Source of the DNA: Chitinophagaceae bacterium
Lineage (GTDB): Bacteria > Bacteroidota > Bacteroidia > Chitinophagales > Chitinophagaceae
DNA: 64,000 nt
Reading direction: 5' to 3'
Assembly (NCBI GenBank): GCA_022843585.1
Contig: JALHNJ010000001.1
Coordinates: 434,001 to 498,000 of the forward strand
Shown here: positions 1 to 64,000 of the stretch, one piece after another
Layout: every line of letters starts with the position of its first letter
Numbering within the stretch: the first letter of the stretch is position 1
Made by a program: the position numbers and the translations under genes
The notes under the pieces: generated by a model
Told to the model about the DNA's origin: nothing
Seen by the model: only the letters and a program-made list of their open reading frames with translations
The model's database searches: none

Positions 1-590
1 CTGGTTATTATCCGGGCTTAACAAATGTAACGGGTCTTTGGGTTGGTTTGTTGGAAGGCCAGCAGTATAACCAGAGCGGAACAGCATTACTGGATAGAAA
101 GGGTAATCCATTATCATTTACCAAAGCTGTTCAATTAAAAGAAACCGGAAACAACCTGGAAATAACTGGTGTGAGAGTAATGAAATATGTTCCGGATCTT
201 GTAAGCCAGTTTCCTTGGAATAACGATTTTGTTATTTTCCGTTTGGCAGATATCTTATTGATGAAAGCAGAAGCTATACTTCGTGGCGGTACCGGTACAG
301 CAGCAGGTCCTTACGGTTCAACTCCTGCAGCTATAGTTGATTACATCCGCACACTTCCTAGTCGTGGTGTTCCTGCATTAGGAGCTGTAACACTGGATGC
401 TTTATTTGATGAAAGGGGCCGTGAGCTTTACTGGGAATTATGGAGAAGAAATGATATGATCAGATTTGGTAAGTTCCTTGCTCCAAGAGCATTGAAACCT
501 GCCGTAAGTGGAAATGAACGTTTACTTTTCCCTATCCCTAACGAGCAATTGATCATTAATCCTAATCTTACTCAAAATCCGGGATATTAA
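1..590 (+). CDS. SusD/RagB family outer-membrane lipoprotein, C-terminal part (5' end outside window)
   Basis: The reading frame is open from the first bases of the window to a TAA at 588-590, so only the C-terminal ~195 residues are present and no start codon need be sought here. SusD proteins are surface lipoproteins that sit on a SusC TonB-dependent channel and help capture glycans or other nutrients. Typical SusD C-terminal features are visible: FRLADILLMKAEA (TPR-like helix), RGRELYWELWRRNDMIRFGKF, and the terminal LFPIPNEQLIINPNLTQNPGY-like end. The partner SusC would be expected upstream, outside the window. A good terminator follows at 627-656, so this is the last gene of its operon. 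The substrate cannot be read from this fragment. Confidence 0.93.
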   Translation, partial: GYYPGLTNVTGLWVGLLEGQQYNQSGTALLDRKGNPLSFTKAVQLKETGNNLEITGVRVMKYVPDLVSQFPWNNDFVIFRLADILLMKAEAILRGGTGTAAGPYGSTPAAIVDYIRTLPSRGVPALGAVTLDALFDERGRELYWELWRRNDMIRFGKFLAPRALKPAVSGNERLLFPIPNEQLIINPNLTQNPGY

Positions 591-626
591 TAGTTTCGAA
601 TAAATAAGCAGTTAGTTTAAGCAATC

Positions 627-656
627 AAAAGCCATTTTAAAAAAATGGCTTTTTTT
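627..656 (+). terminator. Intrinsic terminator after the SusD gene
   Basis: AAAAGCCATTTT, a three-base AAA loop, then AAAATGGCTTTT followed by more T. The GCCATTTT/AAAATGGC stem plus the T-run is a clear rho-independent terminator 37 bases after the SusD stop codon. Confidence 0.85.
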
Positions 657-711
657 ATGAAATTGACCGTAGGATTTTACACATATACTGACTGCTTGTA
701 CTTAAAAGTAA

Positions 712-719
712 TAGATTTG
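712..719 (+). promoter_or_regulatory. Candidate Bacteroidota -7 box (TAGATTTG)
   Basis: TAGATTTG matches the Bacteroidota TAnnTTTG consensus and lies 26 bases before the GTG start at 745. A TTG occurs at 696-698, but it is closer than the usual 17-23 base spacing, so the -33 part is weak. Confidence 0.45.
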
Positions 720-744
720 GATTTTAAACTTTAATCAACGAAAA

Positions 745-3700
745 GTGAATAAGGCATCGCTGTATTTTTTCTTAGCATTTATTGTTACTTCGCTAAGTTG
801 TCAGCAAAGTAAAAAAGAGCCTCCCTTGTTTTCTTTACAGGAAAATACAGGTATTGATTTTAAGAACATAATTCAAAACACTCCTGATTTTAATATTTTC
901 AGTTATCGCAATTTTTACAATGGCGGCGGTGTAGCTATCGGGGATATTAATAACGATGGACTATCAGATGTTTTTTTTACCGCTAACATGGGTAGCAACA
1001 AACTGTATTTGAACAAAGGAAATTTTCAATTTGAAGATATTTCTGTAAAAGCCGGATTTATTCCAAAAAATGACTGGAGTACGGGTATTGTGTTTGTTGA
1101 TATTAATTACGATGGTTGGTTAGATATTTTTATCTGCAATGCAGGCTACGTCAATGGCCAAATTCCAAAAAGTCAATTATATATTAATAATAAAGACCTC
1201 ACCTTTACGGAGAAAGCGGATGAATACGGTTTGACCAATGAAGGAGGTTATACTACCCATGCTGCTTTTTTTGATTATGATTTAGATGGGGATTTAGATT
1301 GTTTTATTGTCAACAATAGTTTTATTCCGGTAAATACATTGAACTATGCAAACAAAAGAAATTTAAGAGCACCTGATTGGCCTGTTGCTGATTTTTTGAA
1401 AGGCGGAGGAGATCATCTTTATCGAAATGATGGCGACAAATTTGTAGATGTAAGTAAAGAAGCCGGTATTTATGGTAGCCTTATTAGTTTTGGATTGGGA
1501 GTTACCATAGGCGATGTGAATGGGGATCATTATCCGGACGTTTATGTTTCGAATGACTTTTTTGAAAGAGATTACCTATACATTAATAAGAAAGATGGAA
1601 CTTTTAAAGATGAAATAGAAGAATGGACCCAGCATGTTAGTCACTCATCAATGGGAGCGGATATGGGTGATATTAATAACGACGGTTTTCCTGATATTTT
1701 TACTACAGATATGCTGCCTGATGATGATTACAGGTTAAAAGCAAATACTTCTTTTGATAATATCGATGTAAACAGGCTGAAAGAAAAATCGGGATTTTAT
1801 TACCAGTACACACAAAATACATTACAGGTAAATACGCAGAATAACAGGTTTGCAGAAACTGGGTATTACAGTGGGGTAGCTGCCTCCGACTGGAGTTGGG
1901 GCGGATTAATTTTTGATGCAGACAATGATGGCCTTTCTGATATTTTTGTATGTAACGGTATTTACAAAGATGTAACCAACCAGGATTTTATTGATTTTTT
2001 TGCGAATGATGTGATTCAGAAAATGGTATCAACCGGGCAAAAAGACAAGTTTGACGAAGTAGTAAATAAAATGCCTTCTATTCCGATACCGAATAAATTT
2101 TATTTGAATAAAGGAAATCTTCAATTTAATGATGTAGCAAAGGAAACAGGTTTGGGAAAACCATCCTTCTCCAATGGCTCTGCTTATGGCGACCTTGATA
2201 ATGATGGTGATCTTGATCTAGTTGTTAATAATGTAAATCAGGAGTCGTTTGTTTATAAGAATGAAAGCAAAAAATTAGCAGGTAATAATTATATCAGTTT
2301 TTTACTCAAGGGAAAAGGTAAAAATACTTTTGCAATAGGCTCTAAGATAAAAATTTATCAGGGAAGCCAGATTATAAGCAGGGAACTATTCCCTTCTCGT
2401 GGGTTTCAGTCTTCAGTAGATTATAAGCAAATTATCGGGCTTGGGAAAGGACAGGCTGATTCGGCTATTATCTATTGGCCGGATAAAAGTATTTCCAAAA
2501 TTATCAGGCCCGGGGTAAATAAAGAACATATCATATTGCAGGGTCAAGATTCAATTACTATACAATCGGAAGAGCAATTACCGACATCCCTTTTTACAAA
2601 AAGTGATAATGTCTTTTTTGAAAAACATACAGAGGATGAGTATGTAGATTTTTATGCAGAAAGAAATATACCAGTAATGCTTTCCAGGGAAGGCCCTCAT
2701 GCAGACACTGCAGATGTAAATGGGGATGGTATGACCGATGTTTTTATAGGCGGTGCATCCGGGCAGCCAGGCATACTTTATATACAAACATTAAAAGGAT
2801 TTGTAAAGGGCAATAATATTTTTGAAAAAGAAAAGGATTTTGAAGATATAGCTGTACTATTTTTTGATGCAGATGGAGATGGAGATCAGGATTTATTTAT
2901 AGGCGCTGGAGGAAATGTTCAACCGCCAGGCAGCCGTTTGCTTTTTCACCGGTTGTATAAAAATGATGGCAAAGGCAACTTTGAGCTAGCGGACAATGCT
3001 TTTCCGGATTATGCATATAATGCGGCAGTAGCAGTTGCTGCAGATATTGATGGCGACGGGGACATTGATGTATTTGTAGGCAGCAGAAGTGTGCCACAGA
3101 ATTATGGTGTAGTTCCAGAAAGTTATCTCTATACAAATAATGGCAAAGGAGTTTTTCAAATTTCCGAAAAATTAAAACCGGGGATGATAACAGCAGCAGT
3201 TTTTGCTGATGTTGAAGGTGACCGCAACAAAGAGTTGATAGTGGTGGGTGAATGGATGGCGCCGGTCGTGTATTCATTTATTAAAGGGAAAACCACACAA
3301 GTTAGTAATACACTAAGTAACATGAAAGGATGGTGGCAGTCAATTTCAGTAACCGATATTGATGGGGATAAAGTAAATGATATTGTGTTAGGAAATATTG
3401 GAGAGAATTTTTATCTGCAACCATCTATTGAAAATCCTGTCAAATTATGGATTCATGATTTTGATGGTAATGGAACACAGGATAAGATTATTTCAAGAAC
3501 TGTAAATAATAAAGATGTACCGGTCTTTATGAAAAGAGATATTACCGATCAAATACCCGGGTTAAAAAAGAAAAATTTGAATTTTGAAGATTATGCAAGA
3601 AGATCTGTGCAGGAATTATTTTCGGATGCTAACATAAAGAAAGCAGCGGTATTTGAATTTAATTATAATTCCAGCTGCTTATTAATGAATAAAGGTGGCG

Positions 3701-4038
3701 GAAAGTTTGAAGTCAAAAAGCTGCCCGTTTTCACCCAACTATCCAGTGTAAATGCAATATTGAGTACTGATTTAAATAAGGATGGCAAAAACGATTTGGT
3801 TTTAGGCGGCAACCTTTTTTATTTTCAACCTCAGTTTTCAAGATTAGATGCCAGTTATGGTCATGTATTGATAAATAAAGGCAAGGGAGATATGGAATGG
3901 ATAAAGCCTTCAAATTCTGGTATAGATGTGCGGGGTGAAATAAAGAGTATTATACCATTTCGATCGCAATCAAAAATACAACTGCTAATTCTCCAGAATG
4001 GTACTTATCCGATACTGTATAATTTAAATAAGTTTTGA
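745..4038 (+). CDS. FG-GAP/VCBS repeat lipoprotein with ASPIC/UnbV domain (paralog 1)
   Basis: A 1097-residue exported protein starting at GTG. Residues 1-19 form a lipoprotein signal ending in SLSC (Cys19). About 14 calcium-binding FG-GAP/VCBS motifs of the type DxNxDGxxD are spread along the chain (for example DINNDGLSDVFF, DLDNDGDLDLVV, DIDGDGDIDVFV), which predicts beta-propeller blades. An ASPIC/UnbV domain lies at about residues 520-592, with the RGFQSS and WPDKS motifs. Proteins of this build are common in Bacteroidota next to SusC/SusD pairs, and their biochemical role is not settled. The downstream paralog starts 4 bases after the stop, so the two are almost certainly co-transcribed. 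A surface or periplasmic binding role tied to the SusCD system is inference. Confidence 0.88.
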   Translation: MNKASLYFFLAFIVTSLSCQQSKKEPPLFSLQENTGIDFKNIIQNTPDFNIFSYRNFYNGGGVAIGDINNDGLSDVFFTANMGSNKLYLNKGNFQFEDISVKAGFIPKNDWSTGIVFVDINYDGWLDIFICNAGYVNGQIPKSQLYINNKDLTFTEKADEYGLTNEGGYTTHAAFFDYDLDGDLDCFIVNNSFIPVNTLNYANKRNLRAPDWPVADFLKGGGDHLYRNDGDKFVDVSKEAGIYGSLISFGLGVTIGDVNGDHYPDVYVSNDFFERDYLYINKKDGTFKDEIEEWTQHVSHSSMGADMGDINNDGFPDIFTTDMLPDDDYRLKANTSFDNIDVNRLKEKSGFYYQYTQNTLQVNTQNNRFAETGYYSGVAASDWSWGGLIFDADNDGLSDIFVCNGIYKDVTNQDFIDFFANDVIQKMVSTGQKDKFDEVVNKMPSIPIPNKFYLNKGNLQFNDVAKETGLGKPSFSNGSAYGDLDNDGDLDLVVNNVNQESFVYKNESKKLAGNNYISFLLKGKGKNTFAIGSKIKIYQGSQIISRELFPSRGFQSSVDYKQIIGLGKGQADSAIIYWPDKSISKIIRPGVNKEHIILQGQDSITIQSEEQLPTSLFTKSDNVFFEKHTEDEYVDFYAERNIPVMLSREGPHADTADVNGDGMTDVFIGGASGQPGILYIQTLKGFVKGNNIFEKEKDFEDIAVLFFDADGDGDQDLFIGAGGNVQPPGSRLLFHRLYKNDGKGNFELADNAFPDYAYNAAVAVAADIDGDGDIDVFVGSRSVPQNYGVVPESYLYTNNGKGVFQISEKLKPGMITAAVFADVEGDRNKELIVVGEWMAPVVYSFIKGKTTQVSNTLSNMKGWWQSISVTDIDGDKVNDIVLGNIGENFYLQPSIENPVKLWIHDFDGNGTQDKIISRTVNNKDVPVFMKRDITDQIPGLKKKNLNFEDYARRSVQELFSDANIKKAAVFEFNYNSSCLLMNKGGGKFEVKKLPVFTQLSSVNAILSTDLNKDGKNDLVLGGNLFYFQPQFSRLDASYGHVLINKGKGDMEWIKPSNSGIDVRGEIKSIIPFRSQSKIQLLILQNGTYPILYNLNKF

Positions 4039-4042
4039 GCTG

Positions 4043-7000
4043 ATGGGTATGATACAAAAAAATAAATGGTATTGTATTATTAGCTCTTGTCTCCTTTTTT
4101 TAGGTGCTTGTTCAACTAATAAAAAACAAGAAGGTCCTATTCTTTTTGAAGTTTTAGAAAGCAAAACTACCGGGCTTGATTTTACAAATGCGCTGACGAA
4201 TAAACCAGACTTTAACATGTTGAAGTATATGTACTTCTATAATGGTGCTGGTTTAGGTGCTGGTGATTTTAATAATGATGGGTTGGTGGATCTTTTTTTT
4301 GCTTCCAATCAATCGCAGAATATGATTTACATCAATAAAGGAAACCTTCAATTTGAAGATGTTACAAAAGATGCTTTAATACCTGATGATGGGGGTTGGT
4401 CAACAGGAGTATCGGTGGCAGATATTAATGATGATGGCTTGTTGGATATTTATGTTTGCAGGGTTGGTAACTACGGTCCTCTGAAAAGTAAAAACCAATT
4501 ATTGATTTGCAAGGGAATTAGTAAATCAGGAGTTCCTTATTATGAAGACCAGGCAAAAAATTATGGGCTTGATTTTTCCGGATTTAGTACGCAGGCAGCT
4601 TTTTTGGATTACGATAATGATGGGGACCTGGATATGTACTTATTAAACCACTCACTTCGCTACAGCAGCACTTTTGCTGATCGTAGTAGTTACAAAGGAA
4701 CTATAGATTCATTATCCGGAGATCGTTTTTACCGGAATGATGGTAGCAGGTTCAATGATGTTTCTCGAGAAGCCGGAATACAACAAACTATAATCGGGTA
4801 TGGATTGGGCATTGCTATTTCAGATGTTAATCTTGACGGGTATCCAGACATTTATATCGGCAACGATTTTCATGAAAATGATTATTTATATATCAATAAT
4901 AAGAATGGCGGATTTACGGATGCCCTGTCGGAGAAAATTATGCATACCAGCCAGTTTTCCATGGGTGTAGATATGGCAGATATTAATAATGATGCACATC
5001 CTGAAATTATCTCTGCAGATATGCTTCCTTCAGATCCGTATATTCTAAAACGATCACTGGGTGAAGATGAATATGATGTTTTTTCATTAAAAATTAGTAA
5101 GGGGTACAATCATCAATATGCTCACAATGCTTTGCAATTGAACAGGGGTAATGGATTGTTTAGCGAAACCGGTTTTTATTCTGGCATCTATGCTACAGAC
5201 TGGTCGTGGGCTACATTATGGATGGATTTCGATAATGATGGAAATAAAGATCTCTTTGTGTCAAATGGAATTCCCAAACGATTAAATGATATTGATTATA
5301 TAAATCACATATCCAATCAGGAAATACAGGAAAAGATCAGAAGCAATAACTTGATGGAAAAAGATATAAATCTGATTGAAAAGTTTCCGCAAATAAAACT
5401 CCCTAATCGTTTTTTTAAAAATAATGGACAAGCTGCATTTTCCGATGTTGGCACTAGCATAAAAGGATCTGTTGAAACTTATTCAAACGGAGCAATATAT
5501 GCAGACTTAGATAACGACGGCGATCTTGATATTGTTGTTAACAACATAGACGAGCCAGCTTTAGTATACCAAAATAAAATTAATGATAAAAAGTCTGCCA
5601 GGTCAACGAAACTGATTCTTAAAGGCCCTGTTGGCAATAGAAATGCTGTCGGAGCCAAGGCAATTGTTTTTTCAGGAGGACAAATTATATTTTCTGAAAA
5701 GTTTCCGGTTCATGGTTTTTTATCTGCCATGGAGATACCGATGCAAATAAGTGTAGGTACTATGAAAGTAGATTCAGCTTTTTTAATCTGGCCGGATAAT
5801 TCTTTTCAACCTATAAATATTCATACTGATTCGCTTCAACTATATTGTAACTATGCTGAAGGCTTAGATGATTTTGATTATTCAATGCTTACAAAAAACA
5901 AAGGATCAGAAAGTAGCAATATTTTTTTAGATGTAACAGCATCAACCAGACTTTCTCTTTTGCACCGGGAGAATACATTTGTTGATTTTGACAGAGAGCC
6001 GCTAATACCTTTTATGTTTTCTACTGAAGGGCCAGCGTTGGCAAAAGGCGATTTCAATAATGACGGACTTGAAGATATATTCATCGGATCTTCTAAATGG
6101 CAAAAGAGTTCAGTTTTTACTCAACAGCCCAATGGCATATTCATAAAATCTATGCAACCCGCTTTAGATTTAGATAGTACTTATGAAGATGTAGATGCAA
6201 TATGGGTAGATGTGAATAATGACTCGTTTACTGATTTGATTGTAGTTAGTGGCGGAAATGAATTTTATGGTATCAATGAATATTTAAAACCTAGAGTATA
6301 TCTTAACGATGGAAAGAATAAACTGGTTAAAAAGTCAGATGCTTTTAGCAATGTATTACTAACCGCCTCTACTGTTGTAGCCGATGATTTTAATGGTGAT
6401 GGGAATATAGATCTGTTTATAGGCGGCAGGGTAGTTCCATGGGAATATGGTAAAATACCCGACTCATATTTACTACAAAACGATGGAACCGGTAAATTTT
6501 CAGATGTTACTACAATACTTGCAGATGGTCTGAAGAATGTTGGATTTGTTAAAGATGCACAATGGACTGATATAGATAATGATGGGGATAAAGACCTGGT
6601 ATTGGCACTGGAATGGGATGGAATTGCTGTATTTGTAAATAATACGGGGAAATTTTTAAAGCAATTTATTACGCTTAATAAAGGGTGGTGGAATTTTTTA
6701 CTTCCCTGTGATATTGATAATGACGGAGACATTGATTTTATTGCAGGTAACCAGGGCCTCAATAGCCGGTTAAAAGCAAGTGCTGCAGACCCAGTAAAAA
6801 TGTATTACTATGATTTTGACGGAAATGGTAAAAAGGAGCAGATTGTAACATTTTCTCAAAATGGTAAGGATTATTTATTTGCAAATAAGGCTGATCTGGA
6901 AAAGCAAATGCCGTTTTTAAAAAAGAAATTCCTGTACGCAGAAGATTTTGCCAAAGCTTCGCTCAAAGAAATATTTGGTGCCAGCAAATTGAATGATGCA

Positions 7001-7390
7001 GCCATTTTCTCAGCAAATTATTTTTCTAATGCTGTTTTAATAAATAATGGAGGATTAAACTTTACTGTGCAGGCTCTTCCATGGCAATTACAGCTTACCC
7101 CGCTGAAAGCGGGAGCTATATTTAATGCAAACAGTGACCAACTGCCAGATATTCTGATTGGTGGAAACTTTTATTCTAATAATGTTCAGTTGGGCCGGTA
7201 CGATGCTGACTTTGGATCATTATTGATTAATGCAGGGGGAGGTAAATTTAAATATGAGGCTTTAGATCAAACTCCTATTAAAGGGGAAGTAAGAAATATT
7301 CAAAAAGTAACACTGCTAAATAAGCAGGAAATATTTATAGTAGCAAGAAATAACGATAGTCTTAAGGTTCTTTCCAAAAAGAAGCAGTAG
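4043..7390 (+). CDS. FG-GAP/VCBS repeat lipoprotein with ASPIC/UnbV domain (paralog 2)
   Basis: A 1115-residue protein of the same length and domain order as the preceding gene. The signal peptide ends in LGAC (Cys23). About 14 VCBS/FG-GAP calcium motifs are visible (DFNNDGLVDLFF, DYDNDGDLDMYL, DIDNDGDIDFIA and others), and an ASPIC/UnbV domain lies at about residues 528-590 with GAKAIVFSGG and WPDNS. The start ATG is 4 bases after the upstream stop; a second in-frame ATG lies 6 bases later and cannot be excluded. The two proteins are diverged tandem duplicates. The stop codon abuts, with no gap, the stop of the convergent gene on the other strand. Confidence 0.88.
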   Translation: MGMIQKNKWYCIISSCLLFLGACSTNKKQEGPILFEVLESKTTGLDFTNALTNKPDFNMLKYMYFYNGAGLGAGDFNNDGLVDLFFASNQSQNMIYINKGNLQFEDVTKDALIPDDGGWSTGVSVADINDDGLLDIYVCRVGNYGPLKSKNQLLICKGISKSGVPYYEDQAKNYGLDFSGFSTQAAFLDYDNDGDLDMYLLNHSLRYSSTFADRSSYKGTIDSLSGDRFYRNDGSRFNDVSREAGIQQTIIGYGLGIAISDVNLDGYPDIYIGNDFHENDYLYINNKNGGFTDALSEKIMHTSQFSMGVDMADINNDAHPEIISADMLPSDPYILKRSLGEDEYDVFSLKISKGYNHQYAHNALQLNRGNGLFSETGFYSGIYATDWSWATLWMDFDNDGNKDLFVSNGIPKRLNDIDYINHISNQEIQEKIRSNNLMEKDINLIEKFPQIKLPNRFFKNNGQAAFSDVGTSIKGSVETYSNGAIYADLDNDGDLDIVVNNIDEPALVYQNKINDKKSARSTKLILKGPVGNRNAVGAKAIVFSGGQIIFSEKFPVHGFLSAMEIPMQISVGTMKVDSAFLIWPDNSFQPINIHTDSLQLYCNYAEGLDDFDYSMLTKNKGSESSNIFLDVTASTRLSLLHRENTFVDFDREPLIPFMFSTEGPALAKGDFNNDGLEDIFIGSSKWQKSSVFTQQPNGIFIKSMQPALDLDSTYEDVDAIWVDVNNDSFTDLIVVSGGNEFYGINEYLKPRVYLNDGKNKLVKKSDAFSNVLLTASTVVADDFNGDGNIDLFIGGRVVPWEYGKIPDSYLLQNDGTGKFSDVTTILADGLKNVGFVKDAQWTDIDNDGDKDLVLALEWDGIAVFVNNTGKFLKQFITLNKGWWNFLLPCDIDNDGDIDFIAGNQGLNSRLKASAADPVKMYYYDFDGNGKKEQIVTFSQNGKDYLFANKADLEKQMPFLKKKFLYAEDFAKASLKEIFGASKLNDAAIFSANYFSNAVLINNGGLNFTVQALPWQLQLTPLKAGAIFNANSDQLPDILIGGNFYSNNVQLGRYDADFGSLLINAGGGKFKYEALDQTPIKGEVRNIQKVTLLNKQEIFIVARNNDSLKVLSKKKQ

Positions 7391-8341
7391 TTAAAAAATA
7401 GGAGAGTAGATTTTCATTTGTACTATCTGTTCGTCAGAAAAATCATATCCATCACTTATAAATTTTTGGTAAGGAATAGCAATTGAAGATAAATTACGGT
7501 CGGATAAATATTTTTTTAAAGCATCAAAAGCTTTATCTACCTCTCCGTATGGTCCCTGGTAAGTTGCTTCCAGTAGGTTTTTTTCAAATGGCATTCTTTT
7601 AATTTCAAAATTTTCATTTTCCGGAATTATAAGTTCCTTGCTAATTCCTATACTTGCAAACAACGTTATATTGTCTTCTTCTTTTTGGCTATAAAAAATT
7701 CTATTACCATTATAGCCCAGGTTATGTTTATCTGCATAGGCAATCAGATTGTCAAAAATTAACTTAATTCCTTTTTTCTTATCAGCCAGTGGTACTGTTT
7801 CTCTTTTAAACAGGAACAAAGTATCAACTACTTTAACAGGCACTATTTCATATCCGTATACACGTTTAGTGTCCTGAAGATATTCTTGAAAATCGGCGAA
7901 ACTTTGCTTTGCTTTTTTTTCTAAATCCCCGGAAAACAATAACTCTTTTAAATAAGAGTTATTATAATAAAAATCAATTGTGGTAGCTCCTTCTTTTGCT
8001 GTATCAGGCAAAGCCGAAACCAAAAAAGATTTAGTTTTTTTTGCGTCTGAAAAGTTCAATATACAGCTGTAAATAGATTTATTTATTACTTCTAACCGAT
8101 AACTGCCTAACGTTAATACTTTGTTTGTTTCAATAAGAGTGTCCGTGGAATTTGTTGATGCACTTAAAAAAGGCATAAACCATTTTTTAAGATTTGACGG
8201 GGAATTGAATTGTTCTGTTACAGCAATAATAGGCAACTGAATGCTTACCGTTTTTTTAAACTGATGCTGTACGAATGATATGTAGTATACAATAAAAGCA
8301 ATAACTAATACTATAAGAGATGCTATGATTTTTCTTTTCAT
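7391..8341 (-). CDS. Membrane-anchored SRPBCC plus GyrI-like effector-binding domain protein
   Basis: A 316-residue protein with an N-terminal membrane anchor or signal (hydrophobic residues about 5-22). An SRPBCC/polyketide-cyclase-like segment follows at about 30-160 (FNSPSNLKKWFMPF). The C-terminal half resembles the GyrI-like/AraC effector-binding fold, with EATYQGPYGEVDKAFDALKKYL near the end. No DNA-binding helix-turn-helix is visible, so it is not a transcription factor. This pairing occurs in Bacteroidota proteins annotated only by domain. The ligand is unknown. It is convergent with the ASPIC gene, with zero bases between the stops. Confidence 0.68.
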   Translation of the reverse strand: MKRKIIASLIVLVIAFIVYYISFVQHQFKKTVSIQLPIIAVTEQFNSPSNLKKWFMPFLSASTNSTDTLIETNKVLTLGSYRLEVINKSIYSCILNFSDAKKTKSFLVSALPDTAKEGATTIDFYYNNSYLKELLFSGDLEKKAKQSFADFQEYLQDTKRVYGYEIVPVKVVDTLFLFKRETVPLADKKKGIKLIFDNLIAYADKHNLGYNGNRIFYSQKEEDNITLFASIGISKELIIPENENFEIKRMPFEKNLLEATYQGPYGEVDKAFDALKKYLSDRNLSSIAIPYQKFISDGYDFSDEQIVQMKIYSPIF

Positions 8342-8442
8342 TTCCAGTCAATTTCTTGGTTTGCAAAATAGATAATTGGGTCCATCTTGAAGCAAATAAA
8401 TCGGGCAAATAACTAGTTCTTATTGTGGTTTATTTCTCAACA

Positions 8443-8457
8443 TCAAACGTTTGCAGG
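8443..8457 (+). promoter_or_regulatory. Candidate LacI-family operator upstream of the sucrose-type operon
   Basis: TCAAACGTTTGCAGG contains the perfect palindrome CAAACGTTTG (8444-8453), like the PurR/LacI core GCAAACGTTTGC. It lies 78 bases before the permease ATG. Similar sites precede the second permease (17896-17908) and the GH65 gene (26942-26954), and a LacI regulator is encoded in the same cluster. Confidence 0.6.
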
Positions 8458-8516
8458 TTTCTGATATACAAATAGTTATTAGAAAAAAACCGCTTCATTC
8501 TTTATTTTAGGACTAT

Positions 8517-8530
8517 CAAAACGATTGCTT
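8517..8530 (+). promoter_or_regulatory. Second, weaker operator-like site abutting the permease start
   Basis: CAAAACGATTGCTT ends directly before the ATG at 8531 and resembles the GH65 site CAAACGATTGC apart from one extra A. Two sites about 73 bases apart could permit looping or a block at the start, but this copy is degenerate and may be chance. Confidence 0.35.
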
Positions 8531-10015
8531 ATGTCTTTGCAAAAACCACGATTAAGTTTTTGGCAGATTATTAATATGAATGTTGGTTTTTTTGGCATTC
8601 AATATAGTTTTGGTTTGCAGCAAAGTGCAGTCAACCCCATTTATGATTTTTTAGGTGCAAAGCCCGATGAGATTCCACTACTTAACCTGGCAGGTCCTTT
8701 AACCGGGCTAATTATTCAACCTATTATCGGCGCTTTAAGCGATAAAACATGGCATCCAAAATTTGGAAGACGAAAACCTTATTTTTTAATAGGGGCCATC
8801 CTATGTAGTCTTGCACTGTTTCTCTTTCCTTTTAGTTCAGAATTATGGATGGCCGCTGGCTTGCTATGGATTTTAGATGCAGGAAATAATACAGCGATGG
8901 AACCTTACCGGGCTTTTGTTGCTGATAAACTGGATCCCTCCCAACAGGCAATGGGTTTTCAGGCCCAAAGTTTTTTTACGGGCTTCGGACAAACACTGGC
9001 TAATTATTCATTGGCCATCTTTCCGATAGTATTTGTTGGATATTCTGGCAAATTGCCTACCTGGGTTTTTGCTTCATTTATATTGGGTGCTATTTGCTCA
9101 ATTGTATCTGTTTTATGGAGTATGCATACAACTCCGGAAATTCCACCTACAGCAGAGGAGTTAGCGGATATAAAAAAGAAGAACGAGGGAATGCCGCATC
9201 CGCTTGTTCAATTTTTCTTATCCATTTTCACTACCATTATTGCTTACGCCGTAATACTTGTTCTGTTAATCCCATCCCTTTTTGTAAAGGGCCTGCTGAA
9301 AAATGTTGTTAGAAAAGTGGAGAAAAATAAAACGACTAAAATTTTATTTGCACAGAATATTGAAATCATTGAAGCCATATCTGTAATGCCAAAAATAATG
9401 TGGCAACTGGCTCTCGTTTATCTTTTTCAATGGTATGCTTTGTTTTGTTATTGGCAAAATAGTGCCAAGAGCATAGGGTTGTCTGTGTATAATACCACAC
9501 CAGAAAATAAAGAATTGTATGAAAAGGCAGTGAGTCTCGCAGGATCCGTAAATGGTTGGTACAATATAGTAACATTTGTTACTGCTTTTGCACTGGTAGG
9601 GTTTGCCAGAAAATATAGCCCGAAATGGGTTCATTTCTTTTGTCTTGTTTTAGCCGGACTTGGTTTCATTGCCTTCCCGTTTATTGAAAGTAAAACCCTT
9701 TTATTTTTTGCCATTACCGGTTTTGGTATTGGCTGGGCCAGTATGATGGGTATTCCATATCTGATGGTGGTAAGTGAAATTCCCAAGGAAAGATATGGCG
9801 TATATATGGGTGTGATAAATATGATGATAGTAATACCAATGTTGCTGCAGACGGTAACTTTTGGCTATATACTAAAGCACTTATTAGGAAATAACCCCGG
9901 TAAGGCGATTGTATTTGCGGGTGTACTTCTTTTAATAGCAGCAATATTTACTACACTTCTTAAATCTAAAAAGATAACAGGAGATGCTGTTTTGCCTGCG
10001 GCAACTGGTCATTAA
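8531..10015 (+). CDS. MFS sugar permease, SLC45/glycoside-pentoside-hexuronide-like (probable sucrose or maltose importer)
   Basis: A 494-residue multispanning inner-membrane protein. The N-terminal half reads like the SLC45/plant-SUC branch of the major facilitator superfamily: QYSFGLQQSAVNPIYDFLGA, then PIIGALSDKTWHPKFGRRKP, the loop 2-3 signature. About 12 membrane segments can be traced. The frame opens with a TTG two codons earlier at 8525, but ATG 8531 is the natural start. It heads an operon with a GH13 enzyme, fructokinase and amylosucrase, which points to sucrose; maltose is the usual substrate of close relatives in Bacteroidota starch operons and remains possible. A LacI-type site sits upstream. 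Confidence 0.82.
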   Translation: MSLQKPRLSFWQIINMNVGFFGIQYSFGLQQSAVNPIYDFLGAKPDEIPLLNLAGPLTGLIIQPIIGALSDKTWHPKFGRRKPYFLIGAILCSLALFLFPFSSELWMAAGLLWILDAGNNTAMEPYRAFVADKLDPSQQAMGFQAQSFFTGFGQTLANYSLAIFPIVFVGYSGKLPTWVFASFILGAICSIVSVLWSMHTTPEIPPTAEELADIKKKNEGMPHPLVQFFLSIFTTIIAYAVILVLLIPSLFVKGLLKNVVRKVEKNKTTKILFAQNIEIIEAISVMPKIMWQLALVYLFQWYALFCYWQNSAKSIGLSVYNTTPENKELYEKAVSLAGSVNGWYNIVTFVTAFALVGFARKYSPKWVHFFCLVLAGLGFIAFPFIESKTLLFFAITGFGIGWASMMGIPYLMVVSEIPKERYGVYMGVINMMIVIPMLLQTVTFGYILKHLLGNNPGKAIVFAGVLLLIAAIFTTLLKSKKITGDAVLPAATGH

Positions 10016-10024
10016 ATTAAATGT

Positions 10025-11779
10025 ATGAGAATTAATAAGAGCCTCTTAGTTATTTTGTTTTTTGTTTTAGCATCCCTTGGCTGCAAATCAAAAAGCAAAC
10101 CTGCTACAACAAATAGTACCATCGAAAAAAAATGGTGGAAAGAGGTTACGGTGTACCAGATTTATCCACGCAGCTTTAAAGACAGTGATGGGGACGGGGT
10201 GGGTGATGTAAAAGGTATCATCTCAAAACTAGATTACATTAAAAGTTTAGGAATAGATGCAGTATGGCTGAACCCTATTTATGCATCACCACAAAAAGAC
10301 AATGGCTATGATATTAGTGATTATGAAAATATTCATCCGCAATTTGGCACCATGGCTGATTTTGATGCGTTGCTAAAAGGATTTAAAGAAAGGGGAATAA
10401 AAGTAATGATGGATATGGTGCTCAATCATTGCAGTAGCGAACACAAATGGTTTAAAGAAGCCAGTAAGTCAAGAGAAAGTCCCTACTATAATTATTTTCA
10501 TTGGTGGCCAGCAGAAAAAGGAGAACCGCCCTATCGCTGGAGTATTTTTGATGAAAAAGCATATGGTTGGGAATTTAATAAAGCAACGAACTCTTACTAC
10601 CTGCATTACTTTGCCGATTTTCAGCCAGATTTAAATTGGGAGAACCCGGCCTTGCGGCAAGATATTTATAAGATGATGCGGATGTGGCTCGATAAAGGAG
10701 TAGATGGTTTTAGAATGGATGCATTAGCATTTATATCAAAAGATACTACCTGGCCACCCTTGCCTAAAGAATACAATGGAAATTGGGGTTTATATTATGC
10801 CAGTGGTCCCCGGTTGCATGATTATGTGCAGGAAATGAACAGGGAAGTATTAAGCAAGTATGATGTGGCAACTGTAGCAGAGGCGATGGGCGATGTAGAA
10901 AGGGTTAAAAAATTTGTGGATGAAGACCGCAAAGAATTGAACATGGCTTATCATTTTGAAGCTATTGATTTTGGCTATTTACCGGGTGAATATAAAATGC
11001 CAGACCCCAAAGGATATGATTTTGTAAAATGGAAAAGTATATATGCAAAATGGGATAGTGCATTTATAGATAAAGGTTGGGGAACGATTTATTTGGCCAA
11101 TCATGATCAACCACGTATGCTTACCAGGTGGGGAAATGATGCACCGGAGTTCAGGGATTATTCATCCAAAATGTTGACTACACTAATACTAAGTATGAGA
11201 GCTACACCTTATTATTATTTTGGAGATGAAATAGGAATGAGCAATATCAAATTTGATAGGGTAGAGCAGTACAACGATGTGGAATTACTTACTAACTATG
11301 CACAGGTAAAAGCAAAAGGGGGCGATCTAAAACGTTTTTTGGAAGGCATGAAAATTTCTTCCCGTGATAATGGCCGCACACCTATGCAGTGGGACACAAC
11401 ATTGAATGCAGGATTTAGTAATGCAAAACCGTGGCTGCCCGCCAATGCTAATTATACAACAGTAAATGTAGCTGTGCAGGATAAGGATAAAAGCAGTGTA
11501 CTTAATTACTTTCGTAAAATGCAAAGACTTCGGAAAGAAAACGAAGTGTTGGTTTATGGCAAGTTTAATTTGGTAGATCCAAATAATTCTGATGTGTTTG
11601 CATACACAAGGGAACTGAATGGAAAAAAATTATTAGTACTGCTTAATTTTTCTAAAAATATAGCAAGTGTTAAAACAGGTATAGATATCAGCAAAGCAAA
11701 AGTGCTAATCAATAATTATTCGGCTGCTTCTAATAATGGAACGTTAAAGCCTTATGAAGCTATTGTTTTTGAATTATAA
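10025..11779 (+). CDS. GH13 alpha-glucosidase/alpha-amylase family lipoprotein
   Basis: A 584-residue exported enzyme; the signal ends in ASLGC (Cys20), so it is anchored in the periplasm or at the surface. The opening WWKEVTVYQIYPRSF and DGVGDVKGIISKLDYI are hallmarks of oligo-1,6-glucosidase/alpha-glucosidase-type GH13 enzymes. The catalytic triad is visible: nucleophile Asp232 in GFRMDAL, acid Glu286 in VAEAMGD, and Asp361 in NHDQPR. A C-terminal beta domain follows. It lies 9 bases after the permease gene in the same operon. A role cleaving alpha-glucosides such as sucrose, maltose or isomaltose before uptake is inferred; the specificity is not determined by these motifs. Confidence 0.88.
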   Translation: MRINKSLLVILFFVLASLGCKSKSKPATTNSTIEKKWWKEVTVYQIYPRSFKDSDGDGVGDVKGIISKLDYIKSLGIDAVWLNPIYASPQKDNGYDISDYENIHPQFGTMADFDALLKGFKERGIKVMMDMVLNHCSSEHKWFKEASKSRESPYYNYFHWWPAEKGEPPYRWSIFDEKAYGWEFNKATNSYYLHYFADFQPDLNWENPALRQDIYKMMRMWLDKGVDGFRMDALAFISKDTTWPPLPKEYNGNWGLYYASGPRLHDYVQEMNREVLSKYDVATVAEAMGDVERVKKFVDEDRKELNMAYHFEAIDFGYLPGEYKMPDPKGYDFVKWKSIYAKWDSAFIDKGWGTIYLANHDQPRMLTRWGNDAPEFRDYSSKMLTTLILSMRATPYYYFGDEIGMSNIKFDRVEQYNDVELLTNYAQVKAKGGDLKRFLEGMKISSRDNGRTPMQWDTTLNAGFSNAKPWLPANANYTTVNVAVQDKDKSSVLNYFRKMQRLRKENEVLVYGKFNLVDPNNSDVFAYTRELNGKKLLVLLNFSKNIASVKTGIDISKAKVLINNYSAASNNGTLKPYEAIVFEL

Positions 11780-11782
11780 AGT

Positions 11783-12736
11783 ATGAATAAAATACTCTGC
11801 ATTGGCGAGGCTTTGATTGATATGATTTGCACCGACAAAGGCAAAGCATTATCAGACGGTGAAAATTTTTTAAAAAGACCCGGGGGCGCACCTACTAATG
11901 TTGCTGCGGCAATAGCCGCATTAGGTGGCCAGGTAGAACTGGCAGCCAAAGTAGGTATTGACCCTTTTGGAAAACATTTGATAGATGTAATGCAATCATT
12001 CGGCGTAAGTACAAAATGGATGCTGCAGGATGAAAAGCATTTTACAACATTCGCTTTTGTATCATTAATGGAGAATGGAGAAAGAGATTTTTATTTTAAT
12101 CGGGGGGCAGATGGGCAATTAAGCAGGGAAGAAGTTGATGGAATCGATTTAAAGGAATTTTCTGTTATTCATTTCGGATCTGCTACCGGATTTTTACCCG
12201 GCCCTTTACAAGCTGCATACCAGGGACTGTTGCAAAAAGCATTGCAGAAAAATATTTTTATCAGCTTCGACCCCAATTACCGGCAACTTTTGTTTAAAGA
12301 CGAGCAGCAATCTTTTATTGATCAAAGCTGGAATTTTTTAAATAGTTGCCATTTTTTTAAAGTAAGCGATGAAGAAGCATTAATGATAACAGGCAGAGCA
12401 ACGATAGCCGATGCGGCCAACGAATTTTTACAAAGAACCAAAGCAGTATTTGCAATTACCATTGGAAAAGACGGTACTCTTCTAGGTGTAAATGGAAAAA
12501 CAGTCGTCATACCAAGTATAGCAATAAAACCAATAGATACTACTGGTGCAGGTGATGCCTTTGTTGGCGCAGTATTGTATCAGCTTGCTGATAAAACAGT
12601 AAACGCAATAAACTACATGACTGCTGAGGAATGGGCAGCCGTCATTTTAAATGGTAATAAAGCAGGTGCCCGAACCTGCGAATATCTTGGAGCTATGGAA
12701 GCGTTCAAGCATTTAAGCAGTGATATATTTAATTAA
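11783..12736 (+). CDS. scrK: PfkB-family fructokinase
   Basis: A 317-residue cytoplasmic ribokinase/PfkB-family kinase. The N-terminal substrate-binding signature GGAPTNVAAAIAALGG is at about residues 36-51, and the C-terminal signature DTTGAGDAFVGA has the catalytic base Asp258. The opening CIGEALIDMI is typical of bacterial fructokinases, which phosphorylate fructose to fructose-6-phosphate. It starts 3 bases after the GH13 stop and lies 17 bases before amylosucrase, an enzyme that releases fructose from sucrose, which strongly supports this assignment over other PfkB sugars. Confidence 0.85.
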   Translation: MNKILCIGEALIDMICTDKGKALSDGENFLKRPGGAPTNVAAAIAALGGQVELAAKVGIDPFGKHLIDVMQSFGVSTKWMLQDEKHFTTFAFVSLMENGERDFYFNRGADGQLSREEVDGIDLKEFSVIHFGSATGFLPGPLQAAYQGLLQKALQKNIFISFDPNYRQLLFKDEQQSFIDQSWNFLNSCHFFKVSDEEALMITGRATIADAANEFLQRTKAVFAITIGKDGTLLGVNGKTVVIPSIAIKPIDTTGAGDAFVGAVLYQLADKTVNAINYMTAEEWAAVILNGNKAGARTCEYLGAMEAFKHLSSDIFN

Positions 12737-12753
12737 AAATTTTAGTTGATAAG

Positions 12754-14676
12754 ATGGCGACAGTATCAGCAACAGAAGCAAATGAAATAATTTTTGACAC
12801 TGCATTCAATGAACGGTTACAACAGCAGTTGGGAGAATTGAGCAATTTGTATAATAAAATATATGCTTACCATCCGGCAGGTAAAGATAATTTTGAAGCA
12901 CTGCTGAAAACAATAGCTTTTGCATTTGCCAACCGTTCTACTCAGTTGAAGCAGCGGGATCTGAAAAAACTAAAAACGGAACCAGAACATTGGTTTCTTA
13001 GTAATCATATTGCTGGAATGAGTTTATATGTGGATCGGTTCTGCGGCTCTATTAAAAGCCTGCAGAACAAACTTGATTATTTTGAAAAACTGGGCGTAAA
13101 CTTTTTGCATCTCATGCCCGTTTTTGAAAGCCCGGAAGGAGAAAGTGATGGCGGATATGCAGTTTCTGATTTTAGAAAAGTGAACCAGCGATTTGGTACC
13201 ATGGATGATTTGCTGGAATTACAAAAGGAAATGCAGCAACGCAATATGTACCTGATGCTCGATATTGTTTTAAACCATACCTCTCATCGGCATGGATGGG
13301 CAGAAAAGGCTAAAAATGGGGAACAGCAGTATCAGGATTATTATTATTTCTTTAATGACAGATACGAACCCGATGAGTTTGACAGGCATATGCCAGAAGT
13401 TTTTCCGGAAGCTGCACCCGGAAACTTTACTTGGGTGCCCGAATGCAACAAATGGGTAATGAGTGTTTTTCATAGCTATCAATGGGATCTGAATTTCAGA
13501 AACCCAAAAGTATTGGTAGAAATGGTTGACACGATTTTGTATTATGCAAATCTTGGTATTGATGTATTAAGAATTGACGCACCTGCTTTTATCTGGAAAG
13601 AAAAAGGAACGGATTGTCAGAATCTCCCGATGGCACATACGCTATTGCAGCTAATAAAGCAATGTGTTCAAATTGCTACACCCGGTATGGCTTTATTGGG
13701 CGAAGCAATCGTTGCCCCGGAGGAGATCATGAAATATTTTGGTACAGGTAATAAACTGGCTCAGGAATGCGACTTCGCCTATAACGCTACCCAAATGGCT
13801 TTGCAATGGGATGCATTAGCAACCGGAGATATTAGAGTAATGATGGCAGCCCAACATGTTTTATTGCAAAAGCCATATGGAACATCGTGGATAACATATA
13901 CCCGTTGCCATGATGATATTGGATTGGGGTATGATGATTATATGATTGGCAAAGCAGGATATGATCCTTTTGAGCATCGGAATTTTTTAAAAAATTATTA
14001 TTCGGGAAATTATGAAGGCTCCCCGGCAAGAGGTGCTTTGTTTAGTGTAAATGAAAAAACTGGTGATGGACGAATAAGCGGTTCTTTAGCTTCGTTGTGT
14101 GGTTTGGAAGCGGCATTAGAAATGAGCGATAAAAAAGAAATTAAGAAATCGGTTCAAAAAATATTATTGATGCAGGCGCATAGCTTTTTTCTGGGTGGAA
14201 TTCCTATGATCTTTTATGGCGATGAGTTGGCTCAAACAAATGATTATTCTTATTTACAGGACGAAGGTAAAAATTATGATAACCGCTGGATGCACAGACC
14301 GGTTATTAATTGGGATAAAGTAGAAAAAATCAATGAACCCGGTTCTGTTGAAAAGGCTGTTTTTACTGGCACACAACAATTAATTGCTATTAGAAAAAAA
14401 TTGGCGGTGATAGCAGATAAAAAGAACCTTACCTGGCTGACACCGCATAATATTCATATTGCAGGATATTTAAGAGCATGGGACGATAAAAGGGTTTATT
14501 GCCTTTATAATTTTAGCGATAAAGAACAGCATCTTACCTGGTATGTATTTAAAGAGAATGGAATGAAGCCGGGAAAGTTGTACGACTATTGGAGTGAAAA
14601 AAAGATCATCGTGAAAAATGATCATGAATACTTTACACTTCCGCCTTATTCTTTTTTTATTTTAGAGCCGGTGTAG
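12754..14676 (+). CDS. Amylosucrase (GH13 subfamily 4-like)
   Basis: A 640-residue protein without a signal peptide, the usual length for amylosucrase, which moves glucose from sucrose onto an alpha-1,4-glucan and frees fructose. The N-terminal helical domain (about 1-90) precedes the barrel. GIDVLRIDAPAFIWKEKGTD closely follows the amylosucrase pattern around the nucleophile, here Asp275; the acid is Glu317 in LLGEAI and the third carboxylate Asp387 in RCHDDIG. Sucrose hydrolase is the main alternative, since the two share these motifs. Fructokinase directly upstream fits either product. The 3' end overlaps the convergent VOC gene by 20 bases. Confidence 0.87.
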   Translation: MATVSATEANEIIFDTAFNERLQQQLGELSNLYNKIYAYHPAGKDNFEALLKTIAFAFANRSTQLKQRDLKKLKTEPEHWFLSNHIAGMSLYVDRFCGSIKSLQNKLDYFEKLGVNFLHLMPVFESPEGESDGGYAVSDFRKVNQRFGTMDDLLELQKEMQQRNMYLMLDIVLNHTSHRHGWAEKAKNGEQQYQDYYYFFNDRYEPDEFDRHMPEVFPEAAPGNFTWVPECNKWVMSVFHSYQWDLNFRNPKVLVEMVDTILYYANLGIDVLRIDAPAFIWKEKGTDCQNLPMAHTLLQLIKQCVQIATPGMALLGEAIVAPEEIMKYFGTGNKLAQECDFAYNATQMALQWDALATGDIRVMMAAQHVLLQKPYGTSWITYTRCHDDIGLGYDDYMIGKAGYDPFEHRNFLKNYYSGNYEGSPARGALFSVNEKTGDGRISGSLASLCGLEAALEMSDKKEIKKSVQKILLMQAHSFFLGGIPMIFYGDELAQTNDYSYLQDEGKNYDNRWMHRPVINWDKVEKINEPGSVEKAVFTGTQQLIAIRKKLAVIADKKNLTWLTPHNIHIAGYLRAWDDKRVYCLYNFSDKEQHLTWYVFKENGMKPGKLYDYWSEKKIIVKNDHEYFTLPPYSFFILEPV

Positions 14677-15082
14677 GTTCAATCAGATCCCAAAGGTTGC
14701 CATACAGATCTTTAAATACACACACGGTACCATAGCTTTCTTTAGAAGGCGGTCTTGTAATTTCAATATTATTTGTAAGCAAGTTTTGATAATCTCTTTC
14801 AAAATTATCAGTATATAGAAACAAGAATACCCTTCCTCCAGTTTGATTACCTATTCGTGAAAGCTGTTCTTCCCCTACCGCTTTTGCTAATAATAAGCTG
14901 CACTGAGAGCCCTTGGGCCTTACTACTACCCAGCGTTTTATTTCCGATAGAAAGGTATCTTCAATTAAATCAAATCCTAATTTGTCTCTATAGAATGAAA
15001 TGGCTTCATCATATTCATTTACTACTAAAGCAATATGGGAAATTTGCTGTTTCAATGTAATTACTTTATTTTTTAGAATCAT
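14657..15082 (-). CDS. VOC (glyoxalase/bleomycin-resistance) family protein
   Basis: A 141-residue single VOC-fold protein made of two beta-alpha-beta-beta-beta units. ISHIALVVNEYDEAISFYRDKLGF is the first unit, with the metal-ligand-like His16, and FKDLYGNLWDLIEP at the C-terminus supplies a Glu ligand. The frame extends to a TTG at 15091, but ATG 15082 is preferred. It overlaps the 3' end of the trehalase gene by 17 bases, so it is probably translated with it as the last gene of the - strand operon. Its substrate is unknown; a role in sugar metabolism is only suggested by position. Confidence 0.8.
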   Translation of the reverse strand: MILKNKVITLKQQISHIALVVNEYDEAISFYRDKLGFDLIEDTFLSEIKRWVVVRPKGSQCSLLLAKAVGEEQLSRIGNQTGGRVFLFLYTDNFERDYQNLLTNNIEITRPPSKESYGTVCVFKDLYGNLWDLIEPTPALK

Positions 15083-16559
15083 ACTTATCAATCAAAGCTA
15101 ACAATACTCCATTCGTCCAGCCAAAACCATCCTGGCCTTCGTATTCACCGCCACCAGCTTCTAATTGAGTGTCAACAACATTATATTTCTCCATTAATTT
15201 GCCGGTGCGGTTAAAGACATCAGAGTTTAGTTTTATCCAGCGCTGTGCTATAGTTGCAGCAATATCGGTATAGCCATAGTTTTCAAAACCGATTATGGTC
15301 ATCCATTGCAACGGCGCCCATCCGTTAGGAGCATCCCATTGCTGGCCAGTAGTATAGTTGCTGCAAACTACACCACCATTTTTTAATAAAATAGTTTCAA
15401 CCACATGCTTAACTTTCTCAGCTTGTTCTTTCTCAGCAAGGTTAAAAAACAAAGGTGCTATACCTGCTAGACTAATAATTTTCTTTTGTTTGTTTTCGGA
15501 AAAATCAAAATCAAAGAAGAAGCCTGCTTCATTATTCCAACAATATTTTTGAATCGCTTTTTTTCTATTAGCAGCTAATTGTTGAAACTGCACCTGCTTA
15601 TCTTTTTCTGCTAAAAGTTGATATGCTTCAGCAATTGTTTGCTCAAGATGATAGAGTAAGGAATTTAAATCTACAGGTATTATCTCCGTTGTATGAATCG
15701 TTGAAAAATCAGATGAATCTTTAAACCATCTGCAACTATAATCCCAGCCAGACTCAGCTCCTGCCCGCAGGTGTCGGAATAAAACAGATGCCTCATGTTT
15801 TGATTGGTGAGAAAGTTCCACATCTTCCCGGTAGGATTCAGGCCTTGGGGTATCACATTCATCCCAATAGCGATTTAATATTTCGCCACCGGGCATTCTT
15901 ACTGCACGGTTTGTTGTATTATAGTTGTCAGTTAATTCGTTTCCGCCTTTCATCCAATACTGATATTCTTTTTCTAATTGCGGCAGGTATTTAATTAGTG
16001 TATCACTGCCTTTTGATTCTGCCAGCAATTTTATCATCAACGAATAAAATGGAGGCTGCGAACGACTGATAAAATAATCTCTGTTTCCATTGGGAATATG
16101 GCCATATGTATCAATAAGAAAAGAAAAATTATTAACCATATCCTCTATCATATTCACCTTGCCTGATGTATGTAGCCCAAGCATTGTAAAATAACTATCC
16201 CAATAATAAATTTCACCAAACCTGCCACCCGGTACAATGTAAGGGTAAGGAAGTGTAATTAAAGTGCTGTGGCTTTCAGGTATGTTTGTCTTCCGTGTAA
16301 GCACTTTCCAGAGAGATTCAATATTGTTAACAACGCCTTTATTTATTTCGCTGGTGTAATTTGAATTTTGCGGAACAGGCACTTCAAAATTTTCTAAAAC
16401 AAAGTTGGAAAGATTAAAATCTGCCTCGTTTTTTATGGCGGCATATTTTTTTGCTATTTCTTCAAATGGATGCCTGGGAGTACAGTCTACAAAAGTTTTT
16501 CCATCAGGAAAGATTTTCTGTAGTTGAACATCTTTGAAAAGAGGGTCGTTATATAACAT
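15066..16559 (-). CDS. treF: Alpha,alpha-trehalase (GH37), cytoplasmic type
   Basis: A 497-residue enzyme with no signal peptide, which hydrolyses trehalose to two glucose molecules. Trehalase signature 1, PGGRFGEIYYWDSY, is at residues 110-123; signature 2, QQWDAPNGWAPLQ, is in the C-terminal half. The catalytic acid would be Asp273 in ESGWDYSCRW, and the base a Glu in GGGEYEGQDGFGW near residues 469-480. TreF is the cytoplasmic form by comparison with E. coli; the symbol is by homology only. It lies 24 bases after a permease gene and upstream of the VOC gene, so the operon would import and split trehalose or a related disaccharide. Confidence 0.92.
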   Translation of the reverse strand: MLYNDPLFKDVQLQKIFPDGKTFVDCTPRHPFEEIAKKYAAIKNEADFNLSNFVLENFEVPVPQNSNYTSEINKGVVNNIESLWKVLTRKTNIPESHSTLITLPYPYIVPGGRFGEIYYWDSYFTMLGLHTSGKVNMIEDMVNNFSFLIDTYGHIPNGNRDYFISRSQPPFYSLMIKLLAESKGSDTLIKYLPQLEKEYQYWMKGGNELTDNYNTTNRAVRMPGGEILNRYWDECDTPRPESYREDVELSHQSKHEASVLFRHLRAGAESGWDYSCRWFKDSSDFSTIHTTEIIPVDLNSLLYHLEQTIAEAYQLLAEKDKQVQFQQLAANRKKAIQKYCWNNEAGFFFDFDFSENKQKKIISLAGIAPLFFNLAEKEQAEKVKHVVETILLKNGGVVCSNYTTGQQWDAPNGWAPLQWMTIIGFENYGYTDIAATIAQRWIKLNSDVFNRTGKLMEKYNVVDTQLEAGGGEYEGQDGFGWTNGVLLALIDKYDSKK

Positions 16560-16583
16560 AAAACAAAAAAGAAAGGGTTGCCT

Positions 16584-17831
16584 TTAATTTTCTGCAGCAG
16601 CTTTTGTAGAAAATCGTTTAAAGATTATGAGAAGTATGATTAGAATAGCTACGGGAATCAACGAACAGTAAAAAGCTGTTTGTCCACCATAATGTTCAAA
16701 TATATTTCCGGTTATAACGGAACCGGTGGTACCGCCCAACGCAGAAAAAACTACAATAAGCCCTGACATAGACGCATGCTTGTGTTTAGGAAGACTGCTC
16801 AGTATTACTGAATTAATAGCGGGATAAACGGGTGCTAAAAACAATCCAATTAAGGGAAAGGCGAAGGCTGCCATTGGTATATCACCAAGGTTGTTGATAG
16901 GAATACCACTAACATTTTTTGTAAGGGGCACAGTTATTAGCACAATTATGCTGGCAATAACAAGGCAGCCTGATAATACATACAACCAATCTAATTTTTT
17001 TAAAACTATCCCGGCAAAAAAACGACCAACCGCAATAGATAATGAAAGGATGCCTGCCATTTTTATACTCAGACTGGTTGAAAGTTTTAGCACATCGTTG
17101 TTAAATGTAGGCAGCCAACTCATTATACTTTGCTCAATCAAAACATAAAAGAAGGCACTGCAGATAAATACTAATACCAGCGGTAGGGCAATTAGTTTTA
17201 GCATCGCCATAAAATCCTGGCCGGGTGAATCAGCTTCTTTTTGCCTGTCCTGTTTTACAGATGATTCATCAAGGGGCGTAGTTAATAGCAGAAAGAAAGC
17301 AATAAAAGCTAAACCAGCTAATAAGTAATATACATTAAACCAACTGGTAGAGGTCGGATTGTCGTTATCTACAAACGAACTAAAAATAAAATACCCAGCC
17401 AGTACGCCAATCATAAAGAATGATTCCAGAAAATTCATCAGGCTCAGGTGTTCTTTTTTATCTTTTGTCACCAGCCCAAGCGTAGAAAAAACGGAAACTT
17501 TTATAAGTGCAAAACTCACTCCGATGGTGGCAAACAAAACCTTTGTCATCCAGAAAGTACTAACAGATGGAATAATGAGACACATAATTGTTACTAGTGC
17601 TAATGCAATAAGCATTGTTTTTTTGTAACCAATACGTACTACATAGGAAGCAATAAGAAATGAAGCAATGGCAATAGGAATATCCTTAAACCCTTCTAAA
17701 ACACTGGCGGCACCTTTTGTTATTCCGAAATTATTTTGCACCTGTAGTATAACTGTCCCCACACTATTGAGCAGCATGGCAAAAACAAAATAATTAAGAA
17801 AAAGGGAGATTTTGATTTTAATGTTTGACAT
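16584..17831 (-). CDS. MFS transporter, probable sugar permease of the trehalase operon
   Basis: A 415-residue major facilitator protein with about 12 hydrophobic segments. The loop after the second helix reads VVRIGYKKTM, an MFS A-like motif. No subfamily signature allows a firm substrate call. It sits between a LacI regulator and a trehalase on the same strand, 24 bases from the trehalase start, so uptake of trehalose or another alpha-glucoside is inferred. A LacI-type operator lies 65 bases before its ATG, in the gap that separates it from the regulator gene. Confidence 0.78.
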   Translation of the reverse strand: MSNIKIKISLFLNYFVFAMLLNSVGTVILQVQNNFGITKGAASVLEGFKDIPIAIASFLIASYVVRIGYKKTMLIALALVTIMCLIIPSVSTFWMTKVLFATIGVSFALIKVSVFSTLGLVTKDKKEHLSLMNFLESFFMIGVLAGYFIFSSFVDNDNPTSTSWFNVYYLLAGLAFIAFFLLLTTPLDESSVKQDRQKEADSPGQDFMAMLKLIALPLVLVFICSAFFYVLIEQSIMSWLPTFNNDVLKLSTSLSIKMAGILSLSIAVGRFFAGIVLKKLDWLYVLSGCLVIASIIVLITVPLTKNVSGIPINNLGDIPMAAFAFPLIGLFLAPVYPAINSVILSSLPKHKHASMSGLIVVFSALGGTTGSVITGNIFEHYGGQTAFYCSLIPVAILIILLIIFKRFSTKAAAEN

Positions 17832-17895
17832 GCAGTTCGTTTATGAAATGAAAAGTACAAACTTCATTTTCAAAAACTAAGGGTAACTAAAAACT

Positions 17896-17908
17896 ATAAC
17901 GTTTGCGG
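17896..17908 (-). promoter_or_regulatory. Candidate LacI-family operator between regulator and permease
   Basis: On the - strand the site reads CCGCAAACGTTAT. It shares GCAAACG with the sites at 8443 and 26942. It stands 65 bases upstream of the permease ATG, in the 117-base gap after the LacI gene. Confidence 0.55.
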
Positions 17909-17948
17909 TGATTAAATAATATGACTAATCAAATTCACCAGTAAAAAT

Positions 17949-18941
17949 TTAGATGGAGCCACCTTGTACTAATTGTGATTCAACAATAGTCAACTGTTCG
18001 GCCTGTTCATTTTTTAAACGGCGAAACATTTGCTGGGAAGCCTGTTTACCTAATTTGTAGCCACTTGTTTCCACATGTGTGATCTTTGGGTTATATAATG
18101 TAGGAATAAAACCATTGCTGATACTTATTACAGCAATATCATCCGGCACTTTCAGGTCAAGATGATGAATGGCATTCATAACACCGATCAAAATCAAATC
18201 GCCCATGCAAAAAATCACATCCGGACGGGTATTGCTTTGAAGATATCGTAAGGTAACTTTTTCAGACTCTTCAATTACTTCCGGATGTTCGATCATAATA
18301 TTCGTTTCGGGTGATTGCCGGCGAAACACTTCTGTAAATGCTTCCAGTCTAATATGTGAAAGACTTAAATGAGGATGTCCGAATAAGGCCAGTACAATTT
18401 TCTTTTTCTTTTCAATAATGGTTTCAGCAATCAATTTTGCAGAAAATTCATCTGCCATACATACTCTGTAATATTCACCGGTTTGCGGCACTCTGTCTAC
18501 AAACACTAAAGGAATATTTAAATTTTCAAGCTTATCAAATGCCTCCATACTTTCCGTTTGAGTAGATATGGCAGCAAATACACCCATCACCATATTTTTT
18601 CTGAAAAGCTGAAGATTAGTTGCTTCAATGTCGGCGCTATCCCTCGATTGCATGATCATTACAGAGTAGCCATGCAAACGGGCATCTTCTTCAACGGCTG
18701 AAATAAAGGAGTCGTAGAAATAATTATTTATAGTAGGAACAAGAATTCCTAAGATGTTACTTTGCCTGGTCCGAAGTTGTACGGCAGAGCTATTCGGTTC
18801 ATACTCCAATGCAATAGCCAGTTCTTTTACTTTCTTTTTAGTAGCTGCCGATATATCCGGATGATCTTTTAGGGCACGGGATACTGTAGATATACTTATG
18901 CCGAGAACTTCTGACAGTTTTTTCAGTGTACTTTGCTGCAT
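17949..18941 (-). CDS. LacI-family transcriptional regulator
   Basis: A 330-residue regulator. The N-terminal helix-turn-helix is at residues about 5-55: LSEVLGISISTVSRALKDHP followed by the hinge region EYEPNSSAVQLRT. A periplasmic-binding-protein-like effector domain (about 60-330) begins NILGILVPTINNYFYD. It heads the - strand sugar operon (permease, trehalase, VOC). PurR/LacI-like palindromes occur before both MFS permeases and the GH65 gene, so it probably controls all three units. The effector is likely a disaccharide or its product, but nothing in the sequence identifies it. A CcpA-like global role is less likely given the local sites. Confidence 0.92.
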   Translation of the reverse strand: MQQSTLKKLSEVLGISISTVSRALKDHPDISAATKKKVKELAIALEYEPNSSAVQLRTRQSNILGILVPTINNYFYDSFISAVEEDARLHGYSVMIMQSRDSADIEATNLQLFRKNMVMGVFAAISTQTESMEAFDKLENLNIPLVFVDRVPQTGEYYRVCMADEFSAKLIAETIIEKKKKIVLALFGHPHLSLSHIRLEAFTEVFRRQSPETNIMIEHPEVIEESEKVTLRYLQSNTRPDVIFCMGDLILIGVMNAIHHLDLKVPDDIAVISISNGFIPTLYNPKITHVETSGYKLGKQASQQMFRRLKNEQAEQLTIVESQLVQGGSI

Positions 18942-19070
18942 GAGGGATGTTTAGCAATCGATTAAACTATATGCAGTTAAAGATAACGGATTATGTACTT
19001 TAAATAAAAGTCATCCACTATAACACTATCAGGTTGAATACTCATATTCTCAGAAACGCTGAAATTTTAA

Positions 19071-19108
19071 ATAAAAGAAAAGAGGCGTCCGTAAAGAATT
19101 ACAACGCC
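19071..19108 (-). terminator. Intrinsic terminator after the barrel gene (copy 1 of a duplicated terminator)
   Basis: Read on the - strand, GGCGTTGTAATTCTTTACGG then ACGCC folds with GGCGT/ACGCC and GTAA/TTAC pairing and runs into TCTTTTCTTTTATT. It lies 40 bases after the stop at 19148. The 18-base segment AAGCAATCCGGCGTTGTA is shared with the terminator at 20266-20301. Confidence 0.75.
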
Positions 19109-19147
19109 GGATTGCTTATATCTTTATTTTGAGTTTTGCAGGGTTAT

Positions 19148-20239
19148 TTAAAATCTAAATGAAAATCCTGCTGTAATTGCATAATCAGCAAATGCTGCAT
19201 CGCCATGAATATCGGTTCCTGTATCGGCACTACGCAATTTGTCGGAGTAACTTTTTGTTCTGTTCCTTTCTATGGCAACTGGTACTGATAAATAGAAAGT
19301 AGCTTTTTTGGCCTGGTATGAAAAAACTGGTTCAAATGAAGTTACAAACCCGGGTCTGCGGAATCCTTTGTCGCCCCCAATAAGATCGCTGCTGGGAATA
19401 GCTTCCATACGAATACCACCGGTGAAACTAAACTTGCCGGTCATATAACTGGCACCACCTCTTATCATATACTGATCGGGTACACTCATGGTATTAGTAA
19501 AATATTTTATTGCCGTTGCATTTGGAGTGCCACCTCTTGCAGTAGAAACACCATTCTGTTCACGGGGATTAATGAGGTAATAAAAATTTCCATACATACC
19601 AAATTGATGGTTGAACTGATAATAACCGTTTAACTCAAGACTAAATCCAGTACCCCCATCACCCAGCTGTATAGATTGGTCAACTGGTCCTAATACTACA
19701 CTGCCATCTGCTTTATAAAAATAATCCTGGTATTGATAATCGCCGGTTGGTAATTTAATACCAATGCCAGCCTGAATATTTCCTTTAAAATTTTTAGCGG
19801 GATTGAATAACCAACGGTACACACTTACTCTCATATCGCCTATACCAAAAGACCTGGTATTATGACGGGCAGCTGACCCACCCGAATTTCCGCCATGCTC
19901 ATATAATGAAGAACGGGTGTTGGAAATTAAAGGTAAGGTCATGCCTACAGACCATCTTGCATTAAAGTGGCGGGTAGCTGTAATATCGAGAGAATAAGTA
20001 TGATTGATAACTTCAGTGGCATTTTCTTCTCTTTCTTTTTGTTCAACACTTCCTACAAAATGCTTGTAGGATTTAAAGTAACGATTATTAAAATTCATCT
20101 GCCATCCTTTGGCAGCTTCCGGATTACCGAAGCTGCAGGAATTGCCATTACTGCGGATGGCAACACAGCCCTGTGCATTTGTTTTTATTGTAGCTATAAT
20201 TAGTAATACAGATACAGCAATTATATAGATATGTTTCAT
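19148..20239 (-). CDS. Predicted outer-membrane beta-barrel protein
   Basis: A 363-residue exported protein with a signal peptide ending in KTNAQG. The rest alternates polar and hydrophobic residues in short strands (NRYFKSYKHF, WSVGMTLPLI, DMRVSVYRWLF) and ends in FSFRF, a C-terminal aromatic typical of outer-membrane barrels. It resembles the transporter/phenol-degradation meta-pathway type barrel families, but no specific function can be given. It is the last gene of a run of haloperoxidase-like and barrel genes on the - strand, 84 bases after its neighbour and separated from it by a terminator, so it may have its own promoter or be reached by read-through. Confidence 0.68.
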   Translation of the reverse strand: MKHIYIIAVSVLLIIATIKTNAQGCVAIRSNGNSCSFGNPEAAKGWQMNFNNRYFKSYKHFVGSVEQKEREENATEVINHTYSLDITATRHFNARWSVGMTLPLISNTRSSLYEHGGNSGGSAARHNTRSFGIGDMRVSVYRWLFNPAKNFKGNIQAGIGIKLPTGDYQYQDYFYKADGSVVLGPVDQSIQLGDGGTGFSLELNGYYQFNHQFGMYGNFYYLINPREQNGVSTARGGTPNATAIKYFTNTMSVPDQYMIRGGASYMTGKFSFTGGIRMEAIPSSDLIGGDKGFRRPGFVTSFEPVFSYQAKKATFYLSVPVAIERNRTKSYSDKLRSADTGTDIHGDAAFADYAITAGFSFRF

Positions 20240-20265
20240 GGTATTTTTCTTTTTTATAAAACTAT

Positions 20266-20301
20266 TTTTTAAAAAAGGCGTCAGCAGAGAACTACAACGC
20301 C
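20266..20301 (-). terminator. Intrinsic terminator after the haloperoxidase-like gene (copy 2)
   Basis: On the - strand GGCGTTGTAGTTCTCTGCTG then ACGCC pairs GGCGT with ACGCC and is followed by TTTTTT. It is 22 bases after the stop at 20324 and is homologous to the terminator at 19071-19108. Confidence 0.78.
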
Positions 20302-20323
20302 GGATTGCTTTTGTCTAAAAAAT

Positions 20324-21868
20324 TTATTCTGCTCCATCTGTTCTTGCTCTTAAAATAGCATAGTCTCCTACCTTAATTCCAGCTTCTAATCCTTTTTCAC
20401 AATCACTGCGGTAATGTATAGCACCATACATGCGACTAAGCGATGCCTCTAAAGCCATAGCATTATAGACAGCCGCTTTGGGTTTTATAATATGGCTGAG
20501 TATAGTAGCTGCAGCACCACTAAATGTAGAGTGCCCGGATGTATAAGAAGGAAAATTAGGTACACCAGCTACTGATTTTATCCGTGGATCCATTTGCGAT
20601 GGACGTGGATTAAAATAAAAATACTTGCTATCCCAGCAGGTTACTGCAGCGTCCATCAATGCCATATTCAACAAGCCCATATTTCTGGCCCATCTTACTT
20701 CACTATAATTTTCTTTTACAAAATCTTCACTGGCTATTGCATTCCAGTGGCCAGGTGGTGTATATGTCCCGATACCATCTGCCCAGAAATGGGTGATACG
20801 AATTTGTTCTGCTGAAGGATTTTTGCTGAACTGATAGATTTCTTCCAGCTCCGATTTAAATTGTGGCGATGAAGTAGAAGGAGGTGCTGGGGCCCTGATA
20901 GTTGTTACCATTGTTAAAGAGTCAAACAACCAGGTGCGAACCCTTCCAAATAAAGGAAGCATGCCCGGACGTATTGGACTTTCCTGGCTTATCCAGGGTG
21001 TTTCTCCTCTTGCAATTGCATCATTTTCCATTTGTGTCCAAATGGTTTGATTTGCCACCGCAGCACCAGCTCTGTCGCCTCTTGCCCGGGTTACAAATTT
21101 TCCTGCTATAGATTTACCCAAGGCTTCTCCAGCTTCTAGATCACTGCGTACGTTGGCACCTGAAAGTATTCTTGCCCTTCTGTGTTCTTCTGCTTTTTGC
21201 TGAATAAAATCCTGATCGCCGGGAAATAAAAGTTTTAATATTTCTGCACTTACTCCAATTACTACTGCATCTTCAGATGGATAAGAAGGTAAATCTGATT
21301 TTGCAATCAATACTTGTAAGCTTCCATCTACTTTGTATGGTGCTGGCCTGTTATACACAACTTTATAATGCCACGCTGCTACTAATGCATCGTAGGTAGC
21401 GGCTGATAAGTATGCATATGCTCTTGCAGCGTAAGGAGGATTAGCAAAGGGAAAAGTAGGATAAGCTAATGGATTGGCTGCATTTGGAACCGGATAAGTG
21501 CCGTCTTCATTTTGAAAAGGGGGTCTGTTATGTTTAGCAACTAATTCCCGCATTATTTCATTCCAGCGAAGAACTGCACCAGCACCCCAGTACTTTACAA
21601 TTCTTTTTTCTTCGGCAGTAAGTTCTGCCTGCCAGGTTTTTATTTCATTGATTTGTGCTACATAATCAGGCGATGTGGTAGCAATTGGTGCAGGGACCGC
21701 AAACTCTGTAGGCCCCGTTAATAATATGGGACGCCAGGTGCCTGCGTTCAAATCTTGTGATGCAGGATTTAGCGTTGTAAATTCAAGACTAGTATCCGTT
21801 AGTTCTTTTGAGCAGGAACCAAGTACTACAGATGCAAAAATGATATATAAAAGAAGATTTCTTTTCAT
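20324..21868 (-). CDS. Vanadium-dependent haloperoxidase/PAP2-like lipoprotein (paralog A)
   Basis: A 514-residue lipoprotein; the signal ends in VLGSC. All five residues that bind vanadate or phosphate in this superfamily are present with the usual spacing: Lys415 and Arg422 in SKYFYFNPRPS, acid/base His446 in SYTSGHST, Arg479 and His485 in SRMYGAIHYR. Family members are either haloperoxidases that oxidise halides with peroxide or acid phosphatases; the long N-terminal helical region favours the haloperoxidase-like branch. It starts 5 bases after the stop of a barrel gene and near a second paralog, so the proteins probably act together in the outer membrane or periplasm. Confidence 0.85.
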   Translation of the reverse strand: MKRNLLLYIIFASVVLGSCSKELTDTSLEFTTLNPASQDLNAGTWRPILLTGPTEFAVPAPIATTSPDYVAQINEIKTWQAELTAEEKRIVKYWGAGAVLRWNEIMRELVAKHNRPPFQNEDGTYPVPNAANPLAYPTFPFANPPYAARAYAYLSAATYDALVAAWHYKVVYNRPAPYKVDGSLQVLIAKSDLPSYPSEDAVVIGVSAEILKLLFPGDQDFIQQKAEEHRRARILSGANVRSDLEAGEALGKSIAGKFVTRARGDRAGAAVANQTIWTQMENDAIARGETPWISQESPIRPGMLPLFGRVRTWLFDSLTMVTTIRAPAPPSTSSPQFKSELEEIYQFSKNPSAEQIRITHFWADGIGTYTPPGHWNAIASEDFVKENYSEVRWARNMGLLNMALMDAAVTCWDSKYFYFNPRPSQMDPRIKSVAGVPNFPSYTSGHSTFSGAAATILSHIIKPKAAVYNAMALEASLSRMYGAIHYRSDCEKGLEAGIKVGDYAILRARTDGAE

Positions 21869-21873
21869 GGTAA

Positions 21874-22821
21874 TTATTTTTTTGATTTCTCTGAATCTGT
21901 TTTTTCTTTTTTAGACAAGTCAAGCACATAAAAGATACCGGCATTAAATCCAGTTGATTGTCCTATATTTCTTCCGGCCACGGTAGTCATTATATTACCG
22001 GTTACAGATAGTTGTGGCATAAATGGCATAGGGTATTTAAAATTGAAGCCTATCCTCGTTGCATTCATCTCATTACTAACAAAGGGCATATTATTTCGGG
22101 TTATATCAAAGCCTCCTAATGTTTTCCAGCCGTCAAGTATTAATTCTGCATAGGCACCCTTATCTCTGTAACCAACCCTTACATTGTACGATGCTGCATC
22201 CGGCATTTTCACTTCATTGCTGTAATGCATTTCCGTAGTGTAATAGGCTGTGCGATCTATCTCAACATTACTTCTTCTGATGTAGGTACCGGATACAGTT
22301 GCGAACCAACTATCTCGTTGATAATCCGCCATAGCCCTTACAGATAGATTTTTACTTTCCAGCCCAATAGACATAGGTAAGAAATCTGCAGTATAATCAG
22401 AAGCAGGAAAGGAATACCCGCCAATTGCAAATAATGACAAACGGCCCTGCCCTATTTTTTTAGAATATGCTTTCCATTTAACCCAAAAAGAAAGGTCTTG
22501 TATTCCCTTTAATCCTTTCAATTGTCCGGCTGATGCTTTTGTTTTAACATATGGCAAACCAAATAGTACATTAAGCTTGTTGCTAATGCCATAGTTACCC
22601 ATAATACTATACATGGTAGTAGAAACTTTACCAAGGTTAAGGTTATCTCTTTTTAAAGTGCCTTCCCAGTAATTTTTCCAACTGCTGTACCCGGCCATAG
22701 GCCCGATGCAAAAGGCATTTTTTTCCATCATCACCCCATCAATTTCTGTTTGTGCTATAGCTGGCTTTAAGAATAAAAGCCATAGTAACACAATACATAT
22801 TCTTCTTATAATTTTTTTCAT
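21874..22821 (-). CDS. Predicted outer-membrane beta-barrel protein, haloperoxidase operon
   Basis: A 315-residue exported protein with a signal peptide ending at about residue 23 (KPAIAQ). The mature part has many short amphipathic strands (NVLFGLPYVKTKAS, QDLSFWVKWKAYS, RLSLFAIGGYSF), suggesting a 12- to 16-stranded barrel of the transporter/phenol-degradation type. It ends with a charged tail (KKEKTDSEKSKK) rather than the usual terminal aromatic, so the topology is less certain. It is sandwiched between two haloperoxidase-like lipoprotein genes with gaps of 9 and 5 bases, so it is clearly part of one operon. Confidence 0.68.
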   Translation of the reverse strand: MKKIIRRICIVLLWLLFLKPAIAQTEIDGVMMEKNAFCIGPMAGYSSWKNYWEGTLKRDNLNLGKVSTTMYSIMGNYGISNKLNVLFGLPYVKTKASAGQLKGLKGIQDLSFWVKWKAYSKKIGQGRLSLFAIGGYSFPASDYTADFLPMSIGLESKNLSVRAMADYQRDSWFATVSGTYIRRSNVEIDRTAYYTTEMHYSNEVKMPDAASYNVRVGYRDKGAYAELILDGWKTLGGFDITRNNMPFVSNEMNATRIGFNFKYPMPFMPQLSVTGNIMTTVAGRNIGQSTGFNAGIFYVLDLSKKEKTDSEKSKK

Positions 22822-22830
22822 AGCAATTTT

Positions 22831-24153
22831 TTATTTTTTAAATTTTAGTCGTTGAACAATAAATTCACCAAGCCTTGCTCCGGCCTCGGTTCCATGTTCG
22901 TTATCAAACCGATAGTGAATGCCACCATATAATCTTGACATGGCAGCTTCTCTGGCGGCTAAACGAAATGATTCTATCTGCCTGTTTTTTATACCAAACT
23001 CAAGTAATGATGTATCTGTAAATGATAAATTGTTGCCAAACCAGTTGGTCATCGTTTCGGCAGCTGCAGCGGAAATAGTGGCATGCCCGCTGGTATGCGA
23101 TGGGAAAGGCGGCGTTTGTATATAAGGCTGCCAGTCGCTGGCTATATATTTATTGATAATTGATTCTGGCCGCACCAGATTGCTCCGGTATTTTTCATCC
23201 CAACAACTGATAAATGCATCAAATAAGGCGATAGATGTTTGAGCGTAAGCTGCCACAGTGGTAGAGAAATCTGCTCCGGCTTTTTGTGCCCCTATGCCTA
23301 CTATATTCATCCAATGACCCGCAGGCGAGAATTTTTTTGTAGCAAACATAATGTGCCCACTTACATTCATCTTAAACGGGTTGTCGTCCCAGAAATCTGC
23401 AATATGCTTTTGTTCTTCGGTAAGGCTGTCACCTATGGCTTTAACTTCCAGTAAGGCCTTGTAGAAATCACTGCTTTTATTACTGATTGAGTAAGGCGGA
23501 TGTGGCGTAGGTTTATATTGAGAAGCACTATCCATTACCATTGGTCTTATTTCCATCCAATGTGGTTCTAAAGCTTGTGCATACATTGGCGGTGTAGGTA
23601 CCCAGCGGCCTTCCTCAATTGTAATTGCAAATTTTGGCGCCGTTCTTAATTGGAGATAATTGTCTTTTTTGCTCCAACGGATAATATGTGCAGACATACT
23701 ATCAGCAAAACGCTGCGACGCATTTATAACATTAGAGGATACGCCGGCACTATCGGCATCATGCTTTATTTTATCAACATAGGTCTGCATGCTCCCTTCC
23801 GGAAAAGTAACTGCTTCGCCTACTTTACAAAATGCCAGTAAGGCAGCTAGCTGGTAGCTTACATTAGCTGTATCGGTTGCAGGAAATTCAGGTAAATGTT
23901 TTATCTGCCCGGCTAATGAAACAAAGCGGTCATCAAAAGAAGCCACTACTTCGTAAGCAGCAATATTCGCATATACATAATTACGACTGGCAATCATGGG
24001 CGGAAAATTATTTTCCAACACGACGTTGTTCAGTTGTTTTACCGTATTGCAGTATAAAAATGGATTATTAATATAAGCACTATAATCCCCTTTTTGCTTA
24101 CATGATACAAGCAGGCATATGGTCATGCAGACCACGCATAAATTTTTGAGCAT
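22831..24153 (-). CDS. Vanadium-dependent haloperoxidase/PAP2-like lipoprotein (paralog B)
   Basis: A 440-residue lipoprotein with signal ending in LLVSC (Cys18). The metal/phosphate pocket is complete: Lys321 and Arg328 in EKYRSNLVRPES, His357 in SHTSGHAT, Arg407 and His413 in SRLYGGIHYR. It is shorter than paralog A and diverged from it, though both share the NMxGxxMF-type loop before the Lys. It begins the operon with the barrel gene 9 bases downstream. Haloperoxidase or phosphatase activity cannot be told apart from sequence by eye. Confidence 0.85.
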   Translation of the reverse strand: MLKNLCVVCMTICLLVSCKQKGDYSAYINNPFLYCNTVKQLNNVVLENNFPPMIASRNYVYANIAAYEVVASFDDRFVSLAGQIKHLPEFPATDTANVSYQLAALLAFCKVGEAVTFPEGSMQTYVDKIKHDADSAGVSSNVINASQRFADSMSAHIIRWSKKDNYLQLRTAPKFAITIEEGRWVPTPPMYAQALEPHWMEIRPMVMDSASQYKPTPHPPYSISNKSSDFYKALLEVKAIGDSLTEEQKHIADFWDDNPFKMNVSGHIMFATKKFSPAGHWMNIVGIGAQKAGADFSTTVAAYAQTSIALFDAFISCWDEKYRSNLVRPESIINKYIASDWQPYIQTPPFPSHTSGHATISAAAAETMTNWFGNNLSFTDTSLLEFGIKNRQIESFRLAAREAAMSRLYGGIHYRFDNEHGTEAGARLGEFIVQRLKFKK

Positions 24154-24215
24154 ATTTCTGAATTATGGAAGAAAAATTGAATGCCGGAAAGGCAAACTAT
24201 AAAATGGTGTAAGAC

Positions 24216-24764
24216 CTAAGCTGATTTTGGCGGATGGTAGGGAGTTTGTAGCAGCGCTTCTTTCAGGTCATCCGAGTACCTGCCCGAAAGAATGCTGTTG
24301 GAAAAATAACTAGCAGCGAGGCTGTAATTATAATTTTTGTCATCAAAGTCACCACTGAAAATTTTCTGCAGTGAGGAAGATTGTTTTTTATTATTTTCCT
24401 GATCCTGGTTGCTATTAGATTTTGCTAGATTATCTGCTGTAATTTTTAACTGCTGCTTTGATTCATTGGCAATACACTTCAGTACCAGCACATCGCCTTC
24501 CACCTTTCTTTTTACATAAGTGTATACTTTCCCGTCAATGTTTATTTCACCATAGTGCCTTTCAAAGTCGGTGTACCTGTTTTGGTAGGGCATATTTAAC
24601 GATACCCGCATTTCTATCAGATCGGCCTCGTCATACTCTTCATTATCAATTACAACTTCCAGTTTCGTATCAGCTTTAGTTTGCAGCAGGGAGATCACAA
24701 GGCGGTAGCCCCACATATTAAATGCAAGGATGGAAATAAAGAATATGGCAGCAGTTTTCTTCAA
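24216..24764 (-). CDS. Hypothetical protein with N-terminal membrane anchor
   Basis: A 182-residue protein not recognised by function. The first ~25 residues are a hydrophobic anchor or uncleaved signal (KKTAAIFFISILAFNMWGYRLVISLL). The middle has alternating strands (EVVIDNEEYDEADLIEMRVSL, INIDGKVYTYVKRK), and a polar Gln/Asn/Lys-rich linker lies at about 113-133. It lies 62 bases upstream of the haloperoxidase-like operon on the same strand and may be its first gene. Similar short anchored proteins occur in Chitinophagaceae without known role. Confidence 0.65.
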   Translation of the reverse strand: MKKTAAIFFISILAFNMWGYRLVISLLQTKADTKLEVVIDNEEYDEADLIEMRVSLNMPYQNRYTDFERHYGEINIDGKVYTYVKRKVEGDVLVLKCIANESKQQLKITADNLAKSNSNQDQENNKKQSSSLQKIFSGDFDDKNYNYSLAASYFSNSILSGRYSDDLKEALLQTPYHPPKSA

Positions 24765-24844
24765 TCGTTAAATAGATAGTACTAAATTAACCAGTTTTTT
24801 GAATTATAGCTATAGAATTAGCTGAATTGTGAGTTTAAATTAAT

Positions 24845-26884
24845 TTATTTCCCCACCGCAAACGTTTTCTTTTCTGTACCTACTCCTTTAATAGTCAGTT
24901 TTTTCCAATTTGCCGGTAGCACTGATTTAAGTTGAACAATCCCTTTTGGCGTAATCTCCAGGCCTCCAAAACCCATCAATACACTTTGTAAAATACCCCC
25001 GGCACCAGTAGCAAAGTAAGGGTTAGTGCCACCTTTTGTTTCTGCAATAACTCTAAATGGAGGATTTAAGTTGGGTATATAAGCGTCTTTAAACCAATAA
25101 TAAGCTTTCTCTCCATCACCAAGCCGTGCATAAAGTGTGGTAAAAACAGCCTGTGTCATAGCCGGGGTACCTTCATTAGGAACTCTTTTTTCATAATACT
25201 CCAAATCTTTACGGATGTCTTTTGGGTCAGTTATTTCCTTTAACGGATACGACAGCAAGTTTACATCTGCCTGTTTAATTCCTTCGCCATTGTATGAAGC
25301 ATGTTCCCGGGTAACACCATCAGTAAATTTTAAAATAGGAATGTTGTTGGACACATTCATCCAATCCGCATCGGGAGAAATTCCTAAAATTTTTGCAGCT
25401 TCTGTAGCAAATTGTAAGTTGGCTTTTGCAGCAGCGTTAGTAAAAGCGTTGTTATCTACATTCTCCGCCCATTCATCTGCAGCTACTACGTTCTTAATAT
25501 CAAATTTTCCTGGTCCGTTTCTTTCCACCCGGCTGGCCCAAAAATCTGCGGTAGCAGCAAGTATAGGATAACCTTTTTCTTTCAGCCATGTTTTATCCTG
25601 TGTTACACAATAATAATTCCACGCAGCTATGCCAACACAGGCAGTAATGTGATGTTCAAACGGTCCGCTCAATGCCCATACCGGTGTTTCTTCTACGCCT
25701 GTCTCGGCACTTTCCCACGGATACATGGCTCCTTTATATCCTTTACTAAAGGCATTTCTTTTTGCAGCTTCTAATCGTTGAAAACGATATTCCATCATAC
25801 TTTTTGCCAAGGCAGGTTGTAATACCAACATGGCAGGGTACATCCATAATTCGGTATCCCAAAATACATGGCCGTTATATCCCAGACCGCTCAATCCCAT
25901 TGGCGAAGGCGATAGTGCCGTGCCTTCTCTTGTAAATGAATACAGATGATACAACATACTGCGAACATCCTGCTGGCTTTGCTCATCCCCCTCAATTACA
26001 ATATCACTTTTCCAAAGTTCGTCCCATGCTTTATTGTGAAAATTTAAAAGCCGGTCCCGACCTTCCAATTTAGCATAGATGGTTAATCGTTCAGCTTCGT
26101 TCAGTGGATCATCGTGGTGGGCTGATGTGATGGACGAACCAGCAATAGAATAGCGATATGTTTCACCTGCTTTGATTTTTTTACTGAATTTCATCAGGTG
26201 CATATTGTTGTCCCACATTTCATGAATTACTCGGGGCTCTTCTCCATGATGTTCGTTAAATAAAAATGTATTGGAAGCACACATTAATAATTTTCCTGTG
26301 GGACTTTTAGCAGAGGAAGTAAGTAAACTGATTACTACATGCGGCCTGTCAATTTCATTATAATAATTTTGAACATCTTTTAATGCATCCGGGGCTTCCA
26401 TTACACTGCTGCTATTGATCGTTATATCTTTTTTAGCAGTCACGGTAATATCCATCAGCACGGTAAAGGGAAGTTGGCGCAAAGAATAGTAAGTATATGA
26501 AACAGTAGCTTTATCTGTATAATTGAAGGAAGTAGTAAAACTGGCATGCTGCATATCTAATTCTTGTTTTAGCCCGGTGGCGGCTTTGGCATCCATCCTT
26601 TTTCCATCAATATCCAATGTGGCATTCAATAAATTAAAACTGCGTAAGAAATTACTGACCCGTCCTCTTCCATATAAATCGTATGCGCCGGCAAGCACAA
26701 CGTCTTTAATTTTAAATGGTTCCGGGGCAGACACAATGCCAATCATTCCGTTCGCTACAGTAACACCATAATAATCTGCAGGATTTATAGTGGTGGCAGT
26801 TATTTTCCACGGATCAACCTTTTGTGCTTTAATTGAATAAGAAATACATAAAAGTAACAGCGGGGCAATAAGTAAGCGAAACAT
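24845..26884 (-). CDS. Secreted GH65 family enzyme (alpha-glucoside hydrolase, kojibiose-hydrolase-like)
   Basis: A 679-residue protein with a signal peptide ending SIKAQ, so periplasmic. GH65 signatures are clear: VFWDTELWMYP, the sugar-binding block YKGAMYPWESAETGVEETP, and ADEWAENVDNNAFTN, where the second Glu corresponds to the general acid of the family. GH65 holds cytoplasmic phosphorylases (maltose, trehalose, kojibiose) and secreted hydrolases; export argues for hydrolysis, as reported for kojibiose hydrolase of Flavobacterium. A Glu in PNEGTPAMTQA at about residue 590 may act as the base. A LacI-type operator 58 bases upstream ties it to the sugar cluster at 8.5-19 kb. Confidence 0.83.
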   Translation of the reverse strand: MFRLLIAPLLLLCISYSIKAQKVDPWKITATTINPADYYGVTVANGMIGIVSAPEPFKIKDVVLAGAYDLYGRGRVSNFLRSFNLLNATLDIDGKRMDAKAATGLKQELDMQHASFTTSFNYTDKATVSYTYYSLRQLPFTVLMDITVTAKKDITINSSSVMEAPDALKDVQNYYNEIDRPHVVISLLTSSAKSPTGKLLMCASNTFLFNEHHGEEPRVIHEMWDNNMHLMKFSKKIKAGETYRYSIAGSSITSAHHDDPLNEAERLTIYAKLEGRDRLLNFHNKAWDELWKSDIVIEGDEQSQQDVRSMLYHLYSFTREGTALSPSPMGLSGLGYNGHVFWDTELWMYPAMLVLQPALAKSMMEYRFQRLEAAKRNAFSKGYKGAMYPWESAETGVEETPVWALSGPFEHHITACVGIAAWNYYCVTQDKTWLKEKGYPILAATADFWASRVERNGPGKFDIKNVVAADEWAENVDNNAFTNAAAKANLQFATEAAKILGISPDADWMNVSNNIPILKFTDGVTREHASYNGEGIKQADVNLLSYPLKEITDPKDIRKDLEYYEKRVPNEGTPAMTQAVFTTLYARLGDGEKAYYWFKDAYIPNLNPPFRVIAETKGGTNPYFATGAGGILQSVLMGFGGLEITPKGIVQLKSVLPANWKKLTIKGVGTEKKTFAVGK

Positions 26885-26941
26885 ATGGGCAAGTTTATTG
26901 TACGAATAAAGTTCCTGTTTTAGTAACAGAAAAAATTACTT

Positions 26942-26954
26942 CAAACGATTGCGG
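26942..26954 (-). promoter_or_regulatory. Candidate LacI-family operator upstream of GH65
   Basis: The + strand sequence is CAAACGATTGCGG (- strand CCGCAATCGTTTG). It shares CAAACGnTTGC with 8443-8457, and the GCGG end with 17896-17908. It lies 58 bases before the GH65 ATG. Confidence 0.55.
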
Positions 26955-26975
26955 TTTACAAGTTTTATAGCAATG

Positions 26976-27518
26976 CTACTTTACAGTTTGCTGGTGGCGA
27001 ATGATAAATTCAATCAGTTCTTCAAGTGTAACATCAATTCTCGATACAGCATTAGCAATATCTTCTCTGCTTACTTGCGCAGCGAATGCTTTTTCTTTTA
27101 ATCGCTTCTTTATACTTTTTACTTCCATTCCTTCATATCCACCAGGACGCAGCAAACTATAAGCATGTATCAAACCACTTAACTCGTCAATAGCATAGAT
27201 CATTTTATCCATATTATTGACCGGCTCTACACCAAACACAGCAGGTCCATGCGATGCAATACAATGAATAATATCCGGATCAATATTTCTTCTTTCTAAT
27301 TCTTCTACAATTACTCTGCAATGGTCATCCGGATATTTTTCCCAATCAGCATCATGTAACAATCCTGCCAGTTCCCATTTTAATGCCGTTTGTTCATCTG
27401 CCTTTTCTCTTTCAATGGCCCATGCCTTCATATTCGCAGCTACTTGCTTCATATGCAGGCGAAGTTTTTCGTTGGGCACCCATTCATTAAGTAATGTATG
27501 CGCATCTTCCAGCGACAT
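26976..27518 (-). CDS. HD-domain hydrolase
   Basis: A 180-residue HD-superfamily metal-dependent phosphohydrolase from the preferred ATG at 27518. The HD pair is in LAGLLHDADWEKYPDDH, preceded by a His in LRLHMKQVAANM and followed by HCIASHGP, the typical order of metal ligands. Two upstream in-frame ATGs exist (27578 and 27701). The longest form would run through a dispersed repeat and a 20-bp palindrome and encodes low-complexity sequence, so it is rejected; 27578 remains possible. The substrate is unknown; relatives include uncharacterised nucleotidases. Confidence 0.82.
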   Translation of the reverse strand: MSLEDAHTLLNEWVPNEKLRLHMKQVAANMKAWAIEREKADEQTALKWELAGLLHDADWEKYPDDHCRVIVEELERRNIDPDIIHCIASHGPAVFGVEPVNNMDKMIYAIDELSGLIHAYSLLRPGGYEGMEVKSIKKRLKEKAFAAQVSREDIANAVSRIDVTLEELIEFIIRHQQTVK

Positions 27519-27641
27519 CAGGTTGCCAATATTTTTCGGATCTCCAAAATTGCTGCGGCCTAGTAGTCGGGTTGACATAGAAAACAATTTAGCAATAAAT
27601 ATAAGTAGTAATTTATTTGTTATCGTCGTTCGGTTCCCGGG

Positions 27642-27710
27642 GCATCGTCCGTTGCGCCTGCCTGCCGGCAGGCAGGTCGCACACTTCAACAACATTAACA
27701 CAGATGAGCA
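27642..27710 (+). repeat. Dispersed intergenic repeat, copy C, interrupted by a 20-bp palindrome
   Basis: The flanks read GCATCGTCCGTTGCG then TCGCACACTT, ending in TAACACAGATGAGCA. The copy at 59739-59787 (read on - strand) has GCATCGTCCCTTGCG joined directly to TCGCACACTT and the same end. Removing bases 27657-27676 restores the uninterrupted form. A third, more diverged copy is at 31845-31884. Confidence 0.75.
27657..27676. mobile_element. Perfect 20-bp palindrome inserted in the repeat
   Basis: CCTGCCTGCCGGCAGGCAGG is a perfect inverted repeat, much richer in GC than its surroundings. It splits the repeat between TTGCG and TCGCAC, and the copy at 59739-59787 lacks it. Such CCTGCCGGCAGG palindromes recur in Bacteroidota genomes. 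Its mode of spread is unknown. Confidence 0.6.
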
Positions 27711-27806
27711 TATTGCAAAATCATCTGTATTTTGTAAAGAGCATTAAATTCAACATGCCAAACTCTACACTTTTAACTCAAAACTCGTAACTGTTCCCCG
27801 ATTGCT

Positions 27807-27814
27807 TACTTTTG
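27807..27814 (+). promoter_or_regulatory. Candidate -7 box (TACTTTTG) close to the start codon
   Basis: TACTTTTG fits TAnnTTTG and is followed by only CACCAAC before the ATG at 27822, predicting a leader of a few bases. No clear TTG at the right distance was seen. Confidence 0.5.
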
Positions 27815-27821
27815 CACCAAC

Positions 27822-28535
27822 ATGGAGAAAGATGATCAAGTATACCGGGGAAAAATTTCGTTTATCAATTACGAAAAACAATTTGCAACAATAGACTACC
27901 TGCATAACACCAAACAAAAGTCTGTTAATTTCAAAACCAATGCACCCGATAGCGGGAAAAAACCACACCAGTTTAAATTAAGCGACAGTGTCGATTTTCA
28001 ATTGCGGCTATCTGACAGAGGTGATAAAATGACCGCTTTCAACGTAAAATTTATACATAATGAAGCAGTTGATCTGCTGCTGCAAAAAATTGATAAAGAG
28101 AACCGGTTCGCCGGGTATTTAAAAATAGTAGACGGAAAATTTTTTGTAAAAGAGATTGAGAGTTATGTGTTATTTCCTATTCAATTATCAAAATGGGAAA
28201 AAGAACCAGTAGAAACCGCTGCCAATGTAGCCATCAGTTTTAAATTGATAAATATTGATAAACCCAATAGTATTGCTGCCGAACTCTTCTCTCACAATTA
28301 TACAGCAGAATACAAAAAGGCATTACAACACTTCGAAAAAAAAATAAGTATAGAGGCAGTTGTTGCCAGAGTTTCTCCGCATGCGGTGTACCTGAATTTA
28401 TTTGGAGAAAAAATGCAGGCTAAGCTAATGGCAACGGAAGAAGAAAAAGAAGCAATTAAAGAAGGGGATATAATACCTGTTAATATCGTTCATCTTACCA
28501 GCAATAGAGTAGTAGTAAAGAGAGTTGAAAGGTGA
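27822..28535 (+). CDS. Hypothetical protein with cold-shock-like and S1-like segments
   Basis: A 237-residue cytoplasmic protein. The N-terminus, YRGKISFINYEKQFATIDYL, resembles the first strands of a cold-shock/OB-fold domain (GKxxxFNxxxGFxxI pattern). The last ~65 residues, VVARVSPHAVYLNLFG through INIVHLTSN, read like an S1-type OB fold. The middle is not recognised. RNA or single-strand binding is therefore plausible but unproven. It is divergent from the HD gene and shows a promoter almost at its start codon. Confidence 0.6.
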   Translation: MEKDDQVYRGKISFINYEKQFATIDYLHNTKQKSVNFKTNAPDSGKKPHQFKLSDSVDFQLRLSDRGDKMTAFNVKFIHNEAVDLLLQKIDKENRFAGYLKIVDGKFFVKEIESYVLFPIQLSKWEKEPVETAANVAISFKLINIDKPNSIAAELFSHNYTAEYKKALQHFEKKISIEAVVARVSPHAVYLNLFGEKMQAKLMATEEEKEAIKEGDIIPVNIVHLTSNRVVVKRVER

Positions 28536-28663
28536 GTAAGCAACTGGATATTCCCGCCACAGCGGTTTAAATTTTTATTCACCATTCAAAATCGTTCATT
28601 CACCGAAATGAAGTAACAGTTTGAAGCTGTCACTGGTAATTTGCAGCTTGAAAAATTGTTATT

Positions 28664-29692
28664 ATGTCATTAAAAATTACCGGCAAACTTCCATCAGGAA
28701 AATTGCTGCAAAGCTTACAACAATCTTCTAACTATAAGAAAGGTGCTTTCCAGAATTTATCACCCACAGCTATGAAACCTGAGGACGTTTCGTACTGGAA
28801 AATGCTGAAAACTTTTTTCAAAAAGCATCCTGAAACTTCACCACCCAATAAACTTCCTTTTGTAAAAACCGATCTAAAGAAATTAAATGGCGATGAACCA
28901 ATCATAGTTTGGTTCGGCCACTCCTCTTATTTTATTCGTATTGACCATAAAAATTTTTTGATAGATCCTGTGTTCAGTGGTAATGCGGCACCTGTTTCAT
29001 TTATGGTAAAAGCATTTCCGGGTAGTAATGAATATAAGGAAGAAGATATGCCGCCAATTGATTATCTCATTCTTACACATGATCATTACGACCATCTTGA
29101 CTTCAAAACTATTCGGAAACTAAAAAGCAAAGTTGGCAAAGTGATCTGTTCATTAGGTATCAGCTCTCATTTAAAGCACTGGGGATTTGCTACAAATAAT
29201 ATTACCGAATTAGATTGGTGGCAAACAACGCAATTGGAAGATTATATTCAATTAACCGCCGCACCTGCCCGCCATTTTTCAGGCAGAGGAATAAAAAGAG
29301 GGCAAACATTATGGTCTTCTTTCATTCTAAAAACAGCAACACATAATTTATACCTCGGAGGCGATTCAGGCTACGATTCTCATTTTAAAGAGATTGGTGA
29401 AAAGCATGGTCCGTTTGATATTGCTATTTTAGAATGTGGTCAATATAATACCATGTGGCCACTAATACATATGATGCCCGAAGAAACAGCACAAGCTGCG
29501 GTTGATCTGAAAGCAAAAGCATTACTACCTGTTCACTGGGGCAAGTTTAAACTCGGAATGCATCCCTGGAATGAATCAATCATACGAGTATCTGCTAAAG
29601 CCTCGGAATTAGGTGTGCCGATCAAAACCCCAAAAATCGGGGAGCCATTAATTATAGGAGGTGAATATTCGGGAACAAATTGGTGGGAATAA
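28664..29692 (+). CDS. MBL-fold metallohydrolase (UlaG/NAPE-PLD-like)
   Basis: A 342-residue cytoplasmic metallo-beta-lactamase-fold protein. The metal motif HDHYDHLD is at residues 139-146, with later ligands in PARHFSGRG, GGDSGYD and PVHWGKF. The pattern WFGHSSYFIRIDHKNFLIDPVF at the start is shared by UlaG-like lactonases and N-acyl-phosphatidylethanolamine phospholipase D-like proteins. In bacteria these are mostly uncharacterised. It stands between the OB-fold gene and the ribosomal operon, with no clear link to either. Confidence 0.85.
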   Translation: MSLKITGKLPSGKLLQSLQQSSNYKKGAFQNLSPTAMKPEDVSYWKMLKTFFKKHPETSPPNKLPFVKTDLKKLNGDEPIIVWFGHSSYFIRIDHKNFLIDPVFSGNAAPVSFMVKAFPGSNEYKEEDMPPIDYLILTHDHYDHLDFKTIRKLKSKVGKVICSLGISSHLKHWGFATNNITELDWWQTTQLEDYIQLTAAPARHFSGRGIKRGQTLWSSFILKTATHNLYLGGDSGYDSHFKEIGEKHGPFDIAILECGQYNTMWPLIHMMPEETAQAAVDLKAKALLPVHWGKFKLGMHPWNESIIRVSAKASELGVPIKTPKIGEPLIIGGEYSGTNWWE

Positions 29693-29810
29693 TAACCGTT
29701 CAGTGAAGACGCTTATTTTTTCCGTCAAAATTATTATTGAAAATCAATAAATTACAAAGGTCTCGTAAAAATAAACTCTCCAAATTATAGGTTTCAATTC
29801 TTCTCCAACC

Positions 29811-29818
29811 TACCTTTG
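29811..29818 (+). promoter_or_regulatory. -7 box (TACCTTTG) of the rplM-rpsI-rpsB-tsf operon
   Basis: TACCTTTG is a perfect TAnnTTTG match. The predicted transcript starts near 29823, about 93 bases before rplM. The -33 side has only TTTC near 29792. Confidence 0.6.
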
Positions 29819-29821
29819 CAC

Positions 29822-29915
29822 TCCCATTTAAAAAGGGAACAAGTTGAGGGATAGCTCACTTGTTTATTATTTAACTGCTGAAAGCGATGAGCCAACAGCA
29901 AAAAGATTTCTAAAA
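29822..29915 (+). promoter_or_regulatory. Structured 5' leader of rplM, candidate ribosomal-protein leader
   Basis: Two short stems can be drawn: TCCC (29822-29825) with GGGA (29835-29838), and AACAAGT-T-GAG (29838-29848) with CTCACTTGTT (29855-29864) around GGATAG. The two stems share base 29838, so they may compete. The remaining ~50 bases to the ATG are A-rich and unstructured. Autogenous control by L13 through such leaders is known in bacteria; here it is inference. Confidence 0.35.
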
Positions 29916-30359
29916 ATGAGCAAATTACATTTCACAACGAAACATGCGAACGAGGCTACCGTGCAACGTACTTGGTATGTTGTAGATGGTACTAATCAAA
30001 CCGTTGGACGTATGTGTGCTAAAATTGCTGCGATACTTCGTGGTAAGAACAAAGCATACTATACTCCACACGTTGACACTGGTGACTACATCATCGTTAT
30101 CAACTGCGAAAAAATTGTTTTAACTGGTAACAAACTGGATCAGAAAGTATATGATACTTTCAGTGGTTATCCGGGTGGCCGTAAAGAAGAAGTTGCAAGA
30201 AACCTGATCAATCGCCGGCCAGAAGTGGTTATCGAAAGAGCAGTAAAAGGCATGCTTCCTAAAAATCGTTTAGGCCGCAAGATGTACAAAAAATTATTTG
30301 TGTACACTGGTGCTGCACATCCGCACACTGCACAACAACCAAAAGAACTTAAATTCTAA
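29916..30359 (+). CDS. rplM: 50S ribosomal protein L13
   Basis: A 147-residue ribosomal protein from ATG 29916. The diagnostic segments are [36 protein letters not shown] and [13 protein letters not shown]. The frame runs 72 bases further upstream, but that part carries the leader stems and no conserved residues. It is the first gene of rplM-rpsI-rpsB-tsf, the usual order in Bacteroidota. L13 is an early-assembly protein of the large subunit. Confidence 0.97.
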
Positions 30360-30390
30360 AAACCAGCTATTAGCTAAAAGCATATAAAAA

Positions 30391-30780
30391 ATGGAAAAGC
30401 AAAAAAACGGAATTGGTCGTCGTAAAGCAGCTGTGACAAGGGTGTTTCTTTCAAAAGGAGAAGGCGCTATCACAGTAAACGATAAAGACTACAAAACTTA
30501 TTTTCCTCTGGTTTATTTACAAAACCAGGTGGAACGTCCACTTAAAACAGTTGATGTTGCCAGCAAATTTGATGTAAAGATCAATGCAGCAGGTGGTGGT
30601 GTTAAAGGACAGGCAGAAGCAGCTATGCTGGGCATTGCAAGGGTATTGGTAGAGATCAATCCTGAGTTTCGTCCTGCATTAAAAGCAGCTGGCTTATTGA
30701 AAAGAGATCCAAGATCAGTTGAACGTAAGAAATTTGGTCATAAGAAAGCTCGTCGTAGCTACCAGTTCTCTAAACGTTAA
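30391..30780 (+). CDS. rpsI: 30S ribosomal protein S9
   Basis: A 129-residue ribosomal protein. It opens NGIGRRKAAVTRVFL, contains GGGVKGQAEAAMLGIAR, and ends in the invariant SKR tail whose terminal residues reach the P-site tRNA. It follows rplM by 31 bases, as in most bacteria where L13 and S9 are co-transcribed. Confidence 0.98.
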   Translation: MEKQKNGIGRRKAAVTRVFLSKGEGAITVNDKDYKTYFPLVYLQNQVERPLKTVDVASKFDVKINAAGGGVKGQAEAAMLGIARVLVEINPEFRPALKAAGLLKRDPRSVERKKFGHKKARRSYQFSKR

Positions 30781-30788
30781 TCTGGTTA

Positions 30789-30818
30789 TTGGTTGCTGGT
30801 TTTACTACCAGCAGCCAA
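30789..30818 (+). promoter_or_regulatory. 12-bp hairpin in the rpsI-rpsB gap
   Basis: TTGGTTGCTGGT pairs with ACCAGCAGCCAA (one G-U pair) around a TTTACT loop. No T-run follows, so it is not a standard terminator. It may be a processing site, an attenuator or an S2 control element. Confidence 0.5.
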
Positions 30819-30860
30819 CAAGCAACATAATTAGAATATAAACTCTTTATAAAAAAGAAA

Positions 30861-31766
30861 ATGGAAAATAACACTTCACTACAACAGCAACTTTTGGAAG
30901 CAGGTGTACACTTCGGTCACTTGAAGAAGAAATGGAATCCTAAGATGTTGCCTTACATCTTCGCTGAAAAGAAAGGTATTCACATCATCGACCTGAACAA
31001 AACAGTTGAGTGTCTTCAGGAAACTGCAGCTGCGATGAAACAAATTGCACGCAGTGGTAAGAAGATCTTATTTGTAGGTACTAAGAAGCAGGCAAAAGAC
31101 ATCGTAAAAGAATCTGCACAAAAAATAAACATGCCGTTCGTAACAGAACGTTGGTTAGGTGGTATGTTGACCAACTTCAACACGGTTCGTAAAAGTGTTA
31201 AGAAAATGCAGAGCATTGAAAAAATGTTAGGTGATGGTTCTTTCGACAGTATCACTAAAAAAGAACGTTTAACATTGAGTCGTGATAAAGACAAAATGGA
31301 AAAAGTATTAGGTGGTATCGCTCAGTTGGGCCGTGTACCTGCTGCTTTATTCTTAGTTGATATCGGGCATGAGCATATTGCATTAGCAGAAGCGAAGCGT
31401 TTAGGCGTTGCTACTTTTGGTGTAGTTGATACCAACTGCGATCCAAACAAAGTTGATTTCGCAATTCCAGGTAACGACGATGCTACTAAATCGATCGCCA
31501 TCATTGTTAACTATATCACTGCTGCTATTGCAGAAGGTCTTGCTGAAAGACAAGCTGCAAAAGATGAAGAAGTGGATGATGTAAGCGATGATGAAAAAGA
31601 AAGAAAAGCAGCAAGATTGGAAGCTGAAGCACAAGCTGAAGGTGGCCGTGGCGGCAGAGGCCGTGGTGCTGGCGGACCAGGCGGCGGTGCAGGTGGCGGA
31701 CAACGTCGTCGTACTCCGGGTGGAGCAGGCGGTGGTAGCAGAGGTCCGGGTGGTGGAAGAAGATAA
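30861..31766 (+). CDS. rpsB: 30S ribosomal protein S2 with a long Gly/Arg-rich tail
   Basis: A 301-residue S2, longer than the ~240 residues typical of E. coli. The core (about 1-235) is standard: LLEAGVHFGHLKKKWNPKM, FVGTKKQAKDIV, ERWLGGMLTNF. The last ~60 residues first turn acidic (AKDEEVDDVSDDEKERKAAR), then become a Gly/Arg-rich stretch (GGRGGRGRGAGGPGGG and similar to the end). Such RGG-like tails bind RNA in other proteins; here the effect is unknown. The tail keeps the frame cleanly to the stop, so it is real coding sequence. Confidence 0.97.
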   Translation: MENNTSLQQQLLEAGVHFGHLKKKWNPKMLPYIFAEKKGIHIIDLNKTVECLQETAAAMKQIARSGKKILFVGTKKQAKDIVKESAQKINMPFVTERWLGGMLTNFNTVRKSVKKMQSIEKMLGDGSFDSITKKERLTLSRDKDKMEKVLGGIAQLGRVPAALFLVDIGHEHIALAEAKRLGVATFGVVDTNCDPNKVDFAIPGNDDATKSIAIIVNYITAAIAEGLAERQAAKDEEVDDVSDDEKERKAARLEAEAQAEGGRGGRGRGAGGPGGGAGGGQRRRTPGGAGGGSRGPGGGRR

Positions 31767-31844
31767 GATTAGTTTGTGGTTCGGAGTTTATTGTTTGTAG
31801 TTAAATACAATCACTGACCCAGCTGAATTACTACTATCAACTTC

Positions 31845-31884
31845 GTTGCGTCGCACTCTTGTACGTTCTGTTCATTACTGAGCA
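31845..31884 (+). repeat. Dispersed intergenic repeat, copy B (diverged)
   Basis: GTTGCGTCGCACTCTTGT, then 16 variable bases and TGAGCA. It has the same spacing as the 59739-59787 copy: TTGCGTCGCAC, one changed base, CTTGT, 16 bases, TGAGCA. It lies in the 195-base gap between rpsB and tsf, which otherwise shows no gene. Confidence 0.55.
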
Positions 31885-31961
31885 TTGTGTAGGGAGGCTG
31901 CAAATAGAAAACCAAGTGCGTAGGAGAATTTTTAATTCCTAATTATTAATCATTAATTATC

Positions 31962-32798
31962 ATGAGTACTGTAACAATAAGTGCACAAGACATAAACAAA
32001 CTTCGCCAGGCTACTGGTGCTGGTATGATGGATTGCCGTAAGGCATTAACAGAAACAAACGGCGATTTTGAAGCCGCTATCGACTGGTTGCGTAAACAAG
32101 GCCAGAAAGTAGCTGCTAAAAGAAGCGACCGTGAAGCAAAAGAAGGTGTAGTAATTGCACAAACAACTGCCGATAATAAAAAAGGTATTGTAGTATGCGT
32201 AAGCTGCGAAACTGACTTCGTATCTAAGAATGAAGACTTCATCAGCATGGTAAAAAGCATTGCTGATGTAGCTATTAGTTCCGGCGTAAAAACAGTAGCA
32301 GAGTTAAACGAACAAGTAATAAACGGCGCTAAAGTAGCAGACCTTATCAATGATAAACTAGCTTCTATCGGCGAGAAAATTGGTATCACCCGTTTTGAAA
32401 TAGTAGAAGCTCCTTTTGTTTCATCTTACATACACGGTGCTAATCGTATCGGTGTATTAGTAGGATTGGATAAAGAAGCGGCTGAAGTAGGTAAAGATGT
32501 AGCCATGCAAATTGCCGCATTGAATCCTGTTGCAGTTGATGCTGCAAGTGTACCTGCTGAAGTTGTAGCAAGAGAAAAAGCCATCGTAATAGATGTAATG
32601 AAAGAAGACCCTAAAATGGCAGGCAAACCAGAAGAAATGCTGGCTAAAATTGCTGAAGGCAAAATGGGAGCTTTCTTTAAAGAGCAAACATTAACAGCAC
32701 AGGCTTTCGTAAAAGATGGCGGTAAATCTGTTGGTGATTACCTGAAAGAAAGTGGTAATGTAACCGTTACGGAGTTTAAGAGAGTAGCGTTAGGTTAA
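31962..32798 (+). CDS. tsf: Translation elongation factor Ts
   Basis: A 278-residue EF-Ts, the nucleotide exchange factor for EF-Tu. The N-terminal UBA-like domain reads INKLRQATGAGMMDCRKALTE (signature). The core contains VVCVSCETDFVSKNEDF, typical of the family, and a C-terminal extension GKSVGDYLKESGNVTVTEF. It closes the ribosomal operon, with a strong terminator 25 bases after the stop. The 195-base gap from rpsB is unusually long and holds a repeat copy. Confidence 0.98.
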   Translation: MSTVTISAQDINKLRQATGAGMMDCRKALTETNGDFEAAIDWLRKQGQKVAAKRSDREAKEGVVIAQTTADNKKGIVVCVSCETDFVSKNEDFISMVKSIADVAISSGVKTVAELNEQVINGAKVADLINDKLASIGEKIGITRFEIVEAPFVSSYIHGANRIGVLVGLDKEAAEVGKDVAMQIAALNPVAVDAASVPAEVVAREKAIVIDVMKEDPKMAGKPEEMLAKIAEGKMGAFFKEQTLTAQAFVKDGGKSVGDYLKESGNVTVTEFKRVALG

Positions 32799-32822
32799 TA
32801 AAACATATTATAGAATACATTA

Positions 32823-32857
32823 CAAGGCCCCGGTTTATACCGGGGCCTTGTTGTTTT
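32823..32857 (+). terminator. Strong intrinsic terminator after tsf
   Basis: CAAGGCCCCGGT, loop TTAT, ACCGGGGCCTTG, then TTGTTTT. A perfect 12-bp stem with six consecutive G-C pairs. It also lies past the 3' end of the convergent gene at 32884. Confidence 0.92.
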
Positions 32858-32883
32858 ATACAGTAAGATGTTATTAATAGGAA

Positions 32884-33183
32884 TTAGAAACATCTCCAGC
32901 ATCTTATTTTTCTTCCGAAAGACCTGGGGCATTTATATTGAACACAGTCTCTAACCATATTCGTTAGTACCCGTTGCCCTCCTCGATAAGTTGCTATTAG
33001 ATTTTTTTTATCATACACATAAAAAACGTGGTTTTGAGGAACAACTGAGTTGGGCATCACTCTAATCGTTGTGTCATTTATTTTTGTAATTAATTCTGCT
33101 TTTGCTGAGGCAGGAACTTGAGCCAGCGTACACTTAGACTGATACAAAAAAACAAGAAGGGTGAACATAAAATACTTTGTCAT
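32884..33183 (-). CDS. Small secreted protein with Cys-rich C-terminus
   Basis: A 99-residue protein not recognised. Residues 1-21 form a signal peptide (YFMFTLLVFLYQSKCTLAQ). The mature part has one strand-rich segment (NHVFYVYDKKNLIATYRGG) and a C-terminal block with four cysteines, RDCVQYKC followed by RKIRCWRCF, plus basic residues, which suggests disulfides or metal binding in the periplasm. It stands downstream of the kelch/haloperoxidase genes on the same strand, 149 bases away. Confidence 0.55.
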   Translation of the reverse strand: MTKYFMFTLLVFLYQSKCTLAQVPASAKAELITKINDTTIRVMPNSVVPQNHVFYVYDKKNLIATYRGGQRVLTNMVRDCVQYKCPRSFGRKIRCWRCF

Positions 33184-33332
33184 AAAATTTAATTTTTTGG
33201 TTTTAGAATAAAGACACTTTAAGTTTCTTTCTTTACTTGGGATTATTATAACAATTGTAGCTTCATTTAAATCATATGCTTATTTTTTTGATAAGGGATG
33301 ACGATTAAAATGGATATTGATTTTTTGAATTA

Positions 33333-34487
33333 TTAAAGCGAAAACTTATATATTCCCGCTATCGGATCATCTCCTTCATTCACAGCTCCTCCGGCCGAGT
33401 AAATAAAATTGTTATACGAAATGACAGATTGAAACAGCAGGTCGGAGTCCATGTACGTGTAGTGCCATGAATTGTTGAGTGTATTATAAATCTCAATTTT
33501 TTTGGAGTGATTAAACCAGCTCAACATTCCACCTATAAAGGCTATTTTATTATTTGAAGTACCAATAGGTATCCAAACTTTTCCTTCTGTAAGTGAAATT
33601 GTGGACCAGGAATTGGTAGCAGAATCATACATTTCAACAATACTCTGTAACAGACCATAATTACTTCCCGTGAAGAAAGCTTTGCCATTCAGTACTATTG
33701 ATGTTAGACTAATATGTGGTAAGCTAAGCTCTGTAGTACTCCAGCTATTTGCAGTTGCATCATATATATCTACTCTTTTTGTACTTCCGTTAATAGTTCT
33801 CCCACCGGCAAATAAAATTTTATTATCTACAACAGCAGCAGTGAAATCACCACGGGCTTCACTTAGTTCGGCAGTTGACCATGTATTAGTAGTTATATTA
33901 TAAATATCAACCCGTGATGTAACAGCAGGGTAATTTGTAATGCCTCCGGCAAAAAATACTTTGTCGCCAATAGCAGCAACAGCCATGTGGTGCCTGGCAA
34001 CACTAAGCTCCGCAATGCTCCAGGCATTTGTTACTGCATCATAAATATCAATCCGTGAAACCGGGTTTTGCCAGCCGTTGCTACATCCGCCTGCAAAAAA
34101 TGCTTTATTTCCATTGGCAATGCCTGCAATGTTGTATCTGGGTATGCTCAACTGACCAATTTGTATTGTATTAGTAGCGGGGTCAAAAATATCAACCTCA
34201 GGTGTTGCAACGTATTGAGTGGTGTAGCCCCCGGCAAACACAAATTTATTATTACAGACTACCGATGCCATTTCGGCTCTGGCAGATGACAGACTTCCAA
34301 CTTTTTCCCCTTGTGGAAAAGGTGATATAGATGAACCACTACCCGTTCCTGTCCCGCTACCACTGCCACTTCCGGAAGAGCCACTACCGGCACTATTGCC
34401 TCCACCCTGGTACAATGCGACAGGATCGCTTTTTGAGCAACTAATTGTAAGAAGGATAATCAATGAAATACTAAAGGCTTTTTTCAT
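33333..34487 (-). CDS. Kelch-repeat lipoprotein with a Gly/Ser linker
   Basis: A 384-residue lipoprotein with signal ending in LTISC (Cys17). A 30-residue Gly/Ser/Thr-only linker (GSGSSGSGSGSGTGTGSGSS) follows, then about six kelch repeats marked by FAGG(Y/C/I), VDIYD, NSWSTxELS motifs, predicting a six-bladed beta-propeller. The function of secreted kelch propellers varies and no catalytic residues are seen. It is the third gene after a haloperoxidase-like lipoprotein and a small lipoprotein, with gaps of 16 and 51 bases, so one operon is likely. Confidence 0.82.
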   Translation of the reverse strand: MKKAFSISLIILLTISCSKSDPVALYQGGGNSAGSGSSGSGSGSGTGTGSGSSISPFPQGEKVGSLSSARAEMASVVCNNKFVFAGGYTTQYVATPEVDIFDPATNTIQIGQLSIPRYNIAGIANGNKAFFAGGCSNGWQNPVSRIDIYDAVTNAWSIAELSVARHHMAVAAIGDKVFFAGGITNYPAVTSRVDIYNITTNTWSTAELSEARGDFTAAVVDNKILFAGGRTINGSTKRVDIYDATANSWSTTELSLPHISLTSIVLNGKAFFTGSNYGLLQSIVEMYDSATNSWSTISLTEGKVWIPIGTSNNKIAFIGGMLSWFNHSKKIEIYNTLNNSWHYTYMDSDLLFQSVISYNNFIYSAGGAVNEGDDPIAGIYKFSL

Positions 34488-34503
34488 AGCGCATTACATT
34501 TTA

Positions 34504-35004
34504 TTAACGAAAGCGAATTGTTAAACGGCCAGTAGGCGGATGTGAAGTATAAAGGGGAGTTCTTGGTGCATAATAAATTTGAAGTATCCACTCATATTCC
34601 CAACCGGGTCCGGGTAACCATGTGTGTAATATTTCTTGGTGAAAAAACCCTCCATTATTAATAGTGTCAAGAATATTAATGATATTTCTATTGTTCTCCA
34701 ATATGGATAATGAATCAATCCTGTCGGCAGTTGAACTATTGCTGTTAAATATGCGTTCGTTAAAATTGATCCGGTTGTATACAGAATTTCCACTTATAAA
34801 AGTTCCATTCCATGAATAGGGTAATTGTAAATAAATGTATGGTGAATTAGAATAAGTGTTAGTTGGTGGTATGGGCGGTATAGGAGGTAATGAACTTGCG
34901 TTTAATCTATTGACTCTTACTTCAAATAGCTCTCGTTTACTACAGGAACTAAGTATAGAAACAAATAAATAAATAGTGATTTTAATCAATAGTATATTTT
35001 TCAT
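34504..35004 (-). CDS. Hypothetical lipoprotein
   Basis: A 166-residue lipoprotein, signal ending in ILSSC. A Pro-rich stretch (SLPPIPPIPPTNTYSN) follows the anchor. The rest is aromatic and Asn-rich with no recognised domain (WLPGPGWEYEWILQIYYAP near the end). It lies between the haloperoxidase-like and kelch genes and may be a partner of either. Not recognised. Confidence 0.6.
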   Translation of the reverse strand: MKNILLIKITIYLFVSILSSCSKRELFEVRVNRLNASSLPPIPPIPPTNTYSNSPYIYLQLPYSWNGTFISGNSVYNRINFNERIFNSNSSTADRIDSLSILENNRNIINILDTINNGGFFHQEILHTWLPGPGWEYEWILQIYYAPRTPLYTSHPPTGRLTIRFR

Positions 35005-35055
35005 AAAGAAAATTTTGTATGCCGGGGAAATACTTTCCCCGGCATAAATGAATCA

Positions 35056-36504
35056 TTAATTCTCTTGCAAGATTTTATTAGCATTCCACTTGCCAATGCT
35101 TTTTCCTAACTCTTCACCATCCATACAAGCTTTTCGAAAATGATAACCCACATAAATTCTTGACAACGAATTTTCTCTTGCTGCTTGTGATAAACTGGTG
35201 AAATTTCTTGTATGTCCGGGTAGCGAAGTGCTTTCAAGCGAAAACGAGAAGTTGTCTTTATCAAAATATTCTTTTAGCAATTCTGAAGCCGCACCTCCTG
35301 CTGTAGCATGGGCCGATGGATGGTCGGCAACCGGTGGAGTAGGGAATACTAAAACCTGCCATGTATTATCACCCACAGTTAGCGGATTGCCGTCTGAATT
35401 TCCTAATTCAATAGCGGTAACGGGCCTCCAGAAAAAATGATCCATTTTAGATTTAAGACAAGCGATATATGCATCAGCTTCTGTTATTTGCAACAAGGCA
35501 AGTACATGGGCCACCTGCCAGGCATTCATATTTTTTTGTGCAATAATTTCCCTCGTTACTTTATTCCAGGCATACGGCGAACTTTCCACCCAGAACTTTG
35601 CAATATCTTCTTGTTCTTGTGTTCGTCCACCATTGCCTGTGCAACCAACACAGCCTAGCCTTTTCACTTCATTATAATCTTCCGCATATTCTGTACTACT
35701 TATTGCATAAGGCGCTGGTACAGGAAACTGTGTGCTGCTTTGAATTCCAAATGTGGAAAGGTTACCCCAGCCTGGCGAATCATAAAAACCAGTAAATGGT
35801 GGAGGTAATGGAAACGGTGGAACAGTAAACGGAAAATAAAAACGATATTGACCTGGTTGTGTTCCTGCTGTTACAGGAAACATTGTATTTGCAATTCCAT
35901 CATTATTCCTGTTTTGAATAATCGCTTGTGCAGAAGAATGGCCTAAGGCAATCCCTTTTGTTTTGGCAGCGCCATTGGCAATGGAACTTAACGATTGTAC
36001 ATGTAGATTATTTATATAATCCTGAATTGGCTGTGGTGTTACAGCGGCAGGTGGATTTAGTTTGCCAAAGAAAAAACTAATTACCTCATACGCAGCTTGT
36101 GCTACGGCCGCATCTGGGTCCGCATCTTTATCTCTCGCATTTTGCAATGCAAGTGTTTTATACTTAGGTACAATATTATTAAGCGCATCATGCATGGCTA
36201 CATTTACCATTGCATAATACCGGCTTTCATAAAATGGAGGAATAGGGGGGTTAGGAATAATAGCTTGGGTTTGTAATACTACATAAGTAGCAGCTTCATT
36301 CCAGCGTAGTACCATTTCCGGGCTACTGTTACCATTTCCTTGCCCGTTACCATTTTTTTCTGTAAGTAAGCTGCCCGCAGTTCCTTCATCAGCATTTAAG
36401 GGAGCTGATTCTTTTTTGCAGCCAAAAGTAAGTACAGCCCATGTTGATAGCAGTAGCCAAAATGATAGAAAGCAATTTTTGCTGCTAATAGAATGAATAG
36501 TCAT
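35056..36504 (-). CDS. Vanadium-dependent haloperoxidase/PAP2-like lipoprotein (paralog C)
   Basis: A 482-residue lipoprotein with signal ending in LTFGC and an Asn/Gly-rich linker. The pocket residues are Lys353 and Arg360 in KMDHFFWRPVT, His399 in DHPSAHATAGG, Arg449 and His455 in SRIYVGYHFR. The Gly of the usual PSGH motif is Ala398 here, which may narrow the pocket. NCBI-type families class such proteins as vanadium-dependent haloperoxidases, but phosphatase activity cannot be excluded. It leads an operon with two further lipoproteins, and unlike paralogs A and B it has no barrel partner. Confidence 0.85.
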   Translation of the reverse strand: MTIHSISSKNCFLSFWLLLSTWAVLTFGCKKESAPLNADEGTAGSLLTEKNGNGQGNGNSSPEMVLRWNEAATYVVLQTQAIIPNPPIPPFYESRYYAMVNVAMHDALNNIVPKYKTLALQNARDKDADPDAAVAQAAYEVISFFFGKLNPPAAVTPQPIQDYINNLHVQSLSSIANGAAKTKGIALGHSSAQAIIQNRNNDGIANTMFPVTAGTQPGQYRFYFPFTVPPFPLPPPFTGFYDSPGWGNLSTFGIQSSTQFPVPAPYAISSTEYAEDYNEVKRLGCVGCTGNGGRTQEQEDIAKFWVESSPYAWNKVTREIIAQKNMNAWQVAHVLALLQITEADAYIACLKSKMDHFFWRPVTAIELGNSDGNPLTVGDNTWQVLVFPTPPVADHPSAHATAGGAASELLKEYFDKDNFSFSLESTSLPGHTRNFTSLSQAARENSLSRIYVGYHFRKACMDGEELGKSIGKWNANKILQEN

Positions 36505-36691
36505 AAAAGTTGGTTTAATGATTAATGGAAAAATTATTTACGGGGTAAGTCATCAAAAATGAAGGGTAGGTTTTTTACAGGACCTGAAAGTTAATTTGAT
36601 AGGCAGATAATTTTTTTCCTAATCGCCTTATGAAGGCAATAATCGAAATATAGCAGGGGATTAACTTCAACACCCTTAATAGTCAAATAAG

Positions 36692-36721
36692 GCTGTTTAT
36701 CGAAATATTATGCTGTTTATC
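36692..36721 (+). promoter_or_regulatory. Direct repeat, candidate LytTR operator
   Basis: GCTGTTTATC occurs twice with a 20-base period (GAAATATTAT between). The core GTTTAT fits the LytTR half-site pattern (GTTnRK), and two turns of the helix is the usual arrangement. It ends 65 bases before the start of the LytS-like kinase gene. Confidence 0.5.
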
Positions 36722-36786
36722 AATAAACCGGAGAGTATTTGGTAAGGTTTAAAAGGATATTGTAAATTGTAATAAGATTAGTTGCA

Positions 36787-37887
36787 ATGAATAACTTAAA
36801 TGAAAATTCATTTATTTTTTCTTCCCGGTACCGTTTGCTTCGGCACATTGTTTTTTGGTTAGTGCATATAGTTATTTTTTCTTTTCTCTATAAGCTTCCT
36901 GAAAACTCCTACTGGCAACAACATATATTATCTGCAAGCTGGGTACCCGCTTTTATTATTTATAGCTACCCGATTATGTACTGGTTTATACCAAAGATGT
37001 TGTTGAAGGGAAAATATACTCCTTTTGCCATTACATTATTGCTATGGGCCGGAGTTGGCTTTTTTTTAAACTATTTTTCCAGGAAGTATATATTGTTTAA
37101 TATATCGGATGTTATGCATTTGAAAATTGGACCGAAGAATCCCTGGGCTCCGGCGGGTTTTATTGTGATGAATTTAATGGCGGGCTTTGGTAGTATGATT
37201 GTTTTATTCAAATATTGGGTGAAAAAACAAAACGATTGGCTGCAAGCAGAAAAAGAAAAAGTAACAGCAGAACTACAGTTACTGAAAGCACAGGTTCACC
37301 CTCATTTTTTATTTAATACACTTAATAATATTTATTCTTTTTCATTAAATGCTTCGCCGAAAACGCCGCAGATGATCCTGAAGCTTTCTTCACTACTTAG
37401 TTATATGCTGTATGAGTGCAAGGCCAATGAAGTGTTGCTGGAAAAGGAAATTGAAATCATGAACAACTATATTGACCTGGAAAAAGAACGGTATGCAAAC
37501 CGGCTTGAGGTTTCTATCAATGTAGAAGGTGATATAAAGGGTAAGTGCATAGCCCCGTTACTTATTTTGCCATTTCTTGAAAATGCATTTAAGCATGGCA
37601 CCTCAGAGCAATTGGAAAAAACCTGGTTGAATATGGATATTTCTGTAAAACAAAAAATGTTTCGCTGCAAAATAGCCAACAGTAAAAATGAAGAACTAAT
37701 AAAAGCAACTGGAGGGATTGGAATAGAGAATGTTCAAAAGCGGTTACAATATTTATATCCCGGCAGACATGAGTTGAAACTGGGTGACGAAGGCAATTTT
37801 TTTGTAGTTTCATTACAGCTTGAATTAAATGAGTCGCATGGTGTTTCAGTAAGTGCAAAACAACCAATGGCGACAAGTATTGTATAA
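36787..37887 (+). CDS. LytS/YehU-type membrane sensor histidine kinase
   Basis: A 366-residue kinase with four hydrophobic segments in residues 15-150, then a short coiled region and a His_kinase domain. The phospho-acceptor is His173 in VHPHFLFNTLNNIYSF. The ATP lid region contains LLILPFLENAFKHG and GGIGIENVQKRL. The type lacks a separate dimerisation domain and pairs with LytTR regulators. The regulator gene starts 10 bases later. The sensed signal is unknown; no extracellular sensor domain is visible. Confidence 0.9.
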   Translation: MNNLNENSFIFSSRYRLLRHIVFWLVHIVIFSFLYKLPENSYWQQHILSASWVPAFIIYSYPIMYWFIPKMLLKGKYTPFAITLLLWAGVGFFLNYFSRKYILFNISDVMHLKIGPKNPWAPAGFIVMNLMAGFGSMIVLFKYWVKKQNDWLQAEKEKVTAELQLLKAQVHPHFLFNTLNNIYSFSLNASPKTPQMILKLSSLLSYMLYECKANEVLLEKEIEIMNNYIDLEKERYANRLEVSINVEGDIKGKCIAPLLILPFLENAFKHGTSEQLEKTWLNMDISVKQKMFRCKIANSKNEELIKATGGIGIENVQKRLQYLYPGRHELKLGDEGNFFVVSLQLELNESHGVSVSAKQPMATSIV

Positions 37888-37897
37888 ATAAATTTGT

Positions 37898-38611
37898 ATG
37901 AAATTGCGTTGCCTGCTTGTAGATGATGAGCCACCTGCTTTAAAGGTGCTGGAGTCGCATATTTCTAATAGCAATGGTCTGGAAATTGCGGGCGTTTGTA
38001 AAAATGCAGTGGAGGCAATGGATGTGCTGCAGGAAAAAACAATTGACCTTATCTTTCTCGACATAAAGATGCCTAAATTATTAGGTACTGATTTTTTAAA
38101 AAGCTTGTCTAAACCGCCAAAAGTAATTTTTGTAACTGCTTACCGTGATTATGCTGTAGAGGGCTATGAACTGGATGCAATTGATTACCTCGTAAAACCA
38201 GTGTCGTTTGAAAGGTTTCTGAAGGCAGTTGCCAGGGTAAAAAAAATGCTTGGATATGAAGTTACTGTGCAGGCGGAAGAATATAAAAACAACCCGGAAG
38301 CATTTGTTTATTTGAAAGTAGATAAGAACATGCAAAAAGTAGTTGTAAACGAAATTCTGTATGTGGAAAGCTGGAAAGACTATGTAAAACTTATTTTAGA
38401 TACCGGAAAAAATTTCATGGTAAAGCAATCAATCAGTTCTATGGAGAACCTGTTGTCGGGTCATAATTTCGTAAGGGCCCACCGGTCGTATATAGTTTCT
38501 ATGAATAAAGTAACAGGCTACAATAACCTGGTGTTGAAACTAAACGACAAAGAAATTCCTATTGGGCGGCTTTATAAGCAACAGGTGATGGAGGCTATCA
38601 ACTCCCGGTAA
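37898..38611 (+). CDS. LytTR-family response regulator
   Basis: A 237-residue regulator. The receiver domain (1-120) has the acidic pair near CLLVDDEPPA and the phospho-acceptor Asp55 in LIFLDIKMP, with Lys in DYLVKPVSF. The LytTR DNA-binding domain covers about 135-235, with EILYVESWKDYVKL and FVRAHRSYIVSM. It is encoded with the sensor kinase upstream. A direct repeat with 20-base spacing before the kinase gene suggests autoregulation. Confidence 0.93.
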   Translation: MKLRCLLVDDEPPALKVLESHISNSNGLEIAGVCKNAVEAMDVLQEKTIDLIFLDIKMPKLLGTDFLKSLSKPPKVIFVTAYRDYAVEGYELDAIDYLVKPVSFERFLKAVARVKKMLGYEVTVQAEEYKNNPEAFVYLKVDKNMQKVVVNEILYVESWKDYVKLILDTGKNFMVKQSISSMENLLSGHNFVRAHRSYIVSMNKVTGYNNLVLKLNDKEIPIGRLYKQQVMEAINSR

Positions 38612-38621
38612 TTGGTTGCAA

Positions 38622-41600
38622 TCATAAATTAATTCTGATACCAAGCTGGCTTATCCATCTGGCACTGCTGCCCGGTGCGGTGCTGGGGTTTATTGACCAG
38701 GGCTTGCCGGTAAATGGTGTAAACTGGTATTGTGGAGTAAGGGTTGTTGTATTGGAAAAACCAGCAAAGCGTATCAACGCAAAATTATCTGCTGACATTA
38801 GATAAATACGACCCCAATTTTTATTCAGCAAGTTGGTAAAGTTGAAAACATCGTAGATAATACTTACATCAATCGGTTTCTTTTTTGATTTGATTACAAA
38901 ATTTTGCTGTAGCCGCAAATCAACTACCTGGGAGAAAGGGAGTTTGGCTCCGTTACGGTCAGCAAATTGCCCACGGTGTTTTCGCAGGTACCTATCGGTT
39001 TCTATAAAGTTATTCAATGCTGTTTTTTGATCCTGCGGTGAATAGGTACTATTGTTGACAGTGTTTGGAAGAAAGACCATATTGTCAAGCTCATTCGCAG
39101 CAGGAATATAAATAAGATCGTAATTGCTGTTTCTTCCATTATCATTGGCTATACTTCCACCGTACACATAGCTGAATGGTGAACCCGATTGCCCCGTATA
39201 AAATAAAGTGAAAAGAGTTGAGACCCTTTTTTTCGAGTACTGAAATTTTCTTGTAACGCTTGCTTTGATAATATGGCCGGGAGCAAAATCAGAAACAGAC
39301 CTTAGCGTATTATTTCTTCCCTGTGCAGTTTCAATAGCACCCCATTGAGCTGCATTACCACTGGATGTTCCAGTGGGTTCAAACAGGGCGGTTGAATTAC
39401 CATAGCTATAAGATGAAGTAATTTCCAGCTTATCGCTGATTACTTTATTGATAACCGCAGTTAAGTGATAGGAGAAACCTTTCTGCTTTTTATTATTGCT
39501 CAGCAATATAATAGACGTGTAAGGGTTGCCGCCACTCATTGGGATAAGTTCTGTTGATGTATTAAGCGAAAACACATTTCTGGTGCCGGGACCAGCGGTT
39601 CTTTTATCAGCCGGAAGAATATTTACATTGGTGTGTTTTCCTTCATGTATATTTTTTGTAAATAGCACTTCCGTTGTAAAGTTCCATCCATTATCCAGTT
39701 TTTTATCAGCGCCGAAGGAAGTTCTGAATACGGTTGGGTATTTGAATTTGCGGGCCACCAATGAAACAACACCCTTTGCCCTCTCTGGATTTATCCCTAA
39801 TGATTGCAGATCTGGTTGGTTGAAAGGATCCGGATTAAATCTTAACCCATACAACAATGGGTTGATTTCAAACGAGGAAGTATTGACATTATAAATTTCC
39901 GAGTACCATAAGTTTAAAATGTGCCCGGTAAAAATGCCAGCACCACCTCTTATAGTTAGTTTTCCGCCGGGCATCTTGTAAGAAAAGCCCAGGCGGGGGG
40001 ATAGTTGCCAATGGGTTTTCATTGGCACACCTGGAATGGCTCCTTCAAGATCGTAGTAATTTTCTATGGCGGCTTTGGCAACAGTATCAAAAAATGGGTC
40101 AGTTTTAAATGGCCTTGGTAAGGAGTTGCCATCTAGTCTTAATCCGGCGGTAATCCGGAAGTGGGGATTAACTTGTATTTCATCATTTATAAAAAACCCA
40201 ATACGGCTTGTATTGAAAATAGAACCGGCTTTTGAATCATCATTTGTTGGTTTGTCAACCAGGGAAACTGTTCTTTGATACCTGAAAGGAAAGGCATTAC
40301 TCAAAAAGTCATTCAGGCTGCGATACTCGTAGAACCCAAAGTAGTTGGGAATAATAAGGTCATTCAGTTTTGAAAAATTTATGTCAATACCTGTTGTAAA
40401 AACATTTTTCTTTTTTATTATCCGGAATATATCGGACAGGTTAAATTCTGATCCTTTAAACAAGTTAATTTGCGAGCCACTGTTAGTGCCCATCCCTATT
40501 GTACCGGCTCCATCCATAATTCTGATGGCAGGAAAGGGATGACCAGAAATTTCACGGTTGTTTTGCTGACTAGTATAACTAAACAATAGCCGGTTATTAG
40601 CAGCAGCATTAAAAAATGATTTCCATTCAGCCGACGCCGAGTGAGTAGTGGTGGGTGTGCTGAACCCACTGCTAAAAAAGCGAATCGAAGTGCTGCCCGT
40701 AACACCTGGCGAGAACCTGTCTGCATGATTATACCGGTAGCTGAGTACGAATTTATTTTTAACAGAAGGGTTCCAATCAAGTTTTATCATAAAGCGGTTA
40801 GCATCTAAACGGTTGTTTAAATCCAGGAATGAACCTGCATCATACTTATATCTGCTCTGTAATGTATCTGCCAGTGCAAAAAGTTGTTGCATATTACTAT
40901 TGCCGCGGTATTGTGAAAAAGAAAAGGGTTGTGGCTGCTGTTCTTTTTGTTTTTCAAGCAACAGAAAATAAAACAATTTATTTTTTTTAACCGGGCCACT
41001 TACCCAAATCCCGGCAGTTTGATTGGTAAAAGAAGAAAGTTTGAGCCGTTCAAAAACACCGGGAGAACCGGGTCTTTCCTCCAATATTGGAGAACGGCCA
41101 GCCAATTGCTCATTTCTAAAGAAATACCAGGCCGATGATTTAAAATCATTACTACCCGAACGGGTTATGGCGTTGATACTGCCACCCGTAAAATTGCTGT
41201 ATTGCACATCATAAGGAGATTGTAATACTTTTATTTCTTCTAATGCTTCAATAGAGATAGGAGGGGAGCCTGTCGGGCCGCTGTTAGTACCGCTCAACGC
41301 TGTTCCCAGCATATCATTATTATTGGAGCCGTCAATAAAAAAAGCATTGTATTTATTGTTTTGACCACCGAGCGACATCATCCCATCTCCATTCACTTTC
41401 GATTGCGGCACCATCCTTACATAGTCTTGCAGGTTGCGGCTGATGGAAGGCAAAGAAAGGAGTTGATGTTGACTAATATTCGTTTCAGCTCCGAATTGGG
41501 GGACAGCTTTTTTATCCGCCCTGATAACAGCTTCTTGTAAGGTTATAGTTTTTTCTGGTAGGATAAACTCAAAAAAGTTATCATTTTGTGATTGGGAAAA

Positions 41601-41909
41601 TTGAAAATAGCGATTGGCCTCCACTAAAGTTTCATAACCGGCATGGCTAATGGTAAGTGTATAAGGGCCGCCGGGGCGAAGATTAAAAAAATGGAAATAC
41701 CCTGCGGCACTCGTTTTTGTAATAAAAACATTTTTAGTTGGCTCATGTACGGCAGTAATAGTGGCATTTGTAAGCCATTCCTTTTTTTGCGAGATAACAA
41801 TACCAGAGATATGACTATTAGTTTCCTGGCTGTATAAACTAACGGCAGAAAGAGACACAAAAATCACCGTGTAAAGCAGGGCAGAGGTATAGGTTTTTAC
41901 ATTTCTCAT
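38622..41909 (-). CDS. Oar-like TonB-dependent receptor with carboxypeptidase-regulatory-like domain
   Basis: A 1095-residue outer-membrane protein with a signal peptide ending at about residue 28. Residues 30-120 form a carboxypeptidase-regulatory-like beta-sandwich (SGIVISQKKEWLTNATITA, FHFFNLRPGGPYTLTISHAGY). The plug follows (SLPSISRNLQDYVRMVP, NKYNAFFIDGSNNNDML) and then a long barrel. This is the Oar/TBDR class, which in Bacteroidota and Myxococcus exports or imports proteins or peptides. It has no SusD partner. The gene is convergent with the LytTR regulator, with 10 bases between stops, and a direct repeat lies 75-101 bases upstream of its start. Confidence 0.88.
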   Translation of the reverse strand: MRNVKTYTSALLYTVIFVSLSAVSLYSQETNSHISGIVISQKKEWLTNATITAVHEPTKNVFITKTSAAGYFHFFNLRPGGPYTLTISHAGYETLVEANRYFQFSQSQNDNFFEFILPEKTITLQEAVIRADKKAVPQFGAETNISQHQLLSLPSISRNLQDYVRMVPQSKVNGDGMMSLGGQNNKYNAFFIDGSNNNDMLGTALSGTNSGPTGSPPISIEALEEIKVLQSPYDVQYSNFTGGSINAITRSGSNDFKSSAWYFFRNEQLAGRSPILEERPGSPGVFERLKLSSFTNQTAGIWVSGPVKKNKLFYFLLLEKQKEQQPQPFSFSQYRGNSNMQQLFALADTLQSRYKYDAGSFLDLNNRLDANRFMIKLDWNPSVKNKFVLSYRYNHADRFSPGVTGSTSIRFFSSGFSTPTTTHSASAEWKSFFNAAANNRLLFSYTSQQNNREISGHPFPAIRIMDGAGTIGMGTNSGSQINLFKGSEFNLSDIFRIIKKKNVFTTGIDINFSKLNDLIIPNYFGFYEYRSLNDFLSNAFPFRYQRTVSLVDKPTNDDSKAGSIFNTSRIGFFINDEIQVNPHFRITAGLRLDGNSLPRPFKTDPFFDTVAKAAIENYYDLEGAIPGVPMKTHWQLSPRLGFSYKMPGGKLTIRGGAGIFTGHILNLWYSEIYNVNTSSFEINPLLYGLRFNPDPFNQPDLQSLGINPERAKGVVSLVARKFKYPTVFRTSFGADKKLDNGWNFTTEVLFTKNIHEGKHTNVNILPADKRTAGPGTRNVFSLNTSTELIPMSGGNPYTSIILLSNNKKQKGFSYHLTAVINKVISDKLEITSSYSYGNSTALFEPTGTSSGNAAQWGAIETAQGRNNTLRSVSDFAPGHIIKASVTRKFQYSKKRVSTLFTLFYTGQSGSPFSYVYGGSIANDNGRNSNYDLIYIPAANELDNMVFLPNTVNNSTYSPQDQKTALNNFIETDRYLRKHRGQFADRNGAKLPFSQVVDLRLQQNFVIKSKKKPIDVSIIYDVFNFTNLLNKNWGRIYLMSADNFALIRFAGFSNTTTLTPQYQFTPFTGKPWSINPSTAPGSSARWISQLGIRINL

Positions 41910-41983
41910 TGTTGCTGAGGACGGCTTCGGTACAATAAGCTACAACAAAGGAAAGAAAGGAGGAGGCAAAATTTTTGCTATCG

Positions 41984-42010
41984 GTCGAAAAAATTTGTAG
42001 TTAGTCGAAA
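41984..42010. repeat. Direct repeat GTCGAAA with 20-base period upstream of the receptor
   Basis: GTCGAAA at 41984-41990 and 42004-42010. The period equals that of the candidate LytTR site at 36692-36721, though the sequence differs. The rest of the gap 41910-42151 shows only a terminator at 42101-42129. Confidence 0.35.
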
Positions 42011-42100
42011 TTGGGGCGGTCATTAATTAAAATTGCACTTTTTCTTTTATTCCTTCGGTATCGCCGTATTTGAACCAGTAAAGAAATCTTTATTTAATGA

Positions 42101-42129
42101 AAAAGCCGCCCTCAACAGGCGGCTATTTT
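42101..42129 (-). terminator. Bidirectional intrinsic terminator
   Basis: AGCCGCC, loop CTCAACA, GGCGGCT, flanked by TTTTT on the + side and AAAA on the other. It ends the four-gene secreted-protein operon (last stop at 42152). Confidence 0.85.
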
Positions 42130-42151
42130 TCTTTTAATTTCAATTATATCG

Positions 42152-42703
42152 TCATTCTGCCTTAATCCTGTATTCAAACTGGTTGGCCACCGAATTGTTT
42201 CTCATGGCCACACTTATTATTTTTCCTTTGGCATTGTTGATAGTAAATGTTTTTATCTCCCTGTCATTCCCATTTGGAAAAACATACGTTGCTACCGTAG
42301 TGGTTACGCCTGCTTCAGTATGTGTACAGATACTTACACCCGTTTCCGCTCTTCCATCTGTTTTATTAATAGTAATAACTACCTGGTTATTATATGAGGG
42401 ATCCGTAACGAAAGTTCTTTTTGATTGCCCTACTATGGAACCAAATTTTTCCTCTTCGCCAATATCTAATTTTCTGGGGCCAATAGTGGCTATACTGTTA
42501 GAAGATATCCAGTTCCAGTGGCGTTTCATCCTTGTTATTTCGGTTTTAAAAGGTATGGGGCTTATGTCAGGTTTCCATATTCCCCATTTATTCCAGGTGT
42601 TTTCTGCCAACTTTTCTCCCTGGTTACAGTTGGGTACATTTTGAGCAGGTGCTGTTAAGCTTATTGCTGAAATAAATAAGACTGAAATGAATATCATTTT
42701 CAT
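42152..42703 (-). CDS. Hypothetical secreted protein (1 of 4 in cluster)
   Basis: A 183-residue exported protein, signal ending TAPAQ. Not recognised. The mature part is beta-rich (NQVVITINKTDG, TTTVATYVFPNG, QFEYRIKAE) and contains WNKWGIWKPDISPIPFKTEI. It is the last gene of four secreted small-protein genes on the - strand, 47 bases after its neighbour and 23 bases before a terminator. Confidence 0.55.
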   Translation of the reverse strand: MKMIFISVLFISAISLTAPAQNVPNCNQGEKLAENTWNKWGIWKPDISPIPFKTEITRMKRHWNWISSNSIATIGPRKLDIGEEEKFGSIVGQSKRTFVTDPSYNNQVVITINKTDGRAETGVSICTHTEAGVTTTVATYVFPNGNDREIKTFTINNAKGKIISVAMRNNSVANQFEYRIKAE

Positions 42704-42750
42704 ATTGTTAGAATTTTGAGTTACTTACCTTTAAAATAATTTGATAAGAG

Positions 42751-43299
42751 TTATATAACCGTTTTTATCATCAAACTAAATTTTCTTTCTGTTACACCTT
42801 TTGGTGCGGATACTCCAATAATGATGTTATATGTTTCGCTTGTTGGATTTCTGAATTCAATTTCTCTTTCATCTGTTAATACTTTTCCTTTCATTGGCTT
42901 ATCTCTTTTATAATCTGCTTCACAGGTAATACATTGCTGTAGTGCAGGCACCATGTGATAGTCATTTTTGTCCATCATATAGCCGTATAAGCTTATTTCT
43001 TCTGTATTGTTTCCAGGTTTAGCTTTTACTTTTACAATAGAGCCTGGCTTGATGGTGATGCCATAAAACACATGATTGCCCTGGTAGCGATGAAATTGGG
43101 ATGTGGTAAAACAGGCAACTGCACTACTGGAAGCCCATCGCAGGTCGCTGATTATTTTGCCAGCACTAAGGTTTCCTTCCGTAACAACCGAATCGTTAGC
43201 AATGGTAGTAATGCCAGTTACACTTGTTGGCCAAGATTGTGCTGAAGAAGCAAATGATACAGTTATAAAAACTACACAGATGATAATTATTTTTTTCAT
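42751..43299 (-). CDS. Hypothetical secreted protein (2 of 4)
   Basis: A 182-residue exported protein, signal ending SSAQ. Not recognised. It contains TEGNLSAGKIISDLRWASSS and QCITCEADYKRDK, with a CxxC pair that may be disulfide-bonded. The C-terminus (NIIIGVSAPKGVTERKFSLMI) is beta-strand-like. It starts 15 bases after the stop of the preceding lipoprotein gene, so it is co-transcribed. Confidence 0.55.
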   Translation of the reverse strand: MKKIIIICVVFITVSFASSAQSWPTSVTGITTIANDSVVTEGNLSAGKIISDLRWASSSAVACFTTSQFHRYQGNHVFYGITIKPGSIVKVKAKPGNNTEEISLYGYMMDKNDYHMVPALQQCITCEADYKRDKPMKGKVLTDEREIEFRNPTSETYNIIIGVSAPKGVTERKFSLMIKTVI

Positions 43300-43314
43300 G
43301 AGAAGTTTTGTTTA

Positions 43315-43869
43315 TTAATTAATGTTTATTGATTCAATAATTCTTGACGACTCTTTTCTTTTGATCTCGCTTCCATCTTTATATAAGCAAATAACCTGGT
43401 ACATTGTATTTCCTTTGTTTAAGATGGCCATTTGCAATTCCTTTTTATCCTTATTGCTATTTGAAAAAGTGGCTTGAACAGTAGTAGCTTCGACGCCGTT
43501 AATTTGTTTTGTTTCATCTTTCCGGTTGGTGATTTCTCCCCCGGCTTTCATCTTCATTTCAGCTAATGCGCCATTCATTGCTCCACTTTTTGAAAACGAA
43601 ACATCCTTAGCATACTCAGCTACATTGACAGCATAGTAATTGCCTTGACTCTCATATACAAAAGTTTCCATTTTATTAACCATCTTTCTTACGGACGGTG
43701 TTAGTTGGCTCTCTATATTTTTTTTCTCGTACTCAAAAGGTGCCTCCACAGACAATCCCATTGTGCCGAGCTGTGTTTTTTTCCAATCTGCTTCTGTGGT
43801 TGAACTTGTGCAGGAGAATAGTAAAGTAACTGTGGTAATAATGAGAGCTGAAGTGATTTTAGTATTCAT
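43315..43869 (-). CDS. Hypothetical lipoprotein, PsbP/DcrB-like
   Basis: A 184-residue lipoprotein, signal ending LLFSC (Cys20). The pattern of the mature part (GLSVEAPFEYEKKN, NYYAVNVAEYAKD, INGVEATTVQATF, MYQVICLYKDGSE, RIIESI) resembles the PsbP/DcrB alpha-beta fold found in many lipoproteins of unknown role. It is co-transcribed with neighbouring secreted proteins. The fold call is tentative. Confidence 0.55.
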   Translation of the reverse strand: MNTKITSALIITTVTLLFSCTSSTTEADWKKTQLGTMGLSVEAPFEYEKKNIESQLTPSVRKMVNKMETFVYESQGNYYAVNVAEYAKDVSFSKSGAMNGALAEMKMKAGGEITNRKDETKQINGVEATTVQATFSNSNKDKKELQMAILNKGNTMYQVICLYKDGSEIKRKESSRIIESININ

Positions 43870-43902
43870 ACTTTTTATTTTTTAGTTTAAAAAAGTGGGC
43901 TG

Positions 43903-44673
43903 TTATCTTCCTACTTTAAAAGTAAAATCCCTGAAATTGCCTGCTGCATCAAATGTGCGACCGTTCATTAATAAGTGAACTCTTACTTTATAACTACCAG
44001 AAACACGGGGAACCTTGAACCTTGGGATATTAAATTCCTCACTTCTCCCGGGGTCTAAATCCCATTTTTCAAAAATCCTGGGTGTAAAGTCGAACCGGGC
44101 TTTGTCTTCTTTGGGAGCAGCACTAGGAGAGGAAAGCAATTCAAATTTTAAACTATAAGTTGCACCATCCGGCCATCCTGTATTGCCGCTATTAGTAACT
44201 TTAAAATTTAAATCTACTGTGTTGTCGGCATCAAAACTTAATGCAGACGCACTTATTGTTGCTTCATAATTAGCTTCAACTGTAAAATTTATTACCTCGA
44301 CCTGGCTTATGACCCTGTTTCCCCATATAAAGGAAATCTCTACGGGATAGGTTCCCGGATAGATGGGGGATTTATAAGAGATGTTGCTAAACGTATAACT
44401 TTCTCCTTTCTGAAGTGTTTTGGGCAACTTAATTGTTTGATTAAAGACCTGGCCAGCATTGGTAGAACCATCATAATGCATATTAACAGCAAATACACTT
44501 TTGCCTATAATAAAAGGGTAGTCACAGGTATTTGTAACTTTTATACTCATTGTTTCTATTTCACCCGGTGAAAGAGTAGCAGCAGTTCTTACCGCTATTT
44601 CGGCTTGAAAGGCTTGTGAAAAGGAGAGTGTTGTAAAAGCCAGCAATAAAAAAGTTAAATTGATTTTTTTCAT
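43903..44673 (-). CDS. Secreted two-domain Ig-like protein
   Basis: A 256-residue exported protein, signal ending at about residue 20 (LSFSQA). Two Ig-like beta-sandwich domains are suggested: about 24-130, with IKVTNTCDYPFIIGKSVF, and about 135-256, with LNFKVTNSGNTGWPDGATYS, whose N-x-G-x-x-x-W pattern resembles NBR1-Ig/CARDB-type domains. Such domains bind proteins or build surface structures. It is the first of four secreted-protein genes lying downstream of a kinase-regulator pair. Confidence 0.6.
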   Translation of the reverse strand: MKKINLTFLLLAFTTLSFSQAFQAEIAVRTAATLSPGEIETMSIKVTNTCDYPFIIGKSVFAVNMHYDGSTNAGQVFNQTIKLPKTLQKGESYTFSNISYKSPIYPGTYPVEISFIWGNRVISQVEVINFTVEANYEATISASALSFDADNTVDLNFKVTNSGNTGWPDGATYSLKFELLSSPSAAPKEDKARFDFTPRIFEKWDLDPGRSEEFNIPRFKVPRVSGSYKVRVHLLMNGRTFDAAGNFRDFTFKVGR

Positions 44674-44796
44674 AGCTCTTATTTTAATTGTGTTTAGTAG
44701 ACCTCTAAGTTGAATTAAATGTTACCCCAGCCGATAACACCAGAGTGGGATTTTATATAAAACAGGAGATGAAAAAGAAAGTAGTCGTGTGCGAAA

Positions 44797-45426
44797 TTAT
44801 TTCAGCATATAATTTCGGATAAGTGTAATTGCTTCTGTACGGCTCTTAGTATCGAGCTTGAAGTAAACATTTGTCACATGCCTTTTAACCGTATTCATTG
44901 CAATAAAAAGTTGGTCGCAGATTTCCTGGTTATTCTTGCCTTCATAAAGCAATTGAAGGATTTCAAATTCTCGTTCGCTAATCGGATCAGAAAGGTTCTT
45001 ATTTATTTTCCCCAGTGAAAGTTGTGGCACATGATTATTGCTTTGTTGAGCAAAGTTGCTGACAGCAATCTCTAATGTGGCTAACAAGGTGTTTTTATTA
45101 AAGGGCTTAACGATAAAACCTGCCGGAGAGGTGGCTTTGGCTCTCTCCATGATGGCTTTATCGGAATAAGAGGTAAGGTAGATAAACGGCATCGGGCAGG
45201 TCTTGTTAATATACTCAGCTAATTCTATTCCATCTTTATTACTATCCAGGTTAATATCAAGAATAGCAATATCAGGAGTTTTTGTTTGTAACACTTGAAA
45301 CGCTTCATCCGCATCATATGCAATGGCTGAGACAGAGAATGCTGAATTTTTTAAATGTAAGGCAATTCCTTCTGCTATGAGTGGTTCATCTTCAACAATC
45401 AATATTTTTATAGGAGACGTAAACAT
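44797..45426 (-). CDS. Response regulator with LuxR-type HTH
   Basis: A 209-residue regulator. The receiver domain (1-120) has acidic residues in IVEDEPLIAEG, the phospho-acceptor Asp57 in AILDINLDSNKDGIE, and Lys in GFIVKPFNK. A LuxR-like helix-turn-helix is at about 149-205: SEREFEILQLLYEGKNNQEI then MNTVKRHVTNVYFKL. It lies one base after the TPR kinase stop, its clear partner. It may control the four secreted-protein genes 123 bases downstream. Confidence 0.9.
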   Translation of the reverse strand: MFTSPIKILIVEDEPLIAEGIALHLKNSAFSVSAIAYDADEAFQVLQTKTPDIAILDINLDSNKDGIELAEYINKTCPMPFIYLTSYSDKAIMERAKATSPAGFIVKPFNKNTLLATLEIAVSNFAQQSNNHVPQLSLGKINKNLSDPISEREFEILQLLYEGKNNQEICDQLFIAMNTVKRHVTNVYFKLDTKSRTEAITLIRNYMLK

Positions 45427-45427
45427 A

Positions 45428-47518
45428 TCAGGCTATTTTGTATTTAGCTATCAATAGCTGTACATCTGTTCCGTTTTTGTTATTTATGGTCATTAATCCC
45501 TTTAGCTTTTGTGCAAACGCTTTTATTATTTTATAGCCAAACGAAGCTCCGGTTGATACATCTATATTGTCTGGTATGCCGATGCCATTATCTTTTACTT
45601 GTAGCAATAACTTTTCATTTATTCTTTTCAATACAACCTGTATTTGTCCTTGTTGTTTATTTTTGAAAGCATATTTTAAGGCATTGCTTACCAATTCATT
45701 TATTATCATTCCTAATGGGATCACTGTATCAGAATGTAGCTTTATGGCTTCAACATCAGCCGTCAATGTAATTTTATCAGCATCTGCATTATATGATTGC
45801 ATTAGATTGTTGGTAAGCATGTTGATGTATTGTTGAATATCAATGCTGTCAATGCTTTCTCCCTGGTAAAGGTTTTGATGGATATAAGCCATGCTTTGTA
45901 CCCGTTGACTTCCTTCCTGAAATTTTTCTGCAGTTTTACTGTCATCGGTTGCCTCCGATTGAAGGTCTAGCAAACTGGAAATAACTTGTAAATTATTTTT
46001 AACCCGGTGATGTATTTCCCGGTTTAATACTTCCAAATCGGCTCTTTGTTTTTCAATGATACTATTTTTGCTGCGTTGCTTTCCGTACTGATACAATATT
46101 ACTGCTCCGGCAATGGCAAGCAATCCAATTCCCGATAGTAAAAGACGGTTTCTTTTTTTACCATCGGCAAGTAACTTTTCCTGTAAATCATTTTCTCTGG
46201 CAAGAGAAACAGAAAGTAATTTTTCTTTTTCCAGTTCGCTGAACTTTAATTCTTTTTCTCGTTCAGCCAGAGCTGCTAATTGTTGTTGTTGCAGAATAGT
46301 AGAGTCTTTTAAAATATTTTCTCTTTCCAATCCAATTCGTTGTTCCATTTCACGCTGCAGTTCCAACGCATTCAGTTTGCTTTGGGAGTTCAATAATTCA
46401 ATTTCTTTTTCTTTTTTTGCTGTTTCATACTTTTTTTCAAGCTCCAGCGCCATTTCATTATTAGTAATGTCAGAAATTTTTGCATTTAATTCCATCAACT
46501 GGTTAGCAGTTAATATCGCTTCGGTTGTTTTTCCTGTTTTTATTTGTAATTTATATATGTACTGCAGGTTGGGATATACATCAGCCGGTACACTTTTTGA
46601 AATAAAAAAATCCCTGTTTTCATACAAATATTTAAGGGCCTCTTCCGGCTGTTCTTCAGCTTCTAATAGTGCTGCAATATGTATATTGGTTGCTGCGGCT
46701 GCCTGGGTATAACCAGTTTTTATATTTTCATCTCGTACCGACTTCATAAAACTAATTTTTTCGGATAAGGATGTTTTTCCCCAGTTGATAAAAAGGAGGC
46801 TATGTACCGGGTCCTTCCGAAAATCTTTTTTGCCAGCTTTTACAAATTCTTCATGTTCCCGAAGTATAGTAGCAAATTTTTCCGGGTTATTTTGCAGCGA
46901 ATACAAATTTCCAAGCCGGTTTATCATCAGGCCATGATCCATACGGATACCTTCTTTTTTAGTAAGGTTATAGGCTTTGATATAATATTCTTCTGCTTTG
47001 GAGTAATTATTATAAGCATAAAAGACCTCTGCCATTCCATTATAAATAAACCAGTTTGAATAAGGGCTAAAGGAGTTGTTCAATTTTTCGGCTTGCTGTA
47101 AATAGTATAAAGATGAATCATACTTAAGCATCAGCCGGAAATATTGGGAACTGAAGTAAAAATAGTTGGCGAGTGTGCCCTTAGTTACGCTTGGGTCAAT
47201 ATATACATCTGCTTTTCGAATAGTGGTCAGTGCTTTTTCTGGTTGCCGTTGCATTTGATCAACTTTACTTAACTGGCTATAAAGCTGTACTATTTGATTA
47301 TTATTTCCCTTTACTTGTTTGGCAAAAGAAAGACCCATGTTAAAACAATAAGCAGCACTATCTGGCAAGGCTCTCATGTGAAAACGTCTTCCCAAAAATT
47401 GCAGTGTATCTGCCTTTTGCTGAGGGTCAGAAATAGCTTGTAGTATTTTTTCAACAGATTGTCCTTGTACTAGCTGGCAGTAGCAGGCGATGAATAGTAT
47501 GATAATTATTTTTTTCAC
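45428..47518 (-). CDS. TPR-domain sensor histidine kinase (HisKA_2 type)
   Basis: A 696-residue kinase from the preferred GTG at 47518, which yields a proper signal peptide MKKIIIILFIACYCQLVQGQ; the frame reaches a TTG at 47572. TPR-like helices cover about 20-400 in the periplasm (AYCFNMGLSF, SKAEEYYIKAYNLTKKEG). A coiled coil follows (EKKYETAKKEKEIELLNSQS), then a membrane helix at about 475 (LLLSGIGLLAIAGAVILYQY). The HisKA_2 motif EIHHRVKNNLQVISSLLDLQ and a HATPase domain (NELVSNALKYAF, DNGIGIPDN) follow. The regulator gene starts one base later. Confidence 0.9.
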   Translation of the reverse strand: MKKIIIILFIACYCQLVQGQSVEKILQAISDPQQKADTLQFLGRRFHMRALPDSAAYCFNMGLSFAKQVKGNNNQIVQLYSQLSKVDQMQRQPEKALTTIRKADVYIDPSVTKGTLANYFYFSSQYFRLMLKYDSSLYYLQQAEKLNNSFSPYSNWFIYNGMAEVFYAYNNYSKAEEYYIKAYNLTKKEGIRMDHGLMINRLGNLYSLQNNPEKFATILREHEEFVKAGKKDFRKDPVHSLLFINWGKTSLSEKISFMKSVRDENIKTGYTQAAAATNIHIAALLEAEEQPEEALKYLYENRDFFISKSVPADVYPNLQYIYKLQIKTGKTTEAILTANQLMELNAKISDITNNEMALELEKKYETAKKEKEIELLNSQSKLNALELQREMEQRIGLERENILKDSTILQQQQLAALAEREKELKFSELEKEKLLSVSLARENDLQEKLLADGKKRNRLLLSGIGLLAIAGAVILYQYGKQRSKNSIIEKQRADLEVLNREIHHRVKNNLQVISSLLDLQSEATDDSKTAEKFQEGSQRVQSMAYIHQNLYQGESIDSIDIQQYINMLTNNLMQSYNADADKITLTADVEAIKLHSDTVIPLGMIINELVSNALKYAFKNKQQGQIQVVLKRINEKLLLQVKDNGIGIPDNIDVSTGASFGYKIIKAFAQKLKGLMTINNKNGTDVQLLIAKYKIA

Positions 47519-47616
47519 GAACGATATATTGCAGAAGGTACGAATTTTATAAAAAGGGGACAAGAATGCCAAAGTTCCCGACTGCTTTTTTTCTTTGATA
47601 ACACTGGGGTGTGATT

Positions 47617-47648
47617 TTGGTTACTTTCTGGTATTTATTTTAAGTTTG
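47617..47648 (+). promoter_or_regulatory. Bacteroidota promoter with the -7 box four bases from the ATG
   Basis: TTG at 47617-47619, 21 bases, then TAAGTTTG at 47641-47648, followed by GCCT and the ATG at 47653. The transcript would start at or next to the start codon, so a leaderless mRNA is predicted. Confidence 0.6.
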
Positions 47649-47652
47649 GCCT

Positions 47653-48453
47653 ATGAATGATTACCAGGAATATTTTGATGCCAATAAGCAACTTTGGAAC
47701 CAGCGAACGGTAGTGCATAAGGACTCATCATTTTATAATCTTGCCGGTTTTAAAAATGGCGAAACAGTTTTAACTCCTATTGAACTCAATGAATTAAAAA
47801 ATGTGAGTGGCAAAACAATGCTGCACCTGCAATGCCATTTTGGAATGGATAGTTTGGATTGGGCAAGAAGAGGTGCTTTTGTAACAGGAATTGATTTATC
47901 AGACATCGCTATCAGTGAAGCAAAAAAACTAAATGATGAATTGAAACTGAATGCAAAATTCGTTTGTAGTAATGTGTACGATTTAAGAGAACAACTTGAT
48001 GCAAAATTTGACATAGTCTTCACCTCATACGGAACAATTGGCTGGCTACCCGATTTAGATAAATGGGCTGCTATAGTGAGTCATTACTTAAAGCCGGGTG
48101 GATTATTTTATATCGCAGAGTTTCACCCGGTGCTATGGATGTTTGATGATGATTTTACACATATTAGATTTCACTACGACAATAGAGAGATAATAGCTAC
48201 AGAAAGTGAAGGCACCTATACAGATCGCAATGCACCTGTTTCCGGTAAAGAATATAGCTGGAACCATAGCATCAGCGAAGTACTGAATGCATTGATAAAT
48301 GCCGGTCTGAAAATTGAATTTTTTAATGAATACATGTATTCGCCTTATCCTTGTTTTAGAAATACTATTGAGACTGAAAAGGGTAAATGGCATATTAAAG
48401 GGATGGAGGAAAAATTGCCAATGGTGTATAGCATTAGAGCTGTTAAACAATAA
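47653..48453 (+). CDS. Class I SAM-dependent methyltransferase
   Basis: A 266-residue cytoplasmic protein. The SAM motif I reads MLHLQCHFGMDSLDWARRGA, followed by VTGIDLSDIAISEAKKL (motif with acidic residue) and FDIVFTSYGTIGWLPDL. The C-terminal half contains SWNHSISEVLNALINAGLKI, common in small-molecule methyltransferases of this class. The substrate is unknown. It is read away from the kinase operon and lies 36 bases upstream of pyrH. Confidence 0.88.
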   Translation: MNDYQEYFDANKQLWNQRTVVHKDSSFYNLAGFKNGETVLTPIELNELKNVSGKTMLHLQCHFGMDSLDWARRGAFVTGIDLSDIAISEAKKLNDELKLNAKFVCSNVYDLREQLDAKFDIVFTSYGTIGWLPDLDKWAAIVSHYLKPGGLFYIAEFHPVLWMFDDDFTHIRFHYDNREIIATESEGTYTDRNAPVSGKEYSWNHSISEVLNALINAGLKIEFFNEYMYSPYPCFRNTIETEKGKWHIKGMEEKLPMVYSIRAVKQ

Positions 48454-48489
48454 TCAAAACCCTTATCTTCGCCCCGAAAAATTAGCTCC

Positions 48490-49203
48490 ATGTTACCGAA
48501 GTACAAAAGAATCCTCCTCAAACTTTCTGGCGAAGCGTTAATGGGTGATAAAAGTTTTGGCTTTGACAACGATGTCATTGCACAATATGCACAAGACATT
48601 AAATCCATTACAGAATTAGGTGTTCAGGTAGCGGTAGTTATTGGAGGGGGTAATATTTACCGGGGAATGAATGAAGCTGAAACGGGAATTGAAAGAGCAC
48701 ACGGCGACTATATGGGCATGCTGGCTACGGTTATTAACGGTATGGCGTTGCAGGCTGGTCTTGAAAAAGTAGGAGTCTATACCCGCTTACAGAGTGCTAT
48801 TAAGATGGAGCAAATTGCTGAACCTTATATCCGCCGCCGTGCCATCCGCCATTTGGAAAAAGGCAGAGTGGTAATTTTTGGCGCTGGTACCGGCAATCCT
48901 TATTTCACAACAGATACAGCCGGCTCTCTACGGGCTATTGAAATAAATGCTGATGTAATATTAAAAGGAACAAGAGTTGATGGCATATATACAGCCGATC
49001 CGGAAAAGGATTTAACAGCTACAAAATACAATGTCATTACTTTCCAGGAATGTATCTCACAAAATCTGAAAGTAATGGATATGACCGCCTTTACACTTTG
49101 TATGGAGAACAGTCTTCCTATTATTGTTTTTGATATGAACAAAGAAAGTAACCTGCGCAGGGTAGTAACCGGCGAGAAAGTTGGTACATTGGTTCGAGCA
49201 TAG
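48490..49203 (+). CDS. pyrH: UMP kinase
   Basis: A 237-residue UMP kinase, which makes UDP from UMP in pyrimidine synthesis. The signatures are [41 protein letters not shown] and [17 protein letters not shown]. In many bacteria pyrH follows rpsB-tsf directly; here it lies 15.7 kb further on and no frr follows. The sequence TATCTTCG at 48464-48471 may be a weak -7 box, so the gene may have its own promoter or share the methyltransferase transcript. Confidence 0.97.
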
Positions 49204-49289
49204 GGTTTTACGTATCTATCCTAAGTATATTTACTATTTTTTTCGCTACACAATCTACTATATTGCAGCTTGTCCAATGCCGCCTGTGA

Positions 49290-49329
49290 AAAACTATTGA
49301 TATCAATCTCCTTATTTTTCAATAGTTTT
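49290..49329 (+). promoter_or_regulatory. Stem-loop between pyrH and the coiled-coil gene
   Basis: AAAACTATTGA pairs with TCAATAGTTTT across an 18-base loop that contains half of the palindrome TTGATATCAA. The T-run is weak. It could terminate pyrH transcripts or shield the next start. Confidence 0.4.
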
Positions 49330-49349
49330 CAAATCATTTATTGTGTATT

Positions 49350-50456
49350 ATGGCGAGCCTTTCACTTACCCTTGTTGAGATAATTGTGCTGATGCTGGGG
49401 GCTATTACGCTTGGCATTACAATACACTTTTTTATTACCAGCCGCCGTTCGCTTTCAACAACAGTTACAGAAGCATCCACCAAATTGGCTAAGGAATTGG
49501 AAGATTGGAAACTTCGTTATTTTAATGATGTGGAAGTAAGAGATAAAGAACTTGCACAATTAAGAGAAAAACTGGCTGATACAGAAGAAAGTAATGATAT
49601 CAATTCTATTGAAGCCGATGAAATGCGGCAGTTAAATAAAAAACTAAAAGCCGAAATTGAGTCACTTCGCAATACTTCTCAATCATCAGCTGAAGCTGAT
49701 GAGCTTCGGTTGATGAATAGCAAATTAAAAGCTGAAATAGAATTACTTCGTACTGCTTCACCTTCATCACCCGGTACTGAAAAAACTGGTGGTTATATAG
49801 AGCAATTGCGTTTGGCGCAAAGCAGCTTGCTGGAGCACAATGAAAAGATAAATAAACTCCTTGGCCAGATTGATATTGTAAAAGAAACAGAAGAGAAGCA
49901 ACAAGAAATACAACGGTTGAATGAAGAATTGACCAGCCAAATTGATGACCTAAAGTTCATGCTCTCACAAAAGGAAAAAGAAATTAGTAACACCCGCCAG
50001 AAAGAGCACCTGACCAGTGAGATGACATCGATGCTGGATAGTGCTTATAATGAATTCAATGCGCTACAGGATAAAATTCACAAGCTGGAGGGACAAGTAA
50101 ATAATTCTAAGTTGGTTAGTTTAGATTACGAAGATCTTAAAGAAGCGCATCAGAAAGTGGTAAGGGATTTTGATACACAAAAAGTGAAATATAATGCTGC
50201 TATAACAGAAAATCAGCAATTACAGGCAGCTTTTAATGAAGTACAGGATAAGTTAAAGGAAGCAAACTTTCAGCGTCAGCAATTACAAAAAAGGGTTGTT
50301 TACCTGGAAGAATTGAATAATGATATGCAGGCTGTTTCAGAAGCGAATAAAAAATTAGAAACCCAGCTTAAACGGGTAGGCGAATTGGAAAGTATGTTGA
50401 ATGTAATTGCAGAAGAAAGGGATGAGCTGGCCAGGAAGCAAACCAGAACATCGTAA
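49350..50456 (+). CDS. Membrane-anchored coiled-coil protein with an internal duplication
   Basis: A 368-residue protein from ATG 49350; the frame reaches a TTG 9 bases earlier. Residues 5-27 are a membrane helix (TLVEIIVLMLGAITLGITIHFF) and almost all the rest is coiled coil. A 27-residue unit is repeated in tandem: EADEMRQLNKKLKAEIESLR and EADELRLMNSKLKAEIELLR, with an 81-base period in the DNA. The repeat ends with Ser/Thr-rich linkers (NTSQSSA, TASPSSP). The function is not recognised; a scaffold or division-related role is only a guess. A terminator follows 13 bases after the stop. Confidence 0.75.
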   Translation: MASLSLTLVEIIVLMLGAITLGITIHFFITSRRSLSTTVTEASTKLAKELEDWKLRYFNDVEVRDKELAQLREKLADTEESNDINSIEADEMRQLNKKLKAEIESLRNTSQSSAEADELRLMNSKLKAEIELLRTASPSSPGTEKTGGYIEQLRLAQSSLLEHNEKINKLLGQIDIVKETEEKQQEIQRLNEELTSQIDDLKFMLSQKEKEISNTRQKEHLTSEMTSMLDSAYNEFNALQDKIHKLEGQVNNSKLVSLDYEDLKEAHQKVVRDFDTQKVKYNAAITENQQLQAAFNEVQDKLKEANFQRQQLQKRVVYLEELNNDMQAVSEANKKLETQLKRVGELESMLNVIAEERDELARKQTRTS

Positions 50457-50469
50457 CTAAATTGTAGTG

Positions 50470-50490
50470 AGCCCCGAAAGGGCTTTTTTT
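50470..50490 (+). terminator. Intrinsic terminator after the coiled-coil gene
   Basis: AGCCC, loop CGAAA, GGGCT, then TTTTTT. The stem is short but GC-rich, with a proper T-run. Confidence 0.8.
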
Positions 50491-50491
50491 A

Positions 50492-50519
50492 TTGCTTAGA
50501 TTTTGAGCCATTACCTTTG
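50492..50519 (+). promoter_or_regulatory. Canonical Bacteroidota promoter of pdxH
   Basis: TTG at 50492-50494, 17 bases, then TACCTTTG at 50512-50519. Both parts and the spacing fit the -33/-7 consensus. The predicted leader is about 13 bases. Confidence 0.75.
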
Positions 50520-50536
50520 TAATTAAATTTTTTAAT

Positions 50537-51181
50537 ATGTCGGCCAATATTGCAGCTATCAGAAAAAATTATTCGCAAAAAAAACTAACCGAAAAAAAAG
50601 CCGATGCAAATCCGTTGCAGCAATTTGCTAAATGGTGGCAACAAGCTATAGAAGCTAAAATAGATGAAGTTAATGCAATGACGCTGGCAACCGCATCATC
50701 TGATGGAATACCTTCTGCAAGAATTGTTTTATTAAAAGGCGTGTCAGAAGAGGGCTTTGTTTTTTTTACCAACTATAATAGTTTTAAAGGCCAGCAATTA
50801 GCTGAAAATCCCAAAGCCTGTCTTGTTTTTTTCTGGAAAGAATTAGAGCGGCAGGTACGCATTACCGGGTTAGTAGAAAAAATAACTGCTACAGAAAGTG
50901 ATGATTATTTTTATTCAAGACCAGTTGGAAGCCAGTTAGGAGCAGCGGCCTCTCCACAAAGCCAGGTAGTGGAAAGCAGGGAATGGCTGGATGATCATTT
51001 TAAGAAGATAAAAAAATCAACTAAAAATAACAAGGTGGAAAGACCGGAACATTGGGGTGGCTACCGGGTAAAACCAGTAATAATTGAATTTTGGCAGGGG
51101 CGACCTAGTCGCTTACACGATCGATTACAGTACACAATTGATGAAAGTGGAAGCTGGAAGATTGAGCGGTTAGCTCCATAA
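50537..51181 (+). CDS. pdxH: Pyridoxamine 5'-phosphate oxidase
   Basis: A 214-residue FMN enzyme that oxidises pyridoxine or pyridoxamine phosphate to pyridoxal phosphate. Key segments are ARIVLLKGVSEEGFVFFTNY (FMN binding), KACLVFFWKELERQVRITG, RPVGSQLGAAASPQSQVV and the C-terminal EFWQGRPSRLHDRLQY. Length and order are standard. It has its own promoter and stands convergent with the THX gene. Confidence 0.96.
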   Translation: MSANIAAIRKNYSQKKLTEKKADANPLQQFAKWWQQAIEAKIDEVNAMTLATASSDGIPSARIVLLKGVSEEGFVFFTNYNSFKGQQLAENPKACLVFFWKELERQVRITGLVEKITATESDDYFYSRPVGSQLGAAASPQSQVVESREWLDDHFKKIKKSTKNNKVERPEHWGGYRVKPVIIEFWQGRPSRLHDRLQYTIDESGSWKIERLAP

Positions 51182-51252
51182 TAGTATCAAGTAAATAAGG
51201 TACAAAGCACTATTGCACTCTACACCTTATTTACTATATATACCTTTTCTAA

Positions 51253-51384
51253 TTAAGCCTTTTTAGCAGGAGCCGCTTTTTTGGCAGCCGCTTTCTTTGC
51301 AGTACTCGGTGTTACTGGTCTGCTTTTGCCAAAAGAACCTTTAAAACGTTTTCCTTTAGCTGTCTTTTTATCTCCTCTTCCCAT
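51253..51384 (-). CDS. THX-type small ribosomal protein, 43 residues
   Basis: A very short gene. The protein begins MGRGDKKTAKGKRFKGSFGK and continues SRPVTPST into an Ala/Lys tail (KKAAAKKAAPAKKA). The MGxGDxKxxxGKxxxGSxGxxRP pattern is that of THX-family 30S proteins, about 26-50 residues, found in Thermus and Bacteroidota. It is very basic, as expected for an rRNA-binding peptide. A TATTTTTG -7 box lies 28 bases before its ATG, and a terminator separates it from HU. Confidence 0.8.
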   Translation of the reverse strand: MGRGDKKTAKGKRFKGSFGKSRPVTPSTAKKAAAKKAAPAKKA

Positions 51385-51411
51385 AAAAAATAATTTATTA
51401 ATGATTTAGTG

Positions 51412-51419
51412 CAAAAATA
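51412..51419 (-). promoter_or_regulatory. Candidate -7 box of the THX gene (TATTTTTG)
   Basis: The - strand reads TATTTTTG, a TAnnTTTG match, 28 bases before the ATG. No TTG at a suitable distance was found. Confidence 0.4.
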
Positions 51420-51433
51420 CGGGGTGAAAACTG

Positions 51434-51472
51434 AAAAAGCTCCGGTACTAAAAATAAGCACAGGAGCTTTTT
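51434..51472 (-). terminator. Intrinsic terminator after the HU gene
   Basis: AAAAAGCTCC and GGAGCTTTTT pair over a 19-base loop, giving a 10-bp stem with T-runs in both directions. It lies 38 bases after the HU stop. Confidence 0.75.
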
Positions 51473-51509
51473 AATGCAGTTAGTATTGGTGCAGTTGGTA
51501 ATTATGCTA

Positions 51510-51779
51510 TTATAGTTTGCCAGCCAGTTCTTTACCTGCTTTAAATTTGGCCACTTTTCTTGCTTTAATTTTAATTACTTCGCCAGTTTGTGGGTTACGA
51601 CCGTTACGGGCAGCTCTTTTTGATACAGAAAATGTACCGAAACCAACCAGGGTAACTTTTCCACCACCTTTCAATGTTTTTGTTACAGCTTCAACGAAAG
51701 AATCCAATGCAGCATTTGCTTGTGTTTTTGTTACACCAGCATCATCAGCCAGTTTTGCAATTAATTCAGCTTTGTTCAT
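51510..51779 (-). CDS. HU-family DNA-binding protein
   Basis: An 89-residue histone-like protein that bends and compacts DNA. The sequence is classic [57 protein letters not shown]. Single-copy length and no tail. A promoter with both elements (TTG, 18 bases, TAAATTTG) lies just upstream. Confidence 0.96.
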
Positions 51780-51812
51780 GTGTTATTATTTTTTTTATTT
51801 TTTTGTAGCGCA

Positions 51813-51841
51813 CAAATTTAGAAGCTTTTTAGTTTCGGCAA
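51813..51841 (-). promoter_or_regulatory. Promoter of the HU gene
   Basis: On the - strand, TTG (51841-51839), 18 bases, TAAATTTG (51820-51813). It fits the Bacteroidota consensus in sequence and spacing; the leader would be about 29 bases. Confidence 0.65.
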
Positions 51842-51955
51842 AATATTTTTATTCGTCTGCTGCATTTCGTATTATTCAGTCGAAACCGCACGGGATAAGC
51901 ATTGTAGCGAAAAACAGAAGCAAGTAAATGTAGGGATTAAAAACTACAATCAGAT

Positions 51956-51980
51956 AAAACCCTTGCCAGTAAAGGGTTTT
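51956..51980 (-). terminator. Hairpin downstream of the DUF4286 gene
   Basis: AAAACCCTT, loop GCCAGTA, AAGGGTTTT. On the - strand it ends in TTTT and lies about 95 bases after the DUF4286 stop. The rest of the gap 51780-52075 holds the HU promoter and an 18-base direct repeat. Confidence 0.5.
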
Positions 51981-52018
51981 GAAAGAATGCTTCGAAAAGG
52001 CTTGCCAGTAAAGGGTTT
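51962..52018. repeat. Two copies of an 18-base direct repeat
   Basis: CTTGCCAGTAAAGGGTTT at 51962-51979 and 52001-52018, period 39 bases. The first copy is part of the hairpin at 51956-51980. No further copies were seen, so this is not a CRISPR array. Confidence 0.7.
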
Positions 52019-52075
52019 GCGGGTAATATACAATTGTTTTGAATTGGTTGAGATTAAATTAATTCTTTTGCACAC

Positions 52076-52381
52076 TCAATGCACAACTTCCATTACAGAA
52101 CGAAAGGCTATCACTTTTTGTCCCCATTTATCAGCACTCTTCTTTCTCATATCATCAGAAAAATGTTGAATGTACCTGTTGTACAATGCTTTACTTTCTG
52201 CATGATATTGTACAGCAAAAGTGGGTCCGTCAGTTTCATCAACTTCCAATAAGCGGAGAATTTTAGCTGTTGTAAAACATCCTGTTTGTATGATGTCGGG
52301 AATATGTTCTTCTTTCAACCAGTTAACATAATCAGAAGCGATTACGGTTTCGGTTTTTACAGTAACATTATAAATGATCAT
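52076..52381 (-). CDS. DUF4286 family protein
   Basis: A 101-residue protein of the DUF4286 family, a small ferredoxin-like alpha-beta fold: MIIYNVTVKTETVIASDYVN, WLKEEHIPDIIQTGCFTTAK, FAVQYHAESKALYNRYIQHF. Function unknown; the family is frequent in Bacteroidota. It starts 6 bases after the stop of the exonuclease III gene and is certainly co-transcribed. Confidence 0.82.
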   Translation of the reverse strand: MIIYNVTVKTETVIASDYVNWLKEEHIPDIIQTGCFTTAKILRLLEVDETDGPTFAVQYHAESKALYNRYIQHFSDDMRKKSADKWGQKVIAFRSVMEVVH

Positions 52382-52387
52382 AAGGGC

Positions 52388-53155
52388 TTAAATTTTAATG
52401 TCAAGGTAAATTGGGCAATGATCGCTATGTTTTATGTCCGGAAAAATCTCTGCATCCTTTAAATTCTTTTTCAACGGAGCAGTTACTGTAATATAATCAA
52501 TCCGCCATCCTTTGTTTTGTGCTCTAACTGTAGGGAAACGCTGGCTCCACCAGCTATAACGATGCGGCTCTTTATGAAACTCACGGAAAGTATCTATCCA
52601 GTCGTTCTCTAAAAACTTAGTCATCCATTCTCTTTCTTCAGGCAAAAAGCCGGAAGATTTTTTATTTCCCTTTGGATCATGAATATCAATCTCTGTATGG
52701 GCAATATTGTAATCGCCGCATAAAATCAGTTTCGGAATTTTCTTTCTTAGCTTATTCAGGTAAAGATGAAACTCATCTAACCAGGCGTATTTAAATGTTT
52801 GTCGCAGATCGCCGCTGGTGCCGCTGGGAAAATAAGCATTGATCAACCTCACATCTCCAAAGTCAAGCTGAATAATCCTCCCTTCATCATCACTCAATTT
52901 ATTACCGGTACCATATTCAACTTTATCGGGTTTTATTTTGGTGAATACTGCAACGCCGCTATAGCCTTTCTTCTGTGCACTATACCAATAGTGATGAAAG
53001 CCCAATTCTTCCAAAGCCTTTACATCCACATCACCTTGTGTAGCTTTTGTTTCCTGTAGGCAAATAACATCGGCAGGGTTTGTTTTCAGCCAACCAGTAA
53101 AATCTTTTTTAATGGCGGCTCTTATTCCATTTACGTTGTATGAAATTATTCTCAT
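52388..53155 (-). CDS. xth: Exodeoxyribonuclease III
   Basis: A 255-residue member of the exonuclease III/AP endonuclease family, which cuts at abasic sites in DNA repair. The catalytic segments are visible: MRIISYNVNGIRAA, ICLQETKA (metal-ligand Glu), GDYNIAHTEIDIH, RIDYITVT and HSDHCPIYLDI (catalytic His). Length is standard. The DUF4286 gene follows by 6 bases. Confidence 0.95.
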   Translation of the reverse strand: MRIISYNVNGIRAAIKKDFTGWLKTNPADVICLQETKATQGDVDVKALEELGFHHYWYSAQKKGYSGVAVFTKIKPDKVEYGTGNKLSDDEGRIIQLDFGDVRLINAYFPSGTSGDLRQTFKYAWLDEFHLYLNKLRKKIPKLILCGDYNIAHTEIDIHDPKGNKKSSGFLPEEREWMTKFLENDWIDTFREFHKEPHRYSWWSQRFPTVRAQNKGWRIDYITVTAPLKKNLKDAEIFPDIKHSDHCPIYLDIKI

Positions 53156-53255
53156 ATTAGTGCTATATTAAAATTTACAGCGAATTATAAATTTATTTGA
53201 ACTCCTTTAAAGGATGGGGGTTATTATTGTTTAATTTGGAAGGCAATTTACAACT

Positions 53256-54002
53256 ATGGAGGCATCAGCAAAGTCAAAAGATAAAAGTTTAATTCCTGCC
53301 AAAGAACATGTATACCTCGATGGACCCAAAAGCCGGGGGTATGAGTTAAGTTTTGCATGGCGGGTGTTCTGGCAGTTTATTAAAGGGTTTCGTCAGCTCC
53401 ACTTTATTGGCCCTTGTATTACGGTATTTGGTTCAGCCAGGTTTAAAGACGATCACCCGTACTATATAAAAGCAAGGGAATTTGGTAAACGCATTGCCGA
53501 ACTTGGCCTTACTACGATGACGGGTGGCGGCCCCGGTATTATGGAAGCAGCTAACCGTGGTGCATTTGAAAATAATGGCAAATCTGTTGGATGCAATATT
53601 CAATTACCGTTTGAGCAACATGAAAACCCCTATGTGCAAAAATCAGTCACTTTTGAACATTTTTTTGTTCGCAAAGTATTGCTGGTAAAATACTCCTATG
53701 CGTTCATCATCATGCCCGGGGGCTTTGGCACCATGGACGAATTGTTTGAAACATTGACATTGGTTCAAACAAAAAGCATTAGTCAGTTCCCGGTTGTACT
53801 TTTTGGGAAAGAATATTATGCACCATTACTGGCTGCCATTGCCGATATGGAAATGCAAGGAACCATATCACCGGGAGATATGAATCTGGTATTGGTAACA
53901 GACAGTGTAGATGAGGCGATGGAACATATCAGAAACTACATCAGCACTAATTATAAAGTAAGACCCCGCAAACGTTATTGGTGGTTGTTTGAAAAGAGAT
54001 AA
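53256..54002 (+). CDS. LOG-family protein (nucleoside 5'-monophosphate phosphoribohydrolase-like)
   Basis: A 248-residue Rossmann-fold protein of the LOG (Lonely Guy)/TIGR00730 family. The two hallmarks are present: GGGPGIMEAANRGAF and MPGGFGTMDELFETLTL (the PGGxGTxxE motif with catalytic Glu). Relatives release ribose phosphate from AMP or cytokinin nucleotides. The N-terminal ~40 residues are an extension. A TTAATTTG at 53231-53238 may be an imperfect -7 box. Confidence 0.9.
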   Translation: MEASAKSKDKSLIPAKEHVYLDGPKSRGYELSFAWRVFWQFIKGFRQLHFIGPCITVFGSARFKDDHPYYIKAREFGKRIAELGLTTMTGGGPGIMEAANRGAFENNGKSVGCNIQLPFEQHENPYVQKSVTFEHFFVRKVLLVKYSYAFIIMPGGFGTMDELFETLTLVQTKSISQFPVVLFGKEYYAPLLAAIADMEMQGTISPGDMNLVLVTDSVDEAMEHIRNYISTNYKVRPRKRYWWLFEKR

Positions 54003-54013
54003 GGCCTCCCTGC

Positions 54014-54028
54014 CCTCCGAAGGAGGGT
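54014..54028. repeat. GC-rich hairpin in the gap after LOG
   Basis: CCCTCC, loop GAA, GGAGGG. No T-run on either side. Such CCCTCCnnnGGAGGG units are common between Bacteroidota genes. The gap 54003-54166 otherwise shows no gene. Confidence 0.5.
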
Positions 54029-54166
54029 CCTTGAACTCGGTTATTGATAATTTTTATTACCCACCATAATGGGGCTTGCTTTGGCTATCGGTTTTCTTAT
54101 GTATTAATCTACGGCTACGTATTCATTTATTATCTTATCAGTATCATTGCAAAATAATCATCTATC

Positions 54167-54424
54167 ATGTCAGGAACTGATATATTAGGCTATGCAGCCG
54201 GAGCCATCACTTCGTTAACTTTTTTGCCTCAGGTTTTAAAAACATGGAAAGAAAAATCTGCGAAAGATGTTTCTTTATTGATGTTTATTATAGCAGCAGT
54301 AAACGAAGTAATGTGGATTGTGTATGGTGCATTGCTGGACAATTGGGTGATCATTCTTACCAATGCGATTGTGCTTGCCATGTCGTTAACAATGATTTTT
54401 TTAAAACTCAGGTACAATAAATAA
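54167..54424 (+). CDS. SemiSWEET sugar transporter
   Basis: An 85-residue protein with three membrane helices, half of a eukaryotic SWEET transporter; it works as a dimer. The PQ-loop motif is in TSLTFLPQVLKTWKEKSAKD, and the second and third helices are LMFIIAAVNEVMWIVYGAL and WVIILTNAIVLAMSLTMIF. SemiSWEETs move mono- or disaccharides down a gradient. Its stop overlaps the next start (TAATG), so translation is coupled to a HAD phosphatase. Confidence 0.93.
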   Translation: MSGTDILGYAAGAITSLTFLPQVLKTWKEKSAKDVSLLMFIIAAVNEVMWIVYGALLDNWVIILTNAIVLAMSLTMIFLKLRYNK

Positions 54425-55038
54425 TGGCAGCTATTAAAACAATAATCTTCGATTTAGGCGGAGTGCTAATTGACTGGAATCCGAAGTATGTCTTTAACAA
54501 TACCTATTTTGAGACAGAAGAAAAAAGAGAGTATTTCTTCAATCATATCTGCACCAGTGATTGGAACGAAGAGCAAGATGCAGGACGTTCAATTGTAGAA
54601 GCTACCGAAGAATTAATACAGCAGTTTCCTGATTGGGAAAAAGCTATCCGTGATTTTTATGGCCGCTGGACGGATATGCTCTACGGACCAATACAAGAAA
54701 CCGTAAATATTTTCCAACAACTAAAAGAATCTGGTAAATATAAAATTTATGCATTGACCAACTGGCAGGTTGGGCTTTTTGATATTGCACTTGTTCGCTA
54801 TAACTTCTTACATTGGTTTGATGGTCGTGTTGTTAGCGGCGAAGAAAAAATGAGAAAGCCCTTTCCTGAATTTTATAACCTATTGCTTAATCGCTATAAT
54901 GTAAAAGTAGAAGAAGCTTTGTTTATTGATGATAATTTGAGGAATGTAAAAGCGGCGGAGGAGTTGGGAATTAAATCTATTCATTTTCAATCTGCGGAGC
55001 AGATGAGTGAGAAACTGAAAGAAGCAGGAATATTCTAA
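54424..55038 (+). CDS. HAD-family phosphatase (YihX-like)
   Basis: A 204-residue HAD hydrolase. Motif I is IIFDLGGVLIDWNP with nucleophile Asp10; motif II Thr in YALTNWQ; the Lys in MRKPFPEFY; motif IV FIDDNLRNV. Like YihX of E. coli, a glucose-1-phosphatase, the position two after the nucleophile is Gly rather than Asp. Its one-base overlap with the SemiSWEET gene suggests a sugar-phosphate substrate whose product could leave or enter through the transporter; this is inference. Confidence 0.88.
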   Translation: MAAIKTIIFDLGGVLIDWNPKYVFNNTYFETEEKREYFFNHICTSDWNEEQDAGRSIVEATEELIQQFPDWEKAIRDFYGRWTDMLYGPIQETVNIFQQLKESGKYKIYALTNWQVGLFDIALVRYNFLHWFDGRVVSGEEKMRKPFPEFYNLLLNRYNVKVEEALFIDDNLRNVKAAEELGIKSIHFQSAEQMSEKLKEAGIF

Positions 55039-55053
55039 ATGTAATGGGAGCAA

Positions 55054-55854
55054 TTAATAATCTAAGATTATGGTATTATCTTTTTGCAGCCGGATAAAAA
55101 TTTTAAGGTATGACCTTACTGCTCTTCCTCCTTGTAGAGAAGGAGTCCAGCTTTTAGGTATTGTTAATATATCCATCATCGCCTGGGAAAATGGAGAATA
55201 ATTCCCTTCAATTAATTCAACTCTTTCCATGCTACTGTCCTTCCCACTAAGGACTGCTGAAAAAATCAGCACTGAATCCTGAATATTGTTTGTTAGAGAA
55301 ATTTTTTTTGCGTTTAAAGCTTGTTCAAGATTCGATTTTAATTTTTTAGTTCCACCAATGTAATCTCTGATTATTTCTACTTTTTCAAAAATTTTTACTT
55401 CTGGGTCAACATCAACGGGAATGGTTACACAAGTATAGCTAAGTTGAAGATTTATAGAATCTGGTGTTACAATCCCTCTTATATCGCAATGGGTATTACA
55501 AATTTTTTTTATCAGTATTGCAATTTCTTTCTCGGGGAATTGAAATGCTCCAAATTTTTTCTCTAATACATAAACATCTCCTTCGAAGTCAAGGTTATAG
55601 GACTCGTAATTTTTCCAATTAGTATAATTTTCATTTTCTTTCGCTTGCCAGATTGTTTTAGGGTAAATAGATAATGAACGGTATTGAGCTTCATTGGTAT
55701 AAAATACAATCTTTTTAATTGAAGGATTAGTTTGAAAATATTTAAGTGACGAAGTGTTGGTAAAAGCAGTGTCGAATTTTACTTCTATTTGAGCGAAAGA
55801 AGGCAAATAAAAAAATCCTAGGCATATAATACAAAATGCAAGTGCTTTATTCAT
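55054..55854 (-). CDS. Hypothetical secreted protein with TonB-C-like end
   Basis: A 266-residue exported protein, signal ending PSFAQ. Most of the chain is not recognised. The last ~75 residues (ALNAKKISLTNNIQDSVLIF, SKDSSMERVELIEG, then SWTPSLQGGRAVRSYLKIFI) follow the pattern of TonB C-terminal domains seen in many secreted Bacteroidota proteins. It is read just after metH on the same strand, 16 bases apart, and convergent with the HAD gene. Confidence 0.6.
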   Translation of the reverse strand: MNKALAFCIICLGFFYLPSFAQIEVKFDTAFTNTSSLKYFQTNPSIKKIVFYTNEAQYRSLSIYPKTIWQAKENENYTNWKNYESYNLDFEGDVYVLEKKFGAFQFPEKEIAILIKKICNTHCDIRGIVTPDSINLQLSYTCVTIPVDVDPEVKIFEKVEIIRDYIGGTKKLKSNLEQALNAKKISLTNNIQDSVLIFSAVLSGKDSSMERVELIEGNYSPFSQAMMDILTIPKSWTPSLQGGRAVRSYLKIFIRLQKDNTIILDY

Positions 55855-55870
55855 TCTCTGAAGTTATAAT

Positions 55871-58582
55871 TTACTCCAACACCGGCCTCAACCATTTCTC
55901 CGCTTCTTCCAAACTCATTCCTTTTCTTTTGGCGTAATTCTCTAACTGGTCTTTACCAATTTTACCCAAGCCAAAATAATGACTTTGTGGATGAGCTATG
56001 TACCAACCACAAACAGAAGCAGGTGGGTTCATTGCCAAACTTTCTGTTAACTCAATGCCGATGTTTTGGGTAACATTCATTAAGTCGAACAGCTTGATCT
56101 TCTCTGTATGGTCAGGACAGGCAGGATAGCCCGGCGCAGGGCGAACACCTTTATATTCTTCTCTTATTAACTCTTCGTTGGTAAGTGTTTCATTTTTTTC
56201 ATAGCCCCAATATTCCTTCCTTGTTTTTTGGTGCAGGCATTCAGCAAAGGCTTCTACAAAACGGTCGGCTAATATTTGTACTAATATTTTATTGTAGTCA
56301 TCATGGTCATCATTGAATCGGTCAATATGTTTTTTGGCACCATGAATAGTAACAGCGAATGAACCCATGTAATCATTACCCAATTCTTTGGGGCAAATAA
56401 AATCAGCTAATGAATAACTTGGCTGTCCCACCGCTTTTTTCAATTGCTGGCGAAGCGATTCTAATTTTACTTCTCCTTTTTCTGTTTGTAAGGTAACCGT
56501 ATCAGCATTGTTGCTGGTGGCCGGCCAGAAACCAATAACACCTTCCGCCCTGAACCAATTCTCTTTTATGATCTGCTCCACCATTTTTTGTGCATCATTG
56601 TAAAGACGGGTAGCTTCTTCTCCAAAAATTTTATCGGATAATACTTGCGGAAAATGACCGGGCATTTCCCAGGCGATGAAGAAAGGACCCCAATCAATAT
56701 ATTTTGCAATAGTGGCCAAGTCAAAATCTTTAATGACTTTGGTGCCTTCTACTGCAGGTTTGGTAGGCGTATAATTTTTCCAGTCGAAATATTCTTTGGT
56801 AATAACAGCTTCTTCATACGAGATCATTGATTTCTTACCCTTATTCAGAAATTGAGTTCTCAATGTTTCGTATTCATCTTGTGTTTTTTTGATCAGGGGT
56901 TGTTTTTCTTTACTGAGTAAAGTGCTTACCGCTGTTACACTTCTGGATGCATCCAGAATGTGCAATACTCCATTATCATATTGCGGTGCGATCTTTACAG
57001 CTGTATGCATTCTTGATGTAGTTGCACCACCGATTAACAACGGCTGCTTCATCCCACGGCGTTTCATTTCATGTGCCACATGCACCATCTCATCTAATGA
57101 CGGAGTGATCAATCCGCTTAATCCGATAATATCTGCTTTTTCTTTTTCAGCCGTATCTAATATTTTATCGGCAGGTACCATTACACCAAGATCGATAATA
57201 TCATAACCATTACAGCCTAATACAACGCCGACAATGTTTTTGCCAATATCATGTACATCACCTTTTACCGTAGCTAATAGAACTTTTGGTGCACCTGCTG
57301 CTTCTTCATTTACCGTTCCGGCTGCTAAGTGAGCTTGTTTTCTATCTTCTTTTTCCTGTTCAATAAAAGGAGTGAGGACGGCTACACTTTTTTTCATTAC
57401 TCTTGCACTCTTTACTACTTGCGGTAAAAACATTTTACCGGCACCAAACAGATCTCCCACGACATTCATTCCATCCATCAACGGGCCTTCAATTACATCT
57501 AGAGGTTTAGGATATTTTTGTCTGGCTTCTTCTGTATCTGCATCAATGTAATCAGTTATACCATTTACCAATGAATGTTTTAATCTTTCTTCAACCGAAG
57601 TTTCTCTCCAGCTTTCATCTTTAATATTCTCTTTGCCTTTTGCTTTTACAGTTTCTGCAAAGGAAATAAGGCTTTCTGTGGCTTCGTTGTTATCATTATT
57701 GCGATTCAGGATTACATCTTCGCACAGTTGTTTCAATTTCGGTTCTATCTCATCGTATACTACCAACTGCCCGGCATTTACAATGCCCATATCCATACCT
57801 GCTTTAATTGCATAATATAGAAATACGCTGTTCATAGCTTCCCGCACATGGTCGTTGCCACGAAATGCAAAAGAAAGATTGCTCACACCACCACTCACTT
57901 TTGTCAATGGCATCAATTGCTTTATTTCTTTGGTAGCTTCTATAAAATCAACGCCGTAGTTGTTATGTTCTTCCATGCCTGTGGCAATGGCGAAAATATT
58001 GGGGTCGAATATGATGTCCTGCGGATCGTAGCCAACTTGTTCGGTTAATATTTTATAAGCCCGGTGACAGATCTCAACTTTTCTTTCTTTTGTATCGGCT
58101 TGTCCTTTTTCGTCAAACGCCATTACAATTACTGAAGCTCCATAGCTCTGGCAAATGATTGCCTGCTCAATGAACTTTGCCTCACCTTCTTTCATGGAGA
58201 TGGAATTCACAATACATTTACCCTGCACACATTTTAAGCCGGCTTCTATGATCTCGAACTTGGAACTATCGATCATGATGGGGATCTTGGCAATATCCGG
58301 CTCACTTTGTACCAGGTTCAGGAAAGTTGTCATGGCGAGTACACCATCCAGCAATGCATCATCCATGTTTACATCTAATACCTGTGCACCGTTTTCCACC
58401 TGCTGACGGGCCACACTTAATGCTTCTTCGTATTTATTTTCTTTGATAAGCCGGGCAAACATTTTAGAACCGGTAACATTGGTACGTTCACCAACGTTCA
58501 CAAAATTTGTTTCCGGACGAATAACGAGTGGCTCTAATCCTGATAACCGTAAGAACGGTTTTATTACAACACTGTCCTGCAT
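55871..58582 (-). CDS. metH: Cobalamin-dependent methionine synthase, C-terminal subunit (folate, B12 and activation domains)
   Basis: A 903-residue protein that lacks the homocysteine-binding module, which is the upstream gene. A pterin-binding domain (about 20-285: [30 protein letters not shown]) is followed by the B12 cap (330-415) and the B12-binding domain (430-560), with cobalt-ligand His444 in [15 protein letters not shown] and SGL/GGATTS. The activation domain that binds SAM is at about 590-890 ([15 protein letters not shown]). The split into two polypeptides is usual in Bacteroidota. The ATG follows directly after the stop of a 32-residue ORF (TAAATG). Confidence 0.95.
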
Positions 58583-58681
58583 TTATGAAGTCTTTTTTAC
58601 AAACAACTTTTTGATCATTGAAAAGTTGTTTACAATGAGAATAAGTAAGGCGACGATGATAAGAATGTTTGCTGTTGTCAT
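58583..58681 (-). CDS. 32-residue membrane micro-ORF between the two metH genes
   Basis: A short ORF that fills the gap exactly. Its ATG overlaps the upstream metH stop as ATGA, and its TAA is followed at once by the ATG of the downstream metH gene. The peptide starts [20 protein letters not shown], a single hydrophobic helix, and ends with a basic tail ([12 protein letters not shown]). The spacing and the charge pattern argue for a translated membrane microprotein, or at least for translational coupling through the gap. Not known to me in metH operons. A chance ORF is possible given its length. Confidence 0.5.
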
Positions 58682-59679
58682 ACAAGTTCTTTTTGAACAA
58701 CGGGTAGTTGTCTTGGTGCAATATTTTTTACTTCGTCTGCAATATGCTTTATATGATCCGGAGTAGTGCCGCAGCAGCCACCCACAATATTAACCCAACC
58801 TTCTTTAGCCCAATCTTCTAAATAATGAGCTGTATCTGTTGGATGTTCATCATATTCTCCCATGGCATTAGGTAATCCAGCATTAGGATAAGCCGATACA
58901 TAGCAACTTGCTATTTGCGAAAGCTCTTCTATATGCGGACGCATTTCTTTGGCACCTAAGGCACAATTTAAACCGATGCTTAATGGCTTGGCATGCATTA
59001 CGGATGTATAGAATGCTTCTAATGTTTGTCCGCTTAAAGTTCTGCCGGATGCATCGGTGATTGTTCCGCTGATCATAACCGGAAGCGATTCTTTCTGCAC
59101 ATCTCTGAAATATTTTTTGATAGCAAAGATGGCTGCTTTAGCATTTAATGTATCGAAGATGGTTTCGATCAATAACAGATCAACACCACCATCAACCAAA
59201 CCTTTTACCTGTTCGTAATAGGCTTCTACAACTTCATCAAATGTAACTGCACGGAAACCGGGATTGTTTACATCTGGTGAAAGGGATAATGTTTTATTTA
59301 AAGGGCCGATAGCACCAGCAACCCAAGCTTGTTTACCGGTTTGTTTAATTGCTTCTTTTGCACATTTTGCGGCGGCAACATTTAACTCGTAGGCTAATGA
59401 TTGCATTTCATAATCGGCCATGGCAATGGTGGTGCTGCTGAATGTATTGGTCTCAATAATATCTGCACCGGCATCTAAATATTCTTTGTGTATTGCGGTG
59501 ATGATCTGCGGTTGAGTAATATTCAACAGATCGTTATTGCCTTTTACATCGCTATGCCAATCTTTAAAACGTTCGCCACGATAATCTGCTTCGGATAATT
59601 TATACCGCTGTATCATGGTGCCCATGGCACCATCGATGATGAGGATTCTTTTTTCCAACTCTTTTCTTATATCACCCAT
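58678..59679 (-). CDS. metH: Homocysteine S-methyltransferase module of split MetH
   Basis: A 333-residue protein from ATG 59679. It holds the N-terminal homocysteine-binding TIM barrel of Met[33 protein letters not shown], and zinc ligands in GLNCALGA and GGCCGTTP. The frame extends 66 bases upstream, but that part lacks conserved residues and is dropped. With the 903-residue gene downstream it makes a complete MetH. No cobalamin or SAM riboswitch motif was noticed in the 290-base upstream gap. Confidence 0.94.
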
Positions 59680-59738
59680 AGTTGTATTTTTTCTCTTGCA
59701 ATGACGCAAAGGCGCAAGACAAGAGGATTTTTTGACAG

Positions 59739-59787
59739 TGCTCATCTGTGTTACTACTGCACAAGTGTGCGACGCAAGGGACGATGC
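59739..59787 (-). repeat. Dispersed intergenic repeat, copy A (uninterrupted)
   Basis: On the - strand it reads GCATCGTCCCTTGCG, TCGCACACTT, then ends in TAACACAGATGAGCA. It matches copy C (27642-27710) at both ends and lacks the 20-bp palindrome. It lies in the 290-base gap between metH and recR, which shows no other gene. Confidence 0.75.
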
Positions 59788-59969
59788 TAGTAGTAATGCA
59801 GCTGGCTACATAAATTTTATTCAATGGAACTATAAACGTTGGGAAACCGTATGCGGTGTTCTTAGACGTTTATTAGTTCTTTTTTTAGCAGGCCGAACAA
59901 TAAACAAATCCGCCTGTGAATGTGGGGCAAAGCTACATTATATAGGTTGAATAAGCAAGTCTGTCAGCA

Positions 59970-60590
59970 TCAACGATGGGATACATAACTCTCTACCGGT
60001 AAGCGGTTTTGCAGGCTGCGGGCAAGGGTCATTTCATCGGCATATTCCAGCTCTCCGCCAAAGGCAATGCCTCGGGCAATGGTGGTGATGCGGATGCCCG
60101 TTGGTTGCAGCTTCTTTTGTATGTAATAAATAGTGGTATCTCCTTGTATATTAGGGTTCAATGCAAAGATGAGCTCTTCTGTTTTTTCCTTTTCAATACG
60201 ATGGACAAGAGAATCTATATTGAGTTGATCGGGGCCAATACCATCTAATGGCGAGATAACACCGTTCAATACATGGTAAGTGCCGTTGAATTGTTGGGTG
60301 CTTTCGATGGCGATAACATCACGGATACTTTCAACTACACAAATCACTTCTTGCTTGCGGCTGGAGTTGGAGCAAATAGAACAAATATCTCCATCGGCTA
60401 CATTATAGCAACGCTGGCAAAATTTTATTTCGCTGCGCATACGGGCAATGACTTCGCTGAACTGCCCTACTTCTTTACTGTCTTGTTTTAATAAATGCAA
60501 TACCAAACGTAACGCTGTTTTTTTACCAATACCGGGTAGTTTGGCAAATTCGTTGACGGCGTTTTCCAATAAAGAAGAAGAAAATTGCAT
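59970..60590 (-). CDS. recR: Recombination protein RecR
   Basis: A 206-residue RecR of the RecFOR gap-repair pathway, from ATG 60590. An N-terminal HhH segment (EFAKLPGIGKKTALRLVLHL), a C4 zinc finger (CQRCYNVADGDICSICS) and a Toprim domain (VICVVESIRDVIAIE, GGELEYADEMTLARSL) are in the normal order. A longer frame reaches 60659 but lacks conserved residues. The -7 box TATCTTTG ends four bases before the ATG, so a leaderless transcript is expected. Confidence 0.96.
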   Translation of the reverse strand: MQFSSSLLENAVNEFAKLPGIGKKTALRLVLHLLKQDSKEVGQFSEVIARMRSEIKFCQRCYNVADGDICSICSNSSRKQEVICVVESIRDVIAIESTQQFNGTYHVLNGVISPLDGIGPDQLNIDSLVHRIEKEKTEELIFALNPNIQGDTTIYYIQKKLQPTGIRITTIARGIAFGGELEYADEMTLARSLQNRLPVESYVSHR

Positions 60591-60594
60591 GAAA

Positions 60595-60628
60595 CAAAGA
60601 TAGTCAATGGTGAATAGTGAATGGTCAA
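60595..60628 (-). promoter_or_regulatory. recR promoter with the -7 box four bases from the ATG
   Basis: On the - strand, TTG (60628-60626), 23 bases, TATCTTTG (60602-60595), TTTC, ATG. The same TAnnTTTG-N4-ATG arrangement is seen at 47641-47653. Confidence 0.55.
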
Positions 60629-60672
60629 TAGGATTGCTGAAAGAATGGGATTTATTCACAATTGACTATTCA

Positions 60673-62100
60673 CTAAAGAGCTATTTCAAACTCATTCACC
60701 CAATTGGGTTTTATAATTATTTTTCGTTCTACCGGTTTTACGAGTTCGGGCTGTTTGCGTTTGCCGAAGAATTGGCCGGGATCCCAGATGCCGTTCTTAT
60801 TTTCATCATACAGGAACCGGAGTTCATATTCACCTGGGATGAATAAGGTTTGTGAAAATTCCGGGCTGGTCATTGGTACAGATTTGATAATTTGACCAGC
60901 ACTTACAAAAAGCAAAACGGGATTTTTAGAGATATCAAGATTGCGGAATCTAAGTTTTAGTCCGCCGTAGTCGCCTGTTTTTTTAGTGATAAAACTGAGG
61001 GTATCGGTCTTTAATAGTTTTTGTCCCGTAGTATCTTCTGCAAAATCTTTATCAATAATGATGTGGTATTGTGTAGCAGGGATCCAGGTGTTGGTGAGAA
61101 GTAGTTTTTTTCCGGTACTGTCTTGTGTAAACTTTGCAGATGTATCAGGAATAAAGGTAGAGTCGGTGTATAACCTGATTTTTGATGAATCAAATTTTCG
61201 AAGTGGTAAGCTGAATGATAATTGAAGCGGGGTTAATAAATCATGCAGGCCATTTACCACAGTTGATTGCGGACGTAATCTCCTTTCTATAGCAATGCCA
61301 CCGGGCCCGGTACGTCTGCCCCCGCCATCAGTTGTTGTTGTAGTTGCAGCAACTGGTTTTGCTGTTGCATAAGCATATAAAATAATTGAATCTCTATTAC
61401 CAGAAAGTACAATAGGTTTATCTGAAAAGGCGAACAGATCTTCATCTTTTGAATACCGGAGTAAACCACTTTCATCTTTTAATGCATAGAGATAAAAAGT
61501 TTTGGGAGGAAGATTTTTAAAATGGAAGTTTCCCTTGTTGTCAAGTTTAGCAAGATACCGTGGCCTGTCTTTCATAACAGCAGAATCATTGGGATTGGTA
61601 TGCAGCATTACAATCAATGTAGTATCAATTTTACCTGTCTCAGCCAGTATAACGGAGCCTCTCAATTCCAGGGAATCAAAATAGTTACCGGTAGTGAAAG
61701 TGTAGGTAAAATTTTTCAGCACATTGCCTTCGTTATAATCTTTTATGGCATTGCCAAAGTTTATGGTGTAAGTAGTGTTAGCTTCAAGGCTATCCTTCAA
61801 GGGAACGATGATCTGATTTAATCTTACATAAGGTTCGGGGGTATTTACCGGTAAGGGAGATATCAACAAATTTTCCCGTGCATTTTGAATATCAACAAAT
61901 TCATTAAAGGTTAATACAAATCTCTTTTCTTTAAAACCTCTTGTTGAATCAAGCGGAGTAGCTTTTATTAATATGGGTGGCAACGAATCTCTTGGACCAC
62001 CTTGTGGCGGAATAATGTTGGCGCAACCGGAACCACTGAATATGCTGATAGCAATTAGTACAATAAAGGCCGCTGCTGATATTAAACTTTTGGAGTTCAT
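60673..62100 (-). CDS. Ig-like (Big_5) domain lipoprotein
   Basis: A 475-residue lipoprotein; the signal ends in SGSGC, and the mature N-terminus NIIPPQGGPRDSLPPIL is highly typical of a conserved Bacteroidota lipoprotein family. A SbsA/Big_5 Ig-like domain is at about 40-140 (KRFVLTFNEFVDIQNA, TYTINFGNAIKDYNEGN). A carboxypeptidase-regulatory-like segment follows (KGNFHFKNLPPKTFYLYAL), then a second Ig-like part and a C-terminal beta domain with DENKNGIWDPGQF. The function is unknown; genes of this family often sit near housekeeping genes. It is on the same strand as recR, 82 bases apart. Confidence 0.82.
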   Translation of the reverse strand: MNSKSLISAAAFIVLIAISIFSGSGCANIIPPQGGPRDSLPPILIKATPLDSTRGFKEKRFVLTFNEFVDIQNARENLLISPLPVNTPEPYVRLNQIIVPLKDSLEANTTYTINFGNAIKDYNEGNVLKNFTYTFTTGNYFDSLELRGSVILAETGKIDTTLIVMLHTNPNDSAVMKDRPRYLAKLDNKGNFHFKNLPPKTFYLYALKDESGLLRYSKDEDLFAFSDKPIVLSGNRDSIILYAYATAKPVAATTTTTDGGGRRTGPGGIAIERRLRPQSTVVNGLHDLLTPLQLSFSLPLRKFDSSKIRLYTDSTFIPDTSAKFTQDSTGKKLLLTNTWIPATQYHIIIDKDFAEDTTGQKLLKTDTLSFITKKTGDYGGLKLRFRNLDISKNPVLLFVSAGQIIKSVPMTSPEFSQTLFIPGEYELRFLYDENKNGIWDPGQFFGKRKQPELVKPVERKIIIKPNWVNEFEIAL

Positions 62101-62148
62101 TAGGAGTGCAAACTTAACTGGTTTGCGGGGAATGGGTTGTTTTTAAAA

Positions 62149-64000
62149 TCATAAATCGTCAGTAAGTTCAGCATCTTCTTCAACTGGGTGAAGTGCGACA
62201 GCAAGATTGTTTGTTTTCACAAAATTACACCACTCGCAATCTGGTTTGCCACAGCCAGTTTTAAATTCTTTATTCTGAATTTTTTGCCAGGTTGCAACTA
62301 TTTGCTGTGTAACTGTCGTTATGTCTGCCGGATTCACTTCTATTATTTCTGTTTTATACTGCTCGTTGACTGGTTCGATAAAATCAAATTCAGTGCTTAC
62401 TGCCTGCCAATCATTGGTGCGGTCATTATCCAATAAAATTTTATAAAAAACAGCTTGTCTCCAGTAATCACCACCATTGGGTTCTTTTTCATTGGGGGAT
62501 AATAATTTCTTTTTCGCATTTTCGTATTTGCCTGTTTTATAATCCACCACATTAACTTGTTTTCCATTAAACTCAAGCTTATCTAATTTTCCATTAATAG
62601 GTACACCCTGTACTGTTACATTTCGTACAGCTTTTTCTACAATGACGATTTTGTTCCATTGGTTGATGTGGTATTCATAATAAGCAGGTAATATTTTTTC
62701 GCCATAATCGGTTTTTAATTTGAATGCCTCTGGAGTAAAAGCTTCCCGGTTGTTTTTCATATACCAGTTAAAATCGTTTACCAGATCTTCTTTTGGTGGA
62801 AAAACATTTTGATTCTCCCTCATTTTTGTAAATAATCTTTCAATGGACCAGTGAATAGCACTACCAAAAGCCATGCTTTCATTTTTAGCAGCCGGCACTC
62901 GTATGAGGTTTTGATAATAAAAGCGTAATGGACAGTTTAAATAATTATTGAGATGAGTAACACTTAAAGTATAACGTTTTAATAGCTGATCAATGTAAGA
63001 AGCCTCTACCAATTCAATTTCTGGTTTTGCTTTTTCTGCAAATTGTATTAGCAGGTAGTCAGCTAACAAAGCATCCGGTACATATGTGTTTGTTATACTC
63101 AAATTGCTTTCTTCTATTAGCTCTGTTATAAATGTGCTTTTGATCTGGTCTTTATCTTTCTCGTCTTTTGCAGGAAACGAAACGTGTAAATGTGTTTTTG
63201 CACGGGTAATGGCTACATAAAAAAGCCGTCGACATTCTTCCAGGTCTGATGCATGGCGATTTGTGTTTACAAGATTGTCTGGTAACTTATAATTGCGGTT
63301 CCCTGATTTGCTATTATCATCCCATATTTTTTGAGTGCAACCTATTACAAATACATGGGCAAATTCGGAACCTTTAGCACCATGTGCAGTTACCATATTA
63401 ACACCTTCATCATTAGCAGTGATTTTATAAAGCGAAATAGGAAGCCGATTTTTCTTCATCATATCAATATCGGCAAGCCAATCAGCCAAGGTTAGTTCTG
63501 GATTTCGTTTATTCTCATCTTTCACCTGGTTGAAAAAAGCATTTAACACCTGCATAAGCCATGGTTTTTCCGGACTCTGCATAATATATGACAGAACACC
63601 TGCTTTTTGTATTACGAGTTCTACTAATTGTTGCAAAGTGTTATTAACTGAAGCTTTAACTAAATCTTCCAGCACATTGCTTACTTCTTTTATCGAATGA
63701 CCATCAAGTTGTGTAAACAAATCCTCTTTAGGAGCCGGTGATTCTGCTATAAGCCGGCGTAAGGTGTATTTATCTTCGCTACTTCCCCTGTTTCTGGAAG
63801 CGATTTTCATAGTAAGAGTTGCTATTTCTAACGAGGATATTTTGAAAAAATCGCTATGTAAAAAAAGAAACAGTAAATCGTCGGCGCTGGAAGAATAGGG
63901 TTTCTGACTTTCTTTATTGATCCAATTTAGAATTAGTAATATATTTTGAATAAAAGGCAGTTGAAGTATATCGACTTTTCGTTTTGTATTGATCGGAATT
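62149..64000 (-). CDS. UvrD-like helicase/PD-(D/E)XK nuclease, C-terminal part (5' end outside window)
   Basis: The frame is open from the window edge to a stop at 62149, giving ~617 residues; the apparent ATG at 63810 is internal. UvrD/AddA-type helicase motifs are seen in NMVTAHGAKGSEFAHVFVIG (motif V) and EECRRLFYVAITRAK (motif VI). A PDDEXK nuclease domain follows: LNNYLNCPLRFYYQNLIRVP, FGSAIHWSIERLF, NGKLDKLEFNGKQVNVVDYK (catalytic Asp and Lys) and CGKPDCEWCNF, cysteines that probably hold a 4Fe-4S cluster. The architecture matches exonuclease/helicase proteins of the AddAB/RecBCD type in Bacteroidota. Confidence 0.88.
   Translation of the reverse strand, partial: IPINTKRKVDILQLPFIQNILLILNWINKESQKPYSSSADDLLFLFLHSDFFKISSLEIATLTMKIASRNRGSSEDKYTLRRLIAESPAPKEDLFTQLDGHSIKEVSNVLEDLVKASVNNTLQQLVELVIQKAGVLSYIMQSPEKPWLMQVLNAFFNQVKDENKRNPELTLADWLADIDMMKKNRLPISLYKITANDEGVNMVTAHGAKGSEFAHVFVIGCTQKIWDDNSKSGNRNYKLPDNLVNTNRHASDLEECRRLFYVAITRAKTHLHVSFPAKDEKDKDQIKSTFITELIEESNLSITNTYVPDALLADYLLIQFAEKAKPEIELVEASYIDQLLKRYTLSVTHLNNYLNCPLRFYYQNLIRVPAAKNESMAFGSAIHWSIERLFTKMRENQNVFPPKEDLVNDFNWYMKNNREAFTPEAFKLKTDYGEKILPAYYEYHINQWNKIVIVEKAVRNVTVQGVPINGKLDKLEFNGKQVNVVDYKTGKYENAKKKLLSPNEKEPNGGDYWRQAVFYKILLDNDRTNDWQAVSTEFDFIEPVNEQYKTEIIEVNPADITTVTQQIVATWQKIQNKEFKTGCGKPDCEWCNFVKTNNLAVALHPVEEDAELTDDL

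Follow-up and report, generated by a model that had tools for sequence, protein, structure and literature searches.

The 32-codon open reading frame that lies between the two halves of a split methionine synthase gene (metH) in this Chitinophagaceae bacterium raises the question of whether it is a chance frame, a device for translating the enzyme, or a gene for a membrane protein of its own. We analysed it in the window, by which we mean the whole 64,000-nucleotide stretch of DNA, and in genomes of the same genus, family, order and phylum.

Organization of the split metH locus

The initial annotation had reported a micro-ORF bridging the metH halves, with ATGA at its start and TAA/ATG at its end; its coordinates were confirmed, and the ORF is assigned here to the minus strand, which had been left unstated (Table 1). 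The split itself was borne out by the Pfam domains, with the methyltransferase domain upstream and Pterin_bind, B12-binding_2, B12-binding and Met_synt_B12 downstream; together, the two adjacent ORFs hold in complementary fashion the domain set of a complete MetH. The listed start of the N-half is probably too far upstream: since relatives (e.g., loci L090 and L094, the latter from the micro-ORF carrier Chitinophagaceae bacterium IBVUCB2) begin at the place equivalent to 59679, its protein would have 333 aa.

Table 1. Features of the metH locus in the window
Feature	Position	Strand	Remarks
metH N-half	58678..59745	-	355-aa ORF as listed; S-methyl_trans PF02574, E 8.4e-104; homocysteine S-methyltransferase domain
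Conserved 32-aa microprotein gene	58583..58681	-	32 codons, between the metH halves; homologues, open frame, dN/dS
ATGA, N-half stop and micro-ORF start	58678..58681	-	ATG 58681-58679 overlaps TGA 58680-58678; equal offset in 28/35 distinct copies
Hydrophobic segment, codons 6-23	58613..58666	-	mean Kyte-Doolittle 2.74 over 18 residues
Inverted repeat within coding sequence	58600..58632	-	12-bp stem including one T-G pair, 9-base loop; only part of the family
AAAAAG, codons 29-30	58592..58597	-	-15 to -10 of the C-half ATG; nucleotide-level fixation
TAA/ATG junction, micro-ORF stop and C-half start	58580..58585	-	TAA 58585-58583 abuts ATG 58582-58580; kept within 3 bases in 35/35 distinct copies
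metH C-half	55871..58582	-	903 aa; PF00809, PF02607, PF02310, PF02965: folate, cobalamin-binding and reactivation domains

A MetH with the same split point has been described in GapMind for Burkholderia phytofirmans PsJN and, unlike the locus studied here, it comes with no mention of an intervening peptide in the accessible part of that article (PMC7311316). In our sample of Bacteroidota, many families have MetH as one frame of about 1,210-1,310 aa and others have it split, with a C-part of about 900 aa similar to the one found here; the split appears patchily in the phylum. No intervening peptide was seen in two split loci inspected outside the family (L219 and L223).

The two ends of the micro-ORF differ in constancy. 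Among 35 distinct copies collected without a position filter, the stop codon abuts the C-half start in 29, overlaps it by one base in 4 and lies 3 bases before it in 2; the 33 copies that overlap or abut display the arrangement typical of termination-reinitiation. At the 5′ end, ATGA is found in 28 copies, and the start lies 11 to 33 bases past the N-half stop in the other 7. As the 3′ junction is constant and the 5′ junction variable, coupling to the C-half is the constant feature of the arrangement. Overlapping stop/start pairs of the ATGA/TGATG type are reported to be strictly coupled in 13 of 14 tested cases from Haloferax and E. coli, as far as the accessible text of that study goes (PMC6728339).

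Distribution of the micro-ORF

A profile built from the peptide (A3) matched 19 of the 42 genomes of the genus. Eighteen of these matches lie between both metH halves, and in the 19th (genome G004) a contig break interrupts the ORF, leaving the N-half next to one piece and the C-half next to the other. The first genus sample of 29 genomes yielded 25 loci with both halves, 12 of which carry the ORF, with ATGA upstream and the stop abutting or overlapping the C-half start, while 13 lack it and have gaps of 4 to 29 bases; since these 13 loci hold both halves, MetH works without the peptide. An earlier profile (A2) gave 18 strong matches (E 1.5e-9 or better) among 294 genomes of the family, representing 8 genera and all located between metH halves, and the next-best match had an E-value of 0.005. 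The samples of the order (248 genomes) and the phylum (296 genomes), which overlap that of the family, gave 4 and 2 strong matches, respectively, all in family members, and none was seen outside Chitinophagaceae. Weak matches (E between 0.003 and 0.1) were regarded as background, and among those whose loci were fetched, no metH N-half was present at 12 loci from the family or at four from the order (E from 0.003 to 0.008; three of the four lie outside the family). Scanning named genomes with a sequence pattern returned 20 loci, 18 with the ORF between both halves and 2 at contig ends; their records read Chitinophagaceae, Chitinophagales, Bacteroidia, Bacteroidetes or Bacteroidota. Judging by these searches, in the genomes covered the micro-ORF family does not seem to extend beyond Chitinophagaceae or to occur anywhere but in the metH gap.

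Even there it is patchy and dispensable, and absent from most of the family: 23 of the 42 genus genomes and 276 of the 294 family genomes gave no strong match, and the N-half is matched in 288 of the latter. Absence is not always loss, because several genomes are incomplete. In some relatives only 0 to 6 bases separate the metH halves, with no peptide between them (e.g., L154, L176, L186, L003 and L006), and gap ORFs other than the micro-ORF (L135, L138, L142, L164, L191 and L192) were excluded by a stricter test. The gap of L144, which gives no profile match, starts with a 26-aa hydrophobic ORF, MITLTISVINFVILCASVVQKILWLK, either a chance frame or a distant cousin. The refuting condition named initially, a gap of varying length or frame in related genomes, gave a divided answer: the gap varies greatly over the family, and the copies of the ORF that do occur hold to a length of 30 to 33 aa, to the frame and to the 3′ junction. 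No credible match to a known family was obtained from Pfam (best E 0.11), NCBIfam (0.51), PHROGs (0.02, 2 of 23 members) or PDB sequences (2.1).

To place these loci in a phylogenetic context, a tree was built from MetH pieces of 134 loci, 30 with the micro-ORF, 24 with an insert ORF longer than 90 aa and 80 with neither, leaving out 8 too-short loci, duplicates and loci that did not contain both halves; its deep nodes are poorly supported. Presence of the micro-ORF is clustered, requiring 12 parsimony changes versus a mean of 27.3 for shuffled labels, and its history is either mostly vertical with repeated loss or one of few transfers; a single basal gain would require 14 losses. In the genus, the genomes of all 19 carriers measure at least 2.6 Mb (there are 25 in that size range), and none of the 17 genomes of 2.1 Mb or less is a carrier. 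This pattern is not independent evidence, since the set includes incomplete genomes and the small ones may belong to a single clade.

Nuclease-like ORFs have also been inserted repeatedly into the metH gap of Chitinophagaceae. The 24 tree loci with inserts are scattered (21 changes versus 22.4 when shuffled). PDDEXK_3 or GxxExxY-like inserts are found at L035, L039, L043, L050, L052, L146, L147, L163, L170, L174, L177, L179 and others, ORF6N-like ones at L053, L055, L120, L142 and L148, DUF1016/YhcG-like ones at L136, L140 and L162, and an Exo_endo_phos insert with an N-terminal hydrophobic stretch at L138; these types were verified in Pfam for L146, L120, L136 and L138, and the other labels were given by resemblance. 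Short gaps at L051, L150, L192 and L195 contain pieces resembling the repeat GGCACAAAGGCGCAAAG / CTTTGTGCCTTTGCGCC and its relatives, which may flank, or remain from, PDDEXK_3-like inserts.

Selection on the encoded peptide

Selection was analysed in 33 distinct DNA copies chosen by a filter (ATG start, 29-34 aa, NN[FY], stop no more than 4 bases from the C-half start), so that the Asn pair and the 3′ junction were to some extent imposed by the choice of copies. When the search was repeated on profile score with these requirements dropped, the outcome was the same (77 loci, the 35 distinct copies mentioned above); the profile still favours likeness, and its scores were bimodal, at over 25 bits and then at 6 or less. 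Frame 0 is open in all 33 filtered copies, and stops occur in frame +1 in 33 and in frame +2 in 27 of them. The low dN/dS that had been named at the outset as a check was indeed obtained, with a median of 0.20 (Nei-Gojobori) over 225 usable pairs of 528, the remaining 303 having been dropped for a dS that was undefined, zero, or 2.5 and above; the N-half has a lower median, 0.057 over 198 usable pairs.

Three residues, L7, I14 and L15, are invariant in 33/33 copies and are written with six, three and four codons, respectively, and this combination of invariant residues with varied codons argues for selection at the protein level. N18 and N19 are invariant in the filtered copies, and NN is present in 35/35 distinct copies without the filter; position 11 is Ser or Ala, and position 21 is Ser or Thr in 32/33. 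In a helix, positions 7, 11, 14, 18 and 21 would share one face. With homologues in the same placement in 19 of the 42 genus genomes and frame 0 open in every filtered copy, the micro-ORF is not a product of chance and, on this comparative evidence, is a real gene family under purifying selection; the idea that it is a microprotein gene is thereby upheld as far as selection and hydrophobicity are concerned.

Constraint at the nucleotide level

Some conservation in the second half of the ORF is nucleotide-driven. Lys29-Lys30 is encoded by AAA AAG in 28/28 distinct copies with Lys-Lys (26/26 in the filtered set), compared with a background for Lys-Lys of 24/134 in the window and 154/833 in the fetched loci (about 18%). 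Adenines at -12 and -13 are reported to favour initiation in Flavobacterium johnsoniae, in the accessible part of the study (PMC6847099); AAG could also be preferred because it breaks up long runs of A. The second element is a hairpin that spans codons 17-28 in part of the copies (-8.9 kcal/mol in the window copy). Two third-base column pairs covary in it: columns 6-30 with UA in 13, CG in 8, UG in 1 and unpaired bases in 8 of 30 rows, and columns 9-27 with CG in 12, UA in 6, UG in 1 and unpaired bases in 11 of 30. The numbers of paired stem cells and of cells with both sides changed (22 versus 12.2 in shuffles) and the covariation score exceed shuffled expectations, being reached by 5, 0 and 5 of 500 shuffles, respectively. 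The other two of the five measures do not stand out from shuffles, the count of pairs with changes on both sides being reached by 346/500 and that of additional pair types by 485/500. In ten of the 33 copies, some closely related to one another, the fold is better than in synonymous shuffles (p <=0.05); the mean z is -1.2. RNAalifold found no structure common to all 30 rows, and the hairpin therefore belongs to part of the family.

Synonymous divergence is reduced as well: among the 15 pairs with the lowest ORF dS, the ORF value was below that of the N-half in 13 of 13 comparable pairs (e.g., 0.51 versus 1.82 for L001/L002), which is explained at least partly by the constraint that AAAAAG and the hairpin place on nucleotides. 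A search of positions 55000-61000 against Rfam gave no family at threshold and no nearby riboswitch, the sole match being to a miRNA family on the other strand (27 bits versus a threshold of 90).

Predicted membrane character

The hydrophobic helix and basic tail described in the initial annotation recur throughout the family: in all 33 copies an 18-residue stretch has a mean hydropathy of 1.8 to 2.7 and the net charge after the Asn pair is +1 to +5. For the window peptide and 17 relatives, AlphaFold2 predicts helices at residues 3-18 and 20-31 with a break at N19 (mean pLDDT 86, pTM only 0.43, last two residues weak); the second helix would be basic and amphipathic. Hydropathy, charge and the predicted helices together point to a peptide that would insert in a membrane, with a hydrophobic core of about 12 residues ahead of the Asn pair, which is short for a full span.

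CydX, AcrZ and KdpF are single-helix accessory microproteins of about 30 residues, encoded in the operons of their partners, which are membrane complexes. The micro-ORF product resembles them in its length of about 30 residues (below the limit of about 50 aa for CydX-like peptides), its one hydrophobic helix and its place in the operon of a putative partner; it shows no sequence match to them and, in contrast to their partners, the adjacent MetH has the domains of a soluble enzyme.

Alternative explanations and the preferred reading

We put at about one half the probability that the product of the micro-ORF is a membrane microprotein whose synthesis keeps step with that of the C-half and which tethers or modulates the split MetH. 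Ribosomes finishing the N-half, or starting just after it, would translate the 30 to 33-residue peptide, and its stop would pass them on to the C-half start, such that the peptide and the C-half would be made in step, as the junctions suggest. The peptide would then probably insert in the inner membrane through its hydrophobic helix in N-out/C-in orientation, leaving the basic amphipathic tail (F20-S32) on the cytoplasmic face; the conserved heptad face (L7, S/A11, I14, N18, S/T21) may pack against another copy of the peptide or against a partner, and the peptide would act as an accessory, dispensable subunit that tethers or modulates the split MetH at the membrane. Several observations count against this reading, namely the soluble-enzyme domain content of MetH, which works without the peptide, the lack of a strong match in most genomes, the short hydrophobic core, the low pTM, the part of the conservation that is nucleotide-driven, and a dN/dS higher than that of the N-half. 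A bolder version is doubtful, though still worth stating: methionine synthase would consist of three parts, one of them a transmembrane subunit of its own that is produced in concert with the cobalamin-carrying half and places a normally soluble B12 enzyme at the inner membrane, e.g., near B12 uptake or an electron donor.

The main rival, itself rather unlikely, is a role in cis, as a leader or coupling peptide whose translation would open the hairpin and feed ribosomes to the A-rich C-half start, with a variant in which the nascent peptide perhaps pauses in the tunnel in response to a metabolite. The constancy of the 3′ junction beside a varying 5′ junction, the fixed AAAAAG at a position where adenines help initiation in F. 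johnsoniae, and the doubly changed stem cells and better-than-shuffled folds all speak for it. Translated uORFs are reported to modulate metE and ppe2 in Mycobacterium tuberculosis, and in the accessible part of that work (PMC11260477) they are likewise short translated ORFs coupled to a downstream gene, that of metE serving methionine synthesis. The micro-ORF differs in lying between enzyme halves, in its amino-acid selection and in having no riboswitch nearby in the Rfam search. Against a role in cis stands, above all, selection on amino acids. The hairpin is lineage-specific, shared by part of the copies and within shuffled expectations by two measures, and no Rfam family reaches its threshold in the region searched. 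A leader peptide would also call for an RNA structure that switches upon its translation, for which the hairpin of these copies is a candidate. Stop-codon arrest peptides of the TnaC type keep fixed residues next to the stalled codon, and such a peptide is disfavoured here because the residues before the stop vary (NS, TS, NT, ED, DL, QQ, KI, KTV). Some relatives join the halves by 0 to 6 bases without any ORF, which speaks against the need for a hand-over device. The initial suggestion of ribosome hand-over between the subunits is in keeping with the conserved C-half junction, and amino-acid selection and these peptide-less joins count against a pure device.

It is unlikely, in our estimate, that a true membrane microprotein merely rides in the metH operon while serving another membrane complex, even though its membrane character is clearer than its link to a soluble enzyme and it is dispensable and was found in none of the 17 small genomes of the genus. 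The absence of strong matches outside the metH gap in the overlapping family, order and phylum samples would be unusual for a passenger, and the kept C-half junction argues in the same direction. That the frame arose by chance or is left over from an inserted element, for which one could invoke the other inserted ORFs that the gap takes in the family, is hardly credible in view of the 33 distinct open copies and their dN/dS, and of the contrast on the tree between scattered inserts and a clustered micro-ORF.

Four further candidates were set aside. A programmed -1 frameshift at A AAA AAG, suggested by the invariable spelling of Lys-Lys, is not accepted as a general way of making a fusion: micro-ORF and C-half share a frame in 29 of 33 copies, where the shift would miss the C-half, and the base preceding AAA varies (A 21, T 6, C 4 and G 2 of 33). 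The shift would enter the C-half frame in the 4 copies with a one-base overlap (L026, L069, L070 and L074). Attenuation upon methionine starvation is unlikely, since Met is not conserved inside the peptide, and co-translational targeting of polysomes to the membrane is judged unlikely because a 32-residue chain stays within the ribosome tunnel. No conclusion is drawn on MetE as an explanation for the presence of the micro-ORF, their association being weak and uncorrected for kinship, and most carriers having no PF08267 match. Partial MetE-like matches to PF08267 occur in 4 of 29 genus genomes (G000, G008, G010 and G028), in frames of 342-352 aa, at 33 to 36 bits (cut-off 27) and covering only positions 136-309 of 313; all four genomes carry the micro-ORF, and none of the 16 genomes without it in this sample, which includes 13 carriers, has a match.

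Small coupled ORFs have precedents, as do single-helix microproteins; among the matches listed in searches of the open-access literature on methionine synthase or Chitinophagaceae, there was no such peptide. If the micro-ORF does encode a membrane microprotein, its tie to a split, soluble enzyme that depends on B12 would be new. Should the peptide tether MetH, the supply of B12 or of electrons would be spatially tied to methionine synthesis; should it instead be a coupling peptide, it would represent a selected translation device between the halves of an enzyme, in a phylum without Shine-Dalgarno starts.
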